In this document: one piece after another, positions 1 to 64,000 of the stretch
Numbering within the stretch: position 1 is the first letter of the stretch
Layout of the letters: every line of letters starts with the position of its first letter
Assembly: GCA_032027045.1 (NCBI GenBank)
Contig: JAVSMU010000001.1
Span: forward strand, 1,120,646 to 1,184,645
Direction: 5' to 3'
Source of the DNA: Truepera sp.
GTDB lineage: Bacteria; Deinococcota; Deinococci; Deinococcales; Trueperaceae
DNA: 64,000 nucleotides
Notes under the pieces: generated by a model
Told to the model about the DNA's origin: nothing
Databases searched by the model: none
The model's input: the letters and a program-made list of their open reading frames with translations, nothing else
Program-made: the position numbers and the translations under genes

Positions 1-25
1 GCGCGTCGACGAACTCTTTATTCAT
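1..25 (-). CDS. nusA: NusA, first 8 codons only
   Basis: The first codons read MNKEFVDA, the usual start of transcription termination/antitermination factor NusA. The rest lies outside the window. The start codon is preceded by a good ribosome binding site (GGGAGA, 6-7 nt upstream). It follows rimP on the same strand, the rimP-nusA order conserved across bacteria. Only eight residues are visible, so the call rests on this short match plus the neighbour. Confidence 0.75.
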
Positions 26-114
26 CCAGTATCTCCCTACCTATTCAGTTGTGGCCGCTTGGCGCTGAGCCACGCGGCAGTCCCGCGCCGGGTACGCGGG
101 CCTTCGTTACGGGT

Positions 115-163
115 GCTCAGGGCGCCGGCGCCCTGAGCAAGGTTCCGCGGGCCCTTCCCGCGG
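115..163 (-). promoter_or_regulatory. Two hairpins in the rimP-nusA spacer
   Basis: Positions 115-138 form a perfect 24-base palindrome (GCTCAGGGCGCC and its complement). Positions 145-151 pair with 157-163 (CCGCGGG/CCCGCGG). Neither is followed by a U-tract, so they are more likely RNA-processing, pausing or partial-termination structures inside the rimP-nusA transcript than full terminators. Confidence 0.4.
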
Positions 164-168
164 GGCGC

Positions 169-612
169 TCAACGCGGTGTATCGGGCCATTCGGCCAGCC
201 GCGCTAGCTCCATCTGGGCCACGTTCACGACGCGCTCGGTGCCGGCTACGTCGATGGTGACGTCGTCACCGCTAACGCCCTCGATGCGCCCCTTGAACGT
301 CTCGCCGGCCACGCGGAACTTGGCCAGTAGACCGTGGAAGCGCTCGAAATGGCGGGTCCGCAGCAGCGGCCTCTCCGCCCCCGGAGACTCGACGTCGAGC
401 CGGTAGGGGGTGGTGAAGGGATCGAGCCGGTCGAGTTCCAAGCCGTAGACCGCGGAGGCCCGGGCCACGTCCTCGATGCCGACTACCCCTTCGTCGAGGC
501 GGTCGATGCGAAGCAGCACGCGACGCGAGCGCCCGGAAGTGCTTACGGTAACCTCCAGCACTTCGTACCCGAGGGGGCCCAACACCTCGGCGGCTGCCTG
601 CGCCAGATCCAT
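169..612 (-). CDS. rimP: Ribosome maturation factor RimP
   Basis: This 147-residue protein assists maturation of the 30S ribosomal subunit in the cytoplasm. It has the two-domain RimP layout: an N-terminal alpha/beta domain containing VLLRIDR and a central YRLDVESPGAERPL segment, the family hallmark, followed by a C-terminal SH3-like domain (FKGRIEGV...VTIDV). The start at 612 was chosen over an upstream in-frame start because GGGAGGT lies just before it and the protein then begins MDLAQAA, as in homologues. It heads a rimP-nusA operon running off the left edge. A promoter and an attenuator-like hairpin lie upstream. Confidence 0.93.
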   Translation of the reverse strand: MDLAQAAAEVLGPLGYEVLEVTVSTSGRSRRVLLRIDRLDEGVVGIEDVARASAVYGLELDRLDPFTTPYRLDVESPGAERPLLRTRHFERFHGLLAKFRVAGETFKGRIEGVSGDDVTIDVAGTERVVNVAQMELARLAEWPDTPR

Positions 613-642
613 GCTACCTCCCGTGCGCGGACTCCCCCAACG

Positions 643-671
643 AAAAGGCGGTGGGCCAGAACCCACCCGCC
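643..671 (-). terminator. Attenuator-like hairpin in the rimP leader
   Basis: On the minus strand a GC-rich stem (GGCG/CGCC and GTGGG/CCCAC, one bulged G) is followed directly by UUUU. It lies between the rimP promoter (700-729) and the rimP start (612), so it could cut transcription of rimP-nusA before the first gene. Seen in sequence; function inferred. Confidence 0.5.
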
Positions 672-699
672 GGTCCCGCCGGGACTTTGTCCACCGGCA

Positions 700-729
700 A
701 TCTTACCGCTCCGGCCCGCATTACCACAA
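700..729 (-). promoter_or_regulatory. rimP-nusA promoter
   Basis: On the minus strand a TTGTGG -35 box (724-729) and a TAAGAT -10 box (700-705) are 18 bp apart. Transcription would start near 693 and give an untranslated leader of about 80 nt that contains the hairpin at 643-671. Confidence 0.55.
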
Positions 730-784
730 GGGCCGAGCAAGCGTCGGTGCGCCTTCCGCCCACGCCAGGCATGGGCGTCGGGTC

Positions 785-790
785 TTACAA
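785..790 (+). promoter_or_regulatory. -10 box of a leaderless promoter
   Basis: TACAAT ends 7 nt before the GTG at 798, so the predicted transcript starts at or next to the start codon. Confidence 0.55.
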
Positions 791-797
791 TCGCACG

Positions 798-1298
798 GTG
801 ACGCCCAAGCACCCAACCAGCGCTTCGCCGCCGGCGACCCCGGACCGGGGCGGCTACGTGGAGGCCATGCGAGCGACCGCCGAGTTGGCGGACGTGGCGG
901 CCCGGCTGTTGCCGGCGATGTTCCCCGAGAAGCGCTTCGTCAGCGCCATGGAGGGAGGCTGGGTGACGTTCGCGGCCAGACCGGCCCTGGCGCTGCAAGA
1001 TTCCAGGCGGCTCTTGGATCATCTTCACGATCTCGTAGCGAGGCCCGAGTGGCGGCGCCTGCACGCGGTGGCTCGCGAGGTGACCGACACGAGGGGCCGG
1101 CGGGTGGAGGTGCTCGTACCGCTGCCACCCGAGGCCTACGAGGGCGGGGAGGCGGTGGTAGGGCCGTTCCCCGACGAGGAGAGCGCCAAGGCGTGGTACG
1201 CGGGCGTCCAGGTGCATGGGCTCGCCGCCGACACGGTACGTCTGGCGGACGCGTGGCTCTGCGACCTCTTCTTGCTGAGCGAACTCCTCGACGACTGA
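798..1298 (+). CDS. Conserved-looking protein of unknown function
   Basis: A 166-residue soluble protein that I do not recognise. The GTG at 798 is preferred because a TACAAT box sits 7 nt upstream. The in-frame ATG at 867 is an alternative, and the first 20 or so residues are Pro/Thr/Ser-rich and may not be structured. The middle is rich in Arg and helical. A segment near the C-terminus (VVGPFPDEESAKAWYAGV) weakly resembles the repeat unit of SPOR-like domains, but no complete domain is seen. It has no signal peptide or membrane segment. It is divergent from rimP and followed by the pheS leader. Confidence 0.6.
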   Translation: MTPKHPTSASPPATPDRGGYVEAMRATAELADVAARLLPAMFPEKRFVSAMEGGWVTFAARPALALQDSRRLLDHLHDLVARPEWRRLHAVAREVTDTRGRRVEVLVPLPPEAYEGGEAVVGPFPDEESAKAWYAGVQVHGLAADTVRLADAWLCDLFLLSELLDD

Positions 1299-1445
1299 GG
1301 GACGCCTGACACCCGCTTGACGACCCCCTCACACCCGCTCGCGCCGCAGGCAGCCGCTAGGGCCGACGCGAACGGGCCCGGCCCGCTGCGTCTCGCGTTA
1401 CGACTGGAGGCGGGGCCGGGCCGGGGGTGGGTCTCGCGTGTCTCG

Positions 1446-1475
1446 TTGACACGCTCGGAGCGCGCAACTTACACT
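1446..1475 (+). promoter_or_regulatory. pheST promoter
   Basis: TTGACA (1446-1451) and TACACT (1470-1475) are separated by 18 bp. The -10 box ends 7 nt before the ATG at 1483, so the leader ORF would be translated as a leaderless message. Confidence 0.7.
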
Positions 1476-1482
1476 CGCCGAC

Positions 1483-1521
1483 ATGAGAAGCCCGCCGGCT
1501 TCGCAGCCTTTTACCCGCTGA
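1483..1521 (+). CDS. Candidate pheST leader peptide
   Basis: A 12-codon ORF (MRSPPASQPFTR) begins 7 nt after the -10 box and ends before the terminator at 1554-1581. Its position fits a ribosome-mediated attenuation leader. It has only one Phe codon (codon 10), far fewer than classic Phe leader peptides, so control by Phe-tRNA supply is a guess. It might simply be an untranslated leader. Confidence 0.3.
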   Translation: MRSPPASQPFTR

Positions 1522-1553
1522 GCGCGGCGCCGGAGGGGCCCGCGCGGAACACG

Positions 1554-1581
1554 CCACTGCCCGGACCGGGTGGTGGTTTTT
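1554..1581 (+). terminator. Intrinsic terminator in the pheS leader
   Basis: CCACTGCCC (1554-1562) pairs with GGGTGGTGG (1568-1576), a 9-bp stem with two G-U pairs, a 5-nt loop and then TTTTT (1577-1581). It sits between the promoter and pheS, so read-through must be regulated or partial. Confidence 0.65.
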
Positions 1582-1612
1582 GCTTGCGGCAGGGTAGTCA
1601 AGGAGAGGGTGA

Positions 1613-5003
<3,391 letters not shown>

Positions 5004-5007
<4 letters not shown>

Positions 5008-5555
5008 TGAACGTCACTTACATCGACGCCCTGCTGGTCCTCATGGTGGTCGTGATCACCACGCTTGGGGCCAAGCGGCGGCTCGTGGGGCTGACCGTCG
5101 GGATAGGCGGGGTCCTGCTGTTGCGGCCCCTGCTCGTGGTCGCCGGCCGTGACCTGTGGCTCGCGCTCGTGGCCGCGCTGCTGGGGGGCATCCTGCTGGC
5201 CGTGATAGGCCAGCGCCTAGTGCCTGCAAGCCGCCGCCAGGGGTGGGGAACGGCCGTGCTGGGCGGGGTAGGCGGCGGGGTCCTCGGGCTCGCCCTCATG
5301 TTCGCCCTGGTGACGTCACTGCCCATCCAACGCAACCCCGCCAACGAGCGGGAGGTGTACTACCCGCCACGCACGGCGCCGGGCAGCCTGGCCGTGACCT
5401 TCAACCGGTCACCGCTGATCGCCACGGGCCGCGATATCCTGCTGCATCCGCTCCTCCCCGCCCCCACGCCCGCAGAGACCAGGGCCAGCGCCGAGTGGAG
5501 TGCCTACGGCGCGCTTCACACGTGGCTGGTGGTCGGCGAACCGTGGAACGAGTAA
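5004..5555 (+). CDS. CvpA-like small membrane protein
   Basis: A 183-residue protein whose ATG overlaps the pheT stop (ATGA), so it belongs to the pheST transcript. The N-terminal half has three to four hydrophobic spans (about 7-22, 30-48, 50-70 and 84-105) with the pattern YIDALLVLMVV...AKRRLVG, reminiscent of CvpA-family inner-membrane proteins. The C-terminal 75 residues are hydrophilic, with conserved-looking YYPP and PLIATGRDILLHPLLP segments. Function unknown. The CvpA assignment is tentative and based on the N-terminal topology only. Confidence 0.6.
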
Positions 5556-5693
5556 GGACGACGTCAGAGTAGGCCCCCTAGGATGGCCGGGTAGCTCGTG
5601 GTCGACCGGACCTTACCCGACTGGTGGCGAGGCACCCGGCCTCCCCGGACGGTCGGGTCGGCGGCGGGCGGGCGACGGACGGAGGCGTGCGAG

Positions 5694-7526
<1,833 letters not shown>

Positions 7527-7625
7527 CGCGACGACCTGCCCGCGGGGCGCATGTGCATCCGTCCTCGCCCGAGCCGAATCTCCGCATTAGTATCGGGGCG
7601 AGGCTTGATTAGATGAGGACGGCAA

Positions 7626-7832
7626 TTGCATGAGAACACCGAGGACGTTGACGACGTGAGGACATTGACCGACGTTCGTGATGCCATCGTCGAACGCGTG
7701 AGCGAGTGCAACAACGCGACCTTGCTGGACGAGATCGAACGACTACTGGAATCCGAGGCCAAGGGCGAACCACTGCTGACGCTCGACGACGAGGACATAA
7801 AGGCGCTGTTGCGTGACCTCCTGGACGAGTGA
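7626..7832 (+). CDS. Small acidic protein, unknown
   Basis: A 68-residue, strongly acidic protein (many Asp/Glu, net negative) predicted to be almost all helical. The pattern TLLDEIERLLESE...LDDEDIKALLRDLLDE recalls small antitoxin-like or adaptor helices, but no toxin gene is beside it. The start is uncertain: TTG 7626 is the longest, while GTG 7656 would remove ten residues. Its stop codon lies one base from the end of the convergent TPR gene. I cannot assign a function. Confidence 0.45.
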   Translation: MHENTEDVDDVRTLTDVRDAIVERVSECNNATLLDEIERLLESEAKGEPLLTLDDEDIKALLRDLLDE

Positions 7833-7833
7833 G

Positions 7834-8625
7834 CTAGAGGTAGCCGGCCGCCCTCAGGATCAGGTAGGCGCCGACGGCCGCGGCTGCCCACAGCCCGTAC
7901 TTCAGGTACTTGGCGCCGGACTGGCCCGCCCACTTTCCTAGGCTCTCGCGCGCCACGGCCGCCTGGTGCCGCTGCTGCGTGCGCTGCGCGCGGCGCAGCG
8001 ACTTGACGCTCTTGTTGAGGTGCCCCTTGCGGCGGTAGGCCACGCCCAGGTTGTGGTGGGCGTTGGAGAACTCCTCGTCGATCTTGAGTGCCGCCTGGTA
8101 GTTCTCGATGGCGTCGTCCACGCGGCCCTGTTCAAGGGCGACGTTGCCGAGGTTGGTGAGTGCCCGGAAGTGCTTGGGGTCGAGCGCCACGGCGCGCTCG
8201 AAGTGCGCCTGCGCCGCGCTCAGGTCGGAGTCGTAGATGCTCACGGTGCCCAGTTGCGTCTCGTATTCCGCCGGGAACCACGTGGCGTCATCCAGGGCCT
8301 TCAGGACCTCGGCGGCGGCGTCGGGGTCGCGCTTGTCGAGGTGGGCCGCGGCGTTACCGAGCACCTCGAGTTGGTCCTTGAGCTCCTGCCACGGCGCCAG
8401 CGCGGCTGGGTCGTCCAGGCGCTCGATCCGCGTGACTGCCTTGGCGAACGAGCGTTCCCGCACGAGCTCCTCCACGTCCGACAGCGCGGCGAGCGCCGCT
8501 TTCACGCGGCCGTCGTCGCCGCCCGTAAGCAGGTAGGCCTGCCGCGCGACGCCGAAGCGGCGTTCTTCCAATAGCGCGTGCCAGTCGGGTCCGGGGGGTG
8601 TTTCGGCGGGGGTGGCGGTCGTCAC
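7834..8625 (-). CDS. TPR-repeat protein with C-terminal membrane anchor
   Basis: A 263-residue protein with a helical N-terminal half and two to three clear tetratricopeptide repeats at about 135-215 (AQAHFERAVALDPKHFRALTN, ALEQGRVDDAIENYQAALKI, NAHHNLGVAYRRKGHLNKSV). A hydrophobic stretch at the C-terminus (about 242-260) could be a tail anchor. It probably acts as a protein-interaction scaffold at the membrane. The GTG start overlaps the glgA stop (GTGA), and a TACGGT box 7 nt upstream could also drive it alone. Its role with glycogen synthesis is unknown. Confidence 0.75.
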   Translation of the reverse strand: MTTATPAETPPGPDWHALLEERRFGVARQAYLLTGGDDGRVKAALAALSDVEELVRERSFAKAVTRIERLDDPAALAPWQELKDQLEVLGNAAAHLDKRDPDAAAEVLKALDDATWFPAEYETQLGTVSIYDSDLSAAQAHFERAVALDPKHFRALTNLGNVALEQGRVDDAIENYQAALKIDEEFSNAHHNLGVAYRRKGHLNKSVKSLRRAQRTQQRHQAAVARESLGKWAGQSGAKYLKYGLWAAAAVGAYLILRAAGYL

Positions 8626-10022
8626 GTCCAAGACCGTAGCACGGCCCCGTACAGCTCGGAATAGGCGGCGGCGGAGACGGCCCACGAGTGATCGGCGGCC
8701 ATGCCGTTCGCCCGGATGCGGTCCCAAGCGGGAGTGCCGAACGCGCGCAGCGCCTTGCCCGCCGCCCAGAGGAGCCCGGTGACCGTGGCGTGCTCGAAGG
8801 TGAAGCCGGTGACGCCGTGGCTCACCGTGTCCTTGAGGCCGCCCGTCAACCTCACGATGGGCACCGTGCCGTAGCGCAGGGCTATCAGTTGCGACAGCCC
8901 GCACGGTTCGAAGCGGCTCGGAACGGCCAGCGCGTCGGCCCCGGCGTAGACGAGGTGCGCGAGGTTCTCGTCGTAACCCAAGCGCGCCCCCACCCGGCCC
9001 TCGTTGCGGCCGGCGAGCCGTGCGATGCCGGCCTCCAGGCCGGGGTCGCCCGAGCCCAGGAACACGAGGTTCCAACCGGCCTCGAGCAGCGCGCGTGCGC
9101 CGCCGACGACCAGGTCTATCCCCTTCTGTTCTGCGAGCCGCGAGACCACCGCCAGCACGGGCCGTTCGGCGTCCAGGCCGAAGCGCGTAGCCAGCAGCGC
9201 CCGGGCGAGCGCCTTGCCGGACGGATCGGCGGCGGAGTAGGGGGCCGGCAGCACGGGGTCGTTCGCGGGGTCCCACACGCTGGTGTCGATGCCGTTGAGG
9301 ATGCCCACCAGCTTGTGCGCCAGCGCACGAAAGGTGCCGTCGAGCGCGAAGCCGTACTCCGGAGTCTGGATCTCGAGCGCGTACGTCGGGCTCACGGTCG
9401 TCACGCGAGTGGCGAAGCCTACGCCCGCCTGCAGGGCGTTGGCGGACCCGAAATGGTCGAGGTAGGTGCCCTTGAGGTCGGGGCCGAGGCGCAGCCAGCG
9501 CACGGTCTCGTCGAGCCCGGCCTCACCCTGGAACTGCACGTTATGCACCGTGAACACGCTCGGCAGGCCCGGGAACCCCCGCGGCAGGTGCCAGCCGCGT
9601 TGCAACAGCATGGGCAGGTAGCCCGTGTGCCAGTCGTGGGCGTGGACGATGTCCGGCAGGAACCCCAGGCGTTCGGCCACCTGCGGCACGGCGCGCGAGA
9701 AGCGGGCGAACCGGCGCGCGTCGTCGGGGTAGCCGTAGAGGCTCGGGCGCCGGTAGTCCTCGTGCCCCACGAAGGCGTAGCGCACGCCGTGCTTCTCGAG
9801 CACGCCCACCCCGACGGGCTCGAAGCCGCCGTCGAACGGTGCCTCCACGTCACCCACCCAGTAAGGTGCCGCGCCGCCGCCCAGCTTGGCGTACCAGGGG
9901 GTGACGACGAGGACCTCGTGCCCCAAGCGCGCCAGCGCCTGGGGGAGCGCGCCCGCCACGTCGGCCAGGCCGCCCGTCTTGCTGAAAGGGACCACCTCGG
10001 CCGCGGGAAAGAGGACCTTCAC
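8622..10022 (-). CDS. glgA: Glycogen synthase (ADP-glucose type)
   Basis: Transfers glucose from ADP-glucose to growing alpha-1,4-glucan. The 466-residue GT-B fold enzyme (GT5 family) has the N-terminal KTGGLADV motif (about 15-22) for ADP-glucose binding, HAHDWHTGYLP in the N-terminal lobe and PSRFEPCGLSQL with the catalytic Glu in the C-terminal lobe. Normal length. A GTG start is used, with TAAGCT ending 7 nt upstream, so the message is probably leaderless. It overlaps the TPR gene downstream. No other glycogen gene is in the window. Confidence 0.95.
   Translation of the reverse strand: MKVLFPAAEVVPFSKTGGLADVAGALPQALARLGHEVLVVTPWYAKLGGGAAPYWVGDVEAPFDGGFEPVGVGVLEKHGVRYAFVGHEDYRRPSLYGYPDDARRFARFSRAVPQVAERLGFLPDIVHAHDWHTGYLPMLLQRGWHLPRGFPGLPSVFTVHNVQFQGEAGLDETVRWLRLGPDLKGTYLDHFGSANALQAGVGFATRVTTVSPTYALEIQTPEYGFALDGTFRALAHKLVGILNGIDTSVWDPANDPVLPAPYSAADPSGKALARALLATRFGLDAERPVLAVVSRLAEQKGIDLVVGGARALLEAGWNLVFLGSGDPGLEAGIARLAGRNEGRVGARLGYDENLAHLVYAGADALAVPSRFEPCGLSQLIALRYGTVPIVRLTGGLKDTVSHGVTGFTFEHATVTGLLWAAGKALRAFGTPAWDRIRANGMAADHSWAVSAAAYSELYGAVLRSWT
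8633..8638 (-). promoter_or_regulatory. -10 box inside the end of glgA, for the TPR gene
   Basis: TACGGT on the minus strand ends 7 nt before the GTG at 8625, the spacing seen for leaderless starts in this window. It may allow independent transcription of the TPR gene. Confidence 0.35.
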
Positions 10023-10029
10023 AGGCGTA

Positions 10030-10035
10030 AGCTTA
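10030..10035 (-). promoter_or_regulatory. -10 box of leaderless glgA promoter
   Basis: TAAGCT on the minus strand ends 7 nt before the glgA GTG at 10022. No ribosome binding site is visible. Confidence 0.5.
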
Positions 10036-10173
10036 GCCGCCCTGCCCCCCTCACGCGCCGTGGCGGCTGGGAGGCCCGCGAACGGGGCAGCAGGTCGACC
10101 TCATACCCCCTCACTCGGGGCGGCGACCGCCCGCACGTAGCCTGCCGAGCAAGCCTCTCATGTTGGGCGCGTA

Positions 10174-10179
10174 TAAACT
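10174..10179 (+). promoter_or_regulatory. -10 box for the uORF-ctpA transcript
   Basis: TAAACT (within TATAAACT) ends 7 nt before the uORF ATG at 10187. The -35 region is not convincing. Confidence 0.5.
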
Positions 10180-10186
10180 GTCCTAC

Positions 10187-10216
10187 ATGCGTATTCAGTC
10201 ACCGGAAGTCTCATGA
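10187..10216 (+). CDS. Nine-codon upstream ORF coupled to ctpA
   Basis: ATG 10187 opens MRIQSPEVS and its TGA (10214-10216) overlaps the ctpA ATG (10213-10215) in an ATGA arrangement. The uORF start is 7 nt after a -10 box, so it would be a leaderless translation unit that hands ribosomes to ctpA. GGAAG inside the uORF may also serve as the ctpA ribosome binding site. It may have no product role. Confidence 0.4.
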   Translation: MRIQSPEVS

Positions 10217-11571
10217 AGCGGAGATGGTACCTGGCCGTCCTCGCCGTGCTCGTGGCGGGCACCATGGCCGTCAACGCCCAACTCTCGCGAGACTACGCGA
10301 GCGAGTTCTTCGATAACCCGACCGGGCGCGCGCTGGTGCAGGCGTTCGGCGCGCTGAAGAGCGGCTACCTTACCGACGTAGACGACGACAAGCTCATCCG
10401 AGGCGCCATGGACGGCATGATCGCCGCCCTCGACGACCCGTTCACCAGCTACCTGCCGCCCAAGGATGCCGCGCGCGAGAACCAGGACCTGTCGGGTTCA
10501 TTCGAGGGCGTGGGCGCCGTCCTGACGCCCCATGACCGCAAGTCGGGCAAGGGTGTCGAGATCCTCACCGTCTACGCCGGCGGCCCGGCCTCGAAGGCGG
10601 GGGTGCAGCGGGGCGACATCTTCGTGAGCGTGGACGGGGTGGACGTGAGCGAGATGTCCACCAGCGAGGTGGCAGACCTCGTGCGGGGGCCGAGGGGCAC
10701 GACCGTCACCCTCGTCATGGAACGTCCGGGCACTGACGGCCAGCTGACCTTCAACATCCAACGCGCCACCATCCAGATCGTCAGCGTCTCCAGCACCATG
10801 TTGCCAAACGACGTGGGTTACCTGGCGCTCAGCTCTTTCAACAACCAGCAGTTGCAGGAGCAGACGATCGAACACCTCGACGACCTCATCGCGCAGGGCG
10901 CCACTTCGCTGGTACTCGACCTGCGTGACAACTCGGGCGGGCTCCTCAACCAGGCCATCTTGATAGCCGACGACTTCCTGAGCGAAGGCGACATCGTCTT
11001 CCAGCGCTCCCGCGGCGTCACCAAGCGCCTCGCTACGGCCGACCCGAAGGCTTACGACCTGCCGATGGTGGTACTGGTGAACGAGAACTCGGCCTCGGCG
11101 TCCGAGATCGTGGCGGGCGCCCTGCAGGACAACCACCGCGCCCTGGTGGTGGGCGAGCAGACCTTCGGCAAGGGCGTGGCGCAATCGGTGCTCTCGCTCT
11201 CCGACGGGGGCCAGTTCCGCTACGTGTCGTTCGAGTGGCTCACCCCTGACCGCCGCTCCATAGCCGACAGGGGAATCACACCCGACGTCAACGCGCCCGA
11301 CACCCGCTACCCCCGCACGATCGTGGCCGACGGCCAGGGGTTGCGCGAGGGTCAGACGGCCGAGCTGGTGGTAGACGGCAAGGTCGTCGGACAGGCAGTG
11401 GCCGACGAGGACGGCAACTTCAAGATCCTGACCTTGGGTGAGGCGCCCGAGATCAGCGCGGTCCAGGGGGAGGCCATCGTGCACCTCGACACCGACACGG
11501 CCCTGCAGACCGCCGTCGCCACCTTGGAAGACGTCATCGCCAAAACGAAATCGAACGCTGACTCGAACTGA
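10213..11571 (+). CDS. S41 family C-terminal processing protease (CtpA type)
   Basis: An envelope serine protease that trims or degrades proteins from their C-termini. The 452-residue protein begins with a signal peptide or membrane anchor (1-23, KRRWYLAVLAVLVAGTMAVNA). A PDZ domain follows at about 90-180 (FEGVGAVL...VQRGDIFVSVDG), then the S41 catalytic core. By alignment to the E. coli Tsp pattern, S295 in NSASASE and K320 in TFGKG form the catalytic dyad. The last 90 residues after RGITPDV resemble a copper-amine-oxidase-like or small beta tail (ADGQGLREGQ...VVDGKVV). It ends five bases before the convergent pckA end. Confidence 0.92.
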   Translation: MKRRWYLAVLAVLVAGTMAVNAQLSRDYASEFFDNPTGRALVQAFGALKSGYLTDVDDDKLIRGAMDGMIAALDDPFTSYLPPKDAARENQDLSGSFEGVGAVLTPHDRKSGKGVEILTVYAGGPASKAGVQRGDIFVSVDGVDVSEMSTSEVADLVRGPRGTTVTLVMERPGTDGQLTFNIQRATIQIVSVSSTMLPNDVGYLALSSFNNQQLQEQTIEHLDDLIAQGATSLVLDLRDNSGGLLNQAILIADDFLSEGDIVFQRSRGVTKRLATADPKAYDLPMVVLVNENSASASEIVAGALQDNHRALVVGEQTFGKGVAQSVLSLSDGGQFRYVSFEWLTPDRRSIADRGITPDVNAPDTRYPRTIVADGQGLREGQTAELVVDGKVVGQAVADEDGNFKILTLGEAPEISAVQGEAIVHLDTDTALQTAVATLEDVIAKTKSNADSN

Positions 11572-11575
11572 CGCC

Positions 11576-13183
11576 TCAGACCCGCGGGCCCGCCGCCAAC
11601 ACGTCGGCGGGCGCCGTGGCCTCGAAGCGCGCGAAGTTCTCGCGGAACATGGCCGCCAGGCGGGCCGCCGCGGCGTCGTAGGCCGCCGGATCCGCCCACG
11701 TGCCGCGAGGATGGAGGGCCTCCTCCGGCACGGCCGGGGCGCGCTTCGGGACCGCCAGCCCGAAGACCTCGTCCTCGTAGGTCTCGATGTTGTCCAACAC
11801 GCCGAGCAGCGCCGCGCGGACCAGCGCGCGCGTGTAGCGCAGGTTTATGCGTTCGCCCACGCCGTAGCCGCCACCCGTCCAACCCGTGTTCAGGAGCCAC
11901 ACGTGGGTGCCTTGCTTCTCGAGCCTCTTCCTGAGCATCTCCGCGTAGGCCACCGGCGGTAGGGGCATGAACGGCGCCCCGAAGCAGGCGCTGAACGTGG
12001 CCGTCGGCTCCGTGACCCCGCGCTCGGTGCCCGCCACCTTGGCCGTGTAGCCACTGAGGAAGTGGTAGAGGGCCTGCGGCACGGTGAGACGCGCGATGGG
12101 CGGCAGCACCCCGAAAGCGTCCGCGCTCAGGAACACGACGTGAGAGGGGGGCCGGCCCACGCCGGACCTCGACGCGTGGGGGATGAAGCTTATGGGGTAG
12201 GCCGCGCGGGTGTTCTCCGTCTTGGAGATGTCGGTGTAGTCGGGTTCGCGGCCCGGTCCGAGGATGACGTTCTCGAGCACGGTGCCGAAGCGCGTGCTGG
12301 CCGCGAAGATCTCGGGTTCCGCGGCGGCGGAGAGGTTCACGACCTTGGCGTAACAGCCGCCCTCGAAGTTGAAGACGCCGTCGTCGGACCAGCCGTGCTC
12401 GTCGTCGCCGATGAGCCGCCTGTCGGGGTCGGCGGACAGGGTCGTCTTACCGGTTCCCGAGAGGCCGAAGAAGAGGGCGACGCCGCCCTTCTGCACCTTG
12501 TTGGCCGAGCAGTGCATGGGGAAGACCCCGCGCCTGGGCAGCGCCAGGTTGAGGGCGCTGAAGATCGACTTCTTTATCTCGCCCGCGTACTCGGTGTTGG
12601 CGATCAAGACCACGCGGCGCTCGAAGTCGAGCATGATCGCCGTCGTGCTGTGGCTGCCGTGGCGTTTCGGGTCGGCCTCGAAGCTCGGGAGGTCGAGCAC
12701 CAACCACTCCGAGGCCTCCGTGGTGGGGGCCGGCCGGCGGAAGAGGTTGGAGGCGAAGAGGCTGTGCCAGGCGTACTCCGTGGCCACGCGCACCGATACC
12801 TGATAGGCGGGGTCGGCGCCGGCCGCCAGGTCCTGGACGTACAGCTCGAGGCCCGCGGCGTGCGCGCACATGTCGGCCAACAGGCGGTCGAAGTGTTCCT
12901 GTGACACCGCCTGGTTCACGCTTCCCCAGTCGACGCCCTCGCTGCCGGCGTTCGTCACCACGAACTTGTCCTTGGGTGAGCGGCCGGTGAACTGCCCCGT
13001 ATCTACGACGAGCGCGCCGGTGCTTGCCAGCCTGCCCTCGCGCCGCGTCAGCGCGTGCTCGACCAGTTCTGCGCTCTGGAGGTCGAAGTGGATGCGCTTG
13101 GGGCTCAGGTCGACGCCGTGAGCCGCCCCGAGCGCCACCTCGCTCGCCGAGGACTGCTGGTTGAGGTTGCGGCTGTCGGTCAT
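11576..13183 (-). CDS. pckA: Phosphoenolpyruvate carboxykinase (ATP)
   Basis: Decarboxylates and phosphorylates oxaloacetate to PEP with ATP, the first committed step of gluconeogenesis. At 535 residues it has the normal length. Visible hallmarks are the kinase-1a P-loop GLSGTGKTTLS, the kinase-2 motif LIGDDEHGW, the oxaloacetate-site TGRSPKDKF segment near the N-terminus and the FNFEGGCYAK segment. GGAGGT precedes the ATG. Its own promoter, with TATAAG at 13222-13227, lies in the 120-bp gap after the tamB-like gene. Confidence 0.96.
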   Translation of the reverse strand: MTDSRNLNQQSSASEVALGAAHGVDLSPKRIHFDLQSAELVEHALTRREGRLASTGALVVDTGQFTGRSPKDKFVVTNAGSEGVDWGSVNQAVSQEHFDRLLADMCAHAAGLELYVQDLAAGADPAYQVSVRVATEYAWHSLFASNLFRRPAPTTEASEWLVLDLPSFEADPKRHGSHSTTAIMLDFERRVVLIANTEYAGEIKKSIFSALNLALPRRGVFPMHCSANKVQKGGVALFFGLSGTGKTTLSADPDRRLIGDDEHGWSDDGVFNFEGGCYAKVVNLSAAAEPEIFAASTRFGTVLENVILGPGREPDYTDISKTENTRAAYPISFIPHASRSGVGRPPSHVVFLSADAFGVLPPIARLTVPQALYHFLSGYTAKVAGTERGVTEPTATFSACFGAPFMPLPPVAYAEMLRKRLEKQGTHVWLLNTGWTGGGYGVGERINLRYTRALVRAALLGVLDNIETYEDEVFGLAVPKRAPAVPEEALHPRGTWADPAAYDAAAARLAAMFRENFARFEATAPADVLAAGPRV

Positions 13184-13221
13184 GGCGTCGTTACCTCCAC
13201 GAGGCGCTGGGGCACTCGACT

Positions 13222-13227
13222 CTTATA
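13222..13227 (-). promoter_or_regulatory. pckA -10 box
   Basis: TATAAG on the minus strand, about 38 bp before the pckA ATG, leaves a short leader with the GGAGGT site. Two CCGGTCG-like direct repeats lie just upstream in the -35 region and could be an operator. Confidence 0.4.
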
Positions 13228-13303
13228 CCAGCCGCTTCGACCGGTTCCGCGACCGGCTTTCCAGCAACCGTACACCCTCGGTTGCGCCCGGCCGCACCAC
13301 ACC

Positions 13304-16300
13304 TCACCACCTGAGGGTGAGGCCGACCTGGAAGGCGCTGCGATCGGTGTTCAGGATCACCCCGGCGTCGGCGCCGAACGTCTGGGAGAACGCGTACGAC
13401 AACGCCACGCCCAGCTCGGGCCGGGGCGAGTCGGGCACGCCCGCGGCGGGGAAGTCGATGCGCGTGGTGATGTCCAAGTCGAGCGGCCCCAGGCCGTAAG
13501 AGAGCTGCACCTCGTTGGTGAACGAGTAGGCGCGGTCGGGGCCGTCGTATGTGCCGATGCGGTAGCTGGCGAACAGGTCGGGGTTGAGGTAGCCGCCTAG
13601 GCGCAACGAGACGCCGAACGGCTGGGCCGTGTCGTCGAGCAGGCTCGACAGCGCCGAGGTGCGGATCTCGACGACGTCGAGGCCCAGCGCCTGCCTGAGG
13701 GCGTTGGCGAGCTCGCTGACCACCAGGACGTCCACCGCCGTGTCGAGCGCCCCCTGCGCCACCGCCGCACCGAGGCCGCCCGAGCCGATCAGGTCGGCGT
13801 TGAGCTCGAAGCGCCCGAGCGTGATGAGGCTCAGCAGCTCGGCGTCCGTGAAGGGGCGGATGCCCGAGCCCGGGCCCTCGCCCTCCACGTCGATGCGGGC
13901 GTCGGATGACACGCGGGGCTTCAGGTCGAACTTGAAGCCGCCCTCCTCGGGCGGGGCGGGCAGCATCTCGCCCGTGAAGGCCAGGTTCACGACGAACGTC
14001 TGACCCTCGCGGGGCGCCGTGAAACTCACGCGGCCGCCCGGAACCTCCACCCGCGACTTGTCGAACTCGGTGTGCGCGGCCACGTCCAGCTCGGGGAAGA
14101 CGCCGCGCCCGGGGCTGAAGGTGGCGACGGCCCGGTCGACGGTGAAGTCGCGGCCCGAGAAGCGCAGGTTGCCCCGCAGCGCCGTCGCGGTGCCGGCCAG
14201 CCGCGGCTCGGCGGCGTTGCCGCTCAGCACCAGGTCGAGCGCCGCCTCACCCGAACCCAGGCTCGTGGTGAGGAGCACGCGCTGCGGCGCCGAAATGACC
14301 AGGTTGGAGAAGCGCAGCGCCGCCATGGGGTTGGGACCGGCCACGGGGGCCGGCGGCGGAGCCCGCGCGGTTCCCGCGGCGGCCGGCGTGCCGCCTGCTT
14401 CGGCCTCAGCGGCGGGGGCGGCCGCAACCGACGGGTCGAGGATCACCTCGGAGGCGTTGATGGCGCCGCCGAGCGCGACGCCGCCGGGCTCGCTCGTGAG
14501 TGTCAGGTCCATGTCGGTGAGGGCGTTGGCGACCAACACCGCCGGGAACGCCACGCTCAAGCCGGTGCCGGTGGCGTGCAGGTCGAGGGGGACGAGCCCG
14601 CCCTTCACCTGGAGCTCGCCGGCGCCCATGCGCCCGGTGGTCTCCACCACCAGCGCCCCGGAGGCGTCCTGCGTGAGGGCGCCCTTCACGTCCTCCACCA
14701 CGCCGATGCCGGGCACGTCTAGGCTGCCGCCGAAGTCCACCTGCACGCCGGTGAGCGCCGCGGGCACGAGCGTGACGCGGGCGCCACCCGTGACGTCCAG
14801 GCTCCCCGAGAGCGGCGACACGCCGCTGAGCTGCGCGGCCAGCGTCAGGTCGGTGCCGCTCAGGGTCACGTCGGTGTCCTCGAGGCGGTAACGGCTGCCG
14901 GCCACCTCCACGTCCAGGTTCGGGCTGCTCAGCTTGGCGGTGGGGTGGGCCACGTCGCCGCCGGCGACGAAGGTGAAGGTGCCCTCTGCGCCCATGCCGA
15001 TGCGCGCTAGGGAGGGGAAGAGGCCGAGTAGCGGCGTGAAGTCGGCGTCGACCGCCTCCAGGTGGAAGTCGAGGTCGTCGCGCGTGAGCCGGCCCTGCGC
15101 CTCCCAGCGCCCCAGCCCGACGAACTCGGCGCGCTCGACCACCAGCGAGCCCTGGTCGAGGGTGACGGTCACGTTCCCCAGCGTCGGCACTCCCGCGCGC
15201 TCCAGGCGCACCTCCTCCGTGGCCAGGCGCAAGTAGCCCGACAGGGCGTCGGAGAGGGGCACGTCGAAGCGGAGGACTCCGGTGACGTCGGCGGTCACGT
15301 CGGACGGCCCCACCACCGCCTGGGCGAGGATCTGCGCCGGGAAGCGCTCGAAGCGCCCCACGCCGCTCACGTGATCGTCCTTCAGGTTGGCGTTGAGCGT
15401 GAGGCCCTTCAGCCGCAGGTTCGCGTCGAGCGAAGCGAGGCTGCCGCTGAGCGAGAGCTCGAGCTGCGACGTGCTGCCGCCCGCCGACACTTCCGGGCTC
15501 ACCAGCTGGCCGAACACGAACTGGTCGCGCAGCTGCACGACGCCGGTGACGGCCCCCGACAGGTAGGGGGCCCGGTCGTGAAGCACCGGGATCCGCGAGA
15601 TCTCGAGCGTCCGCAGCCGCGCCTCGAGCCTGCCGCCCGTCGGGGCGCCCTCGGCCAGCGCGGCGGGGAGGATGCCCGCCAAGCCCCACGACCCGGTGAG
15701 CGTCACGCGCCCGGCGTCCGACTCGAGGGTGGCGCTGCCACCCACGCGGCCGTCACCCACGCTGCTCGTGACGTCCAGGGCGACGCTTCCCAGGCCGGGC
15801 GGGTCGAGTCTCAAGTCGCTCACCTCGAGGCTGCCCGAGAGCTGCCCGCCGACGTGGTCCAGGCGCGCCCGCACCTCGCCGCCGCTCAACTTCAGGTCTA
15901 CGTCCAGCGTTACGGCGTCGGGCGCCTCGTTGGGGGCGTAATCACCGCGGATGACCCCGAACGGGCCGTCGTATGCCAGCTGCCACACGCCGTCCGCGGT
16001 GGTGAGGGTCCATGGGAGCGAGTACTCGGTCGTCCCGGTAGGGCTTTGGTCGCCGCCGCCCGTGAGGGGCAGATCGGTCACCAGCACCACGGTGCCGTGC
16101 AAGTCGGCGGCCGCGAGGCTCGCGCGCCCGTCGGCCTCTACGTCCACGCCCGCGATGTTCAAGCCGAAGCCCGCCAGCTCGAGCGCCGGCTCGGGGTCCA
16201 GCGTGACGAGCGCGGTGCCGCGCACGCCGTCCTCCCCGTGGAACAGTAGGCCGTCGGCCACGACCTGCGACGCGAGCGCCACGAGGTCCGGGGCGCGCAG

Positions 16301-19300
16301 CTCCGTGCTCAGGTGCAGTTGCGGCAGCCCGGTCACCTGCACGTCGAGCGTGGGCGTGGAGTCCTGGCCCGCGAGCGACAGGCGGAGCGGCCCGAACTCC
16401 AGCCGTGCGGCGCCCACGGCATGCAGTCCGGCGCCGGGGATCGAGCGAAGCCTCACTTGCGAGGTGACCGGCAGGTCCAGGCTCGCGCTCTTACCCGGCA
16501 CCTCGGCAAGGGTGGCAACGACCAGGTCGGTGGTAGGCAGCATGCGTCCCTGGATCCTCACCGGCTTGGTGAGATGCCCACCGCTGATCACCTGGTCGAG
16601 GGTGACGCCGGCGCTGGACACGCTCGCCCGGCCGACCGCGTCGAGGGGCCCGGCGGCGTTCGTGTCGAGGACGACCTGCGGGAGGGCGCCGACGCCCTGG
16701 ACGGTCCCCAGGGCGCTAACCCGCCAGTCTCCGAAGGCCGCGCCGACGACGCCCACCGAACCCGTCCACGCGCCGGAGCCGCCGCCGCCGCGCCGCACGG
16801 TCGCCGTCACCGCGCCGCCGTAGGCGCTGCCGAGGGCCTTGACGACTACGGCCCCGCCGCCGCCGCTGGTGAGCTCGAGCCCCAGGTCGAGGCCGGGGCC
16901 GTTGGCGGTGGCGTCCAGCCTGCCGGAGTCCAGCACGCCGCTGCCCCGCGCGCTGACCGCCACGCCGGCGCCTACCTCGAGAGCGCTCACGGTTGCCGTC
17001 CACTGCCCGCCGGTGGGTGAGAACGTGCCCTGCAGGTGCGGGCTGGTGACCTCGAGTCGGCCCAGGGGCGAGGCCGCGCTGACGCTCACGTGCCCGAGTT
17101 CGATGCCGGCGGCCACAGCGCCCTTCACGTCCGCCTGCAGCCAGTCGCCGCTCTGGCCCCCGTTCAGCGCGAGGGCCAGGGCACCGCCGAGGCCGGGGTC
17201 GATGCTCGCGAGATCGCCTTCGAGCTCGGCCGAGCCGAGGTCCGCGGCCACCCACGCCGTCCAGCCGGTCAGGCGCCCGGCGCCCGTCATGACTATCCGT
17301 GAGCCGTCGGCGCCCCGCCCGTTGGAGAAGAGCAGCACGGCCTCGCCGTAACGCGCCGACCCGGAGGCGCTGGCGGTGCCGTCCTGGAGGTTGGCGCGCA
17401 GGTCGGTGGCCAGCTCACCCAGGCTCAAGTTGCTGGTTAGCCTCAACTCGCCCGCAAGGGGCCGCCCCCCGGCGATGAGGGCGCCGCGGAGGGCGCCTTC
17501 GCCTTGGAGGTTGGCGCTGAAGACGGGGTCGGTGACGGCGCCGCTGAGGGAGACGCTGCCGCTGAGGCTGCCGCCGAGGCCCGCCACGCTGACCCCGGCC
17601 GCGTCGAGCGCGGTGGTTATCGTCGCGCCGCTCAGGCTGGAGAGGTCCGGCGCGGCCAGCGTGAGCGGCCCGGTGAGGGTGCCCGACAGGGACGTGCCCA
17701 GGTCGAGGTCGGCTAGGTCCAGCTGCGCGTCGAGGCCCACGCGTAGCCCACCAGTCTGGAAACCGAAGCGCCCCGAACCCGAGACGAGCGTCCCGGGGGC
17801 GCTGAGGGCCAGCTCCTCGACCGTCACGCCGCCGGCGTCCGCCTGTGCCGTGATGGCGAGGCGCGGGGCGGTCACTTGGGGCAGCCACGGCGACAGGTCG
17901 AGCCCGCTCAGCTGCACGCCGGCCCGCCAGTCGAGGCCCGTCGCCGCCACTTGCGCGTCGAGCGTGGCCGTAAGCGCCTCGCCTTCCAGCCGCACGGCCG
18001 CCGTGCCGCCCGAGTAGGTGACGGGGCCGCCGGCCTCCAGCTCGCCCGTGAGGGAGGCGGTGCCGCTCACCGTCGGGCCGGCAAAGGTGCCGCCGAGGCT
18101 CAGATCGGCGCCGAGGGTGGTGGGCACCGCGCTCAGTTCTTCGACGAGGGCCTGTAGGGGCAGCGCCACGGTGATGGCGCCCGTGAGGCCCTGGTTCCCG
18201 AGGGGATCGGCGGCGAGCGTGAGGGTGCCGCTTGCCACCGGGGCCTCCCCGTCGAGCCACGCGCCGGCCGTCAGGTTCAAGACGCCGTTCCCGGTGGCCT
18301 GCAGGCCGAGGCGCACCCGGCCTTCCAGCGGGTCCAGGTTCAGGTCGAGGGTGGCCGCGGCCTCGAGGTCGCCGGCGAAGCCCCGGTCCTTGGACCAGGT
18401 CAGGTCGGCGGAGGTCAGGCCGGCGCCCAACTCTTCGAGCGTGGGCGGCAGGGTCGGGACGACGTGGAGCAGGTCGCGCACGTCGTCGGCGCTGGCGCTG
18501 CCCCTCAGGGCGAACGACGCGAGGTCGGTGGTCGCCTCCGCCTTCAGGTCGCGCCACGTCAGGCTAAAGTGGTCGGCCACTAGGGTGACGCCCGCGTCGC
18601 CTTGCAACGCCGGCGTGCTCAGGGTGCCGCGTAGGTTCAGGCCGCCGGTAACGGCTCCCGCCGCCCTGAGTTCGACCGGTGCGCCGTTCTCGAGCAGGCC
18701 CGTCAGGCTGGCGGTGAGGGCGTCGAGCGTCACGTCGGTGCCGACCACTTCGGCGGTGGCGTCGGCTGTGAGTCCGTAGGCGATCACGCTGCCGGCCGGC
18801 GCCGTTAGCGTGGCGGTGACCGTGCGTCGGGTGCCCGCGCCGTTGCTACCCTCGGCACTCTGCTCGGGGCTCAGGACGGCGCTCAGGTGGGCCTCCCCGT
18901 AACTGGCCGTTAGGGTCCCGCCGCCGCTGGCGTCGGCGCTGACGCTCAGGTTGACGGGCGTGGCCCCGAAGTGACCCTCGAGGTTGGCGCGCGGCTGTCC
19001 CCCCGCCTCGGTCGTCCAGGTGAGGGCGCCGTCGAGCTCCCCGGCGGGCCCGCTCAGCGCGAGGTGCAGATCGTGCGGTGCGGTGCCGTACACGCGCAGG
19101 TCGTTGCCACCCGTGTGCGCGGTGAGGTCGAGCGTCAGGCCGGCTGCCAGTGGTTGGGTGGCGAAGGTGGCCACGCCGCCGCCCGTCACCTCGAGGTCGA
19201 TGCCCAGCGCGGTGCCGACGGCGGCCCAGTCCACCTCGCCGAGGTCGAGGCGCGCCTCGAGGTCCGCGGCCTCGCCGTTCAGTTCGACCGTCGCGAGGTC

Positions 19301-22300
19301 GGCGCCGCCGCGGCTAGCGAGCAGCCGCCCCGAGTAGGCGAGGCCATCGCCGTCCAGCTCGGCGCGCAGGCGCGTGGGTTCCTTGCCGCTCTGGACCTCG
19401 GCCCCGGCGGTGGCGACCCAGGTGCCGGCGGGCGTGAGCTTCAAGTTCACGTCGACCGGACCCTGCAGGACCCCCGTCACGGGCTCGATCTCGGGCGCCG
19501 CCGCCACTACGCTGGCGCCGGGAACGCTGACCCTCGCGTTCACACCGTCGGCCAGCGAGGCCTCGACCTGGCCCTCGAGGGCGCCCGCCAGGGTCGCCGT
19601 TATCTGCGGGTCCGTCAGAGTACCCGCCACGGCGGCCGTGACGTTCACGGGGCCCGCCACGCTGGTCAGCGCCACCGTGAGGGAGCCAGAGAGCCGGTCG
19701 CCCTCCAGGGTCACGGCGCCGTCGCCAGTCTGGCTGACCCGCGCCACGCCGGAGAGTGGGTCGTAAGACAGGGCGAGATGCTGCTCGGGTAGGGTGCCCA
19801 GCTCGGCCAGGTCGAACGGCGCCGTGCGGAGCGTGCCGCTCAGGGTGGGGGCCGGCGCGGCTTGGGCCCCCGCTTCCGGCCCAGTTGCGCCTGGCTGAGT
19901 CGCGCCGTCCACGGTCGCGCCTTGCCCGCCCGCGTCGTACACGAGGTCCGCGGTGGCCCACTCGCTAAGAGCGCTAAGCCGGCCCTCCAGGCGCAGGACG
20001 GGCAGCAGCGTGCCACGGGCGCTGAGGGTGCTGTCGGCGGGGCCGCTCGCCGTGGCGCTGACGGCGAGCTCGTCACCCGCGCCCGTGAAGGTGAGGGCTG
20101 CGCTGAGCGGGCCCGTGATGGTCGCCGTGAGCGCCCCGCGCCAGCCGCCGGGGGCGAGGGTCAAGGTTCCCGACGCATTGCCGTCGAAGCCGGCCGGCAG
20201 GTAGCGGCCCAAGGGTGCGTCCGTGGCGCGGAGCCGGAGTTGATTGCCGCCGTCCTCCACGCCGCTGCTCAGGTAGATGCCCGCACCCTCCACCACCAGG
20301 TCGGCGCTCGCTGCCCTGCCCGTCAGCCGCGCCTTCAAGGGCGTTCGGTCGGCGGCGGACGGCCCGGGCGTGAGCTCGAGCGTCGCCTGGTAACTGGGTC
20401 CGCCGAGAAGGTCGACCGAGCCACGCCCCGTGACCCGCCAGTCGGGCCTCAGGTCCTCGGGTAGGGGCGCCGCGAGCTCTGCGCCCGCCACGTCCAGTTC
20501 CACGGAGAGGTCGGAGAGAGTGCCCTCCACGGTCGCCAGGCGCGCGCCCGTGGAGGGGTCTTCGAGGGCGCCGTGGAGCTTCAGCGTGGCCAGGTCGGTG
20601 AGGCTGGTTGCGGGCACACCGGCGTTACCGGGCGCGCTGGTTGCGGGCACACCGACGCTGCCGGGCGCGAGGGTGAGAGCGTACGGCTTGCCGGCGTACT
20701 CCACGCTCGCGGCCACCCCGCCCTCGAGCGTCCAGGCGTCGCCCGCCTGCCGAACGTTCAGCCGCTCGCCCCCCAGGCTCAGGCTGCCGGCCAGGTCGGC
20801 CCAGGTGAAGTCCAGGATCCATGGCGTGGGTAGCACCGTGAGGGGCCCGAGTTCGAGCGCCTCGACCCGGCCGCTGCCGCGTGCGCCGCTCGTGTCGACG
20901 CTCACGCCCTCGAACGGCCCGACGTTGCCGACCAGGCCCGCTGCGCCAACGTCTTGCAGGCTCACCGTGCCGGTACCCGATACCGGCAGGCCCCCGAGGT
21001 CGCCGGTGACGCTAACCGCGAAGGCGTCGCCCTCGCCTACCGCTACGAGCGTGAGCGCAGCGGGCTGGGTGAGCGTTAGCGACAGCGGCCCTCTCACCTC
21101 GGCGCCGCTGCCCTTCAGGTCGAGGGTCAACTCCCCGGCGGCGGCGGCGGAATCCAGGCCCACGGCTGCCGCCAGTTCTGCGGCGTCGGCCGTGCCGGTG
21201 GCGGCCCACTCCCCGGTGGCGACCGAGTACTGGAGGCGCAGGCCGGCGGCCTCGGCGGCGAGCAGCCCGGTGCCCGCCCAGTCGGCGCTCAGGCCGAGGG
21301 GCAGCTCGCCCAGCGTGCCGCTCGCCTCGAGCGAGCCCATGTCGGGGGCCAGCGAGCCTTCCAGGGTAAGGGGGGCAGGAAGCGCCAACCCCGCCACGTT
21401 GGCGTTGGCGGGCAGCGACGCGCTCACGCCAAGTCCGCCGCCTGCCAGCGCGGCGGCCGATCCGCTGAGGGGCGCCCAGTCGTCGGATCCCTCGAGCCTC
21501 ACGGGCAGGCCCGTGACGGTGGCGCCGAAGGCGGTCGAGGAGCCGGCGCTGAGGTCGACGTGCTCGCCGTTCACTCTCAGGTTCCAGGTTGCGTCGGCGC
21601 CCGCCCCCAGCAGCAGGCCGAGGTCGAGGTCCAGCGGGCCAGGTGCCGCCTCGAGGGGGCCCGCCGCCGCGTTGGTAAGCGCCGCCGTGCCGGTCACGCT
21701 GAGAGTGTCGTTCGAGAAAGTCAGCCGGCCATCGGCCACGCTGACGGTGCCGCCGACGCCGTCGCCCGTCACCGTCACCGGGCCGAGCGTCCACTCGGCC
21801 CGCACGCCGCCCTCGAGCAGCTCGGCACGCAGCGCCAGCGGCCCGAAGCTGCCCTGCACGGCGCCTAGCGTCCCACCGGCGAACGAGGCGGTGGCGCTCC
21901 CCCGCAGGTCGGCCGACACCGTCAGGCCCGCGGGAAGCGCCGGGTCCGCGGCCGCCAGGTCCGGCGTGAGGGGTTCCGGGCCGTCCAGGTCGAGGCTCAA
22001 CGCCAGCGCGTCGAGCGGACCCTCGGCCCTGAGCGACACGGTAGCGGGCCCGCTGGTGCCGGGGACGTAGGCGTTGTCTAGGTTGATGGCGCCGTCCAGC
22101 TTGTCGTCGGCGAAGACGAAGGCGCCGGAAAGAGTCACCCCCGCGCTGGAGTACGCGAACGCGTCGGTGCTGCCCGAGACGAAGGCCCCCCAGCCGTCCT
22201 GGTCGCGCTGGGCCTCGAGTTCGATGGTGGTCGGCGCGCCCGTGACCTGCCCCGTCCAGTCGGCGGTGAGCAGGGCGTCGGGGGCGGAACCCAACGGCAG

Positions 22301-23566
22301 CTCGAGTACCGCCGAACCGATGCGGCCCCCCGGCTCGAAGCCGGAGAACTCGAAGCCGCCGAGGTCGACGGCCTTCGCCCGCACCCGCAGCATGGGTTCG
22401 CCCCTGGGGGTTGAGGCGATCGTCAGGGCCACCGGGCCGCCGCCCAGGGTGGCCGACGCGTCGACGGTGAGGTTGGTCGCCGTACCAGCCTCGAAGCGCG
22501 TCTCGAGGTCGGCTAGTGGCAGGCCGTTGACGGTGCCGCCGCCCGTGGCCTTGCCCCGCGCCAGTACGTCCTCCCAGCCGCTGACGTTCAGCTCGAGCTG
22601 CAGCGCGCCTTCGGCGTCCACGGGGAGCCCATCGGGGAAGGAGTCGCGCAGCAGCCAGTCGGCGGCCCGGACCATGGAGGGCGTTGCGGTTCCCGTGGCG
22701 GAGAAGTTCATGGCCTCCACGTCGACGGTGCCGGTCGCTTGCACGTGGCCGCCCATGCCCTCGCCCTGAACGTCGGCACTGATCACGGGGTAGCGGAGCT
22801 TGACGGTGCCGCTCACGCCGTGGGCCTCGAGGCCGAGGTCCGAGACGGCCCCGCCCTTCAGTTCGAAGTCGCCCGCCAACTGGCCACGCTTGACCGACAG
22901 GGTGCCCGAAACCGTGCCGGCCCGCGCGCCGGGCCACCACTGCCTGGCGATGGTCGCGTCGGCATGCTCGATAACGGCGTTGAAGTCGAGGGTGCTCGGG
23001 TCGAGGGTGCCGTGGAACGCCAGCTCGCCGTCCGCCGTGCTCACCCGGGCGGCCACCCTCAGGTCGCCCGCCTCGTTGGTGACGTCCAGGCCCGTGATGC
23101 TGGCTTCGGGCAGGGTGAACGGCACCTGCCGCGCGTTCAGCTGCACGCCCGAGAGGTGGACGGTTCCCAGCCGCACCCGCGGCGCGAAGCCGCCGCCGCC
23201 GCCTGGCGCGCCGCTGCCGGCAAGCAGCGCGTCGAGGTCGCTCAGGCCCACCTCGCCCGTAGCGCCGGCGACATCCACGTCGAGCGGCAACTCGCCGCCG
23301 AGCAGTGCGGGCAGGAAGTAGTCGATCCTGAGGCGGTCCACGCTCACGGTAGACCCGAAACCGTCCGCCCTCACGCCGAGCAGCGTCACGTTGCGCCACA
23401 GGTTGCCCTCGCTCCGCTGGTAGGTGAGCGTGACGCCCTGCCCCTCCACCACGCGCAGGAGGTAGCCGAGCGCGGCGTCCCTGACGGCCGGAAGCAGCGG
23501 CGCCAACGCCACTGCGCCCAGCAGCAGGGTCACGATGGCGGCGGTGAGCAGGGTTTTCCGCGGCAT
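13304..23566 (-). CDS. Giant TamB/DUF490-like envelope protein
   Basis: About 3,420 residues. Residues 1-30 form a signal anchor (RKTLLTAAIVTLLLGAVALAPLLP). The rest is a very long run of Gly/Ala/Thr/Leu-rich beta strands in alternating patterns (LxLxxxGxLxxP) of the kind that make the hydrophobic groove of AsmA/TamB bridge proteins. The last 350 residues match the TamB C-terminal domain: FSGRDFTVDRAVATFSPGRG, FNLAFTGEMLPAPPEE-like text, a LLSLITLGRF segment, and the final strands ending in LTLRW like a beta-barrel-type signal. TamB-family proteins carry lipid or assist barrel assembly between membranes. E. coli TamB is about 1,260 residues, so this is nearly three times longer. The ATG at 23566 was chosen because the anchor begins there. 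It has no bamA neighbour. Confidence 0.88.
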   Translation of the reverse strand: MPRKTLLTAAIVTLLLGAVALAPLLPAVRDAALGYLLRVVEGQGVTLTYQRSEGNLWRNVTLLGVRADGFGSTVSVDRLRIDYFLPALLGGELPLDVDVAGATGEVGLSDLDALLAGSGAPGGGGGFAPRVRLGTVHLSGVQLNARQVPFTLPEASITGLDVTNEAGDLRVAARVSTADGELAFHGTLDPSTLDFNAVIEHADATIARQWWPGARAGTVSGTLSVKRGQLAGDFELKGGAVSDLGLEAHGVSGTVKLRYPVISADVQGEGMGGHVQATGTVDVEAMNFSATGTATPSMVRAADWLLRDSFPDGLPVDAEGALQLELNVSGWEDVLARGKATGGGTVNGLPLADLETRFEAGTATNLTVDASATLGGGPVALTIASTPRGEPMLRVRAKAVDLGGFEFSGFEPGGRIGSAVLELPLGSAPDALLTADWTGQVTGAPTTIELEAQRDQDGWGAFVSGSTDAFAYSSAGVTLSGAFVFADDKLDGAINLDNAYVPGTSGPATVSLRAEGPLDALALSLDLDGPEPLTPDLAAADPALPAGLTVSADLRGSATASFAGGTLGAVQGSFGPLALRAELLEGGVRAEWTLGPVTVTGDGVGGTVSVADGRLTFSNDTLSVTGTAALTNAAAGPLEAAPGPLDLDLGLLLGAGADATWNLRVNGEHVDLSAGSSTAFGATVTGLPVRLEGSDDWAPLSGSAAALAGGGLGVSASLPANANVAGLALPAPLTLEGSLAPDMGSLEASGTLGELPLGLSADWAGTGLLAAEAAGLRLQYSVATGEWAATGTADAAELAAAVGLDSAAAAGELTLDLKGSGAEVRGPLSLTLTQPAALTLVAVGEGDAFAVSVTGDLGGLPVSGTGTVSLQDVGAAGLVGNVGPFEGVSVDTSGARGSGRVEALELGPLTVLPTPWILDFTWADLAGSLSLGGERLNVRQAGDAWTLEGGVAASVEYAGKPYALTLAPGSVGVPATSAPGNAGVPATSLTDLATLKLHGALEDPSTGARLATVEGTLSDLSVELDVAGAELAAPLPEDLRPDWRVTGRGSVDLLGGPSYQATLELTPGPSAADRTPLKARLTGRAASADLVVEGAGIYLSSGVEDGGNQLRLRATDAPLGRYLPAGFDGNASGTLTLAPGGWRGALTATITGPLSAALTFTGAGDELAVSATASGPADSTLSARGTLLPVLRLEGRLSALSEWATADLVYDAGGQGATVDGATQPGATGPEAGAQAAPAPTLSGTLRTAPFDLAELGTLPEQHLALSYDPLSGVARVSQTGDGAVTLEGDRLSGSLTVALTSVAGPVNVTAAVAGTLTDPQITATLAGALEGQVEASLADGVNARVSVPGASVVAAAPEIEPVTGVLQGPVDVNLKLTPAGTWVATAGAEVQSGKEPTRLRAELDGDGLAYSGRLLASRGGADLATVELNGEAADLEARLDLGEVDWAAVGTALGIDLEVTGGGVATFATQPLAAGLTLDLTAHTGGNDLRVYGTAPHDLHLALSGPAGELDGALTWTTEAGGQPRANLEGHFGATPVNLSVSADASGGGTLTASYGEAHLSAVLSPEQSAEGSNGAGTRRTVTATLTAPAGSVIAYGLTADATAEVVGTDVTLDALTASLTGLLENGAPVELRAAGAVTGGLNLRGTLSTPALQGDAGVTLVADHFSLTWRDLKAEATTDLASFALRGSASADDVRDLLHVVPTLPPTLEELGAGLTSADLTWSKDRGFAGDLEAAATLDLNLDPLEGRVRLGLQATGNGVLNLTAGAWLDGEAPVASGTLTLAADPLGNQGLTGAITVALPLQALVEELSAVPTTLGADLSLGGTFAGPTVSGTASLTGELEAGGPVTYSGGTAAVRLEGEALTATLDAQVAATGLDWRAGVQLSGLDLSPWLPQVTAPRLAITAQADAGGVTVEELALSAPGTLVSGSGRFGFQTGGLRVGLDAQLDLADLDLGTSLSGTLTGPLTLAAPDLSSLSGATITTALDAAGVSVAGLGGSLSGSVSLSGAVTDPVFSANLQGEGALRGALIAGGRPLAGELRLTSNLSLGELATDLRANLQDGTASASGSARYGEAVLLFSNGRGADGSRIVMTGAGRLTGWTAWVAADLGSAELEGDLASIDPGLGGALALALNGGQSGDWLQADVKGAVAAGIELGHVSVSAASPLGRLEVTSPHLQGTFSPTGGQWTATVSALEVGAGVAVSARGSGVLDSGRLDATANGPGLDLGLELTSGGGGAVVVKALGSAYGGAVTATVRRGGGGSGAWTGSVGVVGAAFGDWRVSALGTVQGVGALPQVVLDTNAAGPLDAVGRASVSSAGVTLDQVISGGHLTKPVRIQGRMLPTTDLVVATLAEVPGKSASLDLPVTSQVRLRSIPGAGLHAVGAARLEFGPLRLSLAGQDSTPTLDVQVTGLPQLHLSTELRAPDLVALASQVVADGLLFHGEDGVRGTALVTLDPEPALELAGFGLNIAGVDVEADGRASLAAADLHGTVVLVTDLPLTGGGDQSPTGTTEYSLPWTLTTADGVWQLAYDGPFGVIRGDYAPNEAPDAVTLDVDLKLSGGEVRARLDHVGGQLSGSLEVSDLRLDPPGLGSVALDVTSSVGDGRVGGSATLESDAGRVTLTGSWGLAGILPAALAEGAPTGGRLEARLRTLEISRIPVLHDRAPYLSGAVTGVVQLRDQFVFGQLVSPEVSAGGSTSQLELSLSGSLASLDANLRLKGLTLNANLKDDHVSGVGRFERFPAQILAQAVVGPSDVTADVTGVLRFDVPLSDALSGYLRLATEEVRLERAGVPTLGNVTVTLDQGSLVVERAEFVGLGRWEAQGRLTRDDLDFHLEAVDADFTPLLGLFPSLARIGMGAEGTFTFVAGGDVAHPTAKLSSPNLDVEVAGSRYRLEDTDVTLSGTDLTLAAQLSGVSPLSGSLDVTGGARVTLVPAALTGVQVDFGGSLDVPGIGVVEDVKGALTQDASGALVVETTGRMGAGELQVKGGLVPLDLHATGTGLSVAFPAVLVANALTDMDLTLTSEPGGVALGGAINASEVILDPSVAAAPAAEAEAGGTPAAAGTARAPPPAPVAGPNPMAALRFSNLVISAPQRVLLTTSLGSGEAALDLVLSGNAAEPRLAGTATALRGNLRFSGRDFTVDRAVATFSPGRGVFPELDVAAHTEFDKSRVEVPGGRVSFTAPREGQTFVVNLAFTGEMLPAPPEEGGFKFDLKPRVSSDARIDVEGEGPGSGIRPFTDAELLSLITLGRFELNADLIGSGGLGAAVAQGALDTAVDVLVVSELANALRQALGLDVVEIRTSALSSLLDDTAQPFGVSLRLGGYLNPDLFASYRIGTYDGPDRAYSFTNEVQLSYGLGPLDLDITTRIDFPAAGVPDSPRPELGVALSYAFSQTFGADAGVILNTDRSAFQVGLTLRW

Positions 23567-23742
23567 TGCGCTAAGGGTGCTTTCCAGTTCTTCAGGGTCA
23601 GCCGGGGTGGCAGGCAGGAGGCGGCAGGAACCCCGTGCCCTACGCGCTTCGAATAGCGGCCAGCCTACCACTTCCCCATGAGAAGGCCGCGTGCGCGTTG
23701 GCCAACCTAACGAGACGATGAAGCCGGCCGCTGCCACCTTGG

Positions 23743-23748
23743 TAGCAT
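23743..23748 (+). promoter_or_regulatory. -10 box of acyP-trpC
   Basis: TAGCAT ends 9 nt before the acyP ATG at 23758, so the leader would be two or three bases or absent. Confidence 0.4.
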
Positions 23749-23757
23749 GCCCGCCAG

Positions 23758-24045
23758 ATGAGCGAACCCCATGCCAGCCGCCGCTTCACCGCCCTCATCT
23801 CGGGGAACGTACAGGGGGTGGGCTTCCGCGCCTTCGCAAGGCGCCACGCCACCGACCTCGGCGTGAGGGGCTACGTGGAGAACCTGGCCGACGGCCGCGT
23901 GGAGGTGGTGGCGGAGGGCCCGCAGGACGCCCTGGACGTCCTCCTCGTGAAGCTCCGCATGGGGCCCACGCACTCGCAGGTGGAGGGCATCGACGTCGAG
24001 TGGGCCGACGGCGGCGGGGCGCTGCCGGGATTCCACATCTACTGA
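23758..24045 (+). CDS. acyP: Acylphosphatase
   Basis: Hydrolyses acyl phosphates in the cytoplasm. The 95-residue protein has the small ferredoxin-like fold. The GNVQGVGFRAF signature holds the phosphate-binding loop and catalytic Arg, and GYVENLADGRVEVVAEG holds the catalytic Asn. Normal length. The stop codon overlaps the trpC ATG (TGATG), so the two genes are coupled, an unusual pairing. Confidence 0.95.
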   Translation: MSEPHASRRFTALISGNVQGVGFRAFARRHATDLGVRGYVENLADGRVEVVAEGPQDALDVLLVKLRMGPTHSQVEGIDVEWADGGGALPGFHIY

Positions 24046-24893
24046 TGAGCCCGTTCACCAGGAACCCCGAGGCGCCTGAACCACTGCCGCGGGAGCGCCT
24101 CGAGGCCATCCCGGGCGTGCTGGGCACCATCTGCCGCGAGCGCGCCCTCGACTACGCGGCTGCCCCGCGCCAGGGCGCCGCGACGCCGCCCACCAGGGGC
24201 CGCTTCGCCCCGGCGCTGCTCTACGCCAAAGCCCGCGCCGACCGCGAGGGTCTCACGCCGCTGGCAGTAATCGCGGAGGTGAAGCGCTCGAGCCCCTCGC
24301 AGGGCGCCATCGCGGCGCTGGACCCGGTGGAGGCCGCCCGGCAGTACGCGGCCGGCGGCGCCGCGGCCCTCAGCGTGCTCACGGAACCGCGGCACTTCGG
24401 CGGTGAGCTCTCGCACCTGCGCAGCGTGGCGCACGCGGTGCCGCTCCCGCTGCTGCGCAAGGAGTTCGTGGTGCACCCGGCGCAGCTCAGGGAGGCCGCC
24501 GAGCATGGCGCCAGCGCCGCGCTGCTGATGGTCAGCGTGCTGGGTGACGCCGTCGGCGCGTACCTGCGCTACGCGGAGGCGCTGGGGCTGGAGGCGCTGG
24601 TGGAAGTGCACGACGCCGCCGAGCTGGAACTGGCCGTGGACGCGGGCGCCACGCTGCTCGGCGTCAACAACCGCAACTTAGCGACCCTCGAGGTCGACCT
24701 CAAGACCGCGCCGCGACTCATCCGCGAGGCGCACGCCTTGGGCTTCAGCGGCACGAGCGTGGCGGAGTCGGGTTACAGGACCAACGAGGAGCTGCGCGGC
24801 GTGGCGGGGCTGGCCGACGCCGTCCTGGTGGGCACCAGCCTGGCAGGCAGCGGCGACCTGAGTGCGGCGCTGGCGAGGTTGCGGGGCGCCTGA
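24045..24893 (+). CDS. trpC: Indole-3-glycerol phosphate synthase
   Basis: Closes the indole ring in tryptophan synthesis. The 282-residue TIM barrel has the N-terminal helical extension (RNPEAPEPLPRERLEA), the IAEVKRSSPSQG strand-1 motif with the catalytic Lys, LRKEFVVH, LVEVHD, GVNNRNLATLEVD and the phosphate-binding VAESGY...VLVGTSL. All core residues are present. It is coupled to acyP and no other trp gene is adjacent, so the pathway genes are dispersed here. Confidence 0.96.
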   Translation: MSPFTRNPEAPEPLPRERLEAIPGVLGTICRERALDYAAAPRQGAATPPTRGRFAPALLYAKARADREGLTPLAVIAEVKRSSPSQGAIAALDPVEAARQYAAGGAAALSVLTEPRHFGGELSHLRSVAHAVPLPLLRKEFVVHPAQLREAAEHGASAALLMVSVLGDAVGAYLRYAEALGLEALVEVHDAAELELAVDAGATLLGVNNRNLATLEVDLKTAPRLIREAHALGFSGTSVAESGYRTNEELRGVAGLADAVLVGTSLAGSGDLSAALARLRGA

Positions 24894-24917
24894 GCCGCGC
24901 CGTTGCCTGCGCCAGCG

Positions 24918-25045
24918 GTCAACTAGCGGCCCTCGCTTGCGCTAGAGGTCAACTGCCGGCCGTCCCCTGCACCGGCGGTCAACTTCCGACCGTCCCCTGC
25001 ACCGGCGCTCAACTTCCGACCGTCCCCTGCACCGGCGCTCAACTC
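24918..25045. repeat. 30-bp tandem repeat array
   Basis: Five units begin at 24918, 24948, 24978, 25008 and 25038, each starting G/CTCAACT and containing a CCGTCCCCTGCACCGGCG-like core. The three middle copies are nearly identical, the first is diverged and the last is cut short by the M16 promoter. There is no spacer between units, so this is not CRISPR. Confidence 0.85.
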
Positions 25046-25062
25046 CGTTCCGACCCCGGCGC

Positions 25063-25068
25063 TATACT
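25063..25068 (+). promoter_or_regulatory. -10 box of leaderless M16 operon promoter
   Basis: TATACT ends 7 nt before the ATG at 25076. The last repeat of the 30-bp array supplies the -35 region (TCAACT, 18 bp upstream), which is a poor match to TTGACA. Confidence 0.55.
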
Positions 25069-25075
25069 CCGCTTC

Positions 25076-26314
25076 ATGTCGTTCGAACCGGCTTCCGAAG
25101 CCGCCATCCACGAGCTGACCCTCCCCAACGGCCTGCGCGTCGCGTTCGCGCCGATGCCGTGGCTTCCCACCCTCAGCGTGACGCTCTCCCTGCCCCTGGG
25201 CTCCGCCACCGACCCGGACGGACTCGAGGGCTCGGCCAACGTGCTGCACGAGTGGCTGCAGCGTGGCGCGGGTGACCTCGGGTCGCGCGAGTACTCCGAC
25301 GCCCTGCTCGACCTCGGCGTGCGCCGCGGCGGCGGCAGTGGCCGCGAACGCAGCAACCTGAGCTTCGCCTTCCTCGCATCGGTCGCCGAACCGGCGCTCG
25401 GGCTCCTCGCCGACAGCGTGGTGCGCCCGCGCTTCGAGGACGCCGAGTTCGAGCCCTCGCGCGAGCTGGCGCTGCAGGAACTCGAGTCGTTGAAGGACGC
25501 GCCCACGCAACTCCTGTTCGAGGAACTGCAGGAGCGACTCTTCGAGAGCCCGCAGCGCCGCAGCGGCTACGGGACGGAGGCCGGCCTACGCGCCCTGAGC
25601 CCCGAGGGGGTGAGGCGGGACGCCGCGGCGCGGCTCGGGCCGAGCGGCGCCGTCCTCGGCCTCGCGGGTGGGGGGAAGTGGGACGAGCTACAGGCCATCG
25701 TCGCCAACGCGTTCGGTGGTTGGTCGGGCGGCAACGTGCCGCTGCCGGCCGCCGCGCTGGCGCCGGTCGGCCGTCACCACGTGGACGCCGAATCGACCCA
25801 GGTGCAGATCGGCCTCGGCTTCCCCAGCCCGGCGCCGGGTACCGACGACGCCTACACCTACCAGGTGGCGCTCGAGGTCCTCTCGGGCAGCATGGGGGCG
25901 CGGCTATTCACCGAGGTGCGCGAGAAGCGCGGCCTCGTCTACTCGGTATCCGCGTTCTACCGGAGCCTGCGCGGCTTCGGCTACACCCTCGGTTACGCCG
26001 GCACCACCGTCGAGCGCGCCGCCGAGACGCTCGAGGTGTTCCTCGCGGAGCTGGGCCGCATGGCAGAGGGCGTCAGCGCGGCCGAACTCGAACGCGCCCG
26101 CACGGGCCTGCTCTCCAGCGTGGTCATGTCGGGCGAGGCCACGGGCAGCACCGCCGGCAGGCTGGCCAACGACATCGCGCTCTTCGGCCGCCCCCGCACC
26201 CTGGCGGAGATCTCTGGCCGCATCGAAGGAGTCACCTTGCAGGCCGTGAACGACTACCTGGCCGCCAACCCCATCCCCGAGCCCACCGTGGTCACGCTGG
26301 GGCCCAAGCCATGA
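25076..26314 (+). CDS. M16 family peptidase homologue lacking the zinc site
   Basis: A 412-residue pitrilysin-fold protein with two M16 halves. Where active members have HxxEH, this one reads ANVLHEWLQRGAG, so the zinc ligands are missing and it is probably not catalytic. The C-terminal half keeps the REKRGLVYSV substrate-loop motif. This is the pattern of the regulatory partner in two-gene M16 systems. It has no signal peptide and is probably cytoplasmic. It overlaps the following active M16 gene by four bases, so a heterodimer with that protein is expected. Confidence 0.9.
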   Translation: MSFEPASEAAIHELTLPNGLRVAFAPMPWLPTLSVTLSLPLGSATDPDGLEGSANVLHEWLQRGAGDLGSREYSDALLDLGVRRGGGSGRERSNLSFAFLASVAEPALGLLADSVVRPRFEDAEFEPSRELALQELESLKDAPTQLLFEELQERLFESPQRRSGYGTEAGLRALSPEGVRRDAAARLGPSGAVLGLAGGGKWDELQAIVANAFGGWSGGNVPLPAAALAPVGRHHVDAESTQVQIGLGFPSPAPGTDDAYTYQVALEVLSGSMGARLFTEVREKRGLVYSVSAFYRSLRGFGYTLGYAGTTVERAAETLEVFLAELGRMAEGVSAAELERARTGLLSSVVMSGEATGSTAGRLANDIALFGRPRTLAEISGRIEGVTLQAVNDYLAANPIPEPTVVTLGPKP

Positions 26315-27546
26315 GGGGCGAGAACCTCAGGTTCGACGAGGCCACGCTGGCCAACGGCCTGCGGGTGATAGGCGAGCACAACCCCAACGCCGCCACCACC
26401 GGCATGGGCTACCTCGTCCATACGGGCTCGCGCGACGAGACGCCCGAGGTGGCGGGCGTGTCGCACTTCCTCGAGCACATGGTGTTCAAGGGCAACGAGA
26501 GTTACAGCGCCGAGGACATCAACCGCACCTTCGACGAGTTGGGCGCCGAGTACAACGCCTTCACCAGCGAGGAGCGCACCGTCTACTTCGGTTCGGTGGT
26601 CGCCGACCGGGCGGGCGCCCTCCTCGACGTGCTGAGCGAGCTCATGCGCCCCAGCCTGCGGCAAGCAGACTTCGACGTGGAGAAGAAGGTCATCCTCGAA
26701 GAGATCGCCATGTACCAGGACCGCCCGTCCAGGCGGCTGTTCGAGCACGCCAACGAGCGCTTCTGGAACTCCCACCCGCTGGGCAACAGCGTGCTTGGGA
26801 GCACCAAGAGCGTGTCGGACTTGAGCCGCGACCAGATGAAGGCCTACTTCGACCGCCGCTACGCGCCCGGGAACGTCATCTTGGCTGTGGCCGGCAACTA
26901 CGACTGGGACGCCGTACTGGCGCAGGCCACCGAGCGCGCCGGGCAGTGGCCCGCGTTCGAGACGCACCGCGACTACCCTGGCGCGAGCACCTTCGCCGGG
27001 CGCGAGGAGATCGTCGACGCCAACCTCCACCGCCTCCACGCCGCCTACTACGCCCCCGGCGTGGCGGTCGAGGACCCCGACAGGTACGCGGCCTCACTGC
27101 TGGCAAGCGTCATCGGCGCCGGCGACGGCAGCCGCCTCTACTGGGAGCTCGTGGACAAGGGCCTGGCCGATAACGCCTCGCTGTCGCACGAGGCGCAGGA
27201 GGGCGCCGGCTCGTTCGTGGGCTACGTGAGCACCGACCCGGAGAGGGCCGACGCGGTGCTGGAGGAGTACCTGAAGGTCATCAGGGACGCCCAGGAGCAT
27301 GGGATCACGCAGGACGAGTGGCGCCGCGCGCAACTGCGCACGGCCACGGGCCTCACCTTCCGCGCCGAGACGCCCATGGGCCGCCTCATGTCGTTCGCCA
27401 CCAACTACCAGACCCTGGGCGCGTACCAGAGCCTCACCGAACTGGTGAACGAGGTCATGGAGACGCCCCTCGAGGCGGGGGCCAGGTTGTTGGAGGCCAG
27501 GCCGTTCGACCGGGACTACCTCGTCACGCTCGGCCCAAAGGACTGA
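26311..27546 (+). CDS. M16 family zinc peptidase (active subunit)
   Basis: A 411-residue pitrilysin-fold peptidase. The N-terminal half has the inverted zinc motif HFLEH in VSHFLEHMVFKG, with the third ligand Glu in the KKVILEEIAMYQD helix. The C-terminal half has the usual GDGSRLYWELVDKGLAD region. It degrades peptides or small proteins and probably works with the inactive homologue encoded just upstream (ATGA overlap). The closest textbook analogues are the mitochondrial-processing-peptidase-like bacterial pairs. No signal peptide is seen. Confidence 0.94.
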   Translation: MRGENLRFDEATLANGLRVIGEHNPNAATTGMGYLVHTGSRDETPEVAGVSHFLEHMVFKGNESYSAEDINRTFDELGAEYNAFTSEERTVYFGSVVADRAGALLDVLSELMRPSLRQADFDVEKKVILEEIAMYQDRPSRRLFEHANERFWNSHPLGNSVLGSTKSVSDLSRDQMKAYFDRRYAPGNVILAVAGNYDWDAVLAQATERAGQWPAFETHRDYPGASTFAGREEIVDANLHRLHAAYYAPGVAVEDPDRYAASLLASVIGAGDGSRLYWELVDKGLADNASLSHEAQEGAGSFVGYVSTDPERADAVLEEYLKVIRDAQEHGITQDEWRRAQLRTATGLTFRAETPMGRLMSFATNYQTLGAYQSLTELVNEVMETPLEAGARLLEARPFDRDYLVTLGPKD

Positions 27547-27575
27547 GCGCGCCCGGCGCCCAACGGGGTGCACCC

Positions 27576-27629
27576 CTCATCCTGAGGGTGCCCTTCATCC
27601 TTAGGACACGCTTCATCCGGAGGACGGCC
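27576..27629. repeat. 18-bp tandem repeat, three copies
   Basis: Units starting at 27576, 27594 and 27612 read C/TTCATCC followed by a diverging GAGG-type tail. They fill the gap between the M16 operon and the promoter of the LptA-like gene. Confidence 0.7.
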
Positions 27630-27647
27630 TTCTCACCAAGCGCTAGT

Positions 27648-27653
27648 TACACT
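27648..27653 (+). promoter_or_regulatory. -10 box of leaderless LptA-like gene
   Basis: TACACT ends 6 nt before the ATG at 27660. Confidence 0.5.
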
Positions 27654-27659
27654 CGGCGC

Positions 27660-28331
27660 ATGCGTTCTCAGCACTCCGGCAGGGCCTCGCTCCGGCTTCT
27701 CCTGCTGCTCTTCCTGGTAGGCACGCTCCCCGCAGGCACTGCGGGCGCGGAGGCGCCTTTCGCGGCCCTCACGGTCACGCCGTTCGGCAGTCAGGTGTAC
27801 GACATCACGACGGGCGTCACGACGCTCCCCGAAGGCGGGACCATCACCGATCAGGACACGGGGGTCTCGCTGGACGCCAAGCGCATCGAGTACCGCGCGC
27901 AGGACTACGTGGAGGCGTGGAGCGTCAGCCTCGCCGGGTCGTTCGGCAAGGTGGCCGCCGAAGCGCTGCGCATAGACCTCGCGGCCGGGCTTCTGACGGC
28001 GTCGGGTGGGCTGCACCTCGAGCGTGACGCGCTGGCGGTCGACGCCCTGAACCTGCGCTTCGACGCCAACACGCAGATCGCCGTGTTCGGGGGCGGCGTC
28101 ACCTCCACCGAACCAGCCTTCACCGCCGACCGCGTGCTGCTCGACGTGACGAACGGCGACGTGTTGCTGGAGGGCGAGTACGTCTTCGACGGCGGGCTGT
28201 TCACCATGCGCTCGCCCGAGGGCGGCGGCATGCTGGCGCTCAAGCTCGTCGTGCAGGACGGCGTTGCCGGCTACGACGCCGCCACTGAAGTCACGCCGGA
28301 GATGCTCGCGAGGTTCAGCGCCGAGCTGTGA
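27660..28331 (+). CDS. LptA/OstA-like periplasmic protein
   Basis: A 223-residue exported protein. Residues 1-30 are a signal peptide (an Arg-containing start, then SLRLLLLLFLVGTLPAGTAGA). The mature part is a series of short beta strands with the AD/DAKRIEYRAQD...ASGGLHLERDALAVDALNLRFDAN pattern of the OstA/LptA jelly-roll, where each turn adds one strand to a lipid-carrying groove. The family carries lipopolysaccharide across the periplasm in other phyla. Deinococcota lack classical LPS, so the cargo here is unknown. It is followed by LptD-like and LptFG-like genes. Confidence 0.7.
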   Translation: MRSQHSGRASLRLLLLLFLVGTLPAGTAGAEAPFAALTVTPFGSQVYDITTGVTTLPEGGTITDQDTGVSLDAKRIEYRAQDYVEAWSVSLAGSFGKVAAEALRIDLAAGLLTASGGLHLERDALAVDALNLRFDANTQIAVFGGGVTSTEPAFTADRVLLDVTNGDVLLEGEYVFDGGLFTMRSPEGGGMLALKLVVQDGVAGYDAATEVTPEMLARFSAEL

Positions 28332-28378
28332 GGCGCGGCGCGTGGTGAACGTCGGGCCACCCGGCGGCCTTCGTAGGT

Positions 28379-28384
28379 CATGAT
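28379..28384 (+). promoter_or_regulatory. -10-like box before the LptD-like gene
   Basis: CATGAT ends 6 nt before the GTG at 28391. It lacks the consensus first T, so this is weaker than the other leaderless boxes. Confidence 0.3.
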
Positions 28385-28390
28385 CGCCTG

Positions 28391-30559
28391 GTGAAACTGC
28401 GGCACCTCGCCACCGCCCTCCTGTTCGGCTGCCTATCGGTGGCGTCGGCGCAGTGCTCTCGCGGGCCCAAGACGGCGGAGGTGACGCTGCCCGGCTTCCT
28501 CGCCGTCTATTACCAACAGTTCCGCAGCAACGCGCTCGAGGACACGGCCGAGTTCTACGGCGGGGTCTGCGTTACCGCCGTCGGGGGCGAGTGGACCGTG
28601 CTGGCCGACAACGTGCTGGTCGGCAACCTGAGCACCGACATCTACCTGAGGGCGCCGGAACCCACCCTCTACATGGCGGGCTGGCGCATGTCGGGCGCCA
28701 TGCTGGTCGCCGACGCCCAGCACCTCAGCCTGGAGGAGGCCAAGATCGTCGGGCCCGACGCCAGCGGCAAGGCCGCTCTGCTGGAGGTGGACGTGGCCTC
28801 GGGCGAGATCACCCTCCAGGACCTGCTCCTGGCCGGGGCGGCATTCCAGGTGAGCGGCACGCTGGCCACGCTTCAGGGCGAGGAATTGACGGTCGAGGGC
28901 GCCGACGTGACGACCTGCATTGGCATGGAGAGCGCCCCCATAGCGCTAGAGAGCGAGGTGGCCACGGTGGCGCTGGGCTCGCGCGAGGTGCGCCTGGGCG
29001 GGGGAGTGCTCAGGGTGGGCGCCCTGCGCATCGCGCTCAAGGAGGGCCTGACGCTGAGCGACCAGACGCTCTCCGAGCTCGAGTTCCCCGTGAAGGTCGC
29101 CACGGTGGAGCCGAGCCCACCCAGCACCGTGCCCACGCCGGGCGCCGGACTGAGCGTGCGCGTGGTGGGCATACCCCTGGCCGACGACGTGACGCTGGAG
29201 CTGGGCGCCACCGGGCTGGACGTGCCGGGGCAATTGCTGCCCGTGGCGCTGCTGCGGGTTGCGCCCAGCGACCAGGCTTCGAGCGGCGAGGCCACTGACC
29301 CCGAACACCTTGGCCGCGAGCCCACCAGGGCCAACGCCACGTTCGGCCTGGAGGCCGGTGCGCCCTTCCTCGACCTGAACGTTACGGCGCCGGTCAACCC
29401 GTGGCTTACCGCCTCGTTCGGGGCGCGCAGCGGCGCGGCCCCGGCCCGGCGCGCGAGGCACGAGGGCCGGGTGGGGCTTACCGCCTCCACTGCCGTGCCG
29501 GACCTGGGCGGCAGCGTGGTGGGGGAGGTGTTCGCGGCCGCCACGGCGCTGACGGCCAACGCGGCCACCGCCCAGCCCGACGTGGCCGGGCCGCGGCTGG
29601 GCGTCAGCGCCACCGCCAAGGCGGCCACGCCCTCGTTGAGCGCTGACGGGGTGCCGCTGGGCACACTCTCCCTGGAGAGCCGCGCCCAGGTGACGGCCTA
29701 CCCCGTGGTCTGGGGCAGCACCGCCGCAGGTCCGGCCACCCAGTGGGGCGTGCGCCTGGCGCCGTCGTGGCGCCTCCGGACCGGGCCCGTGACGGCCGCG
29801 CTGGGCTACGACGCGCGCTTCACCAACTCGGCCTCGCCCTTCGGCATCAGCGTCGACGGGCTAACCCCGCTGCAGCGCGCGACGGGCAACCTGGTGGTGG
29901 AGGGGCCCATGGGGGGCGGCTTCAGCGGTAGTTTAGAGCTGAGCGCCGCGTACGACCCGTTCGCAACCCCGGTTGCCGTGGCGGGCGTCAAGGTGCTGCG
30001 AGCCGACGGCCGGTTGGAACTGGACGCCCAGCCGTGGACCGTGACCGTCAAGGCTGCGCTGGAGACGGCCGGCCTGGTGAACGCCCTGCCCAACGTGCGC
30101 GCGTTCGCCGATCTGGACGTGAGCGCCAGGCGCTTCGGTTGGCCCGTCGTAGCGAGTCACGTGCCCCACGGCTCGTTCGAGTTCGGCGTGGGCGGCGAGT
30201 ATGACCTGCTTGGCGGCGAGCTGGAACGACTGTCGGCCCGCATGGCCGTGCCCGTGGCCTTCGAGAACCTCGAGCTGCGCCCGTTCGTGGCCGTCGACTT
30301 CGCGCGCGCCCTGCAGGGCGGCTCCGCTTACCTGAGCGGCTACGGGCTCGACCTCACGTTCATAACCTGCTGCGGCTCGTTCACGCTGGGCGCCCTCAAC
30401 GACTACGGCAAGTGGGGCGTCTCGGTGAGCGTGGACCTCGAGCGCCGGCCCGGCGGTGGCGGGGGAGAGGCCGCCCCGACGAGCCTTGCGCCCGTGGAGG
30501 GCGGCGCGGCGGGTGAGGGCAACGAGGCGGAGCCGGGTATCATGCCGGGCACGCCATGA
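28391..30559 (+). CDS. LptD-like outer-membrane protein
   Basis: A 722-residue exported protein with a signal peptide at 1-20 (KLRHLATALLFGCLSVASA). Residues about 35-220 look like an LptA-type jelly-roll, including a DVTTC segment that recalls the conserved Cys-containing turn where the LptD jelly-roll meets its barrel. Residues about 320-690 alternate polar and apolar strands typical of an outer-membrane beta-barrel. The C-terminal 35 residues are Gly/Pro/Glu-rich and disordered, unlike a standard barrel end. The start is a GTG. It overlaps the LptFG-like gene by four bases. The LptD assignment rests on architecture and neighbours. Confidence 0.65.
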   Translation: MKLRHLATALLFGCLSVASAQCSRGPKTAEVTLPGFLAVYYQQFRSNALEDTAEFYGGVCVTAVGGEWTVLADNVLVGNLSTDIYLRAPEPTLYMAGWRMSGAMLVADAQHLSLEEAKIVGPDASGKAALLEVDVASGEITLQDLLLAGAAFQVSGTLATLQGEELTVEGADVTTCIGMESAPIALESEVATVALGSREVRLGGGVLRVGALRIALKEGLTLSDQTLSELEFPVKVATVEPSPPSTVPTPGAGLSVRVVGIPLADDVTLELGATGLDVPGQLLPVALLRVAPSDQASSGEATDPEHLGREPTRANATFGLEAGAPFLDLNVTAPVNPWLTASFGARSGAAPARRARHEGRVGLTASTAVPDLGGSVVGEVFAAATALTANAATAQPDVAGPRLGVSATAKAATPSLSADGVPLGTLSLESRAQVTAYPVVWGSTAAGPATQWGVRLAPSWRLRTGPVTAALGYDARFTNSASPFGISVDGLTPLQRATGNLVVEGPMGGGFSGSLELSAAYDPFATPVAVAGVKVLRADGRLELDAQPWTVTVKAALETAGLVNALPNVRAFADLDVSARRFGWPVVASHVPHGSFEFGVGGEYDLLGGELERLSARMAVPVAFENLELRPFVAVDFARALQGGSAYLSGYGLDLTFITCCGSFTLGALNDYGKWGVSVSVDLERRPGGGGGEAAPTSLAPVEGGAAGEGNEAEPGIMPGTP

Positions 30560-31692
30560 GGCCGCCCCTCGTAACCAAGATCGACGTCTACCTGCTCAAG
30601 GAGAGCCTGCCCCCCTTTCTCTTCGGCCTGCTGCTCTACTCGAGCCTGGCCGTGGTCAGCGTCACCATCCCGCGGCTGCAGTGGATAGTCGGGGCGCCCG
30701 TGTTGGAGCTGGCCGGCTGGCTGCTGGTGCAGCTCCCGCAGGCCATGGTGCAGACGTTCCCCATCGCCCTGGTGCTGGCGGTGCTCCTCGCTTTCGGGCG
30801 TCTGGCAAGCGAGAACGAGCTGCTCGCGTTACAGGCCGGTGCCGTGCCGGTCAGGCGGACGGCCGGCGTGTTCGTGACCATGGGCCTGGTAAGCGCACTG
30901 ATCGTTCTAGCCATCAACCAGTGGGTCCTGCCCGTTACGAACACGTTGATAACGAAGCAGTACTGGGAGCTTACGGCCGGCCAGACCGGTCTGTTCAGAC
31001 TGGCGGAGCAGGCCGTGCCGGTCGACGACTTCACACTGCGCTTCGACAAGGCCACCGATCGCGGCACCGTCATGCGCGGCGTGCGCATAGAGCGTTGGGA
31101 CGGTGAAACGCTGACGCTCGTACGGGCCAGCGAGGGACGCTTCCACGGCGTGGACCTCGAGCTGACGGGCTACCGCATCGATTCCCTCGACCTGAGCGCC
31201 CTCGACGCCCCCACGTCCGACCCGGCGGCGGCGCTGGGCCGGCTCATCAAGCTGCGCAACGTCCCCGCAGACCCCACCGCGACCCTGACGATCACCACCA
31301 GCGTGACCCTGGACGAGCTCGTCACCCGCTTCGGCAGCGGCGGGTTCGAGGACAACCGGTCCATAACGCAACTGGCGGGCGACGCGCGCCGCGAGAGCGC
31401 GTCGGCCACCGAGCGCCGGCAGGCCTCCGCCCTCATGCACCGCAAGCTGGCCGAGCCGTTCACCAACCTCGCCCTGCTGCTGGTGGCCGTGCCGCTGAGC
31501 CTCACGTACGCCCGCACGCGCGGGGTGGCGTTCGGCCTGAGCCTCGTGGTGACGCTGATCTGGTACCTCTTCTACACGTTCGGGCAGCTCTTCGCCCAGA
31601 CGGGCCAACTGCCCGTGTGGCTGGGCGCCTGGCTGGGGAACATCGTGTTTACGCTGCTGGGGCTCGGGTTGTTGGCGCGGCGGGCGCGCTGA
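30556..31692 (+). CDS. LptF/LptG family permease
   Basis: A 378-residue inner-membrane protein of the YjgP/YjgQ family. Three spans lie in the N-terminal part (FLFGLLLYSSLAVVSVTI, a second around 50-80, and VTMGLVSALIVLAINQWVLP), followed by a periplasmic jelly-roll-like domain of about 150 residues and three C-terminal spans. The coupling-helix region FPIALVLAVLLAFGRLASENELLALQ is typical. In known systems LptF and LptG pair with the LptB ATPase to pull lipid from the inner membrane. Only one permease and no ATPase is present here, so a homodimer or a distant partner is expected. Confidence 0.88.
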   Translation: MRPPLVTKIDVYLLKESLPPFLFGLLLYSSLAVVSVTIPRLQWIVGAPVLELAGWLLVQLPQAMVQTFPIALVLAVLLAFGRLASENELLALQAGAVPVRRTAGVFVTMGLVSALIVLAINQWVLPVTNTLITKQYWELTAGQTGLFRLAEQAVPVDDFTLRFDKATDRGTVMRGVRIERWDGETLTLVRASEGRFHGVDLELTGYRIDSLDLSALDAPTSDPAAALGRLIKLRNVPADPTATLTITTSVTLDELVTRFGSGGFEDNRSITQLAGDARRESASATERRQASALMHRKLAEPFTNLALLLVAVPLSLTYARTRGVAFGLSLVVTLIWYLFYTFGQLFAQTGQLPVWLGAWLGNIVFTLLGLGLLARRAR

Positions 31693-31766
31693 GCGTAAGG
31701 GAACCCCGTCCAGGTCGGCCAGAACGCCCAACAAACGCGCCCTAGAGTGGTATCCTCGACAGCCTG

Positions 31767-33962
31767 ATGGTCACCGTGGTGCCCAAGAGCCTGCTAGCTG
31801 CCACCGATTACCTGGCGCCTCAAGACGCCGCCAAGCTGGCGGCGGCGTACGAGTTCGCCGAGGAGATGCACCGCGGCATGCTGCGGCGCTCCGGCGAGCC
31901 GTTCATCACGCACCCCGTGGCCGTCACCGAGATCCTCGCCGAGATGCGGCTAGACATAAGCGCGCTGATGGCCGGCCTGCTCCACGACACGGTGGAGGAC
32001 ACCCCCGCCACCTTCGAGCAGGTGGAGGAGAAGTTCGGCGAGACGGTAAGGCGCATAGTCGAGGGCGAGACCAAGATAAGCAAGCTGGCCGTGCGCGTGT
32101 ACGAGAACGAGCAGGCCGAGAACCTGCGCCAGATGCTCCTGGCCATGACGAGCGATGCGCGCATCATCCTCGTCAAGCTGGCCGACAGGCTGCACAACAT
32201 GCGCACCCTGCGCTTCATGCCGCCTCACAAGCAACTCAGCATCGCCGAGGAGACGCTCGAGATCTTCGCGCCGCTCGCCAACCGCTTGGGCATCAACCAC
32301 ATCAAGAGCGAGCTGGAGGACATCTCCTTCCGCTACCTGGAGCCCGAGCGTTACCTGCAACTGCAGCGCCAGGTGCGCATGCGGCAGTCGGAGCGCGAGT
32401 CGTACGTGAAGCAGAGCATCAAGCTACTTGACGGCCGCCTCGAGCAGGAAGGCCTCAAGTTCGAACTGTCGGGCCGCAGCAAGCACCTTTACAGCATCCA
32501 CCGCAAGATGCAGCGCGACCACCGCAACCTCGACCAGATCTTCGACCTCATGGCGATAAGGACCATCCTCGACCCGGAACCCAACGGCAGCGACATGCCC
32601 AGCGAGGAGGCCGAGAAGGCCGCCTGCTACCGGGCGCTCGGCATCGTCCACTCGCTGTGGACACCCATCCCGGGCCGCTTCAAGGACTACGTGGCCGTGC
32701 CCAAGCCCAACGGCTACCAGAGCCTCCACACCACGGTGATCGGGTTGTTGGGGCAGCCGATAGAGGTGCAGATCCGCACGCGGCGCATGCACGAGGTGGC
32801 CGAGTTCGGGGTGGCGGCGCACTGGGCCTACAAGGAGGGCGTGACCGACACGGCCGAGATCCAGCGGCGCCTGGGTTGGATGAAGCAGCTGTTCGAGGTG
32901 GACACCAGCTCGGACGACGCCGACTCGTTCATCGACGCCGTGAAGACCGACTTCTTCAGCGAGCGCGTGCTGGTGTTCACGCCCGCCGGCGACGTGGTGA
33001 ACCTGCCGCGGGGCTCCACGCCCATCGATTTCGCGTACCACGTGCACACCGAGGTGGGGCACAGGTGCATAGGCGCGCGCGTGAACGGCGAGATAGTGCC
33101 CCTGAACCACGAGCTGACCACCGGCGACCGCGTGGAGGTCTTGACGAACCGTTCCAGCCAGTACGGGCCGTCGGCCGACTGGGTGAACATCGTGGTCACC
33201 CGCGGCGCCAAACAGAAGATCAAGCACTACTTCCGCGCCCAGGCCCGGCAGATGCAGCTCGAGAGCGGCAGGCGCTCGTTGGAGCGGGCGCTACGGCGCC
33301 GCAGCCTGCCCGTGGCCAAGCTGACCACGCGCGCGAAGCTCGAGGAGGTGGCCAAGCAGCTCCTCAAGGTGGACAACACCGACGAGCTGCTGTTGGCGCT
33401 CGAGTCGGGCCGCCTGTCGCCCAAGAGCGTGGTGGAGGCGCTGGTGCCCGACCTGGTTCAGGAGCGCCGCCCCTCACCCAGCAGCGAGGCGCCCAAGAAG
33501 GGCGTGAGCGGCGTGTACGTGGACGGGCTGGACGCCCCCGCCAACCTGGCCAAGTGCTGCAGCCCCGTGCGCGGCGACGACGTGGTGGGTTACGTGACGC
33601 GCGGCCGCGGCATAAGCGTTCACCGCGTCGACTGCCCCAACGTGAAGCACCTGATGCTCACCGACAGCGACCGTTTCGTGCAGGTCACCTGGGACAGCCC
33701 CTCGGGCGAGGTCTTCCAGGTGGACTTCGAGGTCATCGGCGTGGACCGCCCCGGCCTGTTGAAGGACGTGCTAGACGTGATTAACGGCATGAACAAGAGC
33801 GCCAGCCGCGTGGCCGCCGACGTGCAGAGCGCCATGCGCGCGCGCATCATGTTCCGGGTGGACGTGAAGGACCATTCGGAGATCGAGTTCATCAAGGACA
33901 ACGTGGGGCGCATCGCCGACGTGACGCGGGTGTACAGGAGCAAGCCCGGGTGGAAGGCGTGA
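31767..33962 (+). CDS. rsh: Bifunctional (p)ppGpp synthetase/hydrolase, RelA/SpoT homologue
   Basis: Makes and degrades the stringent-response alarmone (p)ppGpp. The 731-residue long-form RSH has an N-terminal HD hydrolase domain with an intact LLHDTVEDTP motif, the synthetase domain (KPNGYQSLHTTVIG), a TGS domain (VFTPAGDVVNLPRGSTPIDFAYHVHTEVG), a helical/zinc-finger region with LAKCCSPVRGDDVVGYVTRGRGISVHR, and a C-terminal ACT domain. Both catalytic halves look intact. A TATCCT box lies 11 bp before the ATG. It overlaps a tyrosine phosphatase gene. Confidence 0.95.
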   Translation: MVTVVPKSLLAATDYLAPQDAAKLAAAYEFAEEMHRGMLRRSGEPFITHPVAVTEILAEMRLDISALMAGLLHDTVEDTPATFEQVEEKFGETVRRIVEGETKISKLAVRVYENEQAENLRQMLLAMTSDARIILVKLADRLHNMRTLRFMPPHKQLSIAEETLEIFAPLANRLGINHIKSELEDISFRYLEPERYLQLQRQVRMRQSERESYVKQSIKLLDGRLEQEGLKFELSGRSKHLYSIHRKMQRDHRNLDQIFDLMAIRTILDPEPNGSDMPSEEAEKAACYRALGIVHSLWTPIPGRFKDYVAVPKPNGYQSLHTTVIGLLGQPIEVQIRTRRMHEVAEFGVAAHWAYKEGVTDTAEIQRRLGWMKQLFEVDTSSDDADSFIDAVKTDFFSERVLVFTPAGDVVNLPRGSTPIDFAYHVHTEVGHRCIGARVNGEIVPLNHELTTGDRVEVLTNRSSQYGPSADWVNIVVTRGAKQKIKHYFRAQARQMQLESGRRSLERALRRRSLPVAKLTTRAKLEEVAKQLLKVDNTDELLLALESGRLSPKSVVEALVPDLVQERRPSPSSEAPKKGVSGVYVDGLDAPANLAKCCSPVRGDDVVGYVTRGRGISVHRVDCPNVKHLMLTDSDRFVQVTWDSPSGEVFQVDFEVIGVDRPGLLKDVLDVINGMNKSASRVAADVQSAMRARIMFRVDVKDHSEIEFIKDNVGRIADVTRVYRSKPGWKA

Positions 33963-34534
33963 AGTTGTCGGAATCGGCCGCCGACACCGATAAGATCCGC
34001 GTTCTGTTCGTATGCATGGGTAACATCTGTCGCTCGCCCACGGCGGAGGGAGTGTTCCGCAAGCTGGTGGAAGAGGCCGGCCTGTCGGGGCGCGTGGAGG
34101 TGGACTCGGCGGGCACGCACGCCTACCACGTGGGCGACCCGCCGGACGCCCGCTCGCAGGCCGCGGCGGCCGCGCGTGGCTACGACCTGAGTGGACTGCG
34201 GGGCCGCCAACTATCGGAGTACGACGCCGAGCGGTTCGATTACGTGCTGGTGATGGACCGCGGCAACTACAACCGCACCGTTGGCCTCTTCGGGAGCGCC
34301 GAGCCGAGCGATGGGCAACGCGCCCGAGTGCGGCTGTTCATGGACTTCGCAGCTGGGCGTGCCGAGGTGGAGGTGCCGGACCCCTACGCGGGCGGGTCCG
34401 AGGGCTTCGAGCTGGTGCTGGACATGATCGAGGAGGCTGCTGGCGGGTTGCTGGCTGAGATAAGGGCCCGCTTGGCGTCTTTCGACGCCGGTGTACATGA
34501 AATGAGCGCCCCGCCGGTTTCCAACGGCACCTGA
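33959..34534 (+). CDS. Low-molecular-weight protein-tyrosine phosphatase
   Basis: A 191-residue phosphatase of the LMW-PTP/arsenate-reductase fold. The P-loop VCMGNICRSP carries the nucleophile Cys (C19) and Arg (R24), and the general acid is in VPDPYAGG. It dephosphorylates tyrosine on cytoplasmic proteins or acts in polysaccharide control, and no kinase partner is nearby. The GTG at 33959 overlaps the rsh stop (GTGA). A GTG nine bases earlier is possible. The C-terminal 20 residues extend beyond the usual fold. Confidence 0.93.
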   Translation: MKLSESAADTDKIRVLFVCMGNICRSPTAEGVFRKLVEEAGLSGRVEVDSAGTHAYHVGDPPDARSQAAAAARGYDLSGLRGRQLSEYDAERFDYVLVMDRGNYNRTVGLFGSAEPSDGQRARVRLFMDFAAGRAEVEVPDPYAGGSEGFELVLDMIEEAAGGLLAEIRARLASFDAGVHEMSAPPVSNGT

Positions 34535-34934
34535 CGATCACCTCTTAAGGCTGCTTCTTCCGACCTGACCTGGTTCGAGGGTCGCCACCGCGCTGGTCCG
34601 ACGGGGCAGGGGGATGGTAACACGGTCGGTGACGGTCGGCATTTGGTGCCGCGTGGTTCTCGTTATTCGGCCTGTTGTCTGGGTCTCTTGAGACCCCCTT
34701 ACCCGTTTCCTCACATGTGAAGTACCCCGCAAACGTTCTGTCTAGGCGATAACGAGGCCGCTTCTTGGCCCTTGCCTAGTTGTCGTGCATGAGAGGATCC
34801 GGCGGAAGTAAGAGTCTCGTAAGGATTGCCTGCTAGGCTTTCCTCAGCACGGGCAAAGCCTGTGCGTGTACTACCAGGCGACCGGGCCAATAATCCATAT
34901 CATTTCCCGGCTGCCCATTCGGAAGGAGCGCAAA
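34535..34934 (+). other. Pilin upstream region with structured leader
   Basis: A 400-bp gene-free stretch, visibly richer in A/T than its neighbours. A CUUG-capped hairpin lies at 34681-34696. A CTAGGC/GCCTAG inverted repeat brackets a GGCC/GGCC hairpin near 34744-34780. Two mutually exclusive stems lie closer to the pilin: AGGCTTT (34835-34841) with AAAGCCT (34855-34861), or GCCTG (34858-34862) with CAGGC (34875-34879). No convincing promoter or tRNA was found. Confidence 0.4.
34681..34696 (+). terminator. Hairpin with CUUG tetraloop
   Basis: GGGTCT and AGACCC form a 6-bp stem with a CTTG loop, about 150 bp after the phosphatase gene. The following bases are C-rich rather than a clear U-tract, so termination of the rsh operon is only likely. 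Confidence 0.35.
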
Positions 34935-35318
34935 ATGCGCAACCGTAAGACGCAAGGCTTCACCCTGATCGAGCTGCTGATCGTAATCGCGATCATCGGC
35001 ATCCTGGCAGCGGTACTCATTCCGAACCTGCTCAACGCCCGCGTTCGGGCCTTTGAGACCGGCGCCCAAGCCTGCTTGAAGGAACTCGCCACCCTTGAAG
35101 AAGCAAATGCGATTGACGATCCGTATATATATGACGGGACTGGCGGACTTGCGGCCGACGCCAACGCATGCGACAACGTTACGGTAACGGCTCTCACGGG
35201 CTCTGGCACGACCTGGTTCGGTTACTCTGGCGTCCATACGGGTGGCGGTCAGACCTACTACATTTCGGCAGGCAGTGGCGTGAGCACGACCCAGCCTACT
35301 GCTCCTGCTGCTCCGTAA
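34935..35318 (+). CDS. pilA: Type IV pilin (major pilin-like)
   Basis: A 127-residue prepilin. The short basic leader RNRKTQG is cut before F in G/FTLIELLIVIAIIGILAAV by the prepilin peptidase. The hydrophobic N-terminal helix with Glu at mature position 5 is the assembly signal. The globular part is small, with two Cys and a Thr/Ala/Pro-rich tail. An AAGGAG site precedes the ATG. It stands alone, with its own structured leader and a strong terminator, just upstream of two minor-pilin operons, so it is probably the fibre subunit for adhesion, twitching or DNA uptake. Confidence 0.92.
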   Translation: MRNRKTQGFTLIELLIVIAIIGILAAVLIPNLLNARVRAFETGAQACLKELATLEEANAIDDPYIYDGTGGLAADANACDNVTVTALTGSGTTWFGYSGVHTGGGQTYYISAGSGVSTTQPTAPAAP

Positions 35319-35341
35319 GCTGCCTGATTGACGGGCATGCA

Positions 35342-35365
35342 GGCCGCCTTTCGGGGCGGCCTTTT
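35342..35365 (+). terminator. Terminator of the pilin gene
   Basis: GGCCGCC (35342-35348) pairs with GGCGGCC (35355-35361), with a 6-nt loop and TTTT directly after. A textbook intrinsic terminator. Confidence 0.8.
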
Positions 35366-35618
35366 CACTAACTTGACAACCTCACCCCAGCAAGCTGCTC
35401 CGACAGGTTGTCTAAGCTCCATCTTGCCTTGCCTCGCGCGGGGCTCCCAGTAGACTGCACGTAGTAGTTGGCCCCGTGGACCGGATGGGTGAAGTTCGCA
35501 TACCCGGAGAGTAGTCTTGATCTCACCTGACAACCTACTCCGGATCGTCAACCCCTCGTTGGCGTCCGTCAGAAGTGCCCTCAAGGGCGCTCTCCACGCG
35601 AAGCTGGACTTTGCCTAG

Positions 35619-37126
35619 CTTTAGTCCAGTTGGCGCTGAAGAATCGGGTTCGTCTCGTTAGCAGCGGGTAGTTCTGTCCTGGTTTCGTGTCCTCGTTTTG
35701 CAGGTTTTGTCGTCCTGGGCGTCGTTTCCTTGCAATACAATGGGTTATGAGACCCCCGAGAAGCGCGGTGGAGGACGCACAAGGCGCGCTGTTCCAGACC
35801 GAGCTCGCTCACCTGGTCGACGAGCGGCATCCGCTCGTGCGCTTGGCGGGCGAGATCGACTGGGCGGCGTTCGACGAGGCGTTCGGTGTGGCTTACGCCG
35901 ACAGCAACGTCGGCAGACCACCCGCCCCCACGAGGCTGCTGGTCGCGCTGCACTACCTGAAGTACACCTTCGACCTGAGCGACGAGAACGTCATCTTGCG
36001 CTGGCTGGAGAACCCTTACTGGCAGTTTTTCTCTGGTGAGAAGTTCTTCCAGCACGAACCACCCATCGACTCATCCAGCATGACCAGGTGGCGTAACCGA
36101 GTCGGTGAAGCCGGCGCCGAACAGCTCTTGAAGGAAACCATCCAGGCCGGCTTGCGCCTCAACCTCATCAAGGCCAGTCAACTAGCGCGCGTGAACGTGG
36201 ATACCACCGTGATGGAGAAGAACGTCCGTCACCCAACCGATGCCAGGCTCCTCGATCGGGCGCGGGAGAAGCTCGTGAAGCAAGCCCGCGCCGAAGGCAT
36301 CCAGTTGAGGCAATCGTACGTGCGCATCGGGAAGCAGACGTTGTTGCTGCAGTCTCGTTACGCGCACGCCAAACAGTTCAAGAGGGCGCGTAAGGCCACC
36401 AGGAGGTTGAAGACCTTCTTGGGTCGCGTCATCCGCGACGTGCAGCGCAAAGCCAGCAACCCCAGCCCTGAGCTCCAGAACCTCTTAGCGCTCTCAGAAC
36501 GCCTGCACTCTCAGAAGCGAAGCGACAAGGGCAAGCTTTACAGTCTGCACGAACCCAACGTGGATTGCATCAGCAAGGGCAAGGCGCATAAGCGTTACGA
36601 GTTCGGCTGCAAAGTGGCCCTGGCCACCACCAGCAAGGGCGGTTGGTTACTCGCTGCCAAGGCTCACCCGGGCAACCCCTACGACGGGCATACTCTCGCG
36701 AGCACGCTCGAGCAGGTCACCGACCTGGTCGGGCGCGAACCTAAACACGCTTTCGTGGACATGGGTTACCGCGGCCACGGTTACGAGGGGCCCGTCACCG
36801 TGAACGTCGATAAACGCCGGCGCGGCAGGACGCCTAAGAGCACCTGGCGCTGGATGAAGCGAAGGTCCGCCATCGAACCGACCATCGGGCACTTGAAGGC
36901 GCATAAGCGGTTGGACAAGAGCCGCTTGAAAGGCGAGCTCGGCGACCGACTCAACGTCATCTTCGCTGCCGCGGCCATGAACCTGCACAAGATCATGAAG
37001 GCCCTCACCGGAACCCCGGCTATCTTGGCTCGATTCCTGGCCTGGCTACTCGACCGCCTAGAACACCGACCAGGAACCCTCGGACGCGCTGGCGCACGCC
37101 AGACGAATACTTCAATGTCGACTTCC
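35619..37126 (+). mobile_element. IS5-family insertion sequence (ends approximate)
   Basis: The transposase gene lies between CTAG tetranucleotides at 35615-35618 and 37127-37130, the same target that the second IS in this window duplicates. The right end (GGAAGTCGAC read inward) is placed where a foreign reading frame (the aroM-like remnant) begins. The left end is uncertain because no clean inverted repeat was found. Only a GAAG...TTCGTCT similarity is shared. An actual duplication of CTAG is therefore not proven. Confidence 0.55.
35736..35741 (+). promoter_or_regulatory. -10 box of the IS transposase
   Basis: TACAAT ends 5 nt before the transposase ATG at 35747. Confidence 0.35.
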
Positions 37127-37147
37127 CTAGAGCCGTCCAGGGCTTAG
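35747..37147 (+). CDS. IS5-family transposase (DDE)
   Basis: A 466-residue transposase. The N-terminal DUF772-type region (LLVALHYLKYTFDLSDENVI..WLENPYWQFFSGEKFFQHE) and the catalytic core match the IS5 group. First Asp is in RVNVDTTVMEKN, second in AFVDMGYRGH, and Glu in RRSAIEPTIGHLK. The frame is open, so it may be active. The last eight or so residues are probably read from flanking DNA beyond the element, because the next frame there encodes a fragment of an unrelated gene. Confidence 0.92.
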   Translation: MRPPRSAVEDAQGALFQTELAHLVDERHPLVRLAGEIDWAAFDEAFGVAYADSNVGRPPAPTRLLVALHYLKYTFDLSDENVILRWLENPYWQFFSGEKFFQHEPPIDSSSMTRWRNRVGEAGAEQLLKETIQAGLRLNLIKASQLARVNVDTTVMEKNVRHPTDARLLDRAREKLVKQARAEGIQLRQSYVRIGKQTLLLQSRYAHAKQFKRARKATRRLKTFLGRVIRDVQRKASNPSPELQNLLALSERLHSQKRSDKGKLYSLHEPNVDCISKGKAHKRYEFGCKVALATTSKGGWLLAAKAHPGNPYDGHTLASTLEQVTDLVGREPKHAFVDMGYRGHGYEGPVTVNVDKRRRGRTPKSTWRWMKRRSAIEPTIGHLKAHKRLDKSRLKGELGDRLNVIFAAAAMNLHKIMKALTGTPAILARFLAWLLDRLEHRPGTLGRAGARQTNTSMSTSLEPSRA

Positions 37148-37341
37148 CGGGCGCCTCACGCCTTGCGGTCATTCGCCCCGCTGCTGTACAAGTCCCAGGT
37201 ACCCTCCGGGAGTACCGCGAAAACCTAGGGCTTGACGCAACAGTTACGTCGGCCTTTCCCTACGACGATAACGCAGTCGCTAGCGCGACCTCCGCGGCCA
37301 AGGAACTCCGGTCCGCGGCTCCAGCGCTGGTATTGTCGTGA
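37128..37341 (+). pseudogene. Fragment of an AroM-like gene
   Basis: A 70-codon open stretch starts at the right edge of the IS element and reads RAVQGLAGASRLAVIRP, then an FPYDDNAVASATSAAKEL segment and APALVL before a TGA. This resembles the middle of AroM-family proteins (a V-I-V-P strand, a variable part, then a helix before an LDCMGY motif). The start codon and N-terminus are absent and it stops just before the expected motif. It looks like a relic cut by the insertion. Identity is by eye and uncertain. Confidence 0.4.
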
Positions 37342-37711
37342 ACGGTTAAACCAGGCTTGCCCACCCTCCAAGGCGGGTGACTGCGGTAGTCGATCTGACC
37401 ACTCTAGGTCGCACTTCAGCGTGCAGCACCCACTCTTGGACGGATCCGATCATGCACCCAGGCGAAGAGACAGCCTGAACAGAGTGCGTATGGAAGCACA
37501 GGGAAAGGGCAACGTCAATACCAAGACGACAGGCCATCACAACCCAGGAGCCCTTGACAAAAGGGGGCCTACACATGGAAACGTCGACTAGTCTGCAACT
37601 CAGACGCTCTCACCCCAACCACCATTTTCTCACTGCTAGCGCCCATCTCCCCCAGCCAGGGGTAGAGAAATCGCACAGGTAGACCTAACCTCCAGCTAGG
37701 AGCGTGGCTCA
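37342..37711. other. Leader region of minor-pilin operon 1
   Basis: A 370-bp gene-free, less GC-rich region. It contains a TTGACA (37554-37559) with no clear -10 partner, and AGGAG 9-10 nt before the PilX-like ATG at 37712. An open frame at 37232-37591 has no recognisable features and is not called. Confidence 0.4.
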
Positions 37712-39199
37712 ATGAAGCACAGAACCGAGGGCATCGCAATCGTTCTCGTCATCGTGATTGCAGCAGTAACTATGCTTACTGCGCTATTCACGTCGGCCGC
37801 ACTAAGTGTGGCGAGTAGAGGTTCCGCCTCAAGTGACAGGAATTCGACCCAGGCCCTCTTGGCCGCAGACTCGGGCCTCAAGACGCTGAAGGCCCGCGGC
37901 GCGACCATCCCGTATTCGGAGTCGGATGGCTCGTTCACCAACTGGATTGCCGAGAACTTCGCCACCTTGGATATGGGAGACGGGGTCACGGCCACAATTT
38001 CGGTGGTGGATGAGGACGAGGATGCCAACCGAATCACCGTGCAATCGGTGGGGGCGGTTGGGCCCTTCCGGCGCACCGTAGTGCAAGAGTTCGAGATCGT
38101 GATTGGCCCGCCCCTGCCGCTTTCGGCCACTGTGCCCGGTGCGTTGACCTCAGTAGGGTCCATTAAGTCAAGCTCGGGTGCGGCACGCGTGTATGGCAAG
38201 CCCAACACCGACGCAGCTTGGACCACAACGCAGATTCCGATAATCGAGAAAAGCAAGACGACGTACCGAGATGCAACGGCCTGCGATGCGCTCACCGATG
38301 ACTACATCGAAGTCGCTGGAGTCGTCTACGTGGCTACGGACTCATCTACGTGCCCGGCGAACCTAAGCGTAAGTCGCGTTACGGACCATTCACCGTTCGT
38401 ACTTCCCGGGGCCACCAAAGTAGGTATTCGCGGCACAGCCATTGCAGAAGATCTTCCTTCTCCAGTCGGAAACCCCCCGACCTCCACGGTGAAAGTTACC
38501 CATGGAACGAGGACCCTCTTCGGCCTTGACAGCCCCATCTCTATCGGTGGGAACTCAATGGGCACAGTCGTGGGGATAGACGGGGACGAATTCACGATCA
38601 AGTGGTCGATACCTCCCAGCTCTCAGCCTGAAGGAACCATCGTGCGACGCGATATTTCCTCGGGGGTAACTATGGGAGCGTGTCCGACGGGAACCAACGT
38701 TTCGCAGAGCTTCCCCCAAGGGTGCGATGCCGGTGTCGACTTGACCAGCCTCTTCTACAAGACCTTCCACGTTGCTAGTCCGAACCTCCTCAAGGACTCG
38801 CTACCTGCCGCCAACCGCCTTACCGGCTCCCAAGTGGCCGGCAGAACGCTCTCCGGCATCACGTGGGTGACGAACCCGGACAACAACTTCCGGGATCAGA
38901 CGGGCAGCGGGATTCTGATCATCGAGAACAATCCGAACCAGACGATCAACCTCAATGTCAGCAACGATTTCATCGGGCTAATCTACGTAATCGGTGATGC
39001 GAATATCCAAGGCAACGCGCAATACCATGGTGCAATCATCGTTGATGGAGAGGCAACAGTCGATACGTCTGTCCAGGGCACAACTGATATCCATTACGAT
39101 CCGCTTCACCTGATGCGAGCCTTAGCCGGACTCACGGTGCCGAACCCGGACCCGGGTGGACTCGGCCAAGCACTCAACAACACCTGGCGGATCAGATGA
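37712..39199 (+). CDS. PilX-like minor pilus assembly protein
   Basis: A 495-residue membrane-anchored protein. After a short basic start the hydrophobic helix (GIAIVLVIVIAAVTMLTALFTSAALSV, about 7-33) lacks a classic prepilin cleavage motif, as in PilX/GspK-type proteins. The long C-terminal part is Ser/Thr/Asn-rich beta structure, ending with the GLIYVIGDANIQGNAQYHGAIIVDG pattern seen in large surface pilus components. It starts the first of two minor-pilin operons and overlaps the next gene (ATGA). Codon use is more A/T-rich than in housekeeping genes of the window. Confidence 0.75.
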   Translation: MKHRTEGIAIVLVIVIAAVTMLTALFTSAALSVASRGSASSDRNSTQALLAADSGLKTLKARGATIPYSESDGSFTNWIAENFATLDMGDGVTATISVVDEDEDANRITVQSVGAVGPFRRTVVQEFEIVIGPPLPLSATVPGALTSVGSIKSSSGAARVYGKPNTDAAWTTTQIPIIEKSKTTYRDATACDALTDDYIEVAGVVYVATDSSTCPANLSVSRVTDHSPFVLPGATKVGIRGTAIAEDLPSPVGNPPTSTVKVTHGTRTLFGLDSPISIGGNSMGTVVGIDGDEFTIKWSIPPSSQPEGTIVRRDISSGVTMGACPTGTNVSQSFPQGCDAGVDLTSLFYKTFHVASPNLLKDSLPAANRLTGSQVAGRTLSGITWVTNPDNNFRDQTGSGILIIENNPNQTINLNVSNDFIGLIYVIGDANIQGNAQYHGAIIVDGEATVDTSVQGTTDIHYDPLHLMRALAGLTVPNPDPGGLGQALNNTWRIR

Positions 39200-39612
39200 A
39201 ACGGAACCACGGCTTCACTTTGATAGAGCTCCTTATTGTGATTGGAATCGTAGGGGTTCTAGCGGCCGTCGGTGGCCTCGGAGGAAGCGCACTGCTCCAA
39301 ACCGCTAGGCTAAACAGCGCAGTAACAACGATCGAGACGCAGGTTGGCAACGCCCGTAGGTTCGCAAAGGAGACCGACGAACCCGTTGCCCTGACGGTAG
39401 AAGAATCCGCAGGAGCATGGGTAGTGAAAGTTGGCTCACGAGCGACCGACCTGCAGGGCGCCAGCGTAACGAGCGGTCCGGCAAGCATGACCCTTTATCC
39501 GCCGTATGGCACATACCCTGGGGCAGCTCAAACGATACGAGTGCAGGTGGGTAACAGGAGTGCCCAAGTCCACGTAACCGGCGTCTTCGCCCGAACGGTT
39601 GTTGACAGATGA
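39196..39612 (+). CDS. FimT/GspH-like minor pilin
   Basis: A 138-residue prepilin starting MKRNHG/FTLIELLIVIGIVGVLAAVGG, with the cleavage site after Gly6 and Glu at mature position 5. The rest is a small beta domain (SAVTTIETQVGNARRFAKE) matching the GspH/FimT layout. It overlaps both neighbours by four bases (ATGA), so the operon is translationally coupled. It probably helps prime the pilus, and FimT-like proteins can bind DNA in competent bacteria. Confidence 0.88.
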   Translation: MKRNHGFTLIELLIVIGIVGVLAAVGGLGGSALLQTARLNSAVTTIETQVGNARRFAKETDEPVALTVEESAGAWVVKVGSRATDLQGASVTSGPASMTLYPPYGTYPGAAQTIRVQVGNRSAQVHVTGVFARTVVDR

Positions 39613-40016
39613 AGCGCTCTGACGGTTTCACCCTGATAGAAGCCATCGTTGCCATGACGCTCCTTGCGATCGTCGGGGTCTCGCTCACTGCGATGCTGCC
39701 GATGATAACCAGGAATACGCAAGCGGCAACAATCGACACTTCCGAAAGCCAGCAGGCCATCAGCATCTTCGAGCAGATCGCCCGTGACTGGTCGAACCCA
39801 GGGGCCTGGTCCAGCGGAATAGTCTACCTTCCAGACTCGAGCGCCCTGGCCGTTGCCGACTACGTGCAACTCGAAATGGCTTCCATCGGTCGAGCTTGCA
39901 CCGGGAGCGTCACGGCTCCTTCGCCCGAGCGCCGGCGCGTCACAATCAGCTGTCCTGCCACAAATACTCTCCCGCAGCGAGACATAAAAGCCGAATTCGG
40001 TGATCCGAATGCCTGA
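39609..40016 (+). CDS. PilV/GspI-like minor pilin
   Basis: A 135-residue prepilin starting MKRSDG/FTLIEAIVAMTLLAIVGVSLTAM, cleavage after Gly6. The LIEAIVAMTLLAIV helix is typical of PilV/GspI proteins. Two Cys in the C-terminal half may form a disulfide. It overlaps the FimT-like gene and the following PilW-like gene. Confidence 0.88.
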   Translation: MKRSDGFTLIEAIVAMTLLAIVGVSLTAMLPMITRNTQAATIDTSESQQAISIFEQIARDWSNPGAWSSGIVYLPDSSALAVADYVQLEMASIGRACTGSVTAPSPERRRVTISCPATNTLPQRDIKAEFGDPNA

Positions 40017-40797
40017 TTCCGCCCGCAGTAGCGGCTTCACTCTCGTCGAGCTGCTAGTGGCAATGGCAATTCTCGGCGTACTGATTTCAGCAGTGGTAAC
40101 GCTATCCGGGGCATTCCTGGGTTACTCACGCCATGCAAACGTCATCAACACTGGCATAGCTGAACTCAACGACGTCTCGGGGTACCTCGCCACCAACGCG
40201 CGCCGAGCACTTCGCGGACTCGGTTGCCAGAACACCGTCGGAACCGCCGGCAACCCGAATGATCCCGCGGTGAACTGCGGCGTGCAAAGCAGCGTGGCGA
40301 TTTCCTACGGCGGATCAAGCTTCGCGTGCTCGACCACGTCGGCGGACGGGCCGTGCATTGCGCTGGTGGTGCCGGTAGTCGACCGATCGACCGAAACATC
40401 TGACATCACCGGTTTTGAACTACTGGCATATCGCGTGATCCCGCTTTCTAGCTGGGCGGCCGATCCCGGAGTTGCTGCAGGTTGGGATGGGGCCGATACT
40501 CCCACACTCCTCGAGTATCGCGCGGACCTAGGGTGTGGTACGACCTGTGCCCAGCCACCGGCAAACCCCACCGCTGTGACCGCAACCTACGAATCGCTGG
40601 TGGCAACCGACCTGTTTCTCGAGGATGAAAATGGACTATCAATGCGCCCGTTCCAGGTTGTAACCGACCCGTTGAGCCCGGATCTCAAGCTTCAGTCAGT
40701 TACCTTTAGGCTCCGCACGAGAGGTGCGGGCCTGGAGCGTGACGTCATCCTCCCAAGCGGAAATGCTCTGGTCGTCACGGCAACAAGCCGGCCATGA
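40009..40797 (+). CDS. PilW/GspJ-like minor pilin
   Basis: A 262-residue prepilin starting MPDSARSSG/FTLVELLVAMAILGVLIS. The ATG at 40009 overlaps the previous gene by eight bases. A GTG at 40000 is possible. The large C-terminal domain (DVSGYLATNARRALRGLG, four Cys in pairs) fits PilW/GspJ. It ends operon 1. Confidence 0.88.
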   Translation: MPDSARSSGFTLVELLVAMAILGVLISAVVTLSGAFLGYSRHANVINTGIAELNDVSGYLATNARRALRGLGCQNTVGTAGNPNDPAVNCGVQSSVAISYGGSSFACSTTSADGPCIALVVPVVDRSTETSDITGFELLAYRVIPLSSWAADPGVAAGWDGADTPTLLEYRADLGCGTTCAQPPANPTAVTATYESLVATDLFLEDENGLSMRPFQVVTDPLSPDLKLQSVTFRLRTRGAGLERDVILPSGNALVVTATSRP

Positions 40798-40941
40798 GCG
40801 GAGCGTGCTGCAAGCTGCTACAGGAGCCTCTCGTAGGCGACCTTGCGCAAGAGACCCCTTGTTGCAGGCGCGCCATTGGCGCGGCGCTAGCTCCATCCCC
40901 CGATTGAGGAAGCTTGTAAGACCCCCGTGACACCCCGCTGC

Positions 40942-40947
40942 TATGCT
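40942..40947 (+). promoter_or_regulatory. -10 box of minor-pilin operon 2
   Basis: TATGCT ends 8 nt before the ATG at 40956 in the 158-bp gap between the two operons. A GTGACA lies only 9 bp upstream, too close to serve as a normal -35. Confidence 0.45.
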
Positions 40948-40955
40948 GCTGCCAA

Positions 40956-41423
40956 ATGCGACCTAGAGCACATACGCTCCGCAACGCTGGTAGCTCCGGG
41001 TTCACCCTCCTGGAGCTGCTGGTGGTCGCCGCCATCATAGGAATAGTGGCGGGCATAGCAGTAATGTCCGGCCGCCCGCTGGTGCGGGCGCAGGCCGAAG
41101 AAGCCGCGTTCCGGACCGTGCAGCAAAGCGTTTGGCAGGGGGCCACCATGGCGGCGTCGCGGGGGGTGCGTACACAGCTCACCTATACCGGGTCGACCCT
41201 CGACGTCATGAACCAGTCCAGCGGTGCCGTCATCAGGACGTTCGAGCTGCCCGCTGCCGCCAGTATCAACGTGCCCAGCGGCACGACCCTCCTCGAGTTC
41301 ACGCCCCCGGGTAAGGTCGACGAGGCCAGCCTGGCGGCGTTACCGGATCCTTTGACGATCACCTCCAATGGCAGGGCCAGGGACGTTGAGGTCTCGCTGA
41401 TCGGAGAGGTGCGCCTAAGGTGA
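40956..41423 (+). CDS. FimT/GspH-like minor pilin (operon 2)
   Basis: A 155-residue prepilin with a 15-residue basic leader, then G/FTLLELLVVAAIIGIVAGIAV. The body (EEAAFRTVQQSVWQGATMAASRG) resembles GspH/FimT. It is the functional counterpart of the gene at 39196 but clearly diverged, so this is not a recent duplication. It overlaps the next gene by four bases (GTGA). Confidence 0.87.
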   Translation: MRPRAHTLRNAGSSGFTLLELLVVAAIIGIVAGIAVMSGRPLVRAQAEEAAFRTVQQSVWQGATMAASRGVRTQLTYTGSTLDVMNQSSGAVIRTFELPAAASINVPSGTTLLEFTPPGKVDEASLAALPDPLTITSNGRARDVEVSLIGEVRLR

Positions 41424-41935
41424 GGGGGCTGATGTCCGTGAGTGTTTACCAGCGCCGGCGGTTCGCGGCGAGGCGATCGCAGGGCCTCACCCTGCTCGAG
41501 GTCATCCTCGCCCTCGCCGTCCTTGCCATAATCGGGGCAGTCTTCACTACTGCGGTGCTGCGTAACCTGAGGCACACGACCACTGCCGGCACGCGCACCC
41601 AAGCCGCGCAGGTGCTCAATTACTTCGGGCGGCGCATCGTAGGCGGGGACTCAGCGCTCCAGCCGGCTAGCGGTGACACCCTCTCTTGGGGCTACGAGCA
41701 GCTCGCCGCGGCGTTTCCCGACATCGGAGGCGCTACGGGAATGGCAGATGTTGACCGTTACCGGGTAGACGTCTCGGCGGTAGGCACCTCTACGGTGGCA
41801 GGCGCCACATTGCAGCAGTACGACGTTTTGGTTTGCTTCGAGGCCCCGGACGGAGAGAGCTGCGTGACGGGCACCACCCTCAGCTCTTCCGCAAGCTCGA
41901 CCGGCTCGACACCCCCGCTGCCCGGTGTCAACTAG
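41420..41935 (+). CDS. PilV/GspI-like minor pilin (operon 2)
   Basis: A 171-residue prepilin. The longer leader (about 22 residues, RRFAARRSQG) precedes G/LTLLEVILALAVLAIIGAVF, with Leu rather than Phe at mature position 1. Two Cys near the C-terminus and a Ser/Thr/Pro tail are seen. It begins at a GTG overlapping the previous stop and is followed after 12 bases by the PilW-like gene. Confidence 0.85.
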   Translation: MRGLMSVSVYQRRRFAARRSQGLTLLEVILALAVLAIIGAVFTTAVLRNLRHTTTAGTRTQAAQVLNYFGRRIVGGDSALQPASGDTLSWGYEQLAAAFPDIGGATGMADVDRYRVDVSAVGTSTVAGATLQQYDVLVCFEAPDGESCVTGTTLSSSASSTGSTPPLPGVN

Positions 41936-41947
41936 GAGGCCCTGCGT

Positions 41948-42853
41948 ATGAACAAGCAAGCAAGACACCAGGGCATGACCCTCATCGAGACGCTGGTAGC
42001 GTTGTTCATCTTCGGCATCGTGGCCATGATCGCTACGTCGGGCGTCATCAGTGCCCTTAGGGTGCAGGGGGTGAATGAGGCTGCCACCAGCGCTCAAGCC
42101 AAACTGCGGCGAGTGGTCGAGGTGTTCACCCAGGAACTGCGTAGCGCCGTCCTCGGCGGCGTGAGCAACCAGCCCTATGCCTCGGACAACTCCAGCATCT
42201 CGTTCCTCCTGCTCGACGGCGGCGCAGGCTACCAGGTCTTGCCCCACGACCAGGGTAGCGGCTTCCCGGCCTCCGTCAACTTCGAGATCATCGCGCCTGG
42301 CGGTGCGGCGGAGGTGACGGCGGCGCTTAACGGTCAGCAGATCATGCTGATAAACGGCAATGGCGACGCTACCGTGCTGCAGGTAACGAACGTAGCCGCC
42401 ACCAAAGGGCCAGGGAGCGCCACCTATCGAGTGGTGCACAACGCTTGCGCGAACACCATCGATTACACGCCCAACTCCACGCTGATCATGCTGGTGACTT
42501 CGCTCGGGATGAGTTTCGACGCCGCCACCGGCACCCTCAACCAAACGAGTGGAGGCGGCGCCGAGGTGCCGATGGCCTTCTCGCTCGATGGGGTGGAACT
42601 CGAGTACATCTATCTCCTCGATGACGGCACCAGCCGTGTGCTCTCCGCGCCCTACGCGGATGCCAACGGCAACCCGGTCAAGCGCGGCAACGTTGCCGGC
42701 GAGAACGTGAGCCTAGCCCGGATCCAGCTGACCGTGAGCGCGACCGAGCCGAGCGGCGCTGGTCACAGCGTGAGCAGGTCGTACACGGGTCAGGTCGAAA
42801 TGGCCTCTAACCCGAGCTTCAGGATTGACAGGGTGGTGCCATGCATACCTTAA
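41948..42853 (+). CDS. PilW/GspJ-like minor pilin (operon 2)
   Basis: A 301-residue prepilin starting MNKQARHQG/MTLIETLVALFIFGIVAMIA, with Met at mature position 1 and Glu at position 5. The C-terminal domain has the AKLRRVVEVFTQELRSAVLGG helix and a long beta part ending near two Cys, typical of PilW/GspJ. GGAGG lies just before the ATG. It overlaps the ComZ-like gene by 13 bases. Confidence 0.87.
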   Translation: MNKQARHQGMTLIETLVALFIFGIVAMIATSGVISALRVQGVNEAATSAQAKLRRVVEVFTQELRSAVLGGVSNQPYASDNSSISFLLLDGGAGYQVLPHDQGSGFPASVNFEIIAPGGAAEVTAALNGQQIMLINGNGDATVLQVTNVAATKGPGSATYRVVHNACANTIDYTPNSTLIMLVTSLGMSFDAATGTLNQTSGGGAEVPMAFSLDGVELEYIYLLDDGTSRVLSAPYADANGNPVKRGNVAGENVSLARIQLTVSATEPSGAGHSVSRSYTGQVEMASNPSFRIDRVVPCIP

Positions 42854-44745
42854 GAAGTCGACGCGGAGTAGCCATGCTCTACGCCCTCCTCCTGATGGTC
42901 GTGGTGGTAGGGATCGGCACGCTCATGTTCGCGCGGACCGTCAATGAGATCAAGCATAGCGGCGATGACGCGGCCATCATCCAGACCCTGCTCCTTGCGC
43001 GTGGCGCAGCCAACATGGGTGGCGCGGTCATGCAGGGCGCCGTGAGGGCCGAGCTCGAGAACATCGTCGAGGCAGACTCCAGCACCACGAACCGCTGGTC
43101 GTTCGGCACCGGGAACGCGAGCAGTACGGCACCCGACGCGTCTAGCGTTGCCACTGCCCTGACTACAGGAAGCTCCAGCGTGGCTCGTAAGCTGCAGACG
43201 AGTGTAGACGCTGCACTATGTAATCAGGCCATCCCGCTTACCGGGGCCGGAACGGCCTGGTTCCGTGTCTACTTCACCGATAGCGCCTGTGGCGTGGCCC
43301 TCCCAGCCAGCGTGCAACTGCCGGCAGGACGCTTCGTTTCCGGCATTCCTCGCGGCAAGGGATCGGGGGCGGAGCAGGTCTACGCCCTCCCGTTCGTGCT
43401 CGTCGCCGAAGGCAGCGTTGGCACCTACAACCGAAACGTGGTGGCGCAAGGCGAGTACCGCTTCGAGGTCGGTCGCGCCTCCTTCGCCAAGTACGCGCTC
43501 TTCACCAACGTCCACACGACGGGCCCCAACGGCAACGACATCTGGTTCACGGACCGCACACTGTTCGACGGTCCCGTGCACACCAACAACTACTTCCGCT
43601 TCTACGACCGCCCGTGGTTCGGCGGCCCGGTCACCAGCGCCGGCTGTGACGACGTCCGAGCCGACCGCTGCGCTAAGTACGGCCTGCGTGGTGCCGAGTT
43701 CTACGACGAGGGGCTTATCTCGTCCGCCAACATGAGCCCGTCCGCCACCAACCCCAGCTACCGGAACGTCTACGGCACCCACGCTCCGGAACTCACGGGC
43801 GGCGTGGCCTGGGAAGCGGCCTACGTGCCGCTGCCTGCCAACAACCAGGACCAGGAGGCAGCAGCCAACACTGCCGGACTGATGTTCGGAAGCAGCCTCG
43901 ACAGCCTGACTCTTTGGGCAGCCAACAGCGCCGGTGAGTCGCCCACAAGGGACGCCTCGGGCGAGTTCCAGCCTCCCGCCACCCACCAGTTCATCCAAGC
44001 CTGCACGAGCAAGAAAGACTCCAGCTGCACAACATACCGCTACGACGACAGCGGTCTGCTCGAGAGGCGCAGCGGTAACGGCCCGAACTACACGTGGACC
44101 ACCGTACGCGCCAACTTCAATGGCGTCCTCTACACACAGGGGAGCGTCGATCACTTCACGGGGCCTGCGCGCGTACCCTCGAACAGCAACGATCCCCGAA
44201 ATGCGCCTCCCGCGCTGGCATCTTTCGCGCAGCTCACCCTGGCGGTCGACGACAACGTCACGATTACGGGTGATCTGAAGTACGAGAGGCCCCCATGCAC
44301 GGGAACCCCGAAGCGCGTAGATGGTGTCGTCGTGCCGGCAGAGTGTGACGACCTGGACGCCGCCAACGTACTGGGCGTCTACACCCAGACGGGTAATATC
44401 AACTTCGGCCATAACAACAGCAAGACGCGCGACAACGCGCCATACGACGTGACCGTCCATGGCGTGTTGATGACGAGCCGCGGCCGGGTCCAGGTCGAGG
44501 ACTACTCCAACGGGGGCGTGCGCGGCTCGGTCAACCTCCTCGGCGGAATAATCGAGTATTACTACGGTGCATTCGGAACCTTCAACGCCGGCTCCGGGAA
44601 CCAATCCAGCGGTTACTCGCGCGCCTTTACCTACGACCGGCGCATGTCCATGGGGATCGAGCCGCCATACTTCCCGACGGTCATGCAAGACGGCGTGAAG
44701 GGCGTGTCGGTCTTCAGTTTCGGGCAGAGGGAGCAGCTCTACTAG
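42841..44745 (+). CDS. ComZ/DUF4900-like large pilus-tip protein
   Basis: A 634-residue protein with a single N-terminal span (GVAMLYALLLMVVVVGIGTLMF, about 9-30) and a large extracellular part rich in Asn, Gly and Tyr. A segment (FAKYALFTNVHTTGPNGNDIWF...LFDGPVHTNNYFRFYDRP) and a late repeating GVLMTSRGRVQVEDY...GSVNLLGGIIEYYYG run suggest the beta-solenoid fold of DUF4900/ComZ proteins. In Thermus, ComZ is encoded with PilA1-3 and sits at the pilus tip in DNA uptake. The gene order here matches. Its TAG stop codon is part of the CTAG target of the downstream IS. Confidence 0.75.
   Translation: MHTLRSRRGVAMLYALLLMVVVVGIGTLMFARTVNEIKHSGDDAAIIQTLLLARGAANMGGAVMQGAVRAELENIVEADSSTTNRWSFGTGNASSTAPDASSVATALTTGSSSVARKLQTSVDAALCNQAIPLTGAGTAWFRVYFTDSACGVALPASVQLPAGRFVSGIPRGKGSGAEQVYALPFVLVAEGSVGTYNRNVVAQGEYRFEVGRASFAKYALFTNVHTTGPNGNDIWFTDRTLFDGPVHTNNYFRFYDRPWFGGPVTSAGCDDVRADRCAKYGLRGAEFYDEGLISSANMSPSATNPSYRNVYGTHAPELTGGVAWEAAYVPLPANNQDQEAAANTAGLMFGSSLDSLTLWAANSAGESPTRDASGEFQPPATHQFIQACTSKKDSSCTTYRYDDSGLLERRSGNGPNYTWTTVRANFNGVLYTQGSVDHFTGPARVPSNSNDPRNAPPALASFAQLTLAVDDNVTITGDLKYERPPCTGTPKRVDGVVVPAECDDLDAANVLGVYTQTGNINFGHNNSKTRDNAPYDVTVHGVLMTSRGRVQVEDYSNGGVRGSVNLLGGIIEYYYGAFGTFNAGSGNQSSGYSRAFTYDRRMSMGIEPPYFPTVMQDGVKGVSVFSFGQREQLY
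44742..44745. repeat. CTAG target duplication, left copy
   Basis: CTAG at 44742-44745 and again at 45534-45537 flanks the IS. The left copy contains the TAG stop codon of the ComZ-like gene. Confidence 0.8.
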
Positions 44746-45533
44746 GGCGTGTTCACACTATATGTGGTAGTGTGTGTCATGCAGCTTACTCGCGAGCAGT
44801 TCGCCCTGATCGAGCATCTCTTGCCGGTGCAGCGCGGCAACGTGCGCATCGATAACCTTACGCTCCTGAACGCGATCCTTTATGTCGCGGTGAACGGCTG
44901 CACCTGGCGCGGGTTGCCCGCACGCTACGGTCGCTGGCACACGGTCTACACGCGCATGAGTCGGTGGGCGAAGGCCGGTGTCCTCGACCGCGTGTTTGAG
45001 GAGCTCCAGATGCTCCAGCTCCTGCGCGTCAGGATCGAGGTCGTCAGCCTCGACAGCACCAGCATCAAGGTGCACCCGGACGGGACGGGGGCCCTGAAAA
45101 AGGGGGGCCTCAAGCCATCGGCCGCAGCCGCGGCGGGCTCAACACCAAGGTTCATCTGGTTGCCGCGGGCCTCAAGCAGGTCCTCGGCTTCTGCCTGAGC
45201 CCCGGCCAGGCGCACGACGCGCCCATCGGACGTGAACTGCTCCAGAGCCTCGGGGTCGACAACTTGCAGATCCCGCTCATCATGGACCGCGCCTACGAGG
45301 GCAACGAGACGCGCTACCTGGCGCAGTCGCTGGGCTTCGAGCCGGTGGTGCCACCGCTGCAAACGCGGCGAGACCCATGGGAGTACGACACCGAGTTGTA
45401 CAAGCGCCGCAACGAGATCGAGCGCCTCTTGGGCCGCATCAAACGCTTCCGACGCGTCTTCACCCGCTACGACAAGACCGACCTGATGTTCAGCGCCTTC
45501 ATCACCGACCAACTCCGTTAGCGTGAACACGCC
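44746..45533 (+). mobile_element. IS5-family (IS427-like) insertion sequence, 788 bp
   Basis: Terminal inverted repeats GGCGTGTTCAC at 44746-44756 and its complement at the right end (11 perfect bases, 14 of 15 with one mismatch). CTAG is duplicated on both sides. It carries one transposase split in two frames. Size, target and organisation fit the IS427-type group. The intact ends indicate a recent insertion. Confidence 0.92.
44779..45521 (+). CDS. IS5-family transposase made by -1 frameshift (OrfAB)
   Basis: OrfA (ATG 44779, closed at 45198) holds the DUF4096-like helix-turn-helix region (LTREQFALIEHLLPVQRGN, GCTWRGLPARYGRWHTVYTR) and the first Asp in VSLDSTSIKVHPDG. The second part is in the -1 frame: GGLNTKVHLVAAGL, second Asp in IMDRAYEGNETR, and Glu in RRNEIERLLGRIKRFRR, ending at 45521. 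The frames meet at AAAAAGGGGGGC, where the G-GGG-GGC heptamer suits -1 slippage. This is normal for the group, so the gene is probably functional rather than broken. Confidence 0.88.
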
Positions 45534-45537
45534 CTAG
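45534..45537. repeat. CTAG target duplication, right copy
   Basis: Right-hand copy of the 4-bp target duplicated by the IS at 44746-45533. Confidence 0.8.
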
Positions 45538-45558
45538 TCGCCAGGCTCGATCGGCAGT

Positions 45559-45603
45559 TGTCATCGGCCCCACCCGTTCAGGCGTGGGGCCGATGACATT
45601 CTC
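45559..45603 (+). terminator. Terminator of the minor-pilin operon
   Basis: A perfect 15-bp stem (45559-45573 with 45584-45598) with a 10-nt loop, followed by TTCTC. It is now separated from the ComZ-like gene by the IS and was probably 20 bases after its stop before insertion. Confidence 0.7.
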
Positions 45604-45804
45604 GAGACTCGATGGTGGAGCCCCCGCGGGTGCCCTGGACTAGGGAACGACCGCCGGGACCGCTGTAGAAGTCCAATCGGGGGTGTATACGCCGGCTGTC
45701 ACCCTCATACTGCTCATGGTAGAGTAATCTTCTTCACAACTCAGGTGGATGCATGGGGGCTACAGCCAACTGCGCCCTCGCCAGCCACCACAATGGGAGG
45801 GAAG

Positions 45805-47205
45805 ATGAACAAGGCTCGAGTAAGCTTGGTCCTCGGAGCGGTGCTGGCCCTGGTGCTGGCGGCGTGCAACTCGGTACAGGAGAGCGGGGCGCTCGAGGCG
45901 CAGGCCAGCAAGGGGAACCTGCGCCTCAACGTGCTCCTCAACACCGACGCCAGCCCGCAGGTGCTGGCCGAACTCGGGCGCTACGGGCAGGTGCGCGACG
46001 TGCTCGAGGCCATCGACGGCGTCACCATGAATGCCAAGGCCGACCAGCTCCCGGCAATCCGGGCGCTGCCCTTCGTCGCCGCGGCCAACCCCGACGCCGA
46101 GCGCTACGCCGCACCCATCGACACGGTGGCCGCCACCGACTTCACGAACGGTTTGAGCACTTGGGACCAGGACGCGATCAACGTAACCGACTTTGGCACT
46201 CTCGATCGCCAAGTCGAGTTCGCGGGCTCTGGAGTCTATGTCGCCGTGGTGGACACCGGCCTGGTGGACAGCTGGCGGCAGTTCTTCCCTCAAGAGCGCA
46301 TTGCCGTGGAGTACGCCAAATCGTTCGGCGGTGGTGGTGGGGAACGCGGCAAGGTCTCCGAGCAGCCCAACAAGTGGGAGCACGACACGAACAGCCACGG
46401 CACCCACGTGACCAGCACCATCCTGGGCTTCAGTCGGCTCGGCACGCCGATCAACGGCACGGCACCCATGGCGACCGTCATCCCGGTCAAGGTGCTGAAC
46501 CAGAACGGCTCGGGCTGGTCGTCGGTGGTGGCGGCAGGTATCGAGTACGTTGGCGATCTCAAGGCAGGACCCCTCAAGGATTCGCCAGTCGTCATCAACA
46601 TGAGCCTGGGTGGCCCGGCGCTGGACGCCATGGAGCAAGCAGCCATCGACTATGCCATCGAGCAGGGCGTCATCATCGTCGCCTCGGCGGGCAACAGCGG
46701 TGAGGCGGGCATGGGCTACCCCGGCGCCTACCCGCCGGTCATTTCGGTTGCCGCCTCTGGTTGGGTCGGGGAGTGGACGCAAGCGAGCTGGTGGTACAAG
46801 AAAGACGTTCCTGACCCCACGGACCCGGAAGACTTCTACATCACCGACTTCTCGAGCCGCGAACTCGCGGGGCAGGATCTCGATGTGGCCGCGCCGGGCT
46901 CTTGGATCGTCGGTCCGTACAAGCTGAACAGCGGCAACACGCCCAGTTACTACTACTTGGGTGGCACCAGCATGGCGAGCCCCCACGTCGCCGGCATCGC
47001 GGCGCTGATGATGGAGAAGAACGGGAGCCTGACGCAAGCTGAGGTCGAGACCATCCTCGAGGGCTCGGCCATCCCTCTGGCTGCCGGCTGCCGCACGATC
47101 ACCGGACCCACGGGTGCAACGGAAGATGTCTGCTGGGGGACCGACGCCACCGGCGCCGGTCTCGCCACCGCGGACGCGGCACTGGCGGCTACGTCTACGC
47201 CGTAA
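45805..47205 (+). CDS. Secreted lipoprotein subtilase (S8 peptidase)
   Basis: A 466-residue serine protease. A lipoprotein signal peptide (MNKARVSLVLGAVLALVLAAC) gives a lipidated Cys at residue 21, so it stays on the cell surface. A propeptide of about 110 residues (LRLNVLLNTDASPQVLAELG, inhibitor I9-like) precedes the catalytic domain with D150 (VAVVDTG), H198 (SHGTHV) and S389 (GTSMASPHVAG). GGGAGGG precedes the ATG at 45805, which was preferred over an in-frame ATG 60 bases earlier because it starts the signal peptide. It stands alone after the pilus island with its own terminator. Confidence 0.94.
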   Translation: MNKARVSLVLGAVLALVLAACNSVQESGALEAQASKGNLRLNVLLNTDASPQVLAELGRYGQVRDVLEAIDGVTMNAKADQLPAIRALPFVAAANPDAERYAAPIDTVAATDFTNGLSTWDQDAINVTDFGTLDRQVEFAGSGVYVAVVDTGLVDSWRQFFPQERIAVEYAKSFGGGGGERGKVSEQPNKWEHDTNSHGTHVTSTILGFSRLGTPINGTAPMATVIPVKVLNQNGSGWSSVVAAGIEYVGDLKAGPLKDSPVVINMSLGGPALDAMEQAAIDYAIEQGVIIVASAGNSGEAGMGYPGAYPPVISVAASGWVGEWTQASWWYKKDVPDPTDPEDFYITDFSSRELAGQDLDVAAPGSWIVGPYKLNSGNTPSYYYLGGTSMASPHVAGIAALMMEKNGSLTQAEVETILEGSAIPLAAGCRTITGPTGATEDVCWGTDATGAGLATADAALAATSTP

Positions 47206-47223
47206 CATTCCCTTCTCACGCTT

Positions 47224-47259
47224 ACCGGGGCCTGCGACAGTAGGCCCCGGTTTCTCATT
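47224..47259 (+). terminator. Subtilase terminator
   Basis: ACCGGGGCCT (47224-47233) pairs with AGGCCCCGGT (47242-47251), a 10-bp stem with an 8-nt loop, followed by TTCTCATTT. Confidence 0.75.
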
Positions 47260-47261
47260 TC

Positions 47262-47455
47262 AGGATGAACCACGCAATGACAGCCCAGGCAGCGTCGACT
47301 ACATGGTCACGCCGTACACGTTCAGATGCCAACAGGTCGGCAGGCACCACCGACAAGTACGCGGGAGCGGCACGCAGCCGGCCACGTGGCCGCCCACCGC
47401 ATGAAGCGCCTCGAGGCGAGGAGAGGAATCCCCGCGGCCGAACCGTAAGCGCCGG
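47262..47455 (+). pseudogene. Possible relic of a TnpB C-terminus
   Basis: One frame reads VDYMVTPYTFRCQQVG, resembling the second half of the TnpB zinc finger (xTxTFRCxxCG) with the last Cys changed to Val. In a shifted frame a basic tail (PRGRPPHEAPRGEERNPRGR) follows. GGAATCCCCGC and an imperfect hairpin come next, like the right ends of IS200/IS605 elements. No start, no catalytic core and frameshifts are seen. This is a weak, by-eye assignment. Confidence 0.25.
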
Positions 47456-47485
47456 TTGGGCGCCCGTGGAGCCGGGCCCGGCACG

Positions 47486-48823
47486 TCACGCCGGCAGGAA
47501 CTCCACCGTCACGCTGAAGCCCTCGCCGGGCGCACTCTCGATCCGCCAGGCGGCGCCGTGCCACTCCACCACCCGCTTGACGATCGCCAAGCCCAACCCG
47601 CTGCCCTGGTGGCCGGAGGGCGCCGCGCGGCCGCGCGCCGGGTCGGGACGGTAAAAGGGCTCGCCCAGCCGCGCCACCTCTGCCGCGGCCACGCCGGGGC
47701 CCGAGTCACTCACCCGGAGCACGGCGCCGCCGCCCGGACCGCGCCAGCATGCCAGCTCGGTGGGGGCGCCGCCGCCGTGGTAGGCGGCGTTCTCGAGCAG
47801 GTTGGTGAGGAGCTGCGTCAGCAGCAACGGGTCGCCGCGCACCGGCGGCGTGTCGGGGGCAAGGTCGGCGGTGAGGAGGGCCCCCGGTCGCGCTTCGCGC
47901 GCCGCGTCTACCGCGGCGTTCGCCAGCGCCGGCAGGTCGACTTCCACCAGCTTGGTGGGCGCGTGATCTTGCGCCAGCAGCAGCAGGTGATCGACCAGGC
48001 TGCGCATGTTCTCCACGTCTTGCTGCAACTCGACCAACGTGGCGCGGTAAGCGTCCGGCGCTCGCGGCCGCGCGAGGGCGCCCTCGATGCGCGTCCTCAG
48101 GGCGGTGAGGGGCGAGCGGAGGTCGTGCGCTGCCGCCCTCAGGAAGTCGACCTCCCGGTCCATGCCGTCGGCCAGGCGCGTGAAGGTGGCTTGCAGGGTG
48201 CGCGCCAGGCGCCCGAGCTCGTCGCCGGCCGCCACGCCCGGCAACGGCGTGCGCAGCTCGCGCGATCCCGACAGGCCGGCAGCGGCGCGCTCCAGTTGCC
48301 TGACGGGCGCAAGCATGTTGCCCGCCACCAGGTTGCTGAGGGCCGCCACCACCAGCGCGGCAAGCGGCACGATGACGGCCAGCGCCGACAGGTAGGCCCT
48401 CAGCGCCACGCGCACCCCGCCCGCGTCGCCCGCCAGTTGCAGCACGAAGCGCTGGCCGTCCTCGCGCACCTCGCGGCTGAGGACCTGGTGCAGGCCCACG
48501 ATGGAGTAACCGGTGGGTGCGTCCAGCGGCACGTTGGGGAAGTCGGGCGTGGCGGCCACCACCTCGCCCTGCTGCAGCAGCCTCACGTGGACGTCGCTCG
48601 GGAAGTCGCTCTTGAGTGCGAGGGCCTCGTGCTTCTCGTCGGGTACGTGGACGCTGACGCGTTCGACGAGGGTCTCGAGGCGCCGCTCCTCGCTCTCCTT
48701 GAGGAAGCTGCGCAGCACCAGGAACAGCGCCAGCGCCGTGAGCAGCAGCACCGCCACCGTCTGCACCACCAGTATGAGTGCCAGCCTGCGGTGAAGGCTG
48801 GGCCGGCTGAAGTAGCGCTTCAC
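47486..48823 (-). CDS. Sensor histidine kinase
   Basis: A 445-residue inner-membrane kinase. Span 1 is at about 13-37 and span 2 at about 144-168, and between them about 105 residues form the periplasmic sensor. A HAMP domain ([14 protein letters not shown]...[17 protein letters not shown]) leads to the phosphoacceptor H233 in [14 protein letters not shown], then the ATPase boxes [16 protein letters not shown] and [10 protein letters not shown]. The GTG start overlaps the response regulator stop (GTGA). It is the last gene of the six-gene operon that begins at 51837 and most likely controls that operon. The signal is unknown. Confidence 0.93.
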
Positions 48824-49479
48824 GACACCCGGTACCCTCTGCCGCGGGCGCTCTCCACGGCGGAGTCCGCCAGCTTCTGGCGCAAGTAGCGCACGTAGAC
48901 GTCCACCACCCGGGGCTCGCCGAAGAAGTCGGGGCCCCACACCCGGTCGAGCAGTTCCTGCCGCGTGAACCAGCGCTGCGGGGCCCGCAACAGCGCCTCC
49001 AGCAGGTCGTACTCCCTGCCCGTGAGGCCAACCTCGTCACCGTCCCAGAAGACGCGGCGCGCCTTCGCCTCCAGCGTGCCGCGGCCTCCGGCGAAGCTCA
49101 CGTCGTCGGTGGCGCGCTCCAGGCTGCGTCTCACCAGCGCCCGCAGCGTGGCCTGCAGCTCCGCCAGCGCGAACGGCTTCACCAGGTAGGCGTCGCCACC
49201 AAGGTCCAGGCCGGCCACGCGGTCGGCCAGGGCGCCCCTAGCGGTGAGGAACACGATGGGCGTGGTGACGCCCTCCTCCCGCAGGGTGCGGCCCAGCTCG
49301 AAGCCGTCCAGGCCCGGCAGCATGACGTCGAGGATCATCGCGTCGAAATCGCCGGCCCTGGCGCTCTCCAGGCCGGAGTGGCCGTCGGAGTTCCACGTCA
49401 CGTGGTGGCCGGCCTCCTCGAGCGCAGTGAGCAAGGGAGCGGCGATCCGCGGGTCGTCCTCGACGAGCAGGAGCCTCAT
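48820..49479 (-). CDS. OmpR-family response regulator
   Basis: A 219-residue DNA-binding regulator. The receiver domain has acidic residues E7-D8-D9 and phosphoacceptor D51 in [12 protein letters not shown], with the conserved Thr and Lys in FLTARG and LVKPFA. The C-terminal winged helix ([24 protein letters not shown]...[13 protein letters not shown]) is OmpR/PhoB-type. Such regulators bind pairs of short direct repeats 11 bp apart, and one such pair (GGTTA-N6-GGTTA) lies upstream of the operon at 51872-51887. It is 22 bp after the ferric-reductase-like gene and overlaps the kinase gene. Confidence 0.94.
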
Positions 49480-49501
49480 GCGCGCGCCTCCTGCTTCAAG
49501 T

Positions 49502-50140
49502 CTACGGCGCCTTGGCGGGCGCGCGGCGCCCCTCCACCATGCGGATGGCGAACGTGAAGGCCACCAGGGTGACGGCGCCGAGGTAGGCCCAACCCAGGCG
49601 GTCGCTGCCCACCAGCACGCCGTGCAGGGTGCCGGCCACGAAGGCGGGGTAGGCCAGAAGGTGGAGCAGCTTGACCCACTTAGCGGGCAGCTTGCGGCGC
49701 CACGCGAAGGTGAGGAACGGCGCCAGCATGAAGTAGCTCGCCACCGTTCCGAGCCCCATGGCGAAGGGCGAGAAGGTGGCCATGCCCGGCACCAGCACGC
49801 CGACCAGCGGCTGGGAGTGAGTGGTTCCTACCAACGACAACGCCACGTGGACGGCCACCAACACCAGCCCACTTCCGGCGGTGAGGCCGTGCCAGCCGTA
49901 CTGCAGCGGCTTGGCGAGCCAAGGCGGCGGCGTGAACCGCGCCGACAGCAACGCACCCGAGGCCACGCTCAACGCCAGCAGCAGGTAGCCGATCACTCCC
50001 GTCAGGCGCAGGAACGCCCACACCCAGGCGCTCGGCGCCAGGCCGGCGTACGCCAGCAGCCAGAAGGCGCCCAGGGCCACCACGGGCCCCCACAGGAGGT
50101 AACGGTTAACTTGCGGGTACGAAACTACTGGCAGCGCCAT
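49502..50140 (-). CDS. Ferric-reductase-like haem membrane protein
   Basis: A 212-residue integral membrane protein with six predicted spans. It has His residues in the pattern [21 protein letters not shown] and [22 protein letters not shown], as in the ferric reductase/MsrQ (YedZ) domain, where four His bind two haems across the membrane. It has no flavin or NADPH domain of its own, so electrons must come from a partner. The ApbE gene directly upstream overlaps it by 35 bases and suggests a covalently bound flavin nearby. Confidence 0.82.
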
Positions 50141-51050
50141 GCGCTACTCCTCTCACATCTTGTTCGAAGACGTCACCGGCGCGGTCGACCACCCACGCCC
50201 TTTCCACCTGCAGGGCGGCGGGCACCGGGGCCCCGAAGAGCAGCAACTTGGTAGCTACTTCCGCGCGTTTGAGCGAGCGGCCTACCACGGTGGCCTGCAC
50301 CCAAGGCGATTCGCTCGGCCTGCCGGTGCGCGGGTCGATGAGGTGATGGGCGCCGCGCCAGGCGCGCCGAGCCACGCTGGAGGTGGCCACTCCCCACCTG
50401 CCCGGTGGGAGCGTGAGATGCCACTCCTCGGCGCCTCCCAGCAAGTTCACCTCCGTTGCCTGTCGCGAGTCGACGAGCACGTCCCCACCGGCGTCGATGA
50501 TCACGTCGTGGCGACCAGCGGCGACGCGCTCCACCGCCCAGCCCTTGGCGGTGCCGCCGAGGTCGATGGCGGCGCCCGCCGGGAGCACTACCTCGCTCGG
50601 CGAAAGCCGCAACTGGCTGATGCCGGGTACGGCCGGCTGTTCGCCCTGCCCCTGCTCCCAACCGGCGCCCCGGCCGGCACCCTCCGTCCAGCTCTGGCGG
50701 TAACCGTGCCACTCCAACAGTCGGCCGATGAGCGGCGTCACCAGGCCATCCGACAGCCTGCAGGCCTCCACGGCCCACGCCAGCGCCTCGAGGAGCACGG
50801 GCTCCGGGTCGCTCAGCTTGCCGGCGCGGTTGAGTTGCGTGACGGGCGACTCGTGAAAGCGCGTCAAGCCTGTCTCCAGGCGGCGCAGCTCGGCGGCCAT
50901 CTCGCGTGCCGGCCCGTAATGCCCTTGTGCCTCGATGACGACCGTGGTCCCCATGGCGTTGAAACTCAAGCTGGTTTTGGAGCCGGTCGTGGCGCGAGGG
51001 TGGACTCCAGGGAGGCGCCGGTAGGATCTTGCCGTCTGCTGGTCGGTCAT
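50106..51050 (-). CDS. apbE: FAD:protein FMN transferase (ApbE)
   Basis: Attaches FMN covalently to Thr/Ser of exported proteins. The 314-residue protein has the ApbE core: LSFNAMGTTVVIEAQG, RFHESPVTQLNRAG, the AIDLGGTAKGWAVERV magnesium/FAD-site, IIDAGGDVLV and HHLIDPRTGRPS. Most ApbE proteins are lipoproteins or exported, but no signal peptide is visible in the chosen start (51050, ATG overlapping the previous stop), so it may act in the cytoplasm or use a short anchor. No clear FMN-binding-domain substrate is encoded in the window. Confidence 0.92.
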   Translation of the reverse strand: MTDQQTARSYRRLPGVHPRATTGSKTSLSFNAMGTTVVIEAQGHYGPAREMAAELRRLETGLTRFHESPVTQLNRAGKLSDPEPVLLEALAWAVEACRLSDGLVTPLIGRLLEWHGYRQSWTEGAGRGAGWEQGQGEQPAVPGISQLRLSPSEVVLPAGAAIDLGGTAKGWAVERVAAGRHDVIIDAGGDVLVDSRQATEVNLLGGAEEWHLTLPPGRWGVATSSVARRAWRGAHHLIDPRTGRPSESPWVQATVVGRSLKRAEVATKLLLFGAPVPAALQVERAWVVDRAGDVFEQDVRGVAHGAASSFVPAS

Positions 51051-51379
51051 GAGGCGCGCGTCGACGCCTTCGCCGAACGCGATCTGCCCGGCGCCAAGGT
51101 CACACGGGTCCCGAGTTGGGCTTGTGACGCGGAGTTGAGCGCCAGGCTCGGATAGACGGCCATCACTCGACCGGACGTGTCCACCACCACCAACTGGGTG
51201 GGCGACGCGGCCTGTACAGGGCTCGCCTGCGCGCGCAGCAGTTGCCAAGTGGCGCCCGCGCCCACGCCGATCAGGGCGGCGAGCAGCCAGGTGGTCGAGG
51301 CGGCCTTGTCGAACTTGGGGCGCCGCCCGGGCTTGGGCCGGACCGGCGCGGCCGTGGGTTTGGCCTCGCCCGGCGTCAT
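51047..51379 (-). CDS. Single-span protein of the apbE operon, unknown
   Basis: A 110-residue protein with a basic Pro/Lys-rich start (TPGEAKPTAAPVRPKPGRRP), one membrane span (about 29-48, TTWLLAALIGVGAGATW) and an extracytoplasmic tail of about 60 residues (QLVVVDTSGRVMAVYPSLAL). I do not recognise it. Its start overlaps the preceding Asp/His-rich gene and its end overlaps apbE, both ATGA, so it is tightly coupled to both. It may be an anchor or an electron-transfer partner. Confidence 0.7.
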   Translation of the reverse strand: MTPGEAKPTAAPVRPKPGRRPKFDKAASTTWLLAALIGVGAGATWQLLRAQASPVQAASPTQLVVVDTSGRVMAVYPSLALNSASQAQLGTRVTLAPGRSRSAKASTRAS

Positions 51380-51837
51380 TCGGCACTCCGGAAGTTCGCG
51401 ATCGTCGTGATCAGGCCCTGGACCAAGGAACCCACTTCGGTCCGGTTCTCGTGGTCGTCGTGATGGTCGTCATCGTCGTCGTGCTTGGACTTGCGGTCCT
51501 TCGACTCCTTCTTGTCGTGGTCCTTATCGTGGTCCTTGTCGCGCTTCTCGTCGTGGTCCTTGTCGTGCTCGTCGTCATCGTGGTCGTCATCGTCATCGTC
51601 TTCGTAATAGGCGTAGTCGTCGACGTAGCCGTCTCCGTAGATGCCGGCGTAGGCGTCGGGGGAGATGGTCAGGGTGCCGTCGGGTCCGGTGGGCAGGGGC
51701 AGCGCCGTTCCACCGACCGCGGAGACGAGCCCCGGGTCGACTGCCTGCGAAGGCTGCATGGAATCCAGCAGTGCGTAGCCGGCGGCGAACGCGGCAGCGG
51801 CGCTGAGGATGGCGATTATCAAGGTGCGTGGCGACAT
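51376..51837 (-). CDS. Membrane-anchored Asp/His/Lys-rich protein, candidate metal binder
   Basis: A 153-residue exported protein. Residues 1-27 are a signal peptide or anchor (SPRTLIIAILSAAAAFAAGYALL). Residues about 74-130 are almost only Asp, His, Lys and Glu in DKDH/DHDK-type repeats (eleven His, over twenty Asp), a composition suited to binding Zn, Ni, Cu or Fe ions. AAGGAGG precedes the ATG at 51837, which was chosen over an upstream ATG for that reason. First gene of the six-gene operon. No known family recognised. Confidence 0.8.
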   Translation of the reverse strand: MSPRTLIIAILSAAAAFAAGYALLDSMQPSQAVDPGLVSAVGGTALPLPTGPDGTLTISPDAYAGIYGDGYVDDYAYYEDDDDDDHDDDEHDKDHDEKRDKDHDKDHDKKESKDRKSKHDDDDDHHDDHENRTEVGSLVQGLITTIANFRSAE

Positions 51838-51871
51838 GGTGTTCCTCCTTGACACCAAGTTGCGCCTGCTC

Positions 51872-51887
51872 GGTTAAGTGGGGGTTA
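51872..51887. promoter_or_regulatory. Direct repeat GGTTA-N6-GGTTA, candidate regulator site
   Basis: GGTTA at 51872-51876 and 51883-51887, starts 11 bp apart, the spacing used by OmpR/PhoB-type regulators. It lies 35-50 bp before the Asp/His-rich gene start and 24-39 bp before the -10 box of the divergent VOC gene, so it could control both. Confidence 0.5.
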
Positions 51888-51910
51888 GGGACCCCGTCCA
51901 CCGGCAGGCA

Positions 51911-51916
51911 CATAAT
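51911..51916 (+). promoter_or_regulatory. -10 box of leaderless VOC gene
   Basis: CATAAT ends 6 nt before the ATG at 51923. Confidence 0.45.
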
Positions 51917-51922
51917 CGGCCC

Positions 51923-52594
51923 ATGCCCACAGCCATCGACCACCTGCTCTTCGCCGGCCCCGACCTCCCGACCCTCAAGCAGCAACTCGAGCAGCTGAGC
52001 GGCCTTGCGCCCGCCGGCGGCGGGCGCCACGAGGGCTTCGGCACGCACAACGCGCTGCTCGGCCTGGACGCCGACCGTTACCTCGAACTGATGGCGCCCG
52101 ACCCCGCCTCGCCGTCCGGCGCGTTCGCGGACGCCATCGCCTACCTGGACGGGCCGGCCCTGCACACCTACTGCGCTCGGGTCGACGATCTTGGCGCCCT
52201 GTGTGCTCGCGCACGAGCGGTGGGCCTGGAGGCGACGGAGTCGCCGGGCTCTCGTGTGCGCCCCGACGGCTCACTGCTCGAGTGGACGCTGACCTTCGTC
52301 ACCGGCCACCCCTACGGTGGCCACTTCCCGTTCTTCATCGATTGGCGTGGCTCGGCCCACCCGTCGGCGGCCCTGAGGGCCGGCCTGCGCTTGACGGCGT
52401 TGTGGCTCGAGCATCCCGACGCCGCTGGCCTCGCCAAGTTGCTGCGTGAGGTGGCCGGCTTCGGCGGGAGCAACGTGAGTGCGGCGGGGGAGTTGAGGCC
52501 GCTTACGGCGGTCACGCCGCGCCTGCGCGCCGACTTCACGGGTCTTAGGGGCGACTTCTGCCTTGGCGGCGGAGGTGCAGGTATGCGGCGCTGA
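51923..52594 (+). CDS. VOC/glyoxalase-like domain protein
   Basis: A 223-residue soluble protein of the glyoxalase-like family. It starts MPTAIDHLLFAGPDL, the first beta-alpha-beta-beta-beta unit, with metal-site-like His7 and Glu in YLELMAPDP. A second unit contains EWTLTFVTGHPYGGHFPFFIDW. Substrate unknown. It is divergent from the apbE operon and the shared 85-bp spacer holds the GGTTA repeats, so co-regulation is possible. Confidence 0.82.
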   Translation: MPTAIDHLLFAGPDLPTLKQQLEQLSGLAPAGGGRHEGFGTHNALLGLDADRYLELMAPDPASPSGAFADAIAYLDGPALHTYCARVDDLGALCARARAVGLEATESPGSRVRPDGSLLEWTLTFVTGHPYGGHFPFFIDWRGSAHPSAALRAGLRLTALWLEHPDAAGLAKLLREVAGFGGSNVSAAGELRPLTAVTPRLRADFTGLRGDFCLGGGGAGMRR

Positions 52595-52787
52595 TCCGGG
52601 TGCCGCTACGGGGTCCTGATGAAGTTGCCCGAACGTGGCGCTGACGAGCTTGCCGTAATCGGCGTTGAAAAGGCGTCGAGCGCCTCTGACGAAGCTACTG
52701 GCATACACGAAGCGCGGAGGTACGACGAGGCTCCTATCGCCGGACCGACCCGACGTGCGCCCTCCGCTTCCAAGGTGCGTCAGGGGT

Positions 52788-52793
52788 GCTACA
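52788..52793 (+). promoter_or_regulatory. -10 box of the MMPL gene
   Basis: TACACT lies 60 bp before the MMPL ATG. The leader would carry the GGAAGGA ribosome binding site. No good -35 is seen. Confidence 0.35.
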
Positions 52794-52853
52794 CTCCTGC
52801 GTCGCGACGCCCTGGCCGGAGCAGAAGGCGTGCGGCGGAAGGAACGTGCCAGC

Positions 52854-54995
52854 ATGTCCTCAACCCTCTCGAAGATCGTCGCCGCCTTAGTCCTCGTCGC
52901 CTGGTTGGTCGTTGCCGGCCTCGGCGGGCCGTACTTCGGGCGGCTGTCGGAGGTGACCACGCAGTCGGCCACCAGCTTCCTTCCCGCCACGGCGGAATCC
53001 ACGCGCGTTACCGAGTTGCAGCAGGCGTTCGCGCAGGACTCGAACCCTCCCGCCATCCTCGTCTACCACTCGCCGGACGGCCTCAGCCCGGAGACGCAGG
53101 CGAAATTGCGGGACCAACTCGCGGCCATCGCGAAGCTCGAAGGGGTGCAGCAGACCTCGCCGCTCATCCCGTCGGCGGACCGCAACGCGGCCGGCGAGCC
53201 CTACGCCCTGCAGGCCTTCGTGCTCCTGGGTGGTGACCCCGGCGACGCGGTGGAGCGCATCCGCGCCCTCAACCGCGAGCAGGTGGGGAACGTCGAGGCG
53301 TACGTGACCGGGCCGGCCGGGCAGCTGGCGGACATCCGCGACGCGTTCTCGGGCATCGACGGGATCTTGCTGCTGGTCGCGGTGCTGGCGGTGCTGCTCA
53401 TCCTGATAGTCGTTTACCGCAGCCCGGTGCTGCCGTTCGTGGTGCTGTTCAGCGCGATAGCGGCGTTGGCGGGCGCCATCGTGGCCGTCTTCTACATGGC
53501 CCAGGCGGGCGTCATCAAACTGGACGCCCAGGCGCAGGGGATCTTGTTCATCCTGGTCATCGGCGCCGCCACCGACTACTCGCTGCTGCTCACCGCCCGC
53601 TACCGCGAGGCCCTGCTCGAGAACGAGAGCTCGCTGAAGGCGTTGAGGGTGGCTTGGCTCGGCAGCGTGGAGCCGGTGCTTGCCTCGGGCGGCACCGTCA
53701 TCGCGGGCCTGTTGTGCCTGCTTTTCTCCGACCTCAACTCCAACAAGGCGGTGGGGCCGGTGGCGGCCTCGGGCATCGTCTTCGCCCTGTTGTCGGCCCT
53801 CACGCTGTTGCCGGCGCTGTTGGCGCTCCTGGGCCGCCGCGCGTTCTTCCCGAGTGCACCGCGCTACCATGCCGCCCCCAGCCACGGGGTGGGCTTCTGG
53901 GACGGCATCGGCCGGGCGGTGGCCAACCGGCCGCGCGTGCTCTGGGGCGCCACGCTCGCGGTCCTCGTCGTGTTGGCGCTGTTCGTGCCGCAGTTCCGCG
54001 CCAGCGGCATCTCGCAGAACGACTTCATTCTGGGCGCCTCGGAGGCGCGCTCGGGCGAGAACGTGCGCGCCGAGTACTTCGTAGCGGGCTCGGGTACCCC
54101 GGTCATAGTCATGACCAGCCCGGAGGAATCGGACGCCGTGATGGCGGCCGTTGCCGAGGTGCCCGGCGTCGAGAGCGTTACGCCGCGCGCGGCCGGCTCG
54201 GGCGCCCCGACGCGGCCCGGTGAGTCCGCCAAGCCCGCAGTGGTGACCGTCGACGGGCGCAGCTGGGTAGAGTTGCAGGCCACCCTGTCGTACTCGGAGG
54301 ACAGCGAGGAAGCGCTCGACACGGTGCGGACGCTGCGCACGGCGGTGAGGGCCGAGGACCCCGGCGCGCTGGTGGGCGGCGGCAGCGCGGCGAACTTAGA
54401 CACGCGCGACACGGCGCGCAGCGACCTCTTCAAGATCATCCCCATCGTGCTGCTCGTCATCACGGTCGTCCTTGTGCTGCTGCTCAGGTCGATACTGGCG
54501 CCCGTGCTGCTCGTGGCCTCGACCGTCATCTCGTACCTCGCCACGCTCGGGGTCTCGGCGCTCGTCTTCAACCACATCTTCCACTTCCCGGGCGCCGACC
54601 CGAGCGTGCCGCTCTTCGGCTTCGTGTTCCTCGTGGCCCTTGGCATCGACTACAACATCTTCCTTTCCAGCCGCATCCGCGAGGAGGCGCTGGCGCACGG
54701 CAGCCGCGAGGGGGTGCTGCGCGGGCTGCGCCTCACCGGCAACGTGATCACGTCGGCGGGGGTGGTGTTGGCCGCCACCTTCGCGGCGCTCGCCGTGCTG
54801 CCCATCATCTTCATGGCGCAGATCGCGTTCATCGTCTCGTTCGGGGTGCTGCTGGACACCTTCGTCGTGCGCTCGCTGCTGGTGCCCGGCCTGCTCTACG
54901 ACCTCGGCGGCGCGGTGTGGTGGCCGTGGCGGCTGAGGAGTGACGCGGGGGAGAGGGAGGCGCGGGTCAAGGCGGCCGAGGGCGAGGCGCACTGA
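52854..54995 (+). CDS. MMPL/RND-family transporter
   Basis: A 713-residue inner-membrane transporter with the two-half RND layout. The first span is at about 5-25 and a periplasmic domain follows. Five spans come next with the IGAATDYSLLLTARYREAL motif (Asp-Tyr pair for proton coupling) in half 1, and five with VALGIDYNIFLSSRIREEA in half 2. These GxxxDY motifs are the MMPL signature. Substrates of the family are lipids and lipid-like molecules or drugs. The short Arg/Glu C-terminus is cytoplasmic. GGAAGGA precedes the ATG. Confidence 0.93.
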   Translation: MSSTLSKIVAALVLVAWLVVAGLGGPYFGRLSEVTTQSATSFLPATAESTRVTELQQAFAQDSNPPAILVYHSPDGLSPETQAKLRDQLAAIAKLEGVQQTSPLIPSADRNAAGEPYALQAFVLLGGDPGDAVERIRALNREQVGNVEAYVTGPAGQLADIRDAFSGIDGILLLVAVLAVLLILIVVYRSPVLPFVVLFSAIAALAGAIVAVFYMAQAGVIKLDAQAQGILFILVIGAATDYSLLLTARYREALLENESSLKALRVAWLGSVEPVLASGGTVIAGLLCLLFSDLNSNKAVGPVAASGIVFALLSALTLLPALLALLGRRAFFPSAPRYHAAPSHGVGFWDGIGRAVANRPRVLWGATLAVLVVLALFVPQFRASGISQNDFILGASEARSGENVRAEYFVAGSGTPVIVMTSPEESDAVMAAVAEVPGVESVTPRAAGSGAPTRPGESAKPAVVTVDGRSWVELQATLSYSEDSEEALDTVRTLRTAVRAEDPGALVGGGSAANLDTRDTARSDLFKIIPIVLLVITVVLVLLLRSILAPVLLVASTVISYLATLGVSALVFNHIFHFPGADPSVPLFGFVFLVALGIDYNIFLSSRIREEALAHGSREGVLRGLRLTGNVITSAGVVLAATFAALAVLPIIFMAQIAFIVSFGVLLDTFVVRSLLVPGLLYDLGGAVWWPWRLRSDAGEREARVKAAEGEAH

Positions 54996-55080
54996 CACGC
55001 CGAGGGCGCGGTGCGCCGACACGCCGGCCGTGCGCGGTAGCGGCCCCGGTCCGACCGGCCCACGCACCCGGTTCCGCGAG

Positions 55081-55190
55081 CTCACGCCCCCGGTCCCACC
55101 GGCTCACTCCTCCGGTCCCACCGGCTCACTCCTCCGGTCCCACCGGCTCACGCCCCCGGTCCCACGGGTTCACGCCCCCAGCCGGCTCAG
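55081..55190. repeat. 22-bp tandem repeat array
   Basis: Units begin at 55081, 55103, 55125 and 55147, with a decaying fifth at 55169. The consensus is CTCACTCCTCCGGTCCCACC followed by GG. The two middle copies are identical. The array runs into the last codon of the GNAT gene on the other strand. Confidence 0.85.
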
Positions 55191-55852
55191 TCCCCCGCCA
55201 GCACCTCGCCCAACCGCCGCCTCTGGCGGCCGTCCGGGCCGAAGTTCTCGGGCGCCAACCAGGCCTGGTAGCCCGCTCTCAGTCGCGGCCAGTCGCCGTC
55301 CAGCATGGCGAACCAGGCGGTGTCGCGGTTGAGGCCCTTCACCACCATGTGTTGGCGGAACACACTCTCGAACTGGAACCCGAACCGCAGGGCGGCGCGC
55401 CGGCTGGGCTGGTTGAGGGCGTCGCACTTCCACTCGAAGCGGCGGTAGCCCAGTTCGTCGAACACGTAGGAGGCGCTCAGGTAGAGCGCCTCGGTGGCCA
55501 CGCGGGTCCGTGCGATGGCGGCGCCCCAGAAGATGCTGCTCAGCTCGATGACCCCATGCTCCGGCACGATCCGCATGAGGGCCTGGCGACCCTCGCAGCG
55601 GCCGCTGGCGCGGTCGATCACGGCATAGAAGAGCGGGTCTTCGAGCCCCTGTACGCGCCTGAACCAGGTCGTCAGCTCCGCAGGCCCCTGCGGCCCCTCG
55701 AACAGGTAGCGGAAGCGCTCTGCCGCGCCGGGGGCAGTGCAGGCCGCCAGTAACGAGTCGTAGTGGAGCTCGTGGCTGAGCGGCTCTAGGCGCACGTAAC
55801 GCCCCTCGAGCGTGACACGCTGGGGACGAGGGCGCGGTAGGTCGAATGGCAT
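55187..55852 (-). CDS. GNAT acetyltransferase, RimJ/RimL type
   Basis: A 221-residue acetyltransferase. The RimJ/RimL-like start (GRYVRLEPLSHELHYDSLLAAC) leads to the GNAT core with VIELSSIFWGAAIARTRVATEALYLSASYVFDELGYRRFEWKCDALNQPSRRAALRFGF. The usual RxxGxG/A acetyl-CoA loop reads RTRVATEA, a variant. It acetylates an amine, possibly a protein N-terminus or antibiotic. The start codon context (TATGTAATG) has no ribosome binding site, so the start is less sure. Confidence 0.9.
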   Translation of the reverse strand: MPFDLPRPRPQRVTLEGRYVRLEPLSHELHYDSLLAACTAPGAAERFRYLFEGPQGPAELTTWFRRVQGLEDPLFYAVIDRASGRCEGRQALMRIVPEHGVIELSSIFWGAAIARTRVATEALYLSASYVFDELGYRRFEWKCDALNQPSRRAALRFGFQFESVFRQHMVVKGLNRDTAWFAMLDGDWPRLRAGYQAWLAPENFGPDGRQRRRLGEVLAGD

Positions 55853-56053
55853 TACATACTGTCGGTGGTGAGGTTCGATTAGTCAAGTTCGGCCCTGTGC
55901 GAGAAAAGACAATGGGCCCGGATGGCAAAGTGCATAGGATTATGAGGCGCACTACTTAGACCTAAGCAGAACTCAAGTCAAATGACCACCCGGGTTGTGG
56001 CGCACCCGTGGTATCGTTCAAGGCAGCAAGTGCGGGCTGACGGAGGTACGACC

Positions 56054-57217
56054 ATGATAGGCAGCACCCTTAAACTGGCCCTGCTCGACAACATCGAACC
56101 GCGCACGGAGCCGGTTCTTTCGCTTTACATCGACGTTTACCGGGCCAACCCCGATAACGTCAGGAAGGCTTTCCTCCTGCGCGTGGCAGAGGCCATGCGC
56201 GGACTTGACCTCGACAAGGGCTACATCAACCAGCTGAGCGACAAGCTGAACCGTGAGTACTCGCGCGCCGAGGGTCGTACCCTCGTCATCTTCGCGGGCG
56301 AGGACCCCGACGAGACCTTCGACGCCTACTACCTGCAGACGGCGCTGCCGTTCCTTGGGGCGACCGACGGCGTTCTGGCGCACTGGGGCCGGCCGCTGAT
56401 CGCCCCGCTGCTATTCGAACTCGATCAGCGGGAGCGTTACGGCGTCGTATACGTTGCCGCCGACCGCGTGCGGGTGTTCGAGGCGTTCCTGGGGCAGGCC
56501 GACGAGCTGGCCGACTTCGCGCGCACTGCCGACACCGAGGACTGGGTCTCCTACCGCCACGCGCGACGCAGCCCGGGTATAGGTGCGGGCGTGGCGGCAC
56601 GCGGGGGCGCGGACGTCGACAGCTTCGACCGCCGCATGGCCGAGGCCACCGCGCGCCTGTACCGTGGCCTGCTTCCGGACCTAGAGAAGGTGATCAGGGA
56701 TGGTCGCATCGGACGCCTCATCCTGGTCGGCCAACCACCCGCGATCGCAGCCTTCGAGGGCGCGATGCCGTCCGGCATGAAGGAGCTCGTTGCCGGGACG
56801 CTGCCGCCGCCCTCCAACCCCGACGCCGCGGCGCACGAGTGGCAGCCGCACGTTGCGGACCTCATAGCCAAGACGGAGGTGGAGCACGAGCTTGCCTTGC
56901 TCGACCGCATCCGCGAGTCGGGCGTGTGGGGGAAGCAGGAGACGCTGACGCTACTGCAGGAGCGCCGCCTTCACACGCTGATGGTCCCGTGGTCCGAGTT
57001 GCCCAATGTGTACCTCACCAAGAGCGGCCGGGTGGCGTCGAGCGCCGAGGAACTCAGGCTGCTGGAGCCCGGCGCCGACGTCTCCGAGGTGAACCTCCTC
57101 GAGGTCCTGCCTAAACTGGTGCGCGACACCGGAACCGTCCTCGAGTTCGCCGAGGGCCCCGCGGAGGAGCGCCTGAACGAGGAGTTCGGGGGCTTGGCCG
57201 GGATCAACCGCTGGTGA
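56054..57217 (+). CDS. baeRF-type (release-factor-like) protein
   Basis: A 387-residue soluble protein resembling the bacterial/archaeal relatives of eukaryotic release factor eRF1 (baeRF/VLRF1 group). The N-terminal part has the VLSLYIDVYRANPDNVRKAFLLRV start, the middle has RYGVVYVAADRVRVFEAFLGQA (a domain-2-like strand pair) and DRRMAEATARLYRGLLPDLEKVI, and the C-terminal third is an L7Ae-like fold with WGKQETLTLLQERRLHTLMVP and VLEFAEGPAEERLNEEFGGLAGINRW. No GGQ loop is obvious. Members are proposed to act on stalled ribosomes. GGAGGT precedes the ATG at 56054. Confidence 0.7.
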   Translation: MIGSTLKLALLDNIEPRTEPVLSLYIDVYRANPDNVRKAFLLRVAEAMRGLDLDKGYINQLSDKLNREYSRAEGRTLVIFAGEDPDETFDAYYLQTALPFLGATDGVLAHWGRPLIAPLLFELDQRERYGVVYVAADRVRVFEAFLGQADELADFARTADTEDWVSYRHARRSPGIGAGVAARGGADVDSFDRRMAEATARLYRGLLPDLEKVIRDGRIGRLILVGQPPAIAAFEGAMPSGMKELVAGTLPPPSNPDAAAHEWQPHVADLIAKTEVEHELALLDRIRESGVWGKQETLTLLQERRLHTLMVPWSELPNVYLTKSGRVASSAEELRLLEPGADVSEVNLLEVLPKLVRDTGTVLEFAEGPAEERLNEEFGGLAGINRW

Positions 57218-57245
57218 GGCGAAGGCCCGGGGTGGCGCGCCTCAC
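57214..57245. terminator. Bidirectional hairpin between convergent genes
   Basis: GTGAGGCG (57214-57221) pairs with CGCCTCAC (57238-57245). The stem includes both stop codons of the baeRF and formamidase genes. No U-tract. Confidence 0.45.
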
Positions 57246-58171
57246 GCGAAGATGTGCCTCGGCAGCACCGCCGACACGACCCAGTTGGGCATGTCTACCA
57301 CCTCGCTGATGCGTAATCTCACGGCCACGCTGCAGAGCGCGTAGGCGAGGTTCGGCTCCAGGCCGTACTCCCTGCCCAGGTGGTCGATCATGGCGCGGAT
57401 CGCGTCCTTGGTGGCGTCCAGCAGGTCGGGCGCCACGCCCGTCGTGGCGTAGAAGCCCTTGGGCATCGGCTCGCCGGCCGCGCCGGCAGCCACCTCGTAG
57501 CGGGGGTTGGTAAAGCCCGCGCCCTTCTTCAGGTTCACGCGCACGCGCACGGTCATGGCCGTTTCCACCGCAGTGCCGCATACCTCGCCGTCGCCCTGCG
57601 CCGCGTGCGTGTCGCCGATCGATAGCAAGGCGCCGGGAACGGCGACGGGCAGCCACAGCTTGGTGCCCCGCGTGAGGTCGCGCACGTCGAGGTTGCCGCC
57701 CTGCGCGCGTGGGGGCACCACCGAGTGGTGGCCGGCCTCGGCCAGCGCCAGGCCGATGGTGCCGGGGAACGGCCGGGTGGGGAGTTCGATGCCGGGTTGG
57801 AACACCACCCTCTTGGCGTCGTAGCGCGAGATGTTGATGAAGGGCTCGCTGAACTCGTCGGCCAGCAGCCCGAAGCCGGGGATGATGCCGGTCCAGCCCC
57901 AGCCGCTCTCGTCGAAGTCCACGATCTCGATCTCCACCGCGTCGCCCGGAACGGCGCCCGCGACGTAGATGGGGCCCGTGACCGGGTTGACCCTCTCGAA
58001 ATCGAGCACGCCGACGTCGGCTGCCGTGGAGCGCTCGTTCAACTGGTCGCCCGAGGAGTCGATGGTCCGGAGCTCGAGTTCGGCGCCCGGCTCGACGGTG
58101 AGGGCGGGCTCCAGCGAGTTGTCCCAGCCGAAGTGGTGGTGGTGATGGTGGATGGTCTTGAAGCTGCTCAC
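57242..58171 (-). CDS. fmdA: Acetamidase/formamidase family protein
   Basis: A 309-residue amidase that splits short amides such as formamide or acetamide to ammonia and acid. The FmdA pattern is visible: FGWDNSLEPALTVEPG near the start, ADVGVLDFERVNPVTGPIYVAGAVPGD, HHSVVPPRAQGGNLDVRDLTRGTKLWLPV and GDTHAAQGDGEVCGTAVE with the active-site His and Glu. A run of six His (residues 8-13) directly precedes FGWD, where homologues have one or a few His. It is convergent with the baeRF gene. Confidence 0.92.
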   Translation of the reverse strand: MSSFKTIHHHHHHFGWDNSLEPALTVEPGAELELRTIDSSGDQLNERSTAADVGVLDFERVNPVTGPIYVAGAVPGDAVEIEIVDFDESGWGWTGIIPGFGLLADEFSEPFINISRYDAKRVVFQPGIELPTRPFPGTIGLALAEAGHHSVVPPRAQGGNLDVRDLTRGTKLWLPVAVPGALLSIGDTHAAQGDGEVCGTAVETAMTVRVRVNLKKGAGFTNPRYEVAAGAAGEPMPKGFYATTGVAPDLLDATKDAIRAMIDHLGREYGLEPNLAYALCSVAVRLRISEVVDMPNWVVSAVLPRHIFA

Positions 58172-58196
58172 TTGACTACCTCACTCTGTTCGAGAA

Positions 58197-58789
58197 CTAC
58201 GCGGCTAGTTGCCGGCGTCGGTATGCGAGACCCCTCGTCAGGTCTCGCAGTCTGCTGCCGGTGAACGGCAGCGCGGCCAGGTTTTCAGGCGTGAGGGGCT
58301 TATGGGTTCGGGCTAGCAACTGGTCGATAACCCTCTCGGACAGGGCCGGCGGCAATCCGCTGTGAGCGGCGAAGCTGCGAAGCTTGTGGCGCGAGAACCG
58401 TTCTTTGCTACCGCCGAGCTCCAGCGCCAAGGTGTTGTCACCATACGGCAGGGTCGGATGAGGGGCTCGCCGCGCCGCGCGGCAGGTAAGTTGATCATCC
58501 GCCCAGACACCTTGTCCTGAACGCCGGGCAGGCCAATGCGATCGAAAGGATGGGCGCTCTCGAGCGCCGCCGTGAAGCTGAAAGCGGTCAGGTCGGACGG
58601 TATCTCGAGGAGCGGTCGGGCGGCAACCGGCGGCCGGCCGGCCTCGAAGACCTGCACGTCGCCGGCGGTGTCGGAACCCACCGCCAGCAGGAGGGTGAAC
58701 TCATCGTCGGCGGACGCCTTGAGCGCCCTACGTAGCGCGCGCAGCGCGGCGCTCAGTTCGGCGTCTTGTACGTCGAGCCGATCGGCCAT
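58197..58789 (-). pseudogene. hipA relic with deleted kinase core
   Basis: The first part (58789 to about 58459) starts MADRLDV, then has DDEFTLLLAVGSDTAGDVQVF and LPGVQDKVSGR, typical of the N-terminal half of HipA toxin kinases. The coupling domain that should lie after the first seven residues is missing. Near 58455 the frame changes and the text continues LPYGDNTLALELGGSKERFSR..., the HipA C-terminal end, closing at 58197. The catalytic and ATP-binding core between them is gone. No hipB antitoxin is next to it. A dead toxin gene, not a functional kinase. Confidence 0.8.
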
Positions 58790-59110
58790 CGGTGGCCCCT
58801 TCGGACGCGCCGGCATGAGCCGTTCGCGCGCGCTCGCGCCGCACCCAGTAGCCCTTCGGGCACGCAGGCGTGAGCACATACTAGACGGTGCGCCCGGTTA
58901 CATCTGCGTGTGCGCGCAGGACCCACCTATGCCGGAACCACTCCAGGACCCAGGGAGGGTGGAAACTGCACGGGCGCACATAATCCAGTGCCGCCTGCCC
59001 ACCCGGAAGCCCCGGTTCAGGCGGAATCTGCATGCTCACGTAGACGCGGCGCGCGAGGCTTTGCCCTCGCGCGCCGTATCGTTGGAGGGCATCCCTCACC
59101 GTGCTCGGAC
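58790..59110. other. Spacer between hipA relic and ABC operon
   Basis: A 321-bp region without a gene. It holds the strong hairpin at 59047-59076 and, on the minus strand, a TAGTAT box and an AAGGGG site before the hipA relic. No RNA gene seen. Confidence 0.4.
59047..59076 (-). terminator. Terminator-like hairpin after the ABC operon
   Basis: A perfect 12-bp stem (59047-59058 with 59065-59076) with a 6-nt loop, about 35 bp after the stop of the binding protein. No strong U-tract. Confidence 0.6.
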
Positions 59111-60766
59111 TTACTCGGCCCTACGAACCATCTCGTAGTGCACGGGGATGTGCATGGGGTCCACGAAGATCTCCTTCGGGCCCGTGACGTTGGTCGAGTG
59201 CATGCTCACCTGCAGCTCGTGGAAGACAGGGATCCACGGCGCGTCGGCCATGATGTCGACGAAGATGGAGCGCCAGGCCTCCACGCGTTCTGCGTGCTGG
59301 TCGGTGCGGGCGAGGGTGTCGGCGTACGCGGCCCGCGCCTCGATGCCTTCGTTGCAGTACTTGGACCAGTTCCAGCCACCAGGGATGTTGGAGGCGCAGG
59401 CGAGGATGGGCCAGTAGAAGTTGTTGGGGTCGGGGTAGTCGGCGATCCACGCCATGCCGCCGGACCAGAGCAATGGCGCCTCGCCGGCGCCGCCGGCCTC
59501 GATCACGGTGCTCTGGGCCTGGGTGCGGAGTTCGGCGCGCACGCCGATCTCGGCCAGGTCGGCCTGGATGGCCTGGGCGATGCGGTCGTTGGGCGCCACG
59601 TTGTAGGCGTACAGCACGGTGTCGAAGCCGTTGGGGTAACCGGCGTCGGCGAGCAGGGCCTTGGCGGCGGCAACGTCGTAGGGGTAGCCGGCGTAGTCGG
59701 CGGCGTAGCTCTCGAAGAGCGGCGGCAGGATCTGCGTGGCGGGCACGGCGCGGTTGTTGATTATCCGCACGATGCGGTCCTTGTTTATCGCCATGTTGAG
59801 GGCCTGGCGCACGCGCACGTCGGTGAAGGGCTCCATCTGGACGTTGATGGTCACGTAACCCGTCTGCATCTGCTCGCCCACCGCGACCTGCTTGCTCCAG
59901 GTCGGGTCCGCCATGACCTCGGTGTAGCGGGCGCTCGGGATGCCGTCGCCCAGGATGTCAACCTCGCCGCGCTGCAGCCGGAGGAACGCCACGTTCGGGT
60001 CCACGCCCACCTGGAAGGTCAGCTCGTCCAGGTACGGCAGGCCTGCCTCGAAGTAGTCGGGGTTGCGCTCGAGCACGATGCGCTGGCCGAGCACCCACTC
60101 CTTGAGCTTGAAGCCGCCGGTGCCCACCGGCTGGTGGCCGAAGTCGCCGTTGGCGGCCTCGACGGCCTCTCGCGGGACGATGTGCGCGAAGTTCAGGCCG
60201 AGCTTGTGGAGGAACGAGGCGTCGGGTTCGGTGGTCGTGAACTTGACGGTGTGCTCATCGACGACCTCGATGCCGCTCACCCCGTCGGCCTTACCGTCCA
60301 CGAACTCCTGCGCCCCTGCGATGGTGAAGTAGAAGCCTTGACCGGGGCTCTGCGTGGCGGGGTCGAGCGTGCGCTCGAGGCTGTACTTGACGTCTTGCGC
60401 CACAAGGGGGCGGCCGTTGTGGAACTTCACGTCGTCGCGCAACGCGAAGGTGTAGGTGAGGCCGTCGTCGCTCACGGTGTAACTCTCGGCGAGGTGCGGG
60501 ACGAGCTCGGTGGTTCCCGGCACGTAGTCCATCAGGCCGTCGAAGATCGACTTGATGATCGACCAGTTCTGCCAGTCGTAGCCGATCGCCGGGTCCAGGG
60601 TGCTCACGTCGTCTTGGAACGACACGACGGCGCTGCCGCCCTGCTGTGCCATGGCGGTGCCGAAGGTCAGTACCACGAGGGCGGCCAAGGCGCGGCCCAG
60701 CCAGGCTGCCCGCGGCGGGTTGGTGGCGCTGCCCCTGCCCGTCTGGTTGCTGGTCTCGGTGTCCAT
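59111..60766 (-). CDS. Peptide/nickel-type ABC transporter binding protein (SBP family 5)
   Basis: A 551-residue extracytoplasmic solute-binding protein. A long N-terminal signal (an N-region of 22 residues, then LGRALAALVVLTFGTAMA) is followed by the family 5 fold: PHLAESYTVSDDGLTYTFALRDDVKFHNGRPLVAQDV, then FVVGTGGFKLKEW-like GTGGFKLKEWV and RQALNMAINKDRIV. It captures oligopeptides or similar ligands for the two permeases upstream in the operon. The C-terminus is intact. It is the third gene of the operon, and no ATPase gene follows it here. Confidence 0.94.
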   Translation of the reverse strand: MDTETSNQTGRGSATNPPRAAWLGRALAALVVLTFGTAMAQQGGSAVVSFQDDVSTLDPAIGYDWQNWSIIKSIFDGLMDYVPGTTELVPHLAESYTVSDDGLTYTFALRDDVKFHNGRPLVAQDVKYSLERTLDPATQSPGQGFYFTIAGAQEFVDGKADGVSGIEVVDEHTVKFTTTEPDASFLHKLGLNFAHIVPREAVEAANGDFGHQPVGTGGFKLKEWVLGQRIVLERNPDYFEAGLPYLDELTFQVGVDPNVAFLRLQRGEVDILGDGIPSARYTEVMADPTWSKQVAVGEQMQTGYVTINVQMEPFTDVRVRQALNMAINKDRIVRIINNRAVPATQILPPLFESYAADYAGYPYDVAAAKALLADAGYPNGFDTVLYAYNVAPNDRIAQAIQADLAEIGVRAELRTQAQSTVIEAGGAGEAPLLWSGGMAWIADYPDPNNFYWPILACASNIPGGWNWSKYCNEGIEARAAYADTLARTDQHAERVEAWRSIFVDIMADAPWIPVFHELQVSMHSTNVTGPKEIFVDPMHIPVHYEMVRRAE

Positions 60767-60850
60767 TGTTATCTTCCTTTCGCGCCGGTGGCGCAGGTTT
60801 CCGGCACTCGCGCCCTGGCCCCTGAGGGCTTGCGGGCGCGAGGTGTCCGC

Positions 60851-61771
60851 TTAGGAGTACCGGATCCTGGGGTCCAGGGCCGGGTAGACGAGGTCGGCCA
60901 GCAGGTTGCCGACCACCACGAAGAGGGCGGTGACGATGACGCCACCCATGATGACGGGGATGTCCACCAGCTGGATGGCCTGCCAGATCATCTGGCCGAT
61001 GCCTGGCCATCCGAAGACGCTCTCGACGATGACGATGCCGCCCATGAACACGCCGATGTCGAGCCCCACCAGGGCCACCACGGGCAGGACGGCGTTCTTG
61101 AGGACGTGCTTGAAGACCACCTTGGTGGGGAACACGCCCTTGGCGCGGGCCGTGCGCACGTAGTCCTGCCGCAGTACCTCGATCATGGCGCTGCGGGTGA
61201 CTCGCGCGTACCAGCCGCCGCCTGCCAACCCCACCGTTATCGCGGGCAGGATGACGTGCAGCGGCGTGCCGTAGCCGCCCAGGGGGAAGATGGGCAGCAG
61301 GTAGCTGAGGAAGTAGATGAGAAGGAGCCCCACCACGAACTGGGGCGCCGAGACGCCCACGAAGGCCAGCGCCATGACGGTCTGGTCGACGCCCGTGCCG
61401 CGCTTGAGGGCGGCCATGATGCCGGCCGGGAGTCCGATGAGGAGCTCGAAGACTATTCCCGCTAGGGCCAGTTGCACCGTGGGCAGCAGCCTGGCCCTGA
61501 TGAGGCGCGTGACCTCTGCCTTCTGGGCGTAAGACCGCCCCATCTTGCCGGTCACGAGACCCTTGACGTAGCTCACGTACTGCACCGGGAGCGGCCGGTC
61601 GAGGCCCAGTTCGGAGCGGATGCTCGCCACGGTCGCGGGGGTGGCGCTGCGCCCCGCGATCATGCGGGCCGGGTCGGCCGGCAGCAGGAACACGAGCAGG
61701 AACGTGATCACGGTGACGCCCAACATGACGCCCACGGCTTGCAGCAGTCGCTGAGCGAGGTACCAGATCAT
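60851..61771 (-). CDS. ABC transporter permease, DppB type
   Basis: A 306-residue inner-membrane permease with six spans. It has the N-terminal RLLQAVGVMLGVTVITFLLVFLLPADPAR start, typical of DppB/OppB, and the EAA loop YVRTARAKGVFPTKVVFKHVLKNAVLP that docks to the ATPase. It overlaps the DppC-type gene by four bases (ATGA) and precedes the binding protein by 84 bp. Confidence 0.94.
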   Translation of the reverse strand: MIWYLAQRLLQAVGVMLGVTVITFLLVFLLPADPARMIAGRSATPATVASIRSELGLDRPLPVQYVSYVKGLVTGKMGRSYAQKAEVTRLIRARLLPTVQLALAGIVFELLIGLPAGIMAALKRGTGVDQTVMALAFVGVSAPQFVVGLLLIYFLSYLLPIFPLGGYGTPLHVILPAITVGLAGGGWYARVTRSAMIEVLRQDYVRTARAKGVFPTKVVFKHVLKNAVLPVVALVGLDIGVFMGGIVIVESVFGWPGIGQMIWQAIQLVDIPVIMGGVIVTALFVVVGNLLADLVYPALDPRIRYS

Positions 61772-62667
61772 CGGCGCTCCGACAGGTCGAGCGCGTCGCG
61801 CAGGCCCTCGCCCAGGAGGTTGAAGGAGAGGCTGGTGATGAGGATGGACACGCCGGGGAACACGACCAGCCATGGGGCGTTGAGGAAGTATGACTGGCTC
61901 TCGTTGATGATGCCGCCCCACGACGGCGTGGGGGGCTGCACGCCGACTCCCAGGAACGAGAGGCTGGCCTCCAGCAGCACCGTGGTGCTGATGCCCAAGG
62001 TGCCGAACACCATGAGGGTGGAGACGAGGTGCGGCAGGATGTGCTTCACGAGCGTGCGGAAGGTGCCCACGCCCAGGGCGCCGGCCGCCTCGACGAACTC
62101 GCGACGGCCTATCGACAGGACCTGCGCGTACACGGCCCGCGCGATCCATACCCAGTTCACCAGCGCGATGACCAACGCCACGATCCACAGGCTGGGGCGG
62201 AGGATGGCGGCGAGCGCGATGGCGAGGATGAGCGCGGGGAAGGCCGTCATGACGTCGGTTATCCGCATGAGCACGGTCTCCGGGACGCCCCGGAAGTAGC
62301 CGGCGGCGACCCCGACCATCAGGCCGATCAGTACCGCTACGCCGTTGGCCGCCACGCCCACGATGAGGCTGATGCGGGCCCCGTAGATGACGCGCGAGAG
62401 GAGGTCGCGCCCGAGTAGGTCCGTCCCGAACCAGAACGGCCTCTCGGGCGGCAGCGGGAAGCCTTCGAGCGTCAGCCCGTCGAAGTACTGCTTGGCAGGA
62501 TCGTGAGGGGCGAGTAGCGGCGCGAAGATGCTGACGAACAGCACCAGGAGCACACCGATCAGCCCAGCTACGGCTGCGCGGTTGCCCACGAACCTTCTCA
62601 CCCACTTAGGCGCTCGCCCTACTGCACTGCCACGACCGACGGCCTTCGCCGCGCTCCCGCTCGCCAC
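61768..62667 (-). CDS. ABC transporter permease, DppC type
   Basis: A 299-residue permease with six spans. The DppC/OppC N-terminal region (RRFVGNRAAVAGLIGVLLVLFVSIFAPLLAPHDP) and the FGTDLLGRDLLSRVIYGARISL motif are clear, and the EAA loop is FVEAAGALGVGTFRTLVKHILPH. The GTG start at 62667 was chosen because GGGAGGG lies 9 nt upstream. First gene of the ABC operon. Confidence 0.92.
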   Translation of the reverse strand: MASGSAAKAVGRGSAVGRAPKWVRRFVGNRAAVAGLIGVLLVLFVSIFAPLLAPHDPAKQYFDGLTLEGFPLPPERPFWFGTDLLGRDLLSRVIYGARISLIVGVAANGVAVLIGLMVGVAAGYFRGVPETVLMRITDVMTAFPALILAIALAAILRPSLWIVALVIALVNWVWIARAVYAQVLSIGRREFVEAAGALGVGTFRTLVKHILPHLVSTLMVFGTLGISTTVLLEASLSFLGVGVQPPTPSWGGIINESQSYFLNAPWLVVFPGVSILITSLSFNLLGEGLRDALDLSERR

Positions 62668-62708
62668 TGCGTAATGCCCTCCCGGCTCGCCCCAGAACCC
62701 CTCAGACG

Positions 62709-62738
62709 ATTGTATACAGGTGGCTCCGCAACGGCCAA
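62709..62738 (-). promoter_or_regulatory. Promoter of the ABC operon
   Basis: On the minus strand TTGGCC (62733-62738) and TATACAAT (62709-62716) are 16-18 bp apart, depending on which hexamer is used. The leader to the DppC GTG is about 35 nt. Confidence 0.5.
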
Positions 62739-62790
62739 CCGGTCTTGGGTCCGCGGCGTCCAAGGGGCCGGAGTGTCCTGCGCAGGGTCG

Positions 62791-62871
62791 ACCGTGCGCT
62801 TGCCTATCGGGGGCGCGTAGTCCGACATGGGCGCCGAGGAGGACGGGCGAACCGCGCGCTTGCCTATCGGG
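62791..62871. repeat. 21-bp direct repeat spaced by 60 bp
   Basis: ACCG-T/C-GCGCTTGCCTATCGGG occurs at 62791-62811 and 62851-62871, one mismatch, exactly 60 bp apart. The second copy touches the stop codon of the inositol-monophosphatase-family gene. Possible regulator sites or a duplicated segment. Confidence 0.6.
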
Positions 62872-63723
62872 TCACGGGCGGGCCCAGCGGTCCAGGAGCC
62901 CGAACCCGGCGGCGAGCTCACGGGCCTCGCCGGTCACCCGCGGCGCGCCTGCTGCCACGTTCAACTGCGGCGCCCGCAACCAGTCCTCGCCCCCGCCCCA
63001 GATCTCGAAGCTCCCACCGGCCTCGCGGACGATCACGGCGCCCGCTGCCACGTCCCAGGCCTTCAACCCGAACTGCCAGAAGAAGTCAACGCGGCCGTCG
63101 GCCACGAAGCAGAAATCGCGCGCCGCCGAACCGCTGGCGCGAACCCCTGCGGAGGCGCCCGCAAGGCGAGCGAAGAACTGCTGCTGCGCCGCGTGGTCTC
63201 GCACCGACTCGGTGAAGTTCGTGGTGAGCAGCGAGTGCGAGAGAGGTGGGTCCTCCGCGAGCCTCAGGCGCTCGTCGCCAAGCCAGGCGCCGCCGCCCTT
63301 GACGGCCCAGTAGACGCCTCCCGAGGCGGAATCGTAGATGGCTCCCACCACGCTCTCGCCCGCTTGCACCAAGCCGATCGACACGCAGAAGCCGGGGTAG
63401 TTGCGCACGAAGTTGTGGGTTCCGTCGATCGGGTCGATGACCCAGACGGGGTCGGTGTCGTCGAAGTCGGTCAGGCCCTCCTCGCCCAGCAAGCCGAACG
63501 CCGGGTAGGCGGCCCGGAGCTCCTCGGCTATGCGCCTCTGCGCCTCCACGTCCACGCGCGTGACCACGTCACCCGGGGAGGTCTTGGTGCTAATCCCTAA
63601 ATCGGCGTGGCCCCTGAAATGCTGCAACTGCTCGTGCCGCGCCCAACTCCCGACCTTCAGAGCGAGGGGCACGAGGAGGTCCTTGACGGCGTTGAGTTCG
63701 GCGCTGCTCAGCGAGTCTGCCAT
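62872..63723 (-). CDS. Inositol-monophosphatase-family phosphatase
   Basis: A 283-residue Mg-dependent phosphatase. Metal-binding motifs are GEEGL (Glu), DPIDGTHNFVR and AWDVAAGAVIVREAGG. The family cleaves inositol phosphates, fructose-1,6-bisphosphate or PAP, and the true substrate cannot be told from sequence. A TAGCAT box ends 7 nt before the ATG, so it is probably a leaderless message. Confidence 0.92.
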   Translation of the reverse strand: MADSLSSAELNAVKDLLVPLALKVGSWARHEQLQHFRGHADLGISTKTSPGDVVTRVDVEAQRRIAEELRAAYPAFGLLGEEGLTDFDDTDPVWVIDPIDGTHNFVRNYPGFCVSIGLVQAGESVVGAIYDSASGGVYWAVKGGGAWLGDERLRLAEDPPLSHSLLTTNFTESVRDHAAQQQFFARLAGASAGVRASGSAARDFCFVADGRVDFFWQFGLKAWDVAAGAVIVREAGGSFEIWGGGEDWLRAPQLNVAAGAPRVTGEARELAAGFGLLDRWARP

Positions 63724-63730
63724 GCCGACG

Positions 63731-63736
63731 ATGCTA
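63731..63736 (-). promoter_or_regulatory. -10 box of leaderless phosphatase gene
   Basis: TAGCAT on the minus strand ends 7 nt before the ATG at 63723. Confidence 0.5.
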
Positions 63737-63766
63737 ACCCTGAGTAGGCCCCCGACCGGGCGACCC

Positions 63767-64000
63767 TCACCGCGCCATGAAGAAACCGCTGCTGACCCTC
63801 ACCCGCAACGGCCCCCCGGCCAAGCGCCGGCGCACGCCTTCCTCCCACTCGGCAAGGCTTTTCAGGACGGCCGCGCTGGGCGTTTCTGGCAGGTAGACCA
63901 GAGAGCGGAGGTAACCGAGCACGACGGCCTCGTCGTCGACCAGCAGCTCCTCCTCGCGCCTCAGCACGCTCACGCGGTCGAACTGCTCGCCTAGTTGCTC
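63767..64000 (-). CDS. C-terminal end of a possible methyltransferase (partial)
   Basis: 77 codons of an open frame run in from beyond the right edge. The last residues (RRLAGGPLRVRVSSGFFMAR) look like the final strand of a class I SAM-dependent methyltransferase. The earlier part is charged and helical, with REEELLVDDEAVVLGYLRSL. The start lies outside the window, so the assignment is tentative. Confidence 0.45.
   Translation of the reverse strand, partial: EQLGEQFDRVSVLRREEELLVDDEAVVLGYLRSLVYLPETPSAAVLKSLAEWEEGVRRRLAGGPLRVRVSSGFFMAR

Follow-up and report, generated by a model that had tools for sequence, protein, structure and literature searches.

A six-gene operon in a Trueperaceae genome, found in a 64,000-nucleotide stretch of DNA (the window), quite probably encodes a self-regulated transmembrane (TM) electron-transfer chain with a flavin-tailed carrier and metal ions as the likely acceptor. 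This reading builds on the observed gene order, the co-conservation of the genes, the absence of known flavin acceptors from the genome, a C-terminal protein motif and a promoter repeat. What appears to be new is the class of acceptor; the MsrQ-like/ApbE electron-transfer systems that contain it are already known.

Results

The operon consists of six co-directional open reading frames on the minus strand, transcribed from position 51837 to 47486 (Table 1). The stop codon of the Asp/His-rich gene and the ATG of the 110-aa gene overlap by 4 bp (51376-51379), as do the stop codon of the latter and the ATG of apbE (51047-51050). The 3′ end of apbE overlaps the start of the haem protein gene by 35 bp (50106-50140), a 22-bp gap (49480-49501) precedes the regulator gene, and the regulator and kinase genes share the 4 bp GTGA (48820-48823). 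These coordinates bear out the overlapping array that had been described in the initial annotation. The span given there, 47486-51887, does contain all six genes; however, a conserved M-x-x-[RK]-[RK] start makes ATG 51837 the most likely initiation codon of the first gene, and positions 51838-51887 are promoter outside the gene.

Table 1. Features of the operon (window coordinates)
Feature	Position	Strand	Characteristics
Direct repeat CTAACCCCCACTTAAC	51873..51888	-	YTAAC-N6-YTAAC, 11-bp spacing; probable response-regulator site
Asp/His-rich anchored protein, 153 aa	51376..51837	-	N-terminal TM anchor, D/H/K tail
110-aa proposed flavin carrier	51047..51379	-	single TM, tail KASTRAS
apbE, FAD:protein FMN transferase, 314 aa	50106..51050	-	PF02424
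212-aa TM di-haem-type protein, ferric-reductase/MsrQ-like group	49502..50140	-	four His ligands
OmpR/PhoB-type response regulator, 219 aa	48820..49479	-	PF00072 + PF00486
Sensor histidine kinase, 445 aa, GTG start	47486..48823	-	HAMP + HisKA + HATPase_c

The same six-gene order, read in representatives, occurs in seven other Trueperaceae genomes (four in the genus of the window, two in genus g10 and one in g11). In the phylum, 111 genomes were searched; strong matches to the 110-aa family and matches to the haem protein family occur together in 8 of them and in no other, a count that leaves out weak carrier-profile matches in G079 (E value of 6e-4) and G002 (E value of 2e-3, with stops). On a Mycolicibacterium plasmid, a D/E/H-rich gene, a TM carrier, apbE, a haem protein and adjacent two-component genes are all present. 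Because the order is conserved in three genera and has this plasmid counterpart, we regard the operon as one system. The initial annotation had reached the same view, to be abandoned if the Asp/His-rich and 110-aa genes were missing beside apbE in relatives; when the gene order was compared in other Deinococcota, both genes were in place in the other Trueperaceae genomes.

The product of apbE scored 98.4 bits in a Pfam profile search against PF02424 (cut-off 25.6), and its HHLIDP (HH-I-DP region) and GGD motifs are invariant in eight diverse relatives. It is the sole ApbE of the genome and, being devoid of a hydrophobic N-terminal segment, is of the cytosolic type; hydropathy analysis likewise revealed such a segment in 0 of 92 tail-associated ApbEs. 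The A-D-x-x-x-T pair, which we take to be the metal-site pair of ApbE, is replaced by A-E-x-x-x-K (E264, K268), and it is kept in the DUF2271-linked ApbEs of related genomes. The E..K change is common among tail-linked ApbEs and is also found outside them. Tried as a separator of tail-linked from FMN_bind-linked ApbEs, it yielded a tendency and no rule among the sequences that could be scored by pattern.

Profile searches detected no FMN_bind protein in the operon or the whole genome, and no DUF2271 or NqrB/RnfD protein genome-wide. The earlier remark that the operon encodes no FMN_bind target, made together with the suggestion to search the genome for one, hence extends to the whole genome. 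FMN_bind proteins are also absent from the other seven operon-bearing Trueperaceae genomes and from 42 of 59 further genomes carrying an apbE-haem locus, the remaining 17 encoding one elsewhere. When genome contigs were scanned with a single ApbE sequence, no relatives were recovered; the haem protein alignment did recover them.

The 110-aa protein has no Pfam or NCBIfam match above cut-off and no FMN_bind domain (PF04205). It is predicted to be an N-in protein with a single TM segment (about residues 25-51), and its structure model consists of the TM helix and a low-confidence tail, with pLDDT values under 50 for most of the final 20 residues. The tail ends in KASTRAS at the extreme C-terminus. 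In Trueperaceae the motif reads [ST]-R-[AG]-S, with R108-x-S110 invariant in the family, and is a variant of the ApbE core [ST]GA[ST]. Compared with the classical D-x-x-[ST]-G-A-[ST], the [ST] at −4 and the last Ser/Thr are present (T107, S110), whereas Arg occupies position −3, where Gly is expected, and the Asp at −7 is absent. The family is recognisable in Trueperaceae only; outside it, the carriers have position, TM segment and tail in common.

The tail was surveyed in Deinococcota, Bacillota and actinobacterial genomes at 117 apbE-haem loci, with the TM-protein gene just upstream of apbE selected as candidate carrier, blind to its C-terminus. An [ST]xxS C-terminus was carried by 77 of 105 upstream TM proteins, as opposed to 3 of 253 ApbE and haem protein C-termini (Fisher p of 3e-50); when tails were shuffled, the average count was 4.9. 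At 50% identity, 35 of 47 apbE clusters agree with the tail, and it is present, at most two residues from the end, in each of six more loci that were retrieved solely through ApbE similarity. In many relatives the tail is exactly TGAS or SGAS, without the upstream Asp, and so coincides with the published core motif [ST]GA[ST] (PMC8238504). The motif was missing even within five residues of the end in 13 of the 105 selected genes, among them two mis-picks in which the D/H gene had been chosen (L018, L019) and two FMN_bind proteins; loci L072, L074 and L143 have a different, Cys-containing tail. DUF2271 proteins occupy the carrier position at L175, L181 and L288 and end in TRGS, and in both of those that were aligned the Thr of the DUF2271 site is lost. 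At two loci this position is taken by a true FMN_bind protein with SGAT, and in an actinobacterial relative the tail (..ITRSRGS) is fused to the haem protein. By appearance, 81 of 92 carriers are N-in/C-out.

These sequence patterns make the 110-aa protein, via its C-terminal Ser110, the best candidate for the FMN acceptor. The initial annotation had called the acceptor unknown; a candidate can now be named. It is unlikely that the substrate of ApbE is instead some other protein, whether encoded at another place or with a fold not yet recognised (the haem or the Asp/His-rich protein might qualify), and that the [ST]xxS tail serves otherwise, for example in membrane insertion, proteolysis or partner binding. 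The Arg that replaces the classical Gly in Trueperaceae would be in keeping with such a role, and our motif search covered 70% of the genome sequence; yet the genome holds no known acceptor family, tails of this kind are encoded upstream of apbE in different phyla, often as the canonical core, the DUF2271 site is gone where a tail has been gained, and tail and FMN_bind domain alternate at the same position.

We also considered flavin attachment to a cytosolic N-terminal [DN]-K-x-x-[AS]-T motif before the TM helix, at Thr29. A cytosolic site would suit an ApbE without a signal segment and avoid the translocation problem, and F23, K25 and T29 do not vary within Trueperaceae. Nevertheless, we judged this site very improbable and rejected it because the motif is missing from carriers outside Trueperaceae, which keep the C-terminal motif; its spacing is also unlike that of D-x-x-[ST]-G-A-[ST].

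In the 212-aa haem protein, the ligands would be H84, H98, H160 and H173, and all four are found in 115 of the 117 sequences; from these conserved ligands, two bis-His haems may be predicted. Its AF2 model (pLDDT of 83.6) gave weak PDB fold matches to STEAP2, cytochrome b561, SpNOX and NOX2 (E values of at least 0.05). The protein has no Pfam or NCBIfam match above cut-off, PF01794 included, and relatives in other phyla match PF01794 at 28.6-32.2 bits. In Mycolicibacterium, NAD-binding and 2Fe-2S domains form part of the same polypeptide as the haem protein.

Like the 110-aa protein, the Asp/His-rich protein has no Pfam or NCBIfam match above cut-off, as the initial annotation had supposed for both; it gave weak composition matches only, such as ZrgA at 14.3 of 185 bits. 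Counterparts were present in all Trueperaceae loci read, and actinobacterial loci have them ahead of the carrier gene; we consider the protein a putative extracytoplasmic metal-binding partner. In Streptomyces, a Met-rich protein takes the place of the D/E/H-rich partner. The Peribacillus locus is flanked by ZIP and heavy-metal ATPase genes.

The regulator, with Response_reg and Trans_reg_C domains, is 76% identical in same-genus loci. The kinase is nearest in NCBIfam to the heavy-metal sensor subfamily and scores below its cut-off (169.8 against 292.6 bits, TIGR01386); the score for TIGR01387 is likewise below cut-off (166.4 against 279.2 bits). Upstream of the first gene, YTAAC-N6-YTAAC occurs once per locus, at a distance of 35-39 nt from the first start codon, in six of six Trueperaceae loci examined. 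It is the single match in the window (0.02 expected) and in the 2.05 Mb searched of the 2.92-Mb genome. Since about 0.8 chance matches are expected in the latter, uniqueness alone proves little, and it is the conserved position across loci that carries weight. The response regulator encoded in the operon probably binds this direct repeat, the conservation of which makes the self-control that had been proposed earlier likely.

Extracytoplasmic metal reduction by the operon is plausible because of the D/E/H-rich partner, the weakly STEAP/NOX-like haem fold and the CzcS/CopS-like kinase, below cut-off as it is. Whether the chain might instead serve protein repair in the periplasm, in the manner of MsrPQ on methionine sulfoxide, or some other redox enzyme is doubtful: the haem protein is of the MsrQ/ferric-reductase type and no metal transporter is encoded in the operon, but neither is an MsrP-like gene, the D/E/H-rich partner recurs or is replaced by the Met-rich protein, and metal transport genes flank the Peribacillus locus.

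Discussion

We propose that the cytosolic ApbE transfers FMN from FAD to Ser110 at the end of the STRAS tail of the 110-aa protein, which would then act as a membrane-tethered, flexible flavin arm. In the Trueperaceae organism, quinol or a flavin reductase would supply the haem protein with electrons; in the actinobacterial relatives, the fused NAD(P)H/2Fe-2S module would do so. The haem protein would pass them across the membrane, presumably outward, to the tethered FMN, which may reduce an acceptor outside the cytoplasm, with metal ions on the Asp/His-rich partner as the likeliest candidate. The kinase would detect an envelope signal and the regulator drive the operon through YTAAC-N6-YTAAC. 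The topology is awkward for this chain: with carriers C-out and ApbEs without a signal-like segment, FMN attachment would have to precede the crossing of the membrane by the tail.

The operon resembles the MsrQ-like flavinylation systems (Meheust et al. 2021, PMC8238504), in which apbE lies beside a six-TM di-haem ferric-reductase-like protein. These are broadly conserved in Actinobacteria, with some members fused to NAD-binding domains, and their clusters typically include an FMN_bind protein (PMC8238504). In contrast, the present operon has no FMN_bind gene, a cytosolic-type ApbE and, as proposed acceptor, the tail of a small TM protein. The known ApbE substrates are FMN_bind, DUF2271, DUF3570, NqrB/RnfD, Flavodoxin_4 and FMN_red (PMC8238504, PMC11334425). 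They share the [ST]GA[ST]-type motif with the tail but are folded domains or multi-TM proteins, whereas the 110-aa protein has no recognisable domain and consists of a TM anchor plus a tail, with the final residue proposed to accept the flavin. In FMN_red, the flavinylated sites lie in an unstructured extension at the C-terminus (PMC8238504, PMC11334425), and beyond this protein the open-licence literature held no precedent for a flavinylated C-terminal tail. The haem protein recalls STEAP, NOX and cytochrome b561 in its weak fold similarity and four-His arrangement but is shorter, has no FAD/NAD module in this genome and is operonic with apbE. Kinase and regulator have their best or near-best family similarity to the CzcRS/CopRS heavy-metal systems, although scores far below the family cut-offs place them outside these families.

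The evidence leans towards a widespread class of membrane-anchored small proteins with a disordered tail, the last residue of which would be flavinylated by cytosolic ApbE before translocation, the FMN arm serving a di-haem protein in Deinococcota, Bacillota and Actinomycetota. Such a class would explain many apbE genes that seem to have no acceptor. The 2021 survey found apbE without an acceptor in 4% of its genomes and retained clusters only if a target gene had a signal peptide (PMC8238504). Here all 92 ApbEs are without a hydrophobic N-terminus and the carrier has an uncleaved TM anchor; devoid of FMN_bind and of an ApbE signal-like segment, the tail group would have been missed by that survey. 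If the proposal is true, a short C-terminal tag, just a few residues long, would suffice for a redox carrier, ApbE substrates would need no fold, and the flavinylated chain must somehow cross the membrane. Proteins that are unannotated, or annotated only as "hypothetical protein", would thereby gain a function.

Results

The initial annotation had read a six-gene operon in the window; its positions were confirmed, as were its junctions, which comprise overlaps of 4, 4, 35 and 4 bp and one 22-bp gap.

Genes of the operon and neighboring features in the window
Feature	Position	Strand	Assignment
D/H-rich anchored protein	51376-51837	minus	no match above cut-off in Pfam and NCBIfam profile searches
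110-aa protein	51047-51379	minus	no match above cut-off in Pfam and NCBIfam profile searches
ApbE	50106-51050	minus	clear by Pfam
212-aa membrane (haem) protein	49502-50140	minus	no match above cut-off in Pfam and NCBIfam profile searches
Response regulator	48820-49479	minus	clear by Pfam
Kinase	47486-48823	minus	clear by Pfam
Secreted subtilisin-like protease, downstream of the operon	45745-47205	opposite to operon	by eye from translation
Transposase-like ORF in two frames	44749-45521		probably a decayed insertion sequence, by eye

The same gene order, for which a search in other Deinococcota had been recommended, recurs in eight Trueperaceae genomes of three genera, the window's included, as seen from loci L013-L019 together with tblastn. 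ApbE is present in 9 of 39 Trueperaceae genomes, and these eight are among the nine. The haem family occurs in exactly the eight operon genomes among 111 searched in the phylum, and the 110-aa family has its strong matches in these eight as well. Two genomes of another Trueperaceae genus (g10) carry, besides the operon's ApbE, one of another kind, accompanied by DUF2271 and PepSY-type proteins. At L021, L022 and L023 (genomes G024 and G025, also with the tail operon), an ApbE of a second type, A-D-x-x-x-T, occurs alongside DUF2271 and PepSY-like proteins; L021 has its own two-component genes as well.

ApbE recognizes the motif D-x-x-[ST]-G-A-[ST] and attaches FMN to its final residue (PMC12052999), and the core [ST]GA[ST] was the route by which DUF2271 and DUF3570 were found (PMC8238504). 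The window's genome encodes a single ApbE, and no FMN_bind, DUF2271 or NqrB/RnfD was found in it; the earlier observation of an ApbE without an FMN-binding-domain target thus holds genome-wide. FMN_bind was found in none of the seven other operon-bearing Trueperaceae genomes; among 59 further locus-bearing genomes, 42 lack it entirely. The candidate acceptor is the 110-aa protein, hereafter the carrier. Six aligned Trueperaceae sequences keep its transmembrane (TM) start and terminal R-x-S; the window's tail is KASTRAS, and the others are AGTRAS, AASRAS, GYTRMS, ARTRGS and GRTRGS. AlphaFold models residues 25-51 of it as a TM helix and assigns most of the last 20 residues a confidence below 50. 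Distant relatives, reached through the haem protein, show the same pattern; they include a Bacillota MAG with an 82-aa protein directly before apbE (tail QTRAS), a Paenibacillus protein ending in QTGRS, and an actinobacterial MAG whose haem protein itself bears an extra TM segment and the tail ITRSRGS.

Searches with the haem alignment matched 83 of 397 genomes in the actinobacterial MAG's phylum, 8 of 300 in the Bacillota MAG's phylum and 132 of 399 in the Paenibacillus order. At 117 loci with apbE, the TM-containing ORF just upstream was picked as the carrier, blind to its C terminus, and was found in 105. An exact terminal [ST]xxS ends 77 of these 105 ORFs versus 3 of 253 apbE and haem C termini (Fisher P = 3e-50); with up to five residues following, the counts are 92/105 versus 13/253. 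Shuffled tails gave a mean of 4.9 (maximum, 14), and every internal offset tried stayed at background (3-8). Among apbE clusters at 50% identity, exact tails form the majority in 35 of 47, and tails within five residues do so in 42 of 47. The 77 exact tails always have T or S at position -4, with R the commonest residue at -5; -3 is G, R or A, and -2 is G, A or R. Many read TGAS or SGAS to the letter. At three loci of the actinobacterial phylum sample (L072, L074 and L143), the upstream TM protein has another conserved tail, of the form ..VPVTTTTVCxSxPSGxxxC[YD], two Cys replacing the terminal Ser.

Natural controls occur at the carrier position. Two actinobacterial loci have a true FMN_bind protein with SGAT there, and a DUF2271 protein takes that place at three loci (L175 and L181, Paenibacillales; L288, Nonomuraea gerenzanensis NZ_LT559118.1). 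All three DUF2271 proteins end in TRGS, and the alignment of L175 and L181 places Gln or Glu at the internal flavin site, where the DUF2271 motif (Vibrio DAVTSAT) has Thr. Six named plasmid loci (H9-H13 and H17), picked by ApbE similarity only, served as a test set; their tails are STRTS (P. cellulosilyticus), SSASSP (Alicyclobacillus), TRSGGS (Streptomyces), TRGS (Nonomuraea), NTSRS (Peribacillus) and SKASGG (Mycolicibacterium). A seventh locus, from S. epidermidis, was left out for its different context, with no haem gene adjoining apbE. The TRSGGS carrier ORF (L287:2565-2918; Streptomyces sp. NBC_00637 plasmid NZ_CP109047.1) is absent from the annotation table and sits between a Met-rich protein and apbE. 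On the Peribacillus asahii plasmid NZ_CP085715.1 (L289), the annotation splits apbE into two overlapping ORFs, and a stop interrupts the upstream carrier region; neighbors include a ZIP transporter, TatA/TatC and a heavy-metal P-type ATPase.

In 12 loci, the carrier is preceded by a D/E/H-tailed ORF, compared with 6 such ORFs among the 3824 located elsewhere in the loci; Streptomyces instead has a Met-rich protein near this position. A complete counterpart of the system, gathering regulator and kinase, D/E/H protein, carrier, apbE and haem reductase, is found on the Mycolicibacterium aubagnense plasmid NZ_CP122996.1 (L290; mine wall sediment).

In the window and five distinct related loci, the first start codon is preceded at 35-39 nt by the repeat YTAAC-N6-YTAAC, which occurs once per Trueperaceae operon locus. 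Such 11-bp direct repeats are of the kind bound by PhoB/OmpR regulators. The repeat occurs once in the window (0.02 expected) and once in 2.05 Mb of the window's genome (about 0.8 expected); its evidential weight is its placement, not its rarity.

Discussion

The haem protein has four His in 115 of 117 sequences, and the nearest folds to its model (pLDDT 83.6) are STEAP2, cytochrome b561 and NADPH oxidases, all weak matches (best E value, 0.05). In the Mycolicibacterium haem protein, fused NAD-binding and 2Fe-2S domains suggest that electrons flow outward from the cytosol.

The main difficulty for a tethered FMN is topology: carriers appear N-in/C-out in 81 of 92, whereas a signal-like segment was found in none of 92 ApbEs. 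Therefore, either flavinylation would precede translocation or the tail remains on the inner side. The second difficulty is that Arg replaces Gly in the Trueperaceae tail.

From these data we infer flavinylation, the direction of electron flow and a metal as the acceptor. Electrons would pass from the haem protein to FMN tethered on the carrier and thence to an extracytoplasmic acceptor, probably a metal. Most likely, the operon constitutes a self-regulated chain leading from haem through tethered FMN to that acceptor.
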